Shown: one piece after another, positions 1-35,660 of the stretch
Position numbering within the stretch: the stretch's first letter is position 1
Layout: the number at the start of each line of letters is the position of its first letter
NCBI GenBank assembly: GCA_946527725.1
Contig: CAMMYM010000005.1
Span: forward strand, 1-35,660
Reading direction: 5' to 3'
Origin: an uncultured Clostridia bacterium
GTDB lineage: Bacteria; Bacillota; Clostridia; Christensenellales; Aristaeellaceae
DNA: 35,660 bases
The notes under the pieces: generated by a model
The model's database searches: none
What the model saw: only the letters and a program-made list of their open reading frames with translations
What the model was told of the DNA's origin: nothing
Translations under genes and position numbers: made by a program

Positions 1-45
1 GGCCACCTTGCCCGTCAGATCGGTATTCAGCACATTCTTCTGCAT
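1..45 (-). CDS. Start of SDR-family oxidoreductase (MQKNVLNTDLTGKVA...), truncated by window edge
   Basis: ATG at 45..43 directly after the uxuA stop; the N-terminus reads LTGKVA, typical of the SDR Rossmann start; operon position after uxuA. Confidence 0.6.
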   Translation of the reverse strand, partial: MQKNVLNTDLTGKVA

Positions 46-49
46 TTTC

Positions 50-1129
50 TTATTTCCCTTTCTGCTCTTTGTCGATTGCTTCCCACAGTCCGTTGATGTA
101 AGCAGCGCCCAGCGCGCGGTCATACAGGCCGTATCCCGGGCGGCCCTGCTCGTCCCAGATCATGCGCCCGTGGTCAGGGCGGATATAGGTATCCGGGCAG
201 GTGTCGTAGATCGCTTTGACGATTTCGTACAGGTCCAGGTCGCCGGTTGAGGAGAGGTGCGCCGCCTCCCGGAAATGGTGGTACCCCAGGTACTTCACGT
301 TGCGGACGTGCATCGCGCCGATCCGGTTCATTCCGCCGAAGTGCCGGATAATCGCCGGGATGTCATTGTCGGGATTGGATCCCAGGGACCCGGTGCACAG
401 GCAAAGGGTGTTGGCGGGGCTGTCGTGCAGCTTGACCATCTTGTCAAAGTCTTCCTGGCTGTGGGTGATGCGCGGCAGGCCGAAGATCGGCCAGGCGGGG
501 TCATCCGGGTGGCAGGCCATCTTCACGCCGACTTCCTCGCAGACCGGGATCACTGCATCCAGGAAGTACTTGAAGTTCTTCCGCAGGTCGTCCGGCCCGA
601 TATTTTCATACTGCTTCAGGGTGGTTTCCAGCAAGGCCAGGCGTTCCGGTTCCCATCCGGGCAGCGTGAACCCCTTGCTGTCCTCCGCCGTTTTCCGAAC
701 GATTTCCAGCGGGCCCATCTCGCCCAGATCCTTCTCGTCGAAGTACAGGCTGTTGCTGCCGTCCTCCGGGATCACCCGGGCCAGGTCCGTCCGCAGCCAG
801 TCAAATACCGGCATAAAGTTATACACGATCACCTTCACGCCGTGCTTCGCCAGCATCCGGATGGTGCTGATATAGTTCGCGATGTATTCCTCCCGGCTCG
901 GAAGGCCCATCTTGATGTCCTCGTGCACGTTGACGGACTCGATGACCTCAATCTCCAGCCCGGCTTCGTTCACTTCCCTCTTCAGGGCAGCGAATTCATC
1001 TTCCGGCCAGTCAACGCCTGCAGGCTTGTCCAGCAGGCCCATCAGGCCTGTCATACCCGGAATTTGCTTCACATACTTGAGTGGAATGGGGTCGATTGCG
1101 CTGCCGTACCAGCGAAATGTCATCTTCAT
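50..1129 (-). CDS. uxuA: Mannonate dehydratase
   Basis: [38 protein letters not shown]...[36 protein letters not shown] is characteristic of UxuA; start trimmed from 1195 to the ATG at 1129, preceded by AGGAGGG. Confidence 0.95.
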
Positions 1130-1247
1130 TGGCGTTCCCTCCTGTTCTTTTGCCGATTGTAAAGCCACAAACATCATTGATTCCCAGGGCGGCACAGATG
1201 ATGAATGATCCGTCCGCTCATTCGTGCCGCCGCGTTGATCAGGATTT

Positions 1248-1358
1248 CTATGCTGCTTCCCACCCGTTTTTTTTCAGTATACCATATGTCAGGGTATTTT
1301 CCACCCATTTGATTTCTTCGTCAGTCAGATAAAAAGGCTTGGCTTTTAAATCCACCAT
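1248..1358 (-). pseudogene. Vestigial 5' end of a GH3 paralogue (36 aa)
   Basis: [36 protein letters not shown] matches the N-terminus of the intact GH3 at 2026..3726 (MINLKANPFFLSDDDIRWVEETKAAM), about 13 of the first 22 residues identical; SD-like GAGGTGAG upstream; then diverges and stops. Confidence 0.7.
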
Positions 1359-1371
1359 GGCGCGTCTCACC

Positions 1372-2013
1372 TCACTTGGCAATATCAACGAGTTCCCGGA
1401 TGCTCTTCATGTTCCAGTCGCCGGCTTTGTTCAGTGCAGCATCGCCAAGGCAGGCCACCTTCATGCCGCCGGCATGACCCGCTTCCGCGCCGGATACGGC
1501 ATCCTCCACCACCAGGCACTTTTCAGGAGCGACGCCCAGCATCTGGGCTGCTTTCACAAACACCTCCGGATCGGGTTTGGAACGGGTGATGTTGTTGCCA
1601 TCGCTGACAGCATCAAAATACCCCTTCAGGCCGATCTGTCCCAGGATGAATGGCGTGTTTTTGGAGGAAGAGCCGATGGCCAGTTTCAGTCCCATTGCCC
1701 GCAGCGCATCCAGGGTTTCCCTGACCTCATCGCTCAGGTCCCTGGTGCTCATTTCTTTCAGGGATTCCCGGTAGATGTCATTTTTCTGCCGGGCAAGCTG
1801 TTCCTTTTTTTCCTGGCTTAAAGCAGGTCCCTGATATTTCTCCAGGATGATCTCCAGGCTGGCCATGCGGCTGACGCCCCGCAGACGGTTGTTGATTTCC
1901 CGGTCGAAGGGGATGCCCATGCTGTCCGCCATGGATTTCCAGGCACGGTAATGGTATTCGTCTGTAAAGCAGATGACGCCGTCCAGGTCAAAGATGATGG
2001 CTTGAAATTTCAT
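1372..2013 (-). CDS. pgmB: Beta-phosphoglucomutase-like HAD hydrolase
   Basis: MKFQAIIFDLDGVICFTDEYHYRAWKSMADSMGIPF..., HAD motifs FDLDGV, GSSSKN, KPDPEVF, VVEDAVSG. Confidence 0.9.
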   Translation of the reverse strand: MKFQAIIFDLDGVICFTDEYHYRAWKSMADSMGIPFDREINNRLRGVSRMASLEIILEKYQGPALSQEKKEQLARQKNDIYRESLKEMSTRDLSDEVRETLDALRAMGLKLAIGSSSKNTPFILGQIGLKGYFDAVSDGNNITRSKPDPEVFVKAAQMLGVAPEKCLVVEDAVSGAEAGHAGGMKVACLGDAALNKAGDWNMKSIRELVDIAK

Positions 2014-2025
2014 GGTTTTTCCTCC

Positions 2026-3726
2026 TCAGTAGCTCAGGTATTCTTTGCCGCAGAAAGGATCCACCGGGCTGGTGCCGGTGAAAGGGCTTCTCCCCAGCAG
2101 TTTGTCCACTACGGTATCGATCATCCCGTCATGGTTCGAATAAGCGTTGATAAAGGTTTTGACCATGGGAACGTCCAGCAGGTGATACGGATTCTGCAGG
2201 GAAATAAACAATGTCGGAACGATCTCCACAAACCAGGGGATATTGTTCCCCGCCCCGAAAGGCGCATGCCAGTTCAGCCGGGCCGTCGTCTTGTTGGAAG
2301 CGTTCTCCACGTTTCCGATGTAGATTACAAGGTCATACTTGGAACGGAATTCCTCCACTGTCTCCATATGCATTGGTTTGGAAAAGTCGAAGACTTCTTC
2401 CTCGTAGGGAATCATGGTGAAGCCTTCCTTCTCCATATCCGCAATAAACCGCTGGGCCACCCGCTGCTCGCTTGGGCATTTCCCCATGATCTCAAAGAGC
2501 ACACGCTTGTGTTTTTCAGGGCTGATGGGGAGCAGGTGCTGGGTATCCTTTACCAGCGTAACAGCCTTTTCGGCACATTCCTTCGCCCATGCCTGGTGCT
2601 GTTTGCAGCCGATCACAGCCAGGTTCTCCCGCTTCGGGGCCAGCGTTCCGTTTTTCTGTTTCTCATGCAGTTTCAGGGCGGCTTTGGCTGCCAGGATTCG
2701 CGTCACTGCTTCATCCAGCCGGTTTTCAGACAGGATTCCCTGCTCGTATCCGGCCTTCATATAATCCAGGTCTTCCCCGTAATCCTTGTTGAACAGCAGC
2801 ATATCGCAACCGGCTTCAATGCAGTAGGGTACGGACATCCGCCGGTCCATCGCGCAGAGGAACCCCACCATCGGGCTGGCATCTGTAATGATCATCCCGT
2901 TGAAGCCCAGGCGTTCCCGCAGCAGGCCTTTCAGCAATTCCGGCGACAGGGTGGCGGGAATCAGCTTGTCCGGATGATCCGGATTCAGTTTTTTCTGGTA
3001 TGCGGGCATCGCGATATGCCCCACCATCACAGTCAGCGCCCCGCCCTCAATCAGGGTCCGGTAGACATCCCCGTAAGTTGCATCCCACGCTTCGCAGGAC
3101 AGGGAATTTACACTGGTCAGCACGTGCTGGTCTGTTTCGTCCACGCCGTCTCCCGGAAAATGCTTAATGGATACAGCACTGCCGCATTCCTTTGCCCCGC
3201 GCATATAAGCCAGTCCGCATTGCTTCACCATCTCCGGGTCGCTCCCGTAAGTGCGCACGTTGGTAATGGGATTATGGTAGTTCCTGTCGATATCCACCAC
3301 CGGGGCAAAAGCGTAGTTGCACCCGACAGCCTGCCCTTCCGCGCAGGAAATCTTTCCGAGCCGGTAAGCCTGCTCCGGATCGCCGGTCGCTGCCACCTGC
3401 ATCTGTTTTCCAAAGGCTGTGCCTTCTGCCACAATGCCGTCACCGCCTGCCTCCAGGTTGGCAGCCAGGAACAGCGGGATTTTTGTGTGTTCCTGCAGGT
3501 AGGTATGGGCGCCGAACAGTTCCTCCGTTCCGCCGCTCCGGAACATAACGCCGCCCGGATGCCGGTTCAGCAATTCATACTGCAGGTATCCTTCGTTGGC
3601 GGAATAACCGATGGGGAAAAACAGCTGCTGCAGCTTTTCCTCCGTGGTCATGGCCGCTTTTGTTTCTTCCACCCAGCGGATATCATCATCGCTCAGGAAA
3701 AAGGGATTTGCCTTCAGGTTGATCAT
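2026..3726 (-). CDS. Glycoside hydrolase family 3 (NagZ/beta-N-acetylhexosaminidase-like)
   Basis: GH3 N-domain with KHFPGDGVDETDQH motif and LGFNGMIITDASPM; SD AAGGAGG. Confidence 0.88.
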   Translation of the reverse strand: MINLKANPFFLSDDDIRWVEETKAAMTTEEKLQQLFFPIGYSANEGYLQYELLNRHPGGVMFRSGGTEELFGAHTYLQEHTKIPLFLAANLEAGGDGIVAEGTAFGKQMQVAATGDPEQAYRLGKISCAEGQAVGCNYAFAPVVDIDRNYHNPITNVRTYGSDPEMVKQCGLAYMRGAKECGSAVSIKHFPGDGVDETDQHVLTSVNSLSCEAWDATYGDVYRTLIEGGALTVMVGHIAMPAYQKKLNPDHPDKLIPATLSPELLKGLLRERLGFNGMIITDASPMVGFLCAMDRRMSVPYCIEAGCDMLLFNKDYGEDLDYMKAGYEQGILSENRLDEAVTRILAAKAALKLHEKQKNGTLAPKRENLAVIGCKQHQAWAKECAEKAVTLVKDTQHLLPISPEKHKRVLFEIMGKCPSEQRVAQRFIADMEKEGFTMIPYEEEVFDFSKPMHMETVEEFRSKYDLVIYIGNVENASNKTTARLNWHAPFGAGNNIPWFVEIVPTLFISLQNPYHLLDVPMVKTFINAYSNHDGMIDTVVDKLLGRSPFTGTSPVDPFCGKEYLSY

Positions 3727-3740
3727 ATTGCTCAGCCTCC

Positions 3741-4000
3741 TTAAAACGCTTTCAGGTCAAACAGTCGGCGGGTGCCCTCCGCCACCATTTGCGGATAAAA
3801 CCCGCGGAAGAACAGGAACTGCAGTTCCTTCAGGGACATGCTCAGGAATTCCCCCTCTTCCGGTCAGACGCATAATCGTACATGCCGGCAGCGAAACATT
3901 CGTCCGTGCCGCCCTTCATGCTCTGGGGCATCTGGCCGTCGTCCGCTGTAAGATAAAGCTGCGGAATGGACATCTTGTTCCCATGTATAATATACCATCT
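3741..4000 (-). pseudogene. Small frameshifted ORF upstream of GH3 (about 85 aa if reconstituted)
   Basis: CAGGAGGAAAAAGATG start (MVYYTWEQD), then coherent sequence continues in a second frame (MSIPQLYLTADDGQMPQSMKGGTDECFAAGMYDYA) and a third frame (PEEGEFLSMSLKELQFLFFRGFYPQMVAEGTRRLFDLKAF*). Confidence 0.4.
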
Positions 4001-4126
4001 TTTTCCTCCTGATAATACATGCATTCTGCGATTGTTTTATCACAATTTTCATTTTGTCTTCTGTATTGGCTGATTCCATGATGTTTTTAGCACAGAATAA
4101 ACCAAATCGAGTCATCATACCCTTCC

Positions 4127-5155
4127 TCATTCTGCAAAGCGTATGACCTGCTTTTCCGCATCTACAGTCGCTTCAACGCCAAAGGGCATAATGCAGCGGG
4201 GCATGGCATGCCCGATGTTCAGGTTGAAAACGATCGGGAGTTCCGGCCTGTCTGTCACCTCAACCAGCAGCCGCTTATACTCTTCCGCATAGGTTTCATC
4301 CATGGGCTTTCCGGCCAGTATGCCGGAAACCGCATTGAACACGCCGGTGCCTTTCAGGTATTCCAGCGCCTGCCGGTACAGTGCAGGCGTCGGCTTTTCC
4401 TCGCTGGATTCCAGCAGAAGAATACGCCCCTTCCAATCCTCTGCATCCGGGAACAAATGGTATTTCCTGCATAGTACCGGCATATCCGCATACCGGTCCC
4501 CGTTGAAGAAATCATACAGTGAATCGATACAGCCGCCGAGGATTTTCCCTGAAAAAACCGGGGAGCCCTGCAGCAGCTCAAAACCTTGGTTTGGATGGGC
4601 AGGTGTTGTCGTCCCGATCTGGTCCGGTGAAAACTGCTTTCTTTCTTCATACCAGACGTCACTGGGCGTAATCTCGCGGATCGTTCCTGTAGTAATCAGT
4701 TCTTCAAAATACTTCCTGGTATAGGGCCGCATTTCCGGCCCCAGCTCACATAGATCGCAAAGGAACGCCTGGCCGTAAAAGGTGTTAACCCCTACCTTGT
4801 GAAGCATCAGGTGGTTGACTGTTGTATCTGAGAAACCCAGAAAGACCTTGTTAGTCACAGCTTCAGCAAGTTCGTTATGGTCGAACAGGTACGGCAGCAA
4901 CCGATAGGTATCGTCCCCGCCGATAGCGCACAGGATCATATCTGTTTCCGGATCTCGGAAAGCTTCCAGCAGGTCTTCCGCCCGTTTTTCCGGATGGTCA
5001 CGGACATAATCCAGGCCTTTCAGCGCATGGGGCATGAACTTTACGTTCAGGCCGTATTCCTTCAGCCTGCGTATGCCGATTTCTACTTCATACCTGATTC
5101 GTTCTTCGCCGATGATCCCACTGGATAAGCTGACAATCGCAACATTTCTGATCAT
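4127..5155 (-). CDS. S66-family peptidase (LD-carboxypeptidase/MccF-like)
   Basis: CAIGGDDTYRLLPYLFD, FLGFSDTTVNHLMLHKVGVNTFYGQ, LLLESSEE, IVFNLNIGHAMPRCIMPFGVEATVD. Confidence 0.9.
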   Translation of the reverse strand: MIRNVAIVSLSSGIIGEERIRYEVEIGIRRLKEYGLNVKFMPHALKGLDYVRDHPEKRAEDLLEAFRDPETDMILCAIGGDDTYRLLPYLFDHNELAEAVTNKVFLGFSDTTVNHLMLHKVGVNTFYGQAFLCDLCELGPEMRPYTRKYFEELITTGTIREITPSDVWYEERKQFSPDQIGTTTPAHPNQGFELLQGSPVFSGKILGGCIDSLYDFFNGDRYADMPVLCRKYHLFPDAEDWKGRILLLESSEEKPTPALYRQALEYLKGTGVFNAVSGILAGKPMDETYAEEYKRLLVEVTDRPELPIVFNLNIGHAMPRCIMPFGVEATVDAEKQVIRFAE

Positions 5156-5168
5156 ATTCCCCTCCGAA

Positions 5169-5585
5169 TCATACGGGGCAGGGCGGTTTCACCATTGCCC
5201 TTCCGTCAGCCGTTTCAAAGCCGTATTTCTCATAAAAGCCGTGTGCATCTTTTGTCAGGAGAATCCCGCGAAGGCATGCATATTCCGGCCGCGAGAGGAT
5301 ATAAGACACCAGTGCCTGCCCAAGGCCCCGATACCGGTAATCCTGATCGATAATCACATCGGCGAGGTAAAAAGTGGTTGCAAAATCACTGATCACGCGG
5401 GCAAATCCGACCAATTTCTGTTCGTCGTCAGCATAAACGCCGTAACAGGACGAATTGTCCATGGATCTCCTGATCTGTTCTTTTGGGCGTTTGTTCGCCC
5501 AATAGGTTGTTTTCAGGAGTCTCGCAACGTCATCCGGATCGATCCGGTCGGCACCCTCAATGATGCTGAAATTGCCGCATTTCAT
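5169..5585 (-). CDS. GNAT-family N-acetyltransferase
   Basis: VIIDQDYRYRGLGQALVSYIL (acetyl-CoA binding R/QxxGxG/A) and GFYEKYGFE. Confidence 0.88.
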   Translation of the reverse strand: MKCGNFSIIEGADRIDPDDVARLLKTTYWANKRPKEQIRRSMDNSSCYGVYADDEQKLVGFARVISDFATTFYLADVIIDQDYRYRGLGQALVSYILSRPEYACLRGILLTKDAHGFYEKYGFETADGRAMVKPPCPV

Positions 5586-5589
5586 CGCT

Positions 5590-6099
5590 TCATTTCCTTC
5601 CTTTCAGCTCAAATGACCCGATCTCCCGTGTCGGCCAGAATGCGCACAAATGCAGCCGTATAATCCTGGCTGTAAACGGAGCAAATGATTTCACGAAAAC
5701 CGGCAGCGCTGCATAAACCTTTTCCGGTTCATCAATCAGGATGGTGGTATGCGGTGTCCACGGATACTGCTGCGGCGCATTCGACCGGCATGCATTCCGG
5801 AGAGCGGTGACTTCCGGATCCTTTTCCGGGGCAGCAAAGAGGATCTTTCCCCCGGCAAACATACCGATATGGCTGATATGAACCGGTACCGGCGCAAAGG
5901 AAGCTGCAGCTTTTTCCGCAATTCCGGCCGCCTCTTTTTCCTGTTCCGGGGAAAAAGTTGACAAGCTGATATGGTAAGGAAGCCCCGGCGTCTGGATGCC
6001 GGAAAATCCTGCTTCCTGCAGGGAATGGTACCATTCGGACAGAAGCGCTTGCGCCTCATCATCGAGATCCGCCATCAGCGTCAGGAACTGTTCTGCCAT
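5590..6099 (-). CDS. 2'-5' RNA ligase superfamily / 2H phosphoesterase
   Basis: Two HxT/S-type motifs (YHISLSTF and HTTILI); start trimmed to ATG 6099 with SD GGAGGG. Confidence 0.8.
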   Translation of the reverse strand: MAEQFLTLMADLDDEAQALLSEWYHSLQEAGFSGIQTPGLPYHISLSTFSPEQEKEAAGIAEKAAASFAPVPVHISHIGMFAGGKILFAAPEKDPEVTALRNACRSNAPQQYPWTPHTTILIDEPEKVYAALPVFVKSFAPFTARIIRLHLCAFWPTREIGSFELKGRK

Positions 6100-6127
6100 A
6101 TGCTTTCCCTCCGTGTGTTCAGAAATC

Positions 6128-6157
6128 AAAAAAACGCTTACCTGTCAGAGATAAGCG
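6128..6157 (-). terminator. Intrinsic terminator after the 36-aa small ORF
   Basis: CGCTTATC-TCTGACA-GGTAAGCG stem (one G.T pair) followed by T7 on the minus strand. Confidence 0.8.
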
Positions 6158-6179
6158 GCTGGATCGCTGGTATGGTTTC

Positions 6180-6290
6180 TCAGTGCTGCGCTTCCCTGAT
6201 CTTCTGATGACCGTATGCGGCGGCCGTGCGGACATGCTTGACGATGTTCGCGGCAGTCATCATCCTGGAAACAAATCCGTACCTGATCAT
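6180..6290 (-). CDS. Small basic protein, 36 aa (MIRYGFVSRMMTAANIVKHVRTAAAYGHQKIREAQH)
   Basis: ATG 8 nt after AAGGAG; its own promoter (6322..6350) and terminator (6128..6157). Confidence 0.55.
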   Translation of the reverse strand: MIRYGFVSRMMTAANIVKHVRTAAAYGHQKIREAQH

Positions 6291-6321
6291 GGGGAAGGCT
6301 CCTTTCCGGAAGATTGCGTCC

Positions 6322-6350
6322 AGTGTACTATTGAAAACCTGCAATGTCAA
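6322..6350 (-). promoter_or_regulatory. Sigma-A type promoter for the small ORF
   Basis: TTGACA (6350..6345), 17 bp, TACACT (6327..6322) on the minus strand. Confidence 0.75.
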
Positions 6351-6389
6351 GTTTTTCAAGGAGGTCACGTACCGGTGCCGGACCGTCCT

Positions 6390-6452
6390 GGCTGCAGAAT
6401 AAAGAAATCGGATGCGGTTCTTCCCCGTATCCGATTTCTTTATTCTGCGTAT
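6390..6452. terminator. Bidirectional intrinsic terminator
   Basis: GCAGAATAAAGAAATCGGAT (6394..6413) and its perfect complement (6429..6448), extendable by 4 bp with one G.T; GC core flanked by A-rich and T-rich tracts. Confidence 0.75.
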
Positions 6453-6482
6453 GCACTTGGAGGTGCTGCCCGGCAGCGTCTG

Positions 6483-7313
6483 TCAGATCACGCCGCCTTC
6501 CACCACCAGGCTGTCTGCGTCGGCGTTTTCGCCGTAGGTTTCACGCAGGGTGGCTTCATAGTCTGCGTGGAAGAAGTTTTCTTCGCCCAGCTTCGCGATT
6601 TCTTCATTGATCCAGGCAAGCAGCGTTTCGTTGCCCTGGGATACGGCGGGATTAATGGTATCCAGGCTGCCAAGGGATTCAATGCCCACAGAGAAGCCGG
6701 GATTTTCAATGGCCCAGGCCAGCACTTCGGTGTTGTCGGTGGAGAGGGCGTCTCCCCGGCCGTCCAGCAGCGCGATATACGCTTCGGTGTAGCTGTCGTA
6801 TTTGGCCAGCTTCACTTCGGGATAATTCTGTTCAAAGAAAGTTTCGGCAGTGGTGCCCTTGGAGACAATCAGGGTTTTTCCTTTCAGCTGTTCAGCATCG
6901 GTGATCAGGGCGCTGTCGGGGCTGACCACCCCCAGAGCCACCTTCATATAGGGCAGGGCAAAGTCCACCTGGGTAGCACGGTCTTCCGTATAGGTAAAAT
7001 TCGCCAGCACGATATCCACCTTGAAGGACTGCAGGAATTCAATGCGATTGGGGGCATCGAGGGAAACGGGCACCAGCTCCACGCCCAAGTCTTCCGCCAG
7101 CCGCCTGGCCAGATACACGTCATAGCCCTGGTACTCACCGTATTCGTCGATATAACCGAAGGGTTTCTTGTCGGAGAACAAACCGATCACCAGTTTGCCG
7201 CTGGCTTTGATTTCATCCAGGGTACGATAGCCTTCCGCGGAGGCGGAAACGGTCAGGGAGAAAATGAGGGCCAGTGCCAGGGCCAGCACGAAAATTCTGT
7301 TCAGCTTCTTCAT
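6483..7313 (-). CDS. CjaA-like cysteine (amino acid) ABC transporter substrate-binding protein
   Basis: Signal peptide, then KLVIGLFSDKKPFGYIDEYGEYQGYDVYLARRLAEDL, NRIEFLQSFKVDIVLANFTYTEDRATQVDFALPYMKVALGVVSP, KGTTAETFF, C-terminus VVEGGVI; strongly resembles the CjaA/cysteine-binding subfamily. Confidence 0.85.
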   Translation of the reverse strand: MKKLNRIFVLALALALIFSLTVSASAEGYRTLDEIKASGKLVIGLFSDKKPFGYIDEYGEYQGYDVYLARRLAEDLGVELVPVSLDAPNRIEFLQSFKVDIVLANFTYTEDRATQVDFALPYMKVALGVVSPDSALITDAEQLKGKTLIVSKGTTAETFFEQNYPEVKLAKYDSYTEAYIALLDGRGDALSTDNTEVLAWAIENPGFSVGIESLGSLDTINPAVSQGNETLLAWINEEIAKLGEENFFHADYEATLRETYGENADADSLVVEGGVI

Positions 7314-7449
7314 GGAAAAATACCTTCCTTTCATTTTTCAAAAATTACTGATGCTGCGGGTTTTGTTTCATGATTCCGCAGGCGGGAAACATCGGTCCGT
7401 GGCACGGCTTATGTGGAGCATCTTCGATCTTCCTTTCAGCGCAAATGAA

Positions 7450-7478
7450 AAGAGCCTGGCACATGTTGTCCGGCTCCT
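7450..7478 (-). terminator. Candidate attenuator terminator in the cysteine-transporter leader
   Basis: AGGAGCC-GG-loop-CC-(A)-GGCTCTT stem followed by TTCATTT on the minus strand, between the leader ORF and the SBP gene. Confidence 0.55.
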
Positions 7479-7507
7479 GGGAAAGCGTTAATTGCTCCGG
7501 TACGGAA

Positions 7508-7585
7508 TCACCGCAAACAGAGCTCCAGGCGAGACGGACGCGCAGAGCCGCACATACAACAACACATCGCCGTCTGCTGCTTCAT
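7508..7585 (-). CDS. Poly-cysteine leader peptide MKQQTAMCCCMCGSARPSRLELCLR
   Basis: ATG 9 nt after GAGGAG; 5 Cys in 25 codons including UGU UGU UGU AUG UGC; lies downstream of a strong promoter and upstream of a terminator and a CjaA-like gene. Confidence 0.7.
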   Translation of the reverse strand: MKQQTAMCCCMCGSARPSRLELCLR

Positions 7586-7653
7586 GTGTGCCGTCTCCTC
7601 TCTTCGTCAGATCTTTTCCGGTTTATTACCCATTAACTCGATGGGTTATGTGG

Positions 7654-7682
7654 AATATAAGGCAAACCGTTTCGTTTGTCAA
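7654..7682 (-). promoter_or_regulatory. Sigma-A promoter for the leader peptide and SBP gene
   Basis: TTGACA (7682..7677), 17 bp, TATATT (7659..7654) on the minus strand; followed near +1 by hairpin ACCCAT-N7-ATGGGT. Confidence 0.85.
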
Positions 7683-7737
7683 TCCCTAAATTGTTTTTTG
7701 GCTGTACATCAGCGCCTGATATGGCAGGAATACGGTT

Positions 7738-8544
7738 TTAGAGCGGTTCCCCCTGCGGTTTGGCTGCCGCCTGGTCACGTTTGGAAGCATAGGTAAAGCT
7801 TTGCAGGAAGCGTTGCGCCCTTTCCGTTGCGGGAGCATGAAAAAACTTTTCCGGCGTTCCTTCTTCCAGCACCACACCTTCCTCCAGGAAAAGCACCCGG
7901 TCCGCAACAGCTTCGGCGAAACGCATTTCATGGGTCACGATGGCCATGGTCATGCCGCCCCGGGCCAGGTCGATGACGACGTTCAGTACTTCGCTGACCA
8001 TTTCCGGGTCAAGGGCTGCTGTGATTTCATCCAGGAGCAGGATCTCCGGATGCATCAGCATGGCGCGCACCAGGGCCACGCGCTGCTTCTGCCCGCCGGA
8101 CAGGGTACGGGGATAGACGTATGCTTTTTCCTTCAGTCCGACCCTCTCCAGCATCTGAAGCGCTTCCTGCTCCACTTCCTGGCGGTGCCTGCCTAAAGCT
8201 TTGGTAGGACCCAGCAGCAGGTTGTCCATCACTTTCATATGAGGAAACAGGTCGTAGCTTTGAAAAACCATGCCGATTTTTTGGCGGATCACGTGCAGTT
8301 CCTTTACCTGGCCCGATATTTTTTCATCCTGCAGCCAGATTTCACCCCTGTCGATGGTTTCCAGGCCGTTGATACAGCGAAGCAGTGTGCTTTTACCGCA
8401 TCCGCTTGGACCTACGATCACCACCACTTCACCTTCACGGATTTCAAGTGAAACGCCCCGAAGCACACCGGTACCGTCAAAGGATTTGTAAATATCGTTG
8501 ACCCGAAGGATCGTATCAGACATCTTTTGCACCCATCCTTTCAC
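7738..8544 (-). CDS. Polar amino acid ABC transporter ATP-binding protein (GlnQ-like)
   Basis: Walker A GPSGCGKST, LSGGQKQRVALVRA, LLLDEITAALDPE; alternative ATG at 8523. Confidence 0.95.
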   Translation of the reverse strand: MKGWVQKMSDTILRVNDIYKSFDGTGVLRGVSLEIREGEVVVIVGPSGCGKSTLLRCINGLETIDRGEIWLQDEKISGQVKELHVIRQKIGMVFQSYDLFPHMKVMDNLLLGPTKALGRHRQEVEQEALQMLERVGLKEKAYVYPRTLSGGQKQRVALVRAMLMHPEILLLDEITAALDPEMVSEVLNVVIDLARGGMTMAIVTHEMRFAEAVADRVLFLEEGVVLEEGTPEKFFHAPATERAQRFLQSFTYASKRDQAAAKPQGEPL

Positions 8545-9212
8545 GCCCAGCGCTTTTCAAGCTGTTTAGCCAAAAGGGAGAATGGCCAGCATACCAGGAA
8601 GTAAAGCAGGAATATCACAAAATACACCCAGAACGCGGCGTCAGGCTGCCTGTAAAACTGGCCGATAATCTGCTGGCCCACTTTCAATACCTCCGTCACG
8701 TTGATCATCTTCACCAATGCCGTGGTTTTAATGATGCGGGTGGACAGGTTGATAGCCTGGGGCAGCAGACGGCGGAGGGTTTGCGGAATCAGCACATAGA
8801 GATAAACCTGCCCTTTTGTCAGGCCTATGGCTGCCGCTGACTCTGTTTGATGCAGGGGAATGGAGGTCAGTGCCCCGCGAATCAGGTCACCCATTTCTGC
8901 CGTACCCCAGAACGTAAACACGATCACCGCGCTGGTTTCCCCGTCCAAATCCCAGCCGAACAGGCGGGCAAAGCCGAAGTATACCAGATACAGCAGCACC
9001 AGCTGCGGCATGAAGCGGACAATCTCCAGCCAAACCCGGCAGAAAACTTTGGCGATTTTCTTTTTGGACAGCATCAGCAGCCCGAACAGCAGGCCGAACA
9101 GGCAGGAAAGCCCGATGGTGATGAGTGCCAGGCGCAGCGTGACCCAGAGTCCGCCCAGGAGCCGCTGAAAATTGACGCCCCTAAACAGAACGCTGATTCC
9201 CAAATCCTGCAT
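8541..9212 (-). CDS. Amino acid ABC transporter permease (HisM/GlnP-like)
   Basis: Membrane protein with EMGDLIRGALTSIPLHQTESAAAIGLTKGQVYLYVLIPQTLRRLLPQ (amino-acid permease signature). Confidence 0.93.
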   Translation of the reverse strand: MQDLGISVLFRGVNFQRLLGGLWVTLRLALITIGLSCLFGLLFGLLMLSKKKIAKVFCRVWLEIVRFMPQLVLLYLVYFGFARLFGWDLDGETSAVIVFTFWGTAEMGDLIRGALTSIPLHQTESAAAIGLTKGQVYLYVLIPQTLRRLLPQAINLSTRIIKTTALVKMINVTEVLKVGQQIIGQFYRQPDAAFWVYFVIFLLYFLVCWPFSLLAKQLEKRWA

Positions 9213-9852
9213 AGCGGAGCCTCCTTTCCACCATCGTTGCGATCACAGACACAGGCAGCAGGATAACGAAATATGCCGCCACCAGCATGAACAGCACTTC
9301 CACCGTACGCCCGCCGCTGGTGCGCAGGGTGTCCGCCACGTTCATCAGGTCCATCATGGCCAGCACCGAAAACACGCTGGTTTCTTTAATAAGGAAAATC
9401 ACATTGGCAAACAGGGCCGGAACCGCCGTTGCCAGCGCCTGGGGAAAAACCACGTAGCGGATATTCTGCGTTCGGGTCAGGCCGATGCACATTCCCGCCT
9501 CAACCTGTGCTTTGTCCACCGATTCCAGGCCGCTCCGGAAAGCCTCCGCCATATATGCGCCGCCTAAAAATGTAAGCCCGATCACGGCGCAGGCTTCCGC
9601 GCTGAAGCGGACGCCTACCCTCGGCAGGCCGGCATACAGGAAAAAGAGCTGCACCAGCAACGGCGTATTCCTGGCCAATTCGACGTACCCCGCTGCGATC
9701 TGCCGAAAAACGGGCACACGAAAATAACGCGCCAGGCAGCATATCATCCCAAGCGCCAGGGAACACAGGACCCCATACAACCCAAACCGCAGCGTTACCC
9801 ACGCACCGCCTGTATAATCCCGTACATGGGAAGCAATGAATGACCAGTCCAC
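9181..9852 (-). CDS. Amino acid ABC transporter permease
   Basis: ARNTPLLVQLFFLYAGLP, YMAEAFRSGLESVDKAQVEAGMCIGLTRTQNIRYVVFPQAL; start placed at GTG 9852 with SD GGAGG (ORF extends to TTG 9891). Confidence 0.92.
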   Translation of the reverse strand: MDWSFIASHVRDYTGGAWVTLRFGLYGVLCSLALGMICCLARYFRVPVFRQIAAGYVELARNTPLLVQLFFLYAGLPRVGVRFSAEACAVIGLTFLGGAYMAEAFRSGLESVDKAQVEAGMCIGLTRTQNIRYVVFPQALATAVPALFANVIFLIKETSVFSVLAMMDLMNVADTLRTSGGRTVEVLFMLVAAYFVILLPVSVIATMVERRLRYAGFGNQRSV

Positions 9853-10296
9853 TTGATCCTCCGGGTAACCAGGCCGGGCAGCGGCAATCAAGCCGGCAGC
9901 GCAGCCTGAAACTGTATAACAATTTTATGCAACAGGCAAAAAAAAGGAAGGATCTCCCTGCTTTTTTTGTGTATTTGCATTCGGGCATCTGCGTAAGAAG
10001 CGCTCTTCGCTCACTGCCGGGGAAAGCTTTCTTTCCGGGTTCTTGCTTCCATGATCTTTATTTCACGGCATCTTCATTTGCCGCATTACACTGTCAGCAC
10101 ACTGTATGCTCTGTATTTCCGTCTTGTCAGTATATTGTTTTTCCCGATATATTCTGTTTGTCCTGAGTCCTTTCCTGTGGTATTCTGTATGTTAAGGAAA
10201 AGCAGTTGCCAGGCCGTCCGGCGGCCGGCGGATGCGTGCAGGTGAGATGCTGGCTCCTGCCGGTCAGGGTAATTTGTGCGGAAAACGCTTCGATTC

Positions 10297-10327
10297 AAAA
10301 AAGGGGCTGTGAGAAACTCACAGCCCC
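10297..10327 (-). terminator. Intrinsic terminator of the LplA-like SBP gene / long operon
   Basis: GGGGCTGTGAG-TTT-CTCACAGCCCC followed by TTTTTT on the minus strand. Confidence 0.92.
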
Positions 10328-10343
10328 TGTCGCCGTTCCGGGA

Positions 10344-11921
10344 TCAGTTGTAGGCGTTATCGTAGGTCTTCTGGTAGATGTCGATGTATTCCTGCAGGCC
10401 CATAGCATCCAGGGTTGCAAGATATTCGTCCCACTGGTCCTCCACGCCGCCGCGGGCCAGCCACTCCGCACGCATTTCCTCGGCCTTTCCGATGATATCG
10501 GGGGCTATCTCGTTAATGCGGTCGTTATCTTCTGCGCTGAAGAGCAGGGTCGGATAATACTTGGTCGTCGCGACAGGCAGGTACATTTCATTGTTGATCT
10601 TGTCCTTGGCTTTGGCGCTGTCAGGCATCGGGAGAATGGTGTCATAGAAATCGCGGAACAGGGCCAGGCAGGAGTCCGGATAAGTATTCCCGAACAGGAA
10701 TTCGTCATAAGTCATGCCGTCCGGATATTCCCTGACATAGTCATACTTATATCCGCTCTCATCGCCCTCCGGCAGCTCCACGATGTTGGTGCCGATGCAG
10801 CCATACTCCAGCTGCATGCCATAGAAGTCATCATATGTCAGATCTGCCCACTTGATCAGGTTTACCGGATCCTTGCAGTCTTTGGTCAGCACGAGGCCTA
10901 CCGTCTCAATACCCGAGGAGGTCACATAGCCCCAGCTGGTGGTGCCGTCAGGTCCGAGCAGAGGAGCCATCGGAACGTACTCATCCATATGAGCCTGGCC
11001 CAGGTCAAAGATATTCCAGGAGAAATAGGAGCCGATATTTGCAACCTCGCCCTGGTTCTGGGCATTGTAGGTAGCTTTGTCCATGGTGAAGCCTTCCAGA
11101 TCGATCAGGCCCTTGGAGAAGAAATGCTCATACAGGTAGGCGCAGGCCTTTTTATAGCCTTCGGTGGCAGGAGTGAAAATGACCTTGCCGTCATCCACGC
11201 AGAAGTGGTGCTGGCCGCCGTAGAGGTTATCGGCATAGCCGAACATACCGAACAGGCCGCCCAGGTCGCGCTGGGATCCCTCAAACTTGAAGGTCATGGG
11301 AATTTCATCGTTCGGATTGCCGTTGCCGTTGCAGTCATTCTCTTTGAATGCAGTCAGGACGGTTTCCAGCTCGTCGATGGTCGTCGGAACTGCCAGGCCC
11401 AGCTTGTCCAGCCACACCTTGTTGATGAACATGTTGCTGGGGATCTGGCCGGTCAGCCCGTCAAAACGGCAGAAAGGCAGGGAGTAGATGTTCCCGTCCG
11501 GGGCCGTGATGGCAGCTTTTACTTCGGGATGGGCTTCCAGCTTTGCCTTGAAGTTGGGCATATACTCTTCAATCAGGTTGTTCAGGGGCAGGAGCAGTCC
11601 CTGACCGGCGTAGAACAGAAGCTGGGTGGAGGTCAGGGAATAACCGGAATAATACGCATCCGGCAGGTCTTTGCCGCCGTTCAGGTTCTGGAGAATCTTT
11701 TCCTCCCAGTCCGCCTGTGGAATCTGCTCAAAGTTCAGGTGGATATTGGTTTTGTCCTCCATGATCCTGAAGATTTCCATGTCGTCTGCATTGCCGTTCA
11801 TCGGGCGCATCCGGATCCAGACATTGTAAGAAACCTTCTCCGCCGGGTAATAATCCTCGGCGAGGGCGGCGCAGCTCAGGAACAGGGCCAGCGCCAGGAG
11901 CAGTGAAACAAGTTTCTTCAT
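10344..11921 (-). CDS. Carbohydrate ABC transporter extracellular solute-binding protein (LplA-like)
   Basis: MKKLVSLLLALALFLSCAALA signal peptide; family 1 SBP features; adjacent LplB/LplC-type permeases. Confidence 0.88.
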   Translation of the reverse strand: MKKLVSLLLALALFLSCAALAEDYYPAEKVSYNVWIRMRPMNGNADDMEIFRIMEDKTNIHLNFEQIPQADWEEKILQNLNGGKDLPDAYYSGYSLTSTQLLFYAGQGLLLPLNNLIEEYMPNFKAKLEAHPEVKAAITAPDGNIYSLPFCRFDGLTGQIPSNMFINKVWLDKLGLAVPTTIDELETVLTAFKENDCNGNGNPNDEIPMTFKFEGSQRDLGGLFGMFGYADNLYGGQHHFCVDDGKVIFTPATEGYKKACAYLYEHFFSKGLIDLEGFTMDKATYNAQNQGEVANIGSYFSWNIFDLGQAHMDEYVPMAPLLGPDGTTSWGYVTSSGIETVGLVLTKDCKDPVNLIKWADLTYDDFYGMQLEYGCIGTNIVELPEGDESGYKYDYVREYPDGMTYDEFLFGNTYPDSCLALFRDFYDTILPMPDSAKAKDKINNEMYLPVATTKYYPTLLFSAEDNDRINEIAPDIIGKAEEMRAEWLARGGVEDQWDEYLATLDAMGLQEYIDIYQKTYDNAYN

Positions 11922-11951
11922 GGTTCTTCCTCCCAAAAAGATTATTATTTC

Positions 11952-11975
11952 TACAAAGGCACAACCGCCTTTGTA
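11952..11975. other. Intercistronic hairpin between LplC-like permease and SBP
   Basis: Perfect 9-bp inverted repeat TACAAAGGC-N6-GCCTTTGTA in the 77-nt gap between permease stop and SBP start. Confidence 0.7.
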
Positions 11976-11998
11976 AATTCCTTGGTCTGGGAAAACGT

Positions 11999-12898
11999 TT
12001 ATCCTTTGATAGCTCCGATCATCACACCCTGAACAAAATACTTCTGCATGAAGGGATACAGGATGAGCAGCGGGAGCGATGACACGATGATCATGCCGTA
12101 TTTGATCAGGTCGCCCATGCGTTGCTGGGCCGCCTGGGTCGCGACATCATTCACCATATCGTCCAGGGTGTTGACAATCAGGATATTGCGCAGGACGAGC
12201 TGCAGCGGGTATTTGTTTGTGGATGTCAGATACAGCAGGGCGTTGTAATAGCTGTTCCAGTGGGAAACGGCATAAAACAGGACCATCACCGCAATAATAG
12301 CGCTTGATACAGGCAGAACAACCCGCAGGAAGAACGAAGCGTCCCCGCATCCGTCCAGCTCGGCGGCTTCCTTCAGTTCATCCGGAATCGTCTGCTGGAA
12401 AAAGGTGCGGCACACAATCAGGTTCCAGGTACTCACGGCACCCGGCAGGATCAGTGCCCACATGGTATTGTACAGGTTCAGGTCACGGACCAGCAGGTAG
12501 TTCGGGATCATGCCGCCGGAAAAGATCATGGTAAACATGACACCCATCATCATCACATTCCTGCCCACCAGTTCCTTCCGGCTGAGGGCATACCCCGCCG
12601 TCACTGTCAGCACCACATTGACGGTTGTCCCGACCACAGTATAGAGGAGCGTATTCCGGTAACCTGTGAACAGGCTTTCATAGCTGAAAATACGGGCATA
12701 GCCTTCCAGGGTCGGCTTGATGGGATAGAGAATGACGCGGCCTTCATACACGGCTACCGGATCGGAAACAGAGGCGATTACCACAAAATACAGCGGATAG
12801 GCAACTGCAAGGAACGCCAGTGTCAGCAGGATATAGTCCAGGATATCGAAAGCCTTGTCCGCTCTGCTGCGGGAGATGCCGTTCATCTTTTTACCCAT
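11999..12898 (-). CDS. Carbohydrate ABC transporter permease (LplC-like)
   Basis: EAAELDGCGDASFFLRVVLPVSSAIIAVMVLFYAVSHWNSYYNALLYL; C-terminus KYFVQGVMIGAIKG typical of this family. Confidence 0.93.
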   Translation of the reverse strand: MGKKMNGISRSRADKAFDILDYILLTLAFLAVAYPLYFVVIASVSDPVAVYEGRVILYPIKPTLEGYARIFSYESLFTGYRNTLLYTVVGTTVNVVLTVTAGYALSRKELVGRNVMMMGVMFTMIFSGGMIPNYLLVRDLNLYNTMWALILPGAVSTWNLIVCRTFFQQTIPDELKEAAELDGCGDASFFLRVVLPVSSAIIAVMVLFYAVSHWNSYYNALLYLTSTNKYPLQLVLRNILIVNTLDDMVNDVATQAAQQRMGDLIKYGMIIVSSLPLLILYPFMQKYFVQGVMIGAIKG

Positions 12899-12911
12899 AA
12901 ATGCACCTCCC

Positions 12912-13853
12912 TCAGAACAGGGATGAATCGGTGACCTTGCGTGAAATCCAGTTCACCGAAACAACCAGGATCATGTTGACGACCGAATCAAACAGGCCCA
13001 CCGCGGTCGCCAGGCCGACCTGGGACTTCAGCACGCCGCGCTTATATACATAGGTGGCGATAATCTCGCTGGCCCGGATGTTCAGGGAGGTCTGCATCAG
13101 ATAGGCTTTCTCAAAGCCCACATTCATAATCTTGCCCGCATTAAGGATCATCATGATCACAATTGTCGGCAGGATTCCGGGAATATCAATGTGCAGGATA
13201 CGCTGGAACTTGTTGGCACCGTCCACAAGCGCTGCCTCATGCAGCTCTGGGCTGATGCCGGACAGCGCCGCCAGGTACAGGATACTGCCCCAGCCGGTGG
13301 ATTGCCAGACCTCCGAGATGACATACAGCGGTACAAACCATCCGGGTTCTGCCATATAATGGACCGGTTTCCCGCCCAGTCCCTCAGCGATTTTGTTGAT
13401 GATGCCTGAGGAGGGAGAAGTAAACAGAAAGATCATACCCACCATGACCACAGTGGAAATGAAATGGGGGGCATAGACAGTTGTCTGGACGAGTTTCTTG
13501 TATTTCAGCGATGGCAGCTGATTCAGCAGCAGTGCCAGGATGATCGGCAGGGGAAAAGTAAAGATCAGGGTAAACACGGAAACCCCCAGGGTGTTCCACA
13601 TCAGCTTTCCGAAATCCGCGGTGGAGAAAAAACGCCTGAAGTTCTCCACACCGTTCCACGGACTGCCGGAAATCCCGTCCAGGATCCGGTAGTTCTTGAA
13701 TGCCAGCTGGAGACCGTACATAGGATAAAAACGGAAAAGCAGGAAATAAACGATCGTCGGCAGCAGGAACAGGTACAGCGGCCAGTGCTGCCTGACCATC
13801 TTCCTTCTCATATGTCTTTTTCTCGCCCGAAGCGCCGAAGAACTCAGTTCCAT
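12912..13853 (-). CDS. Carbohydrate ABC transporter permease (LplB-like)
   Basis: PTIVYFLLFRFYPMYGLQLAFKNYRILDGISGSPWNGVENFRRFF; EAALVDGANKFQRILHIDIPGILPTIVIMMIL; C-terminus NWISRKVTDSSLF. Confidence 0.93.
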   Translation of the reverse strand: MELSSSALRARKRHMRRKMVRQHWPLYLFLLPTIVYFLLFRFYPMYGLQLAFKNYRILDGISGSPWNGVENFRRFFSTADFGKLMWNTLGVSVFTLIFTFPLPIILALLLNQLPSLKYKKLVQTTVYAPHFISTVVMVGMIFLFTSPSSGIINKIAEGLGGKPVHYMAEPGWFVPLYVISEVWQSTGWGSILYLAALSGISPELHEAALVDGANKFQRILHIDIPGILPTIVIMMILNAGKIMNVGFEKAYLMQTSLNIRASEIIATYVYKRGVLKSQVGLATAVGLFDSVVNMILVVSVNWISRKVTDSSLF

Positions 13854-13872
13854 CTGCTTCACCTTTTGCTTG

Positions 13873-14700
13873 TTATCTGTTTTCCGGATTCACCGCGCGC
13901 ACCGCCGACGCGTGCACATATCCGTTGCTGGCGATGACATCCGTCTGGGTAAGCGTACAGGGAGAGCCGTCCATCCGGGACACTTCCCCGCCGGCCTCAC
14001 GGACCAGAAGAATCCCCGCCGCCATATCCCACAGGTGAATGCCTGCCTCATAGTCCGCGTCGGACCGGCCGCAGGCCACGGAGGCCAGGCTGATCGCCGC
14101 GCAATTCCAGACACGCATGGACTGGAAGGTTTCAGAAACATGCGGTATCCGGGAAACCATATCCGCGCGGGTCTGCATGCTGTTCGTCGGCATGCTGGTA
14201 TTGATGATCGCATCCCCGGCTTCCCGGGCAGCGGAGACATGAATCCTTTCACCGTTGCGGAATGCGCCTTTTCCGGCCAGCGCTGTGAAAAGTTCATCCC
14301 GGAAGGGATCATAGATGACCCCGGCCACGATTCTCCTGTGATGCACGATGCCGATGGAAATCGCGTACTGGGGGTAATCCCGGATATAATTGACCGTACC
14401 GTCGATCGGGTCGACCACCCATACGAAATCCTCGTCCCGGAAGGCCTCGATCTCCGCCTTCTCCTCCTCCGGCGTACATCCGTAGACGGATTCTTCCCCG
14501 AAGAAAAGATGGTCCGGGTACTTCTCCTGGATCATCTCCCGGATCATGTTTTCGGACATTTTATCCTTGTCTGAAACGAAATCGATCCGCGATTTGGCGT
14601 CCACATGCAGGCCGGTTTTCCGCGCCTCGCGAATGAAAGTTCCCGCTTTCCGGGCCGCGTCCGCAGCCAGGTTCAGGATCTCCGCATACAGATTATCCAT
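13873..14700 (-). CDS. Inositol monophosphatase family protein
   Basis: FFGEES, WVVDPIDGTVNYI, WDMAAGILLVREAGGEV motifs. Confidence 0.93.
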   Translation of the reverse strand: MDNLYAEILNLAADAARKAGTFIREARKTGLHVDAKSRIDFVSDKDKMSENMIREMIQEKYPDHLFFGEESVYGCTPEEEKAEIEAFRDEDFVWVVDPIDGTVNYIRDYPQYAISIGIVHHRRIVAGVIYDPFRDELFTALAGKGAFRNGERIHVSAAREAGDAIINTSMPTNSMQTRADMVSRIPHVSETFQSMRVWNCAAISLASVACGRSDADYEAGIHLWDMAAGILLVREAGGEVSRMDGSPCTLTQTDVIASNGYVHASAVRAVNPENR

Positions 14701-14712
14701 CGCTTTATCCTT

Positions 14713-15831
14713 TCAGATTTCCTTGTTGTCATCAGCGGGAAGCAGGCGGAGCGAGTCTGTCACAAGGGATACCGCGATCTCGTCGCCCTCCTGCAGTGCT
14801 GCGTTGCTTTGGGTAAAGTCCATCTGTTCGATCTCACATCCGCCGATTTCCAGGAAGTGGCGGATATACTGGCCGAAATATGCCTTGGAAATAATCCTGG
14901 CTTTCAGGTCCCCTTCCGGGGAAATCCGGATATCCTCGGGACGGATCATGACGACACAGCGTTCTCCGTTCCTGCACTCCTCCGATGCCTCGATCATCAT
15001 CCGCCGGCCCAGAAGCGTAATCTCCGCCCTGCCGCCTGAAATGGAATGGATCACGTCCGGCTGCACAAAATTCGCCTTGCCGATAAAACCGGCGACAAAC
15101 TGGTTCTTCGGCCGTGCGTAAATCTCCATGGCCGTACCGGTCTGCTCGATCGTCCCGCTGCGCATGATGATGACCTTGTCTGAAATCGCCATGGCTTCGG
15201 ACTGGTCGTGCGTCACATAAAGGCTGGTAATCCCTACCCGCTTCTGGATCTTCCGCAGTTCCTCCCGCATATACTCCCGCAGCTTCGCATCCAGGTTGGA
15301 AAGCGGTTCGTCAAACAGCAGGACACTTGGCTCCGTTACCACAGCGCGCGCAAGGGCGACGCGCTGCTGCTGCCCGCCTGAAATCTCGTTCGGGAACCTG
15401 CTCGCGTAGTCCTCAATCTGCATCAGCTGCAGGATGCTCCTGACCCGGTCATGGATCTCCTGCTTTCCCATATGTTTGAGTTTCAGTCCGTAAGCGACGT
15501 TATCATAAACGGATAGATGCGGGAAGAGTGCGTAACTCTGGAACATCATGCCGACATTGCGCTTGTTCGGCGGGATTTTGCTGACCTCCCGGTTTCCGAT
15601 ATAGATCTCGCCGGAGGAAGGCATAAGGAAACCCGCAACCATGCGCAGGAGGGAGGTTTTCCCGCAGCCGGAAGGTCCCAGCAGCGTTACCATTTCGCCC
15701 GGTTTCACGGACAGCGTTACATGGTTTGCAGCGTAGATCTCCTTGTTCTTCTGATCGTAGGCGGGAAATGTTTTCACCAGGTCCCTGATCTCGACCCCGA
15801 CCGCTTCCTGTTTTTTTTGTCCTTCACTCAT
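14713..15831 (-). CDS. ABC transporter ATP-binding protein (PotA/FbpC/AfuC-like, TOBE domain)
   Basis: GPSGCGKTSLLRMVAG, ISGGQQQRVALARAVV, LLFDEPLSNLDAKLRE; start at ATG 15831 after GGAGGAG. Confidence 0.93.
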   Translation of the reverse strand: MSEGQKKQEAVGVEIRDLVKTFPAYDQKNKEIYAANHVTLSVKPGEMVTLLGPSGCGKTSLLRMVAGFLMPSSGEIYIGNREVSKIPPNKRNVGMMFQSYALFPHLSVYDNVAYGLKLKHMGKQEIHDRVRSILQLMQIEDYASRFPNEISGGQQQRVALARAVVTEPSVLLFDEPLSNLDAKLREYMREELRKIQKRVGITSLYVTHDQSEAMAISDKVIIMRSGTIEQTGTAMEIYARPKNQFVAGFIGKANFVQPDVIHSISGGRAEITLLGRRMMIEASEECRNGERCVVMIRPEDIRISPEGDLKARIISKAYFGQYIRHFLEIGGCEIEQMDFTQSNAALQEGDEIAVSLVTDSLRLLPADDNKEI

Positions 15832-17530
15832 ACGATCTTCTCCTCCGGGCAAAGAGCCCGTTCACGATAAATTCCAGAACGCCGACGGCCAGGATAACCA
15901 TCACCATCAGGGCAACGCAGTAAGCGCTGGCTGCGCCCAGCCGGTTGGATTCGATTTCCGAAAGAATGTTGACTGTCAGCAGGTTCCAGTTGACCGAAAC
16001 CAGGAAGATGACCGCGCTGACGCTGGTCATGGAACGGATAAAGGAATTCAGCAGGCCTGAGAAAAGGGCCGATTTCATAATCGGCAGCGAAACGCTGAAG
16101 AAGGTCTTTGCATTTCCCGCCCCCAGGATAATGGCCGCTTCCTCAATGCTCGGATCCACCTGCCGAAGGCTGTTGGATCCGGTTTCCACGCCGATGGAAA
16201 GCGTTCGGAAAACCATGGCGACGATGATGATCAGCGCCGTTCCGGTCAGCTGGATCGGACGGGTGTTAAATGCCGCCACGTATCCGATACCCAGGGCAAT
16301 ACCCGGCACCGCGAAAGGAATGATGGAGGCCGCCGACATCAGCCGTTTCCCTAAGAAGTTTTTCCGTACCAGCAGGAACGCAATCAGCATGCCCAGCAAA
16401 GCCGACAGCGGTGTCGCGATGGAAGACAGGAGCAGGGTATCCTTAATCGCACGTGCTCCCCGCTTGAAGATGAACTGATAGCTGTCCAGCGTCATGGACC
16501 AGTCCACGCCCCAGGTCTTGACGAACGAAACATAGACCACTGTCCCGTACATCAGGATCGTAAAAAGCGTCATCAGCAGAAGGATGATAAACAGCGGGAC
16601 CACAATCCTCTTTTCGCCGATCAGCTCCACCGTCCCCGTAGCTTTACCCGTCACCGTGACAAAGGAACGTTTGGACACCCAGTAGTTCTGGATCAGGTAG
16701 GCCAGCATGCACGGCAGCAGGATCGACAGGGCAATGAAGGATCCTGTCTTCAGGTCAAACAATCCGACAATCTGAAGGTAGGCAGATACCGAAAGCACGT
16801 TATAATCGCCGGCCAGCACCTGCGGATTGCCGAAGTCGCACAGGGACTTGGCGAAAATAATCAGGAAGGAGCTGAGGAATCCCGGCAGGGACAGCGGCAG
16901 CGTCACCGTCAGGAAAACCTTGAGCCGGCTGGCTCCAAGTGTCCGGCTGGCATTTTCAACAGAGCTGTCCAGTGTCTCCAGCATCCCCTTCAGGTTCAGG
17001 TAAGCCAGCGGGAAAAGCGAGAGGATCTGTACGATGGAAAGCCAGGTGAAGCCATAAATATTGTTGCCCCGGATGTGCAGCAGGTTTTTTGTGATCAGCC
17101 CGCTGCGGCCGAAAAGCAGCATCACGGCCAGTGAGATCACAAAAGGCGGCGACAGGATCGGCAGGATCGCCATGATATTGAAAAACTTCTTTCCCGGCAG
17201 TTTTGTCCGCGTAATTGCAAAAGCGTAAAGATAACCTACCACAGTTGCCATCAGCCCGACAAACAGTCCCAGCTTGATACTGTTCCAGAACGCCTGGAAA
17301 AAATCTGTTTTCGTAAAGACATAGTTGATATTGTCCAGGTTCAGCTGTCCGGTCTTGTCCGTCAGGCAGGAAATGAACAGGCGAACGATCGGATAGATGC
17401 AGAAAAGAATCAGGATGGCAAAAACGACGATAATCGCAAAAAGCAGTCCAGGCTGCTTCATCAGCAGCAGGAATTCCTTTCTTTTTTCACTCTTTTGCCT
17501 TTTCTTCCTTGCTTTTCCCGGAGAATCCAT
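15824..17530 (-). CDS. Fused double-domain ABC transporter permease (FbpB/AfuB-like)
   Basis: Two permease halves, each with EAA-type loops (ENASRTLGASRLKVFLTVTLPLSLPGF and EEAAIILGAGNAKTFFSVSLPIMKSALFSG); start at ATG 17530 after GAGGAGG. Confidence 0.92.
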   Translation of the reverse strand: MDSPGKARKKRQKSEKRKEFLLLMKQPGLLFAIIVVFAILILFCIYPIVRLFISCLTDKTGQLNLDNINYVFTKTDFFQAFWNSIKLGLFVGLMATVVGYLYAFAITRTKLPGKKFFNIMAILPILSPPFVISLAVMLLFGRSGLITKNLLHIRGNNIYGFTWLSIVQILSLFPLAYLNLKGMLETLDSSVENASRTLGASRLKVFLTVTLPLSLPGFLSSFLIIFAKSLCDFGNPQVLAGDYNVLSVSAYLQIVGLFDLKTGSFIALSILLPCMLAYLIQNYWVSKRSFVTVTGKATGTVELIGEKRIVVPLFIILLLMTLFTILMYGTVVYVSFVKTWGVDWSMTLDSYQFIFKRGARAIKDTLLLSSIATPLSALLGMLIAFLLVRKNFLGKRLMSAASIIPFAVPGIALGIGYVAAFNTRPIQLTGTALIIIVAMVFRTLSIGVETGSNSLRQVDPSIEEAAIILGAGNAKTFFSVSLPIMKSALFSGLLNSFIRSMTSVSAVIFLVSVNWNLLTVNILSEIESNRLGAASAYCVALMVMVILAVGVLEFIVNGLFARRRRSYE

Positions 17531-17637
17531 AGTTACCTCCTCAGCTGGCATCCGGCTGGTATCCTGCCAGGCATCCCGGTTCTGCGCCCGTTCCCGGCAT
17601 GCATTCCGTCTCCTGTGACCCCGGGAAACGGCAGGAG

Positions 17638-17689
17638 GCCGGCTGTACTGTCTCTTCCTGCAGCCGGTCTGCCTGCCCTTCCCGGCAGG
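17638..17689. other. Two tandem intercistronic hairpins between SBP and permease genes
   Basis: GCCGGCTG/CAGCCGGT (17638..17668, one G.T pair) and CCTGCC/GGCAGG (17672..17689). Confidence 0.6.
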
Positions 17690-17694
17690 TGGAT

Positions 17695-18723
17695 TTACTT
17701 GACGTTTGCGGACGAGCGAACCTCGTTTTCAAACGTCTCACAGTTTGCTTTCTTGGTTTCTGCGGAGAGCACAGGATCAAAATCCATCAGGAAAATATCC
17801 TCGATGGGAATCATCTTGGGTTCCGGATGAACCGTCGTGTTCAGCGGATACTGGTTGAACTCACTGTAAGCCAGTGTCATGGCGGATTCGCCGATCAGCC
17901 AGTCGATAAATTTGTGGGCCGCTTCCTGCTCGTCCGCGGGACCGCCCTTGACCATTGCCGCCGCAGTCACGCCGTAACCTGCGCCTTCCTTCGGGTAGGA
18001 AACAACCAGCGGATATCCCTGGTCCACCACTGTCTGTGCATTATCGGAATAGCCGATGGCCACACCGACCTCCCCCAGGCCTGCGGAAGTAAAGGGCGCT
18101 GCGCCTGCCTTGGTGTAAACAAGCACGTTTTTATCCAGTGCCTTCAGGTACTTGAAGCCTTCTTCGGTGCCCAGGCGCTGTACAGTCTGGGACAGTACGG
18201 TATAGGCGGCTCCGGAGGTTGCCGGATGGGCTACACAGACTTCACCCTGATACTCGGGTTTCAGCAGGTCATCCCAGCTGGTCGGCGGTTCCAGGCCTTT
18301 TTCCTTAAGCCAGTCCGCATTGCTGCCAAAGCAGGTGACGATAATCTGCAGCGGAACATACATGCCGTTGGGATCAACAAAACGCTGGTCCATCTGGTCG
18401 ATGTTTGCCGGAACGTAGGGCTCCAGCAGGTCTTCAGCAGCCATAGCCATTGAAAGGTCATTGCCCATGCCGAATATCATGGCAACCTGGGGATTGTCCT
18501 TTTCGGCTGCCACCCGGGCCTGCATCTCACCGGCGCTGAGGCGGACATACTTGACTTCAATGCCGGTTTCCTGGGTGAACAGTTCCACCAGGCCGGCCAC
18601 TTCCGCCTCGACATAGCAGCTGTACATGGTAAACGAGTTCTTTTGTGTCACTTCGCTGTTTGCGGGAATGCATACCGCAAAGAGAAGGGCAAGGCAGAGG
18701 GTTAACGTGATGAGCTTTTTCAT
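17695..18723 (-). CDS. FbpA/AfuA-type ABC transporter substrate-binding protein
   Basis: Signal peptide; SFTMYSCYVEAEVAGLVELFTQETGIEVKYVRLSAGEMQARVAAEKDNPQ, typical of the Fe3+/sugar-phosphate/2-AEP SBP group; ATG 18723 after GGAGGAAAGG. Confidence 0.88.
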   Translation of the reverse strand: MKKLITLTLCLALLFAVCIPANSEVTQKNSFTMYSCYVEAEVAGLVELFTQETGIEVKYVRLSAGEMQARVAAEKDNPQVAMIFGMGNDLSMAMAAEDLLEPYVPANIDQMDQRFVDPNGMYVPLQIIVTCFGSNADWLKEKGLEPPTSWDDLLKPEYQGEVCVAHPATSGAAYTVLSQTVQRLGTEEGFKYLKALDKNVLVYTKAGAAPFTSAGLGEVGVAIGYSDNAQTVVDQGYPLVVSYPKEGAGYGVTAAAMVKGGPADEQEAAHKFIDWLIGESAMTLAYSEFNQYPLNTTVHPEPKMIPIEDIFLMDFDPVLSAETKKANCETFENEVRSSANVK

Positions 18724-18742
18724 TTTCCTTTCCTCCATTTTT

Positions 18743-19753
18743 TTACATTTTAATTGTACTTCCCCGTACAATTATCGACGTTCCGAGAAGAAGGTTTTCC
18801 GGATGGACTTGCCTGTTCTCAATGATATCCAGGAGCATCTGGGCTGCAGCACGCCCCATCTCCATACGGTTCAGGGACATGGTCGTCAGGTCAAACCACG
18901 GCAGGGAGGCATAGTCCATATCGTTGACGCCTGCAACGGAGATGTCCTGCGGAACAGCCAGCCCCTTCTCCCGCAGATACACCATTGCACCGATCGCCAG
19001 CTGATCTGTCGCGGCAAAAACCGCAGTCGTGTCCGGATATGCCGTGTGGATCTGCTGCATCGCCCGATAGCCGTTTTCCTTTGCCTGGTCCAGTTTGTTT
19101 GCCGGCAGGTCGATTTCCACATCCCTGGCTTCGATTCCGCGGATGCGGCAGAAATCCCGGTAAGCTTCCCTGCGGATTTCCCCGATCCCTGTCGGCAGCA
19201 CAATGTGGGCAATTTTCGTGTGGCCCAGGTCACTCAGGTACGTCATCATCTCCATAGTACCTTTGTAATGGTCATTGTCCACATAAGGTACTCCGCTGCT
19301 CTGCGGCGGTCTCCTGCGAAGCGCCACCACAGGAATGTGGATCCTTTGGAGCATGTTCAGCAGTTCTTCCGTCCACTCATCCGGCGTGATAATCAGGCCG
19401 TCAAACCGCATCTGCCGGGCCTGCTGCAGGAAACTCATCAGTTTTTCAGCGCTGCGTTCCATGTTTCCGTAAAAAATCTGGTAACCGTTCTCCTGCAGCA
19501 GTTTTTCAGCGCCGGCTGCGTTTTCGGAGAAAAATGGGTCCTTGATATCCGGAATCGTCAGCCCGATGAGCTTTGTGTCATTTTTGGACAGCATTCTTGC
19601 GGTGTTGCTCGGGACAAAATCCAGCTTCTCAATCGCTGCGAATACCTTGTTCGCCGTTTCTTCGCTGATATCCGTATAGCCGTTCAATACCCTCGACACG
19701 GTGGATACGGACACACCGCAGAATTTCGCCACATCTCTGATTGTTGCGCTCAC
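18743..19753 (-). CDS. LacI-family transcriptional regulator
   Basis: MSATIRDVAKFCGVSVSTVSRVLNGYTDISEETANKVFAAIEKLDFVPSNTARML; GTG start at 19753 after AAGGAG. Confidence 0.95.
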   Translation of the reverse strand: MSATIRDVAKFCGVSVSTVSRVLNGYTDISEETANKVFAAIEKLDFVPSNTARMLSKNDTKLIGLTIPDIKDPFFSENAAGAEKLLQENGYQIFYGNMERSAEKLMSFLQQARQMRFDGLIITPDEWTEELLNMLQRIHIPVVALRRRPPQSSGVPYVDNDHYKGTMEMMTYLSDLGHTKIAHIVLPTGIGEIRREAYRDFCRIRGIEARDVEIDLPANKLDQAKENGYRAMQQIHTAYPDTTAVFAATDQLAIGAMVYLREKGLAVPQDISVAGVNDMDYASLPWFDLTTMSLNRMEMGRAAAQMLLDIIENRQVHPENLLLGTSIIVRGSTIKM

Positions 19754-19769
19754 GGTATTCTCCTTTACT

Positions 19770-19819
19770 AAACCGGTTTCGGTAATTTGAGTATAAGCAA
19801 TATCCAGCAATTTTGTCAA
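19770..19819 (-). promoter_or_regulatory. Promoter and probable LacI-type operator of the regulator/transporter operon
   Basis: TTGACA (19819..19814), 18 bp, TATACT (19795..19790); palindrome AAACCGGTTT at 19770..19779 just downstream of the predicted start site. Confidence 0.75.
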
Positions 19820-20304
19820 TACTTATTTTTTTGAAAATCCATCTATCCCATGCAATCGTTTGCTTCTGTCGTTCGGAAAGTACATCCTGCATTCTATGAT
19901 TGTCACGTGCCATTAATAATTAACTAAACCGTTAAAGCTCTCCTTGCAGCCCGCATCCTGCCGCAAAGGGAATCTTTCAGATGTGAAAGTCCGGAGGGAT
20001 ATCCGGAAATGCATCCCCGGCAAGGATACGCGGCCGCAATACAAAGGGAAATGCGCAATGAAGCACAGGAGGAAACGGATATTCCCGTTCAGTTATCGGA
20101 CTTGGTGGCTGATATGGTAGCAGAAAGCCTGAGGCATATTCCTGAAGGTTATGACGGGAATCATCCCTGTGTGCAAAATGCAGGAAGCCGGATTGATGTG
20201 TTCGGGATATGGGTATCCGCCTCAGGCAACGGACACGGGTCCGGAATACAATCTGTCGCCTGAGGCCCGGTTTTCAGATTGCCGGCAAATAATGCTGGAA
20301 TGGA

Positions 20305-20973
20305 TTAACGTTTCCCGGTCTCCTGTTCCTTCCGGCCGTATCGTATCGGCTCAGCAGCCGTGCGCCGGAAAAGGGAGATCAGCGGCCCCATGAACAGGGC
20401 GGTAATCATTGTACCGGCTCCGATTTTGTCCGGACCGCCCAGGATCCAGCCCATGCCCACACACAGGAGATCCGTGGCAATGCGGATATATTTGAAATAC
20501 TTCTGTTTTGTACGTTCTGAAAGGGTCAGGGCTACAGCGTCGTAAGTGGAAACCCCAAGGTCGCCCGTAAAATAAAAAGCGGAGCCGAAGCACATCACCA
20601 CTACGCCGACGGCCAGCAGGGCAATACGCACCGGCAGGCTGGGCGCTGGAAAAATCTGCTGCATCAGCCGTTCGCTGAAGGTGGCAATATATCCCACCAG
20701 GAAGATGTTCATCACGGTTCCGAGGCCGATCTTGCTGCGGTTCCAGAAGAAGATCCCGGCCAGCATTGCCAGGTTGAGAATCATGTAGAATGTGCCGTAA
20801 TCCAGGCCCAGCCCTGCCTTTGCATGGCGGCCGAGGCTTTGGGCAAAGACCTGGAACGGATCAACCCCCATTCCGGAGTGGCTGAACAGTCCCACCGAAA
20901 ACGCGCAGACCGCCACACCGAACAGTGTCATCAGCATGCGGCGAAGTTCCTCGCCTTTCAGCCACTTTTTCAT
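20305..20973 (-). CDS. YczE/YyaS/YitT-like integral membrane protein
   Basis: RRMLMTLFGVAVCAFSVGLFSHSGMGVDPFQVFAQSL...LDYGTFYMILNLAM...ALTLSERTKQKYFKYIRIATDLLCVGMGWILGG. Confidence 0.82.
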   Translation of the reverse strand: MKKWLKGEELRRMLMTLFGVAVCAFSVGLFSHSGMGVDPFQVFAQSLGRHAKAGLGLDYGTFYMILNLAMLAGIFFWNRSKIGLGTVMNIFLVGYIATFSERLMQQIFPAPSLPVRIALLAVGVVVMCFGSAFYFTGDLGVSTYDAVALTLSERTKQKYFKYIRIATDLLCVGMGWILGGPDKIGAGTMITALFMGPLISLFRRTAAEPIRYGRKEQETGKR

Positions 20974-21427
20974 ATACTCTCTTCCTCCCTCCTTTGGATC
21001 GATCGCTGCAGCAATCCGGCCTATGGTACAGCGGGAAAAGCCGTTTGTCAAAGGCTTCGCATCAGTTCAATTGCGTTGAATGGATATTATTAACAGGCAG
21101 GATTTGCGCTGTCAGGTATGGAATGCACGCCCGGCAAATCCGAGCCAAGGGCAGCCCCAGCAGGAAGTCGGTTGCCGGGTTTTTCTAAAAACGGTACGAA
21201 ATGATTCAGGGCCAATAGCAAAAACGGAACTCCCGAATCTTCCCGGGCTCTCCCTTATGTATTTCTGTGGGACGGTTTGCCGGCCGGCGGCAGCATCCTC
21301 CCCGATCATCTTTTCTTCATAAACAGGGATTCACCAGGCAACAGCTTAAATATATCTCGTAATTTTCTCCTGCCGAAAAGCAGTACGCTTCCGGTTTGAT
21401 CGTCTTTGGGAATGTTTCCGTACTGTT

Positions 21428-23014
21428 TTATTTCCGGGACGGCAGTTCGTGGATATCATAAGTATCATAGTAAATCTGGTAAGCCATGTCTTTATCTCCG
21501 GAAAGCTCGATAAGTGCACCTGCCTGGAACATGACAGACAGACTGCCGGAAGATGCTTTGCAGGCTGCGTTGGACACAACCCGGACACGGTGTTCCGGAT
21601 CACCGGCACACAGGATTGACGCCGCCTCAAAGAGCAGTGTTCCCGTTGCAATGTGATAGTCGCTGGATACAATAGCCAGCCGGTGAACCTGCGGACATTT
21701 TTCCTCCAGCATATCCAGGGTATACATGGCATTCTGCGCGGTGGTCTGCGATACATCCTCCACCAGGATCCGGTTTGAGTTGACCCCGTTCGCAGTCAGC
21801 CACTCAGCCATCCTGCCGGCTTCCGTCGCGTCCTCGTTTTCTGCCGCCGTGCCGCCTCCTGTGCAAACAATCCAGGCATTCGGGTATTTCTCCGCGCTGT
21901 TCAGCACGACCCGGAGCCGTTCAACCAGCTCGTCACGCATGGACCCGTCCGGGTTCAGCTGGAATCCAAGCGCGACGATGCACAATTCATCTGTGTCCGG
22001 CAATCCGTCCGGAAGGACATCCTCATGAATCGTCATCCCGCTGTTGACTTCTTTCCACAGTGCCATAATCTGTTTCCATTTTGCTGCGTTTTCCGGGTTC
22101 AACGATTGAATCCGGGCAAAAAGATCCGCATTGCGTTCATCCGCTTCTTCACCGTATGCGCCGTAATTGACAATGATCTCCCGGGCTTGTTCCAGGCCGG
22201 ATTGCAGGAATGTCATCATATCGGCCAGCTGGAAGCCGGCAATCAGTGCGTCCGTATCCGCTTTGAAGGGTGCTGCCGCCTGACATGAAAAATTACCGGC
22301 GACATCAATGGAATACCCCTCAGTTTTCCGGATAAAGCCGGCAAGTGCCGCATACAGGAGACGGGCCCGTCGCTGATGGTAATCAGAAGTGACAAGGGTA
22401 ATTCCTTCAATCTTCTGTTCCTTCAGGATTTCAAAAGTATTCAGCGCATTGCTCACCGTATCCGTCGCCTGTTCATCGGTGAAAATGCGATCTGCATCGA
22501 TCCCGCACTGCGTCGTCAAATAATCCTTCATCATTCCGGCTTCGGTATGGTTTTCCGGATTGTTATCGCCTGTAGCACCGCCCGAGCAAACCAGGATGGC
22601 ATCCGGAAACGCCCGGGCTGCTGCTGCAGCCGCCTCGCACCGGGCTTTCAGCTCGTCAGTCATCTCGCCGTTCACAAGTTCAAAGCCAAGCACCACGAAG
22701 GCATGCTTTCCGGAAACCGGCAAATCTGCCGGATCGTCCCTGCCGTTCACCCAAATGCGGTAATCCGATGCCATGTAAAGCTTTTTCCATTCATCCGTGA
22801 TCAGGTCAGCCAGTTCATCATCCAGCACTTCAGTATCTTCGTCAATCAGTTGCAAAGCCCGCCGCGCATTCATCAGATCCGATATAAGCGTGTTCAGGTC
22901 AACGATCCGTTCCTCATCCTCCGGCTTCGAATCATGATCCGGCGGTTCTGCAAAAGCGGCACAGTTGGCAGCAATCAGGATGATGGTTAAAAGCAGAACA
23001 ATCGTTTTCTTCAT
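21428..23014 (-). CDS. Secreted protein with two tandem DUF218/YdcF-like domains
   Basis: Signal peptide MKKTIVLLLTIILIAANCAAFA; two copies of VVLGFEL../IVALGFQL.., CSGGATGDN/CTGGGTAAEN, TVSNALNT/TAQNAMYT, VTSDYHQRRARLL/VSSDYHIATGTLL. Confidence 0.85.
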   Translation of the reverse strand: MKKTIVLLLTIILIAANCAAFAEPPDHDSKPEDEERIVDLNTLISDLMNARRALQLIDEDTEVLDDELADLITDEWKKLYMASDYRIWVNGRDDPADLPVSGKHAFVVLGFELVNGEMTDELKARCEAAAAAARAFPDAILVCSGGATGDNNPENHTEAGMMKDYLTTQCGIDADRIFTDEQATDTVSNALNTFEILKEQKIEGITLVTSDYHQRRARLLYAALAGFIRKTEGYSIDVAGNFSCQAAAPFKADTDALIAGFQLADMMTFLQSGLEQAREIIVNYGAYGEEADERNADLFARIQSLNPENAAKWKQIMALWKEVNSGMTIHEDVLPDGLPDTDELCIVALGFQLNPDGSMRDELVERLRVVLNSAEKYPNAWIVCTGGGTAAENEDATEAGRMAEWLTANGVNSNRILVEDVSQTTAQNAMYTLDMLEEKCPQVHRLAIVSSDYHIATGTLLFEAASILCAGDPEHRVRVVSNAACKASSGSLSVMFQAGALIELSGDKDMAYQIYYDTYDIHELPSRK

Positions 23015-23185
23015 CCGGGGAACCCTCCTGTATCATATTTGACGTCCGCAAAACGTACGAATACTTTTTGGACCGGCATGCGGAAAAATGAATATGCTGG
23101 TTATTTGTTCTTCCCGGACCGGTTCATTTCCTGCTTCATCGTGGCCTCTCCCTTTCGGCTGCCGGCAAGCCCCTTTGCTGCACTG

Positions 23186-23214
23186 TTGAAAGCCGCATCG
23201 GCAAATGGTATAAT
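23186..23214 (+). promoter_or_regulatory. Sigma-A promoter of the SLC13-like transporter
   Basis: TTGAAA (23186..23191), 17 bp, TATAAT (23209..23214). Confidence 0.85.
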
Positions 23215-23220
23215 TCCTCC

Positions 23221-23355
23221 GTTTCATACCCCGCAGCTCGTGTATGGCAGTATGAAAGCAGAAGGGATTCCATGATTTTACGCAGGTTTTACATGCTCCC
23301 GCGATCCTGTCGCGGGTGTTTTCACGGAATCCGGCAACTGGAAAGGGATAACACC
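23221..23355 (+). ncRNA. Structured 5' leader, candidate riboswitch-like element
   Basis: Stem TTTCATAC/GTATGAAA (23222..23229 with 23250..23257); stem GGATTCC/GGAATCC (23265..23271 with 23326..23332) enclosing hairpin CCCGCGA-TCCTG-TCGCGGG (23298..23316); alternative GGTGTT/AACACC (23315..23320 with 23350..23355) spanning the SD. Confidence 0.5.
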
Positions 23356-24498
23356 ATGATGAAACGGGTTCTTTCTTTTTTGAAAAAGGAAATGATGCTG
23401 ACTTTGTCCCTGTTGGCTGCGCTGGCAGCGCTGATCATTACGCCCCCTTCGCCGCGGCTTCTTGAAGAAATCGATTGGCACACACTTGGGACGCTTCTGA
23501 TGATGCTCTGCGTTCTGGAGGGATTCAAGCAGGAAAACCTTCTCCGTCCGTTGGTCAGCCTTGCCGGCAACCTGAAGCGGATGACTGCCCTTTCCCTTTT
23601 CCTGATCTTCGGTGTTTTCTTTTCTTCCATGTTCGTAACAAACGATGTTTCACTGATTATCTTCGTCCCGGTGACGATCATGCTCTTCCGGGATGGCGGA
23701 AAAGAAAAATATATCCTGCCGGTGATCTCCATGGAAAACATCGCCGCGATCCGCGGATCGCTCCTGACGCCTTTCGGCAGTCCCCAGAATCTTTTCCTGT
23801 ATGGAAAAGCCGGCGTCAGTGCATGGCATTTCATGCTCCACATGCTGCCGCTGTGTGCGATGTCCGCTCTGCTCCTGGTCGCTTTTGTCTTTGTTCTTTT
23901 CCGGAAAAACCCGAAGGAAGGAATCGCTGCCTCTGCGGATCGGATGCCCTGGCCGGCAGAAGGAAGGATTCGCCGGATTGGCTATGTTTGCCTGTTTGTT
24001 CTGATCCTGGCTGTGATTGTTACCCGGACTGCGCTGTGGCCCTGGGCAGTCGCCGTCGTTCTGGCCGGGATGCTGCTCCTGGACCGGAAGATCCTCCTGA
24101 AAGTGGACTATGTGCTGTTGGTGACCTTCCTTTGCTTTTTTATCTTTTCCTCATCCGTCGCTGCCAATCCCGGGATTTCCGGTTTTCTGAAGAAAGCTGT
24201 TGCCGGAAATGAATACTGGTGGAGCATCGGAATCAGCCAGGTTATTTCCAACGTACCTGCTGCTATTGTGCTTTATCCGTTTACAGAAAACTTTTCAGGC
24301 CTGATCTACGGTGCGGATACTGCCGGGCTCTGTTCCCTGATCGGTTCCCTGGCTTCTGTGATCAATTACCGCATCTATGTACGGGAATACCCGGGCCGGG
24401 GAGGATCATTCATCAAAACCTTCACGCTTGTCAGCTGGGCGTTTTTCCTGATCGTAGTCATTCCCGGCTTTCTGCTGTCTGGCTGGCCTTTCTTCTGA
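23356..24498 (+). CDS. SLC13/ArsB/NhaD (ion transporter superfamily) permease
   Basis: About 10 hydrophobic segments; VTNDVSLIIFVPVTIMLF, LTPFGSPQNLFLYGKAGVSAWHF, ISQVISNVPAAIVLYPFTENF (duplicated ND/NVPA-type motifs). Confidence 0.85.
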   Translation: MMKRVLSFLKKEMMLTLSLLAALAALIITPPSPRLLEEIDWHTLGTLLMMLCVLEGFKQENLLRPLVSLAGNLKRMTALSLFLIFGVFFSSMFVTNDVSLIIFVPVTIMLFRDGGKEKYILPVISMENIAAIRGSLLTPFGSPQNLFLYGKAGVSAWHFMLHMLPLCAMSALLLVAFVFVLFRKNPKEGIAASADRMPWPAEGRIRRIGYVCLFVLILAVIVTRTALWPWAVAVVLAGMLLLDRKILLKVDYVLLVTFLCFFIFSSSVAANPGISGFLKKAVAGNEYWWSIGISQVISNVPAAIVLYPFTENFSGLIYGADTAGLCSLIGSLASVINYRIYVREYPGRGGSFIKTFTLVSWAFFLIVVIPGFLLSGWPFF

Positions 24499-24737
24499 TG
24501 TGCTGTCAGTTTGCCGCATGTGCCCCGTATCCATGCATGGAACATCCCGCTTACAGCAAATCAGGAGAAAAACAGGATTGCTTATTGTTTATCTTTAGTA
24601 TTCCTTGACAGAGGCTGTTTCGGAAGTCAGCCCGCGCTTTCTTCCATTTCTGTGCTTTTCATGGTATCATGTAAGCAGATGTGTTCCGGCATCCGGGATC
24701 CAATCAAAAATAAACAGCACGGAAGGAAACGGTTGCG

Positions 24738-26243
24738 ATGATTACCAACGACAAAGGCATTGTGGATTTAAAACACCAGGTTCTCCGGGAAGTCTGCCGC
24801 CTGGCATGGAACGGCGAGCTGACGCCTGACAACTGCGAACGGCTCATCCTGGAAATCATTCCCGGTCCGAAACCCCAGTACCGCTGCTGCATATATAAGG
24901 AACGGGAGATCGTCCGCGGGCGCATCCGCCTCGCGATGGGGCTGAATCCAGATGTAAACAAAACCTCCCGCAACGTGGTAGCCGTCATCCCGTCCGCTTG
25001 TGACGACTGTCCGATCCAGGATTACATGATCACGGACATCTGCCGTTTCTGCCTTGGAAAAGCGTGCCTGAATGCGTGCCGTTTCGGTGCCATCTCCCCG
25101 GGTGACACCCGCATGCATATTGACCCGGCAAAATGCAAATCCTGCGGTATGTGCGCAAAATCCTGCCCCTACGGCGCCATTGTCCATATGGAAAGGCCCT
25201 GTAAAAAAGCCTGCCCTGTCGGGGCCATCACCTATTCCGAAAACGGGATCTGCGAAATTGATGAGGAAAAATGCGTCCATTGCGGCCACTGCATTCATAA
25301 CTGCCCATTCGGGGCCATCGGATCCAAGATCTACGCCGTGGATATCATCCGCGAAATTCTGAGCGGGAAACGCGTTATCGCCATGTGCGCCCCTGCCACG
25401 GAAGGCCAGTTCGGAAAGGATGTTTCCATGGCCGCCCTCCGGGCTGCGCTGAAAAAGCTGGGCTTTGCCGATATGGTCGAGGTCGGTCTCGGTGGTGATA
25501 TGACGGCTGCCTATGAAGCGCTTGAATGGATCGAAGCCCGGAAAGAAGGCCGCAAAATGACCACGTCCTGCTGTCCTGCCTTCATTTCCATGCTTCGGCA
25601 TCATTTCCCGGAAGAATACATGAAATACAAATCAAACACGGTAAGCCCAATGGTTGCGGTTTCCAGGTACCTGAAGCATCTGGATCCGGACTGCGTAACC
25701 GTCTTTATCGGACCGTGCATCGCCAAGAAAGGGGAAACCCTGAACGAATTCATTGCCGACCGTCCGGATTATGCAATGACGTATGGCGAAATCGTCGCAA
25801 TGCTGGACTCGCGGGACATCGCCATTGAACCCGTTTCGGAAACCTATCAGGAAGCTTCGCTCTTCGGCAAGCAGTTTGCCGGCAGCGGCGGTGTGGCCGC
25901 GGCTGTCCTTGAGGTTATGAAGGAACTTGGCGAAGATCCGTCCGATATCCGTCTCCTGCAATGCTCCGGCGGTGAAGAATGCAAAAAGGCCATCATGCTG
26001 CTCAAAGCAGGAAAGCTGCAGGAGGATTTTGTGGAGGGAATGATGTGCTCAGGCGGCTGCATCGGCGGGCCTTCCAAGCACCAGGCGGAAGCACAGGTCC
26101 TGCGCGATCGGAAAGAACTCCTGGGCCGGGCTGACAGCCGCGGCATCCTGGAAAACCTGAAAGATTATCCCATGGACCGGTTTTCCATGTTCCGTGACGG
26201 GCACCTGGATCCTTCTGTCTCTCCTTTCAGGAAAAAGGACTGA
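24738..26243 (+). CDS. Monomeric [FeFe] hydrogenase, group-B-like
   Basis: Multiple CxxCxxC ferredoxin clusters; H-cluster motifs TSCCPAF, IGPCIAKKGE, EGMMCSGGCIGGPS. Confidence 0.88.
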   Translation: MITNDKGIVDLKHQVLREVCRLAWNGELTPDNCERLILEIIPGPKPQYRCCIYKEREIVRGRIRLAMGLNPDVNKTSRNVVAVIPSACDDCPIQDYMITDICRFCLGKACLNACRFGAISPGDTRMHIDPAKCKSCGMCAKSCPYGAIVHMERPCKKACPVGAITYSENGICEIDEEKCVHCGHCIHNCPFGAIGSKIYAVDIIREILSGKRVIAMCAPATEGQFGKDVSMAALRAALKKLGFADMVEVGLGGDMTAAYEALEWIEARKEGRKMTTSCCPAFISMLRHHFPEEYMKYKSNTVSPMVAVSRYLKHLDPDCVTVFIGPCIAKKGETLNEFIADRPDYAMTYGEIVAMLDSRDIAIEPVSETYQEASLFGKQFAGSGGVAAAVLEVMKELGEDPSDIRLLQCSGGEECKKAIMLLKAGKLQEDFVEGMMCSGGCIGGPSKHQAEAQVLRDRKELLGRADSRGILENLKDYPMDRFSMFRDGHLDPSVSPFRKKD

Positions 26244-26444
26244 GTTTTCCTGCTGTGCCTGTACGCCGGGACCGAAGCCTCCGGGAAATGCCTTCCCGGC
26301 GCGGTTTCCCGGCGTTTTCCCGCGATCCTGGAAATGTCCGCTCGATTAATGATGGATGTCAGCCGGAAAGTATGGTACTCGAAACGCAGGAGATCGCCGA
26401 GTCCCTCCTGGCGCTGCAGTAACCCGCATGCAACCCGGTCCCCG

Positions 26445-26474
26445 TCCCGCAGGAGCATTCCTGCGGGATTTTTT
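26445..26474 (+). terminator. Intrinsic terminator downstream of the hydrogenase
   Basis: TCCCGCAGGA-GCAT-TCCTGCGGGA followed by TTTTTT. Confidence 0.9.
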
Positions 26475-26523
26475 GTTTCACTAAAACCCCACGCTGGGCG
26501 TGGGGTTTTAGTGAAACAAAAAA
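26469..26523. terminator. Bidirectional terminator, 26-bp perfect inverted repeat
   Basis: TTTTTTGTTTCACTAAAACCCCACGC (26469..26494), loop TGG, exact complement 26498..26523. Confidence 0.92.
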
Positions 26524-26627
26524 CAGCCTCCCTTTGCAAAAGAGGCCGGTCCGATACGGATGTAATTGCCTGTGCTGCCTGCCGTCGGCGGAAGATACGA
26601 ACTTATTTCCGGGATACGGGCCCGGTG

Positions 26628-28601
26628 TTATGCCTGTCGTTCAAAAACCGGAATGACCTCCAGGGGCGCCGGCACCGTACGTGTCCCGCCGCCCTGCAGG
26701 ATCTCCCCCGTATCGACATTGCGCCAGCTGCCCGCCGGGAAATACACCTGCCTTTCCCGCGCGCCGGGATGCATGACAGGCGCTACCAGGAAACGGCTGC
26801 CGAACATATACTGGTCCTTCAGGTCATGGCAGGCTTCATCCCCTGCAAACTCATACCACATTGCCCGCAGAAGCGGGGTTCCTTCTTCGTGGGCCTGCTT
26901 CATCAGCCCGCGGATATAGTCCCTGAGCTCTTCGCGCCGGCGCATGTATTTCACCAGGATCAGATACGCTTCCTCCCCGAAGCTCCAGACTTCATTGCTG
27001 CTGCCGCTGTTAAGCACCGGGGTTCCGTCCTTGCGGTAAACCGGTACGGAGGGCTGCCTGTCGCCGTGCAGCCGCATCACCGGGCAGTAGCATCCCCACT
27101 GGAACCAGCGGACCAGCAGTTCACGGAAGTCCGGATCGTCGGGATTCCCTGCATGAAAACCGCCGATGTCCGTCGTCCACCAGGGAATTCCCGCGACACC
27201 CATGCTGAGCCCGGCGCACACCTGGCGGCGGAAATCCTTCCAGTCGCTCATGATATCCCCGCTCCAGACCAGCGCACCGTACCGCTGGCTGCCCGCCCAG
27301 GCGCACCGAAGCAGGTTCACCGGGTTTTCCTGTCCGGCGGCTCTCATGCCTTCATAAAAACCCCGGGCGTAGCACTGGGGATAGATATTCCCGATTTCCA
27401 GATTTGGCCCGGCAGCGTAGCGGTATGCCTTGAAATCATAGGTCCCGTACTCAGGTTCCGCTTCATCCAGCCAGAAGATGCGGATCCCGTAATCGTAATA
27501 ATGCTGTTTGCATTTCTGCCAAACATATTGCCTGGCCCGCGGATTTGTCGCGTCATAGAACATGGAATCCTCCACGAAGCGCATGCCGACCTGCTCGCCG
27601 TATTCCGCACGGACCAGCAGGCCCTGCTGGTCCATTTCCGCGTAGTTCTCCGACTGAAGGGAAATCTGCGGCCAGACGGAAACCATCAGTTCAATGCCCA
27701 TCTCCTTCAGTTCCTTCACCATGGCTGCCGGATCCGGGAAGAATTCCGGGTCAAACCGGTAATCCCCCATGCGGGGCCAGTGAAAGAAATCGCAGACGAT
27801 CACATCGATCGGCAGGTTCCGTTTCTTATACTCACGGGCGACGGACAGCAGCTGCTCCTGGTTCCAGTAACGCAGCTTGCACTGCCAGAACCCCAGACCG
27901 TATTCAGGCATCATGGGAGCAAACCCCGTGGCACGGGCGTAGTTCCTGCTGATCTCCGCGGGCGTATCCCCGGCTGTAATCCAGTAATCCAGCTGGCCTG
28001 CCGCCTCTGCGTGCCAGGTGGTCCTGTTCCGGCCGAATGTCACATATCCGATGGCGGGGTTATGCCAGAGGAAACCGTATCCCCTGCTGGAAATGATGAC
28101 CGGCACGCTTGCCTGGGAATTCCTGTGCGCCAGCTCCAGCGTGCAGCCTTTCCAGTCCAGGTATTCTTCCTGGTACTGGCCCATGCCGTAGATCCGCTCC
28201 CCGTCCTGTCCGGCAAAAGTTGCGGTCAGGCTGTAACTGCCGCCGGGAATCGGCTCGAACTTCCGGGCCTGCAGGATCAGCGCGTTTTCCCCGTCCGTTT
28301 CCTGCAGGAGGATCTCATGCTTCCGGTTCAGGAAGGTAATCTTCGCCCTTTCCTTCCATCCGCAAACCTCAACCTGTGCAGTAATCTTCCCGTTGTGCAC
28401 AAAGGCCAGCCGTTCGTTTTCGATCCGGATTTCAGCAGCAGGGCATGCGGGCGGATCCAGGAGGGCAAAACGTTCGTCTTTGACTTCCCGCATCAGCGCT
28501 GCACGGACACGGATGCTGCTTTCTCCCCACGGTTCCACAATCAGGGTTTCCCCATGGTTCCGCCAGGTCAGCCGTTGGCCGTCCTGTTCAAAAAACTTCA
28601 T
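26628..28601 (-). CDS. Glycoside hydrolase family 31 (alpha-xylosidase/alpha-glucosidase-like)
   Basis: YGLGFWQCKLRYWNQEQLL, IDVIVCDFFHWPRMGDYRFDPEFFPDP, IFWLDEAEPEYG (nucleophile region), GIPWWTTDIGGF, YRKDGTPV. Confidence 0.93.
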   Translation of the reverse strand: MKFFEQDGQRLTWRNHGETLIVEPWGESSIRVRAALMREVKDERFALLDPPACPAAEIRIENERLAFVHNGKITAQVEVCGWKERAKITFLNRKHEILLQETDGENALILQARKFEPIPGGSYSLTATFAGQDGERIYGMGQYQEEYLDWKGCTLELAHRNSQASVPVIISSRGYGFLWHNPAIGYVTFGRNRTTWHAEAAGQLDYWITAGDTPAEISRNYARATGFAPMMPEYGLGFWQCKLRYWNQEQLLSVAREYKKRNLPIDVIVCDFFHWPRMGDYRFDPEFFPDPAAMVKELKEMGIELMVSVWPQISLQSENYAEMDQQGLLVRAEYGEQVGMRFVEDSMFYDATNPRARQYVWQKCKQHYYDYGIRIFWLDEAEPEYGTYDFKAYRYAAGPNLEIGNIYPQCYARGFYEGMRAAGQENPVNLLRCAWAGSQRYGALVWSGDIMSDWKDFRRQVCAGLSMGVAGIPWWTTDIGGFHAGNPDDPDFRELLVRWFQWGCYCPVMRLHGDRQPSVPVYRKDGTPVLNSGSSNEVWSFGEEAYLILVKYMRRREELRDYIRGLMKQAHEEGTPLLRAMWYEFAGDEACHDLKDQYMFGSRFLVAPVMHPGARERQVYFPAGSWRNVDTGEILQGGGTRTVPAPLEVIPVFERQA

Positions 28602-28621
28602 TTGCCTTCCCTCCCGGATCC

Positions 28622-29953
28622 CTATTTGCGCAGTTCACGGAATCCGTTTTGCGGACGGTTTCCGTGTGTTTTCTTCAGCAGTGTCTCAACCAGTTCCCAA
28701 AGCCAGTCCCGGATGATATCGCAGTCCGGGGCTTCCTGCCTGCGGAATGCAGCAATCCTTGCCGTCGGCGGAAAGTCCATCGGCACCAGTTCTCCCGCTT
28801 CCAGCAGGTTGGCCGTGAATTCGCAGGCTTCCAGCAGCTTTTCAGCATCGCCGGCAGCATCACCGAACGCCGGGCGGCGCGTTTCCCGCAGCGCACGTTC
28901 CGCATAGAAAACCGCGCGCTCAACATAATCCTCCTGGTTTACATCAGCCCGGAGGGCCTCCGGACCGCGGTGCCGGAAGAATCCGCCGATCGCAGCGACA
29001 ATGGACGGATCCCTCACTGTTCCGTCCGGATAAACAACGCCGTGGACACGGTTCCACATATCGCTGCCGATCATCAGTTCAAAGAGATACCAGCCCACCT
29101 TGTATTCATCGTGAAGCTCGATCGCCATGTCGTAGGGGTTTCCGCGCGCCAGGCAGCACATTTCATTGTCAACAATCGGTTTCCCGTATTTCCGGCCCAG
29201 TTCCTTTGCGGTTTCCAGTACGCCGCGCAGGCGGGACCGGGTTGCCGAATAATCGTGGAAGACGATCACGTCCACCAGTTCTGCCGTCCTGCTAGGTTCT
29301 GTTTCCCAGATGAATATGTTCCCGATACCGACGTCATGATCCGGATCCTTCGCCCGGATATACCGGCAGAAATGCCGGACAAATGCCCATGTCTTCTCCT
29401 GTTTGTCCCGCAGTTCGTCCATGTCCGGCACGCAGGGGCGGAAATCCTGGACGTATTTCGGTTCCTCGTCGTACCAGGTTACGAACTGGTCCGTATATCC
29501 CGGTTCATTGAATGCGTCCCAGAACAGCAGGCCCGGTTCCGCTCCGATCGTCTCCAGCAGCCGGTCAAAGTACCTCTCCCCTTCCGCCCAGCTTTCCGGC
29601 GTCCGGATGGTTTTGCCAAGGGGGCGGAGCGTTTCTCCTTCCGTGGGCCGGAACTCTTCTTCCATCGGAAAAAAGAACGCCCCGTGGTACACAATTGGAT
29701 TCGTGGATATGCCGTGCGCCCAGGCGGTGCGGACGAAATCTTTCACATGGGCAAAAAAAGCATCCGGATCCTCCCTGTATGCTGAAAAGGACAGGAAAAC
29801 CCTGGCGCTGTTCAGGCGCAGCCGCTCCGCATAACCCATGTCCCGGTCCACAGTCCCGTGGTTGTAGTGAAGCCAGAAATCCCGGTCATCCCGCGCATCC
29901 GGCTGCGTGTAATTGAATCCGCGGATTCCCGCATAGTCAACCGTCTTTTTCAT
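28622..29953 (-). CDS. Clan GH-A (cellulase/GH5-like) glycosyl hydrolase
   Basis: TIM-barrel type; FWDAFNEPGYTDQ (NEP acid/base) and PIVDNEMCC (candidate nucleophile). Confidence 0.75.
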   Translation of the reverse strand: MKKTVDYAGIRGFNYTQPDARDDRDFWLHYNHGTVDRDMGYAERLRLNSARVFLSFSAYREDPDAFFAHVKDFVRTAWAHGISTNPIVYHGAFFFPMEEEFRPTEGETLRPLGKTIRTPESWAEGERYFDRLLETIGAEPGLLFWDAFNEPGYTDQFVTWYDEEPKYVQDFRPCVPDMDELRDKQEKTWAFVRHFCRYIRAKDPDHDVGIGNIFIWETEPSRTAELVDVIVFHDYSATRSRLRGVLETAKELGRKYGKPIVDNEMCCLARGNPYDMAIELHDEYKVGWYLFELMIGSDMWNRVHGVVYPDGTVRDPSIVAAIGGFFRHRGPEALRADVNQEDYVERAVFYAERALRETRRPAFGDAAGDAEKLLEACEFTANLLEAGELVPMDFPPTARIAAFRRQEAPDCDIIRDWLWELVETLLKKTHGNRPQNGFRELRK

Positions 29954-29967
29954 TTTTTACCTCCGAG

Positions 29968-30054
29968 CGTTTCAAACGGAAACCTGCTGTAAACTTGTGG
30001 CGAACCGGCCGTATCTTTTACGGATGATATAGCATATACGGCGGGGTTTGTAAA
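29968..30054 (-). promoter_or_regulatory. Promoter of the GH-A/GH31 unit with palindromic operator candidate
   Basis: TTTACA (30054..30049), 17 bp, TATATC (30031..30026); palindrome CGTTTCAAACG (29968..29978) in the 5' UTR. Confidence 0.6.
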
Positions 30055-30114
30055 CAGTTTCCCGGAAAAAGGAAGCCTGCGTCCGGCCGAAGGACGGGGA
30101 CGTATACGGATCGT

Positions 30115-31917
30115 TCAGCATTTTTCCTGCGTGCAGGAATCCGGAAGCTGGACCCGTCCCTGCATTCCATCGGAAGCTTCCATTGCCTCCCATCTTTTCC
30201 TGAACCAGTGGGCAGCCATTTTCGGCCTGCGGTCCCGGGTAAAGAGGCCTTTCCGGTTTCCGCCCGCGCGCATGGGACCCTGGCAGGTGGAAAAATCGGC
30301 AAAATTCCACGGCATTTCGCCGATCACAAACGCCCTTTCATCCAGGCATTCGCTCATGGCCTGATAGTATGCCACCTGGAATTCCTCTGTGAACATTTCC
30401 GCAGCCGCGCCGTGCAGTCCGGCAATGGTATCCGCGCCGTATTCGGAGAGAATCACCGGCTTATGCTGTTTTTCCCACCAGTCAAGTTCAATCCGGAAGG
30501 CATATTTTGCTGTTTCCAGGTCGCCTGAAAGGTTATACCATCCGTAATACCGGTTGATCAGCACTACATCCATGGAACAGATCACCTTATCCCGGTCGTA
30601 TCGGTTCTGGCATCCGACTACGGTGACCGGCCGGTTCTGCGGATCCATCCGGTGGGCTGCCTCATAGAGCGGGTGCCAGTAACTGTATGCCTTCTCCGGC
30701 AGGGTATCCGTGTCCGGTTCATTTCCCAGACTCCACATAACGATGCAGGGATGGTTTTTGTCCCGATCAATCATATCCCGCAGCACCTGTTCATGGTAAT
30801 CCGCCAGGTTCCAGCCGTAGTTTTCGGATGCCCACATACCTACCGCCGGTGTTTCATCGACGATGACGATTCCTTCCCGGTCGCACAGCTGGTACATTTC
30901 CTCCGCATAGGGATAGTGGCTGGTCCGGAAGCAGTTGGCGTGCAGCCAGTGGTACAGGTTGATATCCGTCACGTTCAGGCAGGTATCCAGGCCCCGGCCG
31001 TGGAACGGGCTGTCCTCATGCTTGCAGGGGCCATGGAAATGGAACGGTTTTCCGTTGATCAGGAAACGCGTGCCGTCCGTTTTCACTTCCCGGATCCCGA
31101 AGGGCAGTTCGTACAGGTCCTCCCCGCAGGTAATCCTTGCAGTATAAAGATACGGTGTTCCGGGCCGCGGTTCCCACAGTTTCGGCTTCGTAATCTGCAG
31201 TGTTCCCTGCCTGCCGCTGCCCCGCGCCGCAACCCTGCCCTCAGCGTCCAGGACCTCAATCCGCGTCTCGCCGCTTTCTCCGGACGTTTCAATGCTGAAG
31301 CGCACTTCGCCGTTCATGGAAGGAACCAGGGTGACGTCCCGGATATACGCCCGGGGTGTGGCAAGCAGGCGCACCGGACGCTGGATCCCGGTATAGTTGA
31401 AAAAGTCAAAGGCAGGCCGGTTGACTCCCTGTTCTGCCTGGCGTTTTTTCCCTGCTTCCACCGACGGGATGCCGGGATTATCGGAGCCGAAGAAAGCTGT
31501 ATCCCCTTCCGTGCCGATCGGCAGCGTCCCGTGGTTGATCCGGTTATCCGCTTCCACTGCCAGTTCCGCAGTTTCCCCCGGTCCCAGCAGGCCGTCCAGC
31601 TCCACTTCAAAGGGCAGGAAGCCGCCGCGGTGTGAGGCAATCTCACGGCCGTCCAGGAGGATCCTGGCACTGTGGGCCACTGCATCAAAGCGCAGGCAGG
31701 TGCGCATTCCCTTCCATGCAGCGGGAATTGTAATCTTCCGGCGATACTCGACAACGCCGGCCCGGCTGCGGAATCTGGCGTCCGGGCTCTGGTCGTTGTA
31801 GGACGCAGGAACAGCGAGCGGCTGCCATTCTTCGTCCCCCTGGAAGCGGAAGTCCCATATTCCGCCGAGGTCCAGCATCATCCGGGAAGCATTGTTCTGC
31901 GGATACAGCATGCTCAT
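30115..31917 (-). CDS. uidA: Beta-glucuronidase (GH2)
   Basis: MWSLGNEPDT (acid/base), KPVILSEYGADTIAGLH (nucleophile), GGNRKGLFTRDRRPKMAAH containing the uronate-recognising NxK motif. Confidence 0.92.
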   Translation of the reverse strand: MSMLYPQNNASRMMLDLGGIWDFRFQGDEEWQPLAVPASYNDQSPDARFRSRAGVVEYRRKITIPAAWKGMRTCLRFDAVAHSARILLDGREIASHRGGFLPFEVELDGLLGPGETAELAVEADNRINHGTLPIGTEGDTAFFGSDNPGIPSVEAGKKRQAEQGVNRPAFDFFNYTGIQRPVRLLATPRAYIRDVTLVPSMNGEVRFSIETSGESGETRIEVLDAEGRVAARGSGRQGTLQITKPKLWEPRPGTPYLYTARITCGEDLYELPFGIREVKTDGTRFLINGKPFHFHGPCKHEDSPFHGRGLDTCLNVTDINLYHWLHANCFRTSHYPYAEEMYQLCDREGIVIVDETPAVGMWASENYGWNLADYHEQVLRDMIDRDKNHPCIVMWSLGNEPDTDTLPEKAYSYWHPLYEAAHRMDPQNRPVTVVGCQNRYDRDKVICSMDVVLINRYYGWYNLSGDLETAKYAFRIELDWWEKQHKPVILSEYGADTIAGLHGAAAEMFTEEFQVAYYQAMSECLDERAFVIGEMPWNFADFSTCQGPMRAGGNRKGLFTRDRRPKMAAHWFRKRWEAMEASDGMQGRVQLPDSCTQEKC

Positions 31918-31944
31918 GATTGTCCGTCCTCCAAAGATCTGTTT

Positions 31945-33054
31945 TCAGCTCCACAGCCCCGGGTCTTTCCCGCACAGTTTCATGAGGGCTTCCACCAGGA
32001 AGTAATCACCGTAGACGATATTGGTATGCCGTCCGGCCCCGTCGTCGTGGTAACTTGCGGTGCAGCGGGTCAGGATGCCGCACCGTTCCTCCCCAAAGTC
32101 GGCGCAGTGCACCAGCAGCCCGTCAATAAGCCGCTCTGCGCTGTGCCTCCAGGTCTCATCCCCCGTCAGCGCGGCCAGTTCCTGCAGGCCGCAGGCAGCG
32201 ATCGCACCGGCGATGTTGTCTGTCCTTTCCTCCTCCGGCGGCTGGCAGAAATCACAGTCAGTCAGCCCGTCCGGGCGGATATGCGCTGTAAAATTGGCAG
32301 CGATCCGCTTCGCCGCGTCCAGGTATTGCGGCTTCTTCATATGCCGGTATGCAAGTGTGAATCCATACAGTCCCCAGGCCTGCCCCCTGCTCCACTCCGT
32401 TCCCAGGGCATATCCCTGCCCGGCATGTTCCCGGACCCGCCTGCCCGTTACGGGGTCAAATTCAATAATGTGGCTCACTGATCCGTTCTCCCGCAGGAAT
32501 TCCCGCAGGGTTGTATCCGCGTGGACGCCCGCAGCCTGCCTGAACCGTGGATCGCCGGTATCCCGGCTGGCCCGGTACAGCAATGCCAGGTTCATCATGC
32601 AGTCGATGATGGCGTACCCGACCCGGTCCGGTTCGTTCCACGCCCGGATGAATCCCGCCGGGTTGAACCGTCCCATCAGCAGGGACGCCGCATGCAGCAT
32701 GTCCGTTTCCGCCTGTTCGTTTCCCGTCAGTTTCGCGTCCGCGCCGCAGGAAAGCAGGTACATAAACCCGACGTCATGGTTCAGCCTGCGGAAAGTCCTG
32801 AACTCGTCCGTCAGCAGTTTCTCCGCCCGCCGGGCTTCGTCCCGGAAGAAATCATCCCCCGTCAGGCACCAGAGCTGCCACATCAGTCCCGGCCAGAATC
32901 CGCCTGTCCACCAGCTGTTTCCGTCGTAAGGACTGGTAATCCATTTCCCTGCTGCACTCTGGTACGGAATGATCCCGCATTCCGAGGCTGCTTCCGCAGT
33001 CTTCCGGATTTTTCCGGCAATCCTTTCCAGGGCTTTTTCATAACGATTCAGCAA
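31945..33054 (-). CDS. Unsaturated glucuronyl hydrolase (GH88)
   Basis: NSWWTGGFWPGLMW, RLNHDVGFMYLLSCG, DRVGYAIIDCMMNLALLYRAS, ALGTEWSRGQAWGLYGFTLAYR; TTG start 33054 with SD GAGGAGG, overlapping the upstream stop. Confidence 0.92.
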   Translation of the reverse strand: MLNRYEKALERIAGKIRKTAEAASECGIIPYQSAAGKWITSPYDGNSWWTGGFWPGLMWQLWCLTGDDFFRDEARRAEKLLTDEFRTFRRLNHDVGFMYLLSCGADAKLTGNEQAETDMLHAASLLMGRFNPAGFIRAWNEPDRVGYAIIDCMMNLALLYRASRDTGDPRFRQAAGVHADTTLREFLRENGSVSHIIEFDPVTGRRVREHAGQGYALGTEWSRGQAWGLYGFTLAYRHMKKPQYLDAAKRIAANFTAHIRPDGLTDCDFCQPPEEERTDNIAGAIAACGLQELAALTGDETWRHSAERLIDGLLVHCADFGEERCGILTRCTASYHDDGAGRHTNIVYGDYFLVEALMKLCGKDPGLWS

Positions 33055-34837
33055 GTATCCGCACCTCCTCGGGTATTCTTTCCGGCAAGCGGTCCCCCGC
33101 ATCCGTAAACACCGCACAAAGCAGCATATGTTCTCCCGGCTCCAGCGCGGCGTGCAGCGTTGGCAGCACGCACCGCGGTGCCATCAGGTTGGTGTTCGGT
33201 TCCGTATGGATCACTTCGCCGCTGTCGTAACCCTCCAGGCCATAGATGGCGCTTGTCCCCATCTCCCCGCTTGCAGCGGCATGGCATCCGTCCGCTTCAG
33301 TTGCCGTACGGATCCTGTCGCAGGGTCTGGCCCCTGAACGGTCTTTCGGCACCGAGAAGGCGCCCTCCGCCGCTTCCAGGGCAATTTCATTCCGGATCAC
33401 ATGTTTCCGCACATGCCACATGCCCAGCGGAGCGATCACCGTATCAACGACCACGCCGCTGCGCGGAACCCACGTGAATGAAATCCGGTCCTCTTCCAGT
33501 CTGTATTGTTCACAGCCGCTGCGTACATGCCAGAGGTCTTTTCCGGCAGCCTTCACCGCCAGCATGGAATCATATGCGCCGCGGTTCAGGGCGGATTCCT
33601 CCTTGGCCACGGAAAACGCGAACTGCGTGGAATAGGCGAATTTTTCATATTTTTCGTCCTCATGCATGTGCTCCCATGCATGATTTCCTGCCGTATAAGC
33701 CACGACCTGCCTGTTTTCCGGATCGCGGGTCAGCAGCAGCCTCACCTGCGGATCGAGGAACCGCAGCGGCGGAAGATACGCCTCTTCCTCCGCCTGCCAG
33801 AAGGGGTGTTCCTCCGGCAGTGCCAGGATCCAGAATGTCTTCAGCGCCCAGTACGGTGATCCCTGCGCGTTGTATCCTTCCGCAGCGCACAGGTTCGGGT
33901 ACCCGTATCCGACGGTCAGCGCCCCGCCCCGGTCAAATATCGGCCGGCCAAGCCAGAAGCGCATGTTCCCCAGCAGCAGGCGCTTGACCTGCCCGAGGTT
34001 CATTCCTTCGCAGTTCACACCGGCGAACACCATCGCCGCCCAGAAGGAGCTCTGGCAAAAGCGGTAGGTCAGGCTGCGCCCGTAAGGCAGTCCCCTGCCT
34101 TCCCGGTCAAACCAGCAGGCGAAGCGCGGGGCGATCATGGCCGCACGTTCCCTGATCCGCATGCAGCGCTGCGGATCTTCCTGGTCCATCAGTGCTGCAT
34201 ACAGCAGGCTGTAAAAATGAAATCCCCACAGCGTGTAGTAATCCCGTTTCGTCGGATAGTCAAAATACCACCCGTCCGCCGTATAGTGGCTTTCCATCAT
34301 GTCCATGTCTTCCTGCAGCCGCCGTTTGTCTGACGGCATGCCGTTTTTCATGAACCCGATGTTTACCAGGATGCGGAAAAAACGCCAGTTGTTCTTTGGC
34401 ATGTCGTACAGGTTGATCTGGTTCAGCCAGTTGTACAGGTTTACCTGCTGTTTTTCATCCATCGGCCCCAGGAAAGCTTCCGGTGCAAAGCACAATCCGC
34501 ATCCGATGACAGCCATTTCCACCATCCGCTGGTCGGTGTCGCCGATGTCCCCCCAGTATTCCACGTGCTCCGGATCGGTGCCGTGGATCAGGCCTTCCTG
34601 CCACAGGGGCAGGAATTCCCCGGCTTCCGGGCATTTCCCGGCCAGCATGGGCACCAGCGCCCACAATGCCCGGCTGTAGCACTCCATACCGGCAACGTCC
34701 TCCCCGTAATGGGCTGATCCGTTCCCGACATAGATCCGCGCCTTTCCCGGCGTCATGCAGGAAACCAGGGGCCGAAGGATCTCTGCGGCTGCTTTCCTGA
34801 CGTCCTGCCGTGTGCGAAGCTGGTTTTGTCCGGCCAT
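33038..34837 (-). CDS. DUF2264 domain-containing protein
   Basis: PGKARIYVGNGSAHYGEDVAGMECYSRALWALVPMLAGKCPE...LPLWQEGLIHGTDPEHVEYWGDIGDTDQRMVEMAVIG matches the DUF2264 N-terminus. Confidence 0.88.
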   Translation of the reverse strand: MAGQNQLRTRQDVRKAAAEILRPLVSCMTPGKARIYVGNGSAHYGEDVAGMECYSRALWALVPMLAGKCPEAGEFLPLWQEGLIHGTDPEHVEYWGDIGDTDQRMVEMAVIGCGLCFAPEAFLGPMDEKQQVNLYNWLNQINLYDMPKNNWRFFRILVNIGFMKNGMPSDKRRLQEDMDMMESHYTADGWYFDYPTKRDYYTLWGFHFYSLLYAALMDQEDPQRCMRIRERAAMIAPRFACWFDREGRGLPYGRSLTYRFCQSSFWAAMVFAGVNCEGMNLGQVKRLLLGNMRFWLGRPIFDRGGALTVGYGYPNLCAAEGYNAQGSPYWALKTFWILALPEEHPFWQAEEEAYLPPLRFLDPQVRLLLTRDPENRQVVAYTAGNHAWEHMHEDEKYEKFAYSTQFAFSVAKEESALNRGAYDSMLAVKAAGKDLWHVRSGCEQYRLEEDRISFTWVPRSGVVVDTVIAPLGMWHVRKHVIRNEIALEAAEGAFSVPKDRSGARPCDRIRTATEADGCHAAASGEMGTSAIYGLEGYDSGEVIHTEPNTNLMAPRCVLPTLHAALEPGEHMLLCAVFTDAGDRLPERIPEEVRILAESL

Positions 34838-34840
34838 TCT

Positions 34841-35660
34841 TTATTCCCCCTGCTCCCTGGCTGTAAATGTAAAGTCCGTCCGGAACCTGTCCGTTATTCC
34901 GCCGGCCAGCATCACCCGCCACAGGCTGCCCGGCCAGCTGCGTGCCATCCGTGGATCCGTGACCTCTTTCTCCTCTTTGGAAAAGCGCATGCCTTCCGGG
35001 CAGCGGATCACCAGTCTCCCGGCCGTAATCTGGCCGTTCTCCCATACAGGTTCGTCACGGAGCAGGAAGACCCAAACCACTTCCTGTGCCGCCTGCAGTC
35101 TTCCCTCGTCCGTCAGGCAAAGCCCGTTCCTGCTCAGCCGGAAACTGCGTCTCAGCATTTCCGCGCCTGCCTCCGGGCCGTAGGCCGCTTCCAGGTCCAG
35201 CACCAGGCCATCCGGTGTGCAGGCCGCGTTTTTCGCGGCATATTCGCTGCCTTCCCGCTGTTCGCAGCCGCCGATAACCGGCAGGTTATGCCAGCCGGAC
35301 TGTACATTCCACAGCGTATAGCGTTCTGCCGAGAATGTTTTTGCCGTATACACCATGTTCCCTGCGTCCACAACCGCCGGACTCCCTCCCTGCATCAGGA
35401 TAAAGGTGCCGACGTCATTATGGTTGTGGTTCTCGCCGTTATGTCCGCCCTTGCAGGCCAGTACCCATTCTCCCCGCCGGACGACGCGCATCTGGAGGTC
35501 CGGCAGCCAGGCGTCCGCCTGCTCCCCGGTGCACTGCAGCGGCTCCGCCGGCACGTTGAACAGCAAATCCAGGGCACGGGTAAGATGCGGCACGTCGTTC
35601 AGCTGGTCCGCAACCGTCCCGCGCATCTTCACGCCCATCGCTGCCAGTGCGGGATCGTCC
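34841..35660 (-). CDS. Heparinase II/III family protein (C-terminal part; 5' end beyond window)
   Basis: ACKGGHNGENHNHNDVGTFILMQGGSPAVVDAGNMVYTAKTFSAERYTLWNVQSGWHNLPVIGG; reading frame open to the window edge. Confidence 0.9.
   Translation of the reverse strand, partial: DDPALAAMGVKMRGTVADQLNDVPHLTRALDLLFNVPAEPLQCTGEQADAWLPDLQMRVVRRGEWVLACKGGHNGENHNHNDVGTFILMQGGSPAVVDAGNMVYTAKTFSAERYTLWNVQSGWHNLPVIGGCEQREGSEYAAKNAACTPDGLVLDLEAAYGPEAGAEMLRRSFRLSRNGLCLTDEGRLQAAQEVVWVFLLRDEPVWENGQITAGRLVIRCPEGMRFSKEEKEVTDPRMARSWPGSLWRVMLAGGITDRFRTDFTFTAREQGE

Follow-up and report, generated by a model that had tools for sequence, protein, structure and literature searches.

A putative cysteine-responsive leader-peptide attenuator before a CjaA-type binding-protein gene of uncultured Clostridia

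In the window, i.e., the whole stretch of 35,660 nucleotides of an uncultured Clostridia bacterium analysed here, the gene for a likely cysteine-binding protein (SBP) of an ABC transporter is preceded by a short ORF rich in Cys codons and by a hairpin. Do these elements form a switch that responds to cysteine, and by what means? T-boxes, S-boxes and CymR are the usual means ascribed to Bacillota for sensing amino-acid starvation at sulfur genes. With a conserved family of cysteine leader-peptide attenuators, ribosome-mediated attenuation would gain a new clade and a new codon.

The leader and the gene that follows it

The preliminary description of the locus had listed a promoter, a Shine-Dalgarno sequence (SD), a 25-codon ORF with Cys codons and a U-tailed hairpin before the SBP gene, all of which were confirmed on the minus strand. 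The features are, from the transporter genes upstream to the putatively regulated gene:

8541..9212 and 9181..9891, minus strand: transporter permease genes, upstream
7738..8544, minus strand: transporter ATPase gene, upstream
7682..7654, minus strand: sigma-70-type promoter, TTGACA-17-TATATT, predicted to drive leader and SBP gene
7628..7646, minus strand: palindrome ACCCATCGAGTTAATGGGT directly past the -10, operator or 5' RNA hairpin
7598..7591, minus strand: SD GGAGACGG ahead of the leader ORF
7591..7597, minus strand: arm A, the leader SD GAGACGG, predicted partner of arm B (anti-antiterminator)
7585..7508, minus strand: leader ORF of 25 codons, Cys-rich, MKQQTAMCCCMCGSARPSRLELCLR
7550..7564, minus strand: putative regulatory Cys codons 8, 9, 10 and 12 (UGU UGU UGU AUG UGC)
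7531..7539, minus strand: arm B GUCCGUCUC, codons of Arg-Pro-Ser, predicted partner of A or C
7468..7476, minus strand: arm C GAGCCGGAC, terminator 5' arm, predicted alternative partner of B (antiterminator)
7448..7478, minus strand: intrinsic terminator (C:D) with U tail, weak here and strong in relatives
7421..7368, minus strand: second short ORF MLHISRATDRCFPPAES, past the terminator and ahead of the SBP gene
6483..7313, minus strand, start at 7313: CjaA-type SBP of the ABC transporter, putatively the regulated gene

Besides codons 8, 9, 10 and 12, codon 23 of the leader ORF also specifies Cys. The ATPase and permease genes immediately upstream match the SBP in transporter type. The SBP belongs to the SBP_bac_3 family and is similar over its full length to solved structures, its best relatives being 1xt8 (E 2e-81), which we take to be CjaA, and 2yjp (E 1e-72), a cysteine-binding protein of Neisseria. 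These matches bear out the suspected resemblance to the CjaA cysteine-binding family. CjaA has been reported to bind cysteine (PMC4178425). By similarity, the SBP is an ortholog of CjaA and of 2yjp, and, in the absence of ligand data, cysteine is its likely substrate.

The folding of this single leader carries little of the argument. Its folding energy is unremarkable and not significant (z -1.8). The terminator contains one mismatch and is weak, with -11.7 kcal/mol where the median of all leaders is -22 kcal/mol; a simple terminator scan of the window did not list the hairpin at 7478..7448. It is conservation among relatives, and not the fold of a single sequence, that raises the arrangement above chance.

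Conservation and alternative pairings among relatives

A strong SBP homolog was found in 40 of 201 family genomes, and a scan of a genome collection contributed 80 more loci, mostly labeled as uncultured Clostridia or Clostridiales and in a few cases as Christensenella or Christensenellaceae. Most close loci contain a Cys-rich short ORF 170-330 nt upstream of the SBP gene. After removal of identical ones, 48 sequence-distinct leaders remained, from uncultured, Christensenellales-like Clostridia and located before orthologous SBPs. Alignment of these 5' leaders, the check that had been proposed, revealed that the Cys codons are conserved: each leader contains a cluster of two to five, at shifting positions, and Cys accounts for 212 of the 1179 leader residues (18%). 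The leaders fall into two main sequence groups, one ending in RPS-x4-CLR and the other containing MCCMCR-x-RRPxPCR. Nearly all are preceded by a promoter like TTGACA-17-TATATT, and the terminator lies 16-33 nt past the leader stop codon. The window's leader matches a covariance model with E = 4e-38, a score that is high by construction, since the model was built from these leaders.

The leader has a limited distribution. The same search found no such leader before SBP orthologs outside the clade (65-75% identity, in other Clostridia and in spirochaetes), and an order-level search for the SBP gave no strong ortholog outside the family among the genomes sampled. Within the family, the leader is absent before the SBP orthologs at L013, L024, L044 and L056, and is thus dispensable in some lineages. 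It is also lacking before three SBP paralogs of ~60% identity (L220-L222), where the gene closely follows the ATPase gene.

Arm B has two alternative partners, the leader SD (A) and the terminator 5' arm (C). These pairings were evaluated in 27 non-redundant leaders by comparing the duplex energies of a leader's own arms with those of arms swapped between leaders, using 20,000 permutations. The energies, own vs swapped, were -16.7 vs -14.3 kcal/mol for A:B, -15.8 vs -13.5 kcal/mol for B:C and -23.3 vs -12.7 kcal/mol for the terminator helix C:D, with 0/20,000 permutations in each case, and the control pairings A:C and B:D were far weaker. Kinship between the leaders was not fully removed in this test, and in group 2 by itself (8 leaders) A:B and B:C fell short of significance. 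Column counts on the alignment revealed compensatory changes in A:B and in C:D. In B:C, 90% of the alignment is paired, but its columns show little covariation of their own, because B and C are each tied to other partners as well. At L010, where B is changed, GGAGGUUGG can still pair with CCGGCCUCC as A:B, and the B:C helix reaches -23 kcal/mol.

A different pairing had been put forward in the preliminary description, i.e., that of CGGCUCU at 7550..7544 with the terminator 5' arm at 7471..7477. It exists in this leader and in those of near relatives without being the conserved pairing, and since it directly follows the Cys codons, a stalled ribosome would cover it; it was rejected as the switch. 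Judged from the alignments, the conserved switch is the predicted choice of arm B (7539..7531) between the leader ribosome-binding site (7597..7591) and the terminator 5' arm (7476..7468).

Cysteine leaders before other sulfur genes

Searched with covariance models made from the two leader groups, about 49 of 309 family genomes gave strong matches, and all strong-match loci that were fetched lie before the SBP gene, except that in G188. Among the weaker matches are other Cys leaders with terminators, which, together with two loci found by protein search, precede the following genes:

L173: O-acetylhomoserine (OAH) sulfhydrylase gene
L145, L169 and L181, and by protein search L186 and L189: DAACS-family symporter genes
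L170 and L177: genes for MetN-like ATPases
L165: gene for a cystine-type SBP

The NCBIfam matches of the symporters are to GltP/DctA, with scores below the cut-offs; perhaps, they are TcyP-like and mediate cystine uptake, which is an inference. The leaders suggest that several transporters in uncultured gut bacteria act on cysteine or cystine.

In total, 12 leaders of OAH sulfhydrylase genes were collected (L194-L205), including one in the genome studied here (L195, on contig C11). They encode MCCRM..SRAC-like peptides (MCCRML.SRAC), are followed by a terminator and form a family distinct from the CjaA-type leaders. Their B:C helix is a perfect 10-bp duplex, CUCCCGGGCA:UGCCCGGGAG; two of the 12 have CUCCCGGACA:UGUCCGGGAG instead, a compensatory variant. 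They are an independent case of the same switch logic. In the genome studied here, the covariance models gave three weak matches, two at loci without a Cys ORF and the third, on C11, near the OAH sulfhydrylase gene; the leader of that gene was itself located through a protein search. Weak matches in other families of the class were dismissed as noise, as none of the four that were checked had a Cys ORF; at class level, a search with model R1, which reaches close relatives only, gave nothing convincing.

At three further OAH sulfhydrylase genes (L193, L207 and L209), short ORFs closely upstream end in Cys codons (..FRFGRMCHCL, ..FRFHRMCRCCCRI and ..NGRMCPCLC, respectively) without a terminator. 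Possibly, these are a translational type of Cys leader.

Two other elements of the locus also recur. A palindrome related to that at 7646..7628 is found in many leaders. It is similar to CCTATTGACATAGTAGG, a sequence that, in the same genome, overlaps the -35 of the OAH sulfhydrylase gene and, with one mismatch, the -35 of an iscS-iscU operon (palindrome loci L195/L223; L224). In the relative L013, an Rrf2-family gene adjoins the SBP gene. The palindrome is a probable operator of the Rrf2/IscR/CymR type, or else a 5' RNA hairpin; inferred from sequence alone, an Rrf2-type repressor likely acts above the attenuator. ORFs like the second short ORF are present in 27 loci, most with the motif A-[TKR]-D-R-C, which also occurs as TDACR or TDVCR with different codons, and a similar ORF also precedes other Cys-leader genes (L145, L173). 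No RNA structure was found for the second ORF, and a genome-wide pattern search for it gave no convincing further sites.

The independent Cys leaders before sulfur genes suggest a regulon. It is possible, without being probable, that Christensenellales-like Clostridia possess a cysteine-attenuation regulon in which several independently evolved Cys-codon leaders, with the ribosome-binding site as an arm in the CjaA case, control genes of sulfhydrylation and of cysteine, cystine and methionine uptake beneath an Rrf2-type repressor, and in which a second Cys uORF acts as a translational sensor before the CjaA-type gene.

Mode of control and competing explanations

An attenuator of the amino-acid type is expected to combine a short ORF of the translated type, led by an SD and containing a run of control codons that match the pathway, with an intrinsic terminator between this ORF and the gene and with an alternative antiterminator that excludes the terminator. 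The leader described here meets the first expectation, the second with a terminator that is weak in this genome and strong in relatives, and the third computationally. Very probably, it is a ribosome-mediated, cysteine-responsive transcription attenuator, the reading already proposed for it and now supported by the conserved Cys codons, the conserved terminator, the likely cysteine substrate and the similar leaders before other genes of sulfur amino acids. Translation, stalling and the direction of control are inferred, without experimental proof.

In the proposed mechanism, RNA polymerase would start from the promoter (7682..7654), and translation of the 25-codon leader would begin. With ample Cys-tRNA, the ribosome would reach the stop codon, covering arm B or leaving it behind; B would then re-pair with the leader ribosome-binding site (A:B) and C with D, and transcription would end near 7448. 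When Cys-tRNA is scarce, the ribosome would stall at the Cys cluster, some 10-13 nt upstream of B, and hold A and B apart, so that the antiterminator B:C forms instead of the terminator and the gene for the cysteine-binding protein is transcribed. Such a switch would be compact and testable, with an antiterminator arm in competition with the ribosome-binding site of the leader.

From the final Cys codon of the cluster to the start of arm B there are about 10 nt (median), which puts B close to the leading edge of a stalled ribosome. In partition-function calculations on the leaders, a mean of 11.0 B:C pairs was obtained with the ribosome placed on the first Cys codon, and 1.7 B:C and 7.2 A:B pairs with the ribosome at the stop codon; in the latter simulation, part of B is masked by construction. 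For the window's own leader, the shift is small, with 8.2 B:C pairs without a ribosome, 8.5 when stalled and 3.5 at the stop codon. The position of B and these pair counts therefore indicate that stalling favors the antiterminator. The direction of control had been considered undecidable from sequence; the ribosome-placement folding model leads us to infer readthrough upon starvation. Cysteine starvation should switch the SBP gene on in this model, which is not a measurement. There is no support from expression, Ribo-seq or Term-seq data, and the evidence consists of conservation and folding.

Could the peptide rather than the codons do the sensing? A nascent leader peptide that arrests in the exit tunnel through its RPS...CLR motif and senses cysteine or another molecule there would fit the good conservation of RPSxxxxCLR in one group and of RPxPCR in the other. 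The conserved codons, however, coincide with RNA arm B and change along with A and C, L010 alters those very codons with compensation in A and C, the OAH sulfhydrylase leaders encode other residues with identical RNA logic, and the N-termini and Cys positions vary, all of which makes arrest very unlikely. Cys-rich short peptides also exist in copper leaders of the CutF/CruL type, and as kindred peptides they make it conceivable that the leader senses metal or redox state to control the downstream gene. As every downstream gene identified is likely involved in the uptake of cysteine, cystine or methionine or in sulfhydrylation, this is scarcely credible.

The hairpin might also be a mere internal terminator that sets the stoichiometry of ATPase and SBP, the Cys ORF being incidental. 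The leader does sit between these two genes, and such use is reported for cellulolytic Clostridia (PMC9045158). Against this, a promoter lies ahead of the leader, the Cys codons are conserved, and OAH sulfhydrylase and DAACS symporter genes likewise have Cys-rich ORFs and terminators ahead of them; the proposal is very improbable. Cysteine-responsive attenuation remains the preferred reading.

The type of mechanism is already known, from trp-type attenuators and, closest to the present case, from Cys uORFs in mycobacteria and before cysS of Rhodobacterales; for Clostridia, no earlier report was found. No cysteine leader peptide in Bacillota was found in the literature search, which is weak evidence, as most subscription papers were outside the search. 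At the gathering score, Rfam gave no relevant match (T-box or other leader) in the window or in 20 other loci, and NCBIfam matched none of six Cys-leader and two second-ORF peptides, with HMMER filters being weak on short peptides.

As in trp/his/leu-type attenuators, control codons lie in a leader ORF, and antiterminator and terminator exclude each other, but here the codon is that of cysteine and arm 1 is the leader's ribosome-binding site. The polycysteine leaders of mycobacteria are said, in work by Canestrari from 2020, to be cysteine-responsive. Mycobacterial and actinobacterial polycysteine leaders likewise are poly-Cys short ORFs controlling sulfur genes, but they are leaderless ORFs (in mycobacteria) whose Cys runs lie close to the stop codon, and a conserved terminator hairpin has not been found for them (PMC1262725). 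The leader described here does not conform to that type, as it contains an SD, Cys codons at positions 8-12 of 25 and a terminator. In Bacilli, hisS/hisZ are preceded by histidine leader peptides (PMC2965389), which are classical amino-acid leader peptides in Bacillota as well, but with a different amino acid, different genes and a different sequence. For the uORFC-8-2 motif upstream of cysS in Rhodobacterales, ribosome-mediated attenuation by Cys-tRNA has been proposed (PMC8632094). It had no Rfam match in the window, and it is uncertain whether the Rfam library includes it. Like the leader described here, it has tandem Cys codons in an upstream ORF, together with stems and an intrinsic terminator (PMC8632094). 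However, uORFC-8-2 is found in Alphaproteobacteria before cysS only, with Cys codons 14-15 inside the first stem (PMC8632094), whereas the leaders of these Clostridia precede transporter and sulfhydrylase genes, their Cys cluster lies before arm B, and the ribosome-binding site of the leader is itself a pairing arm.
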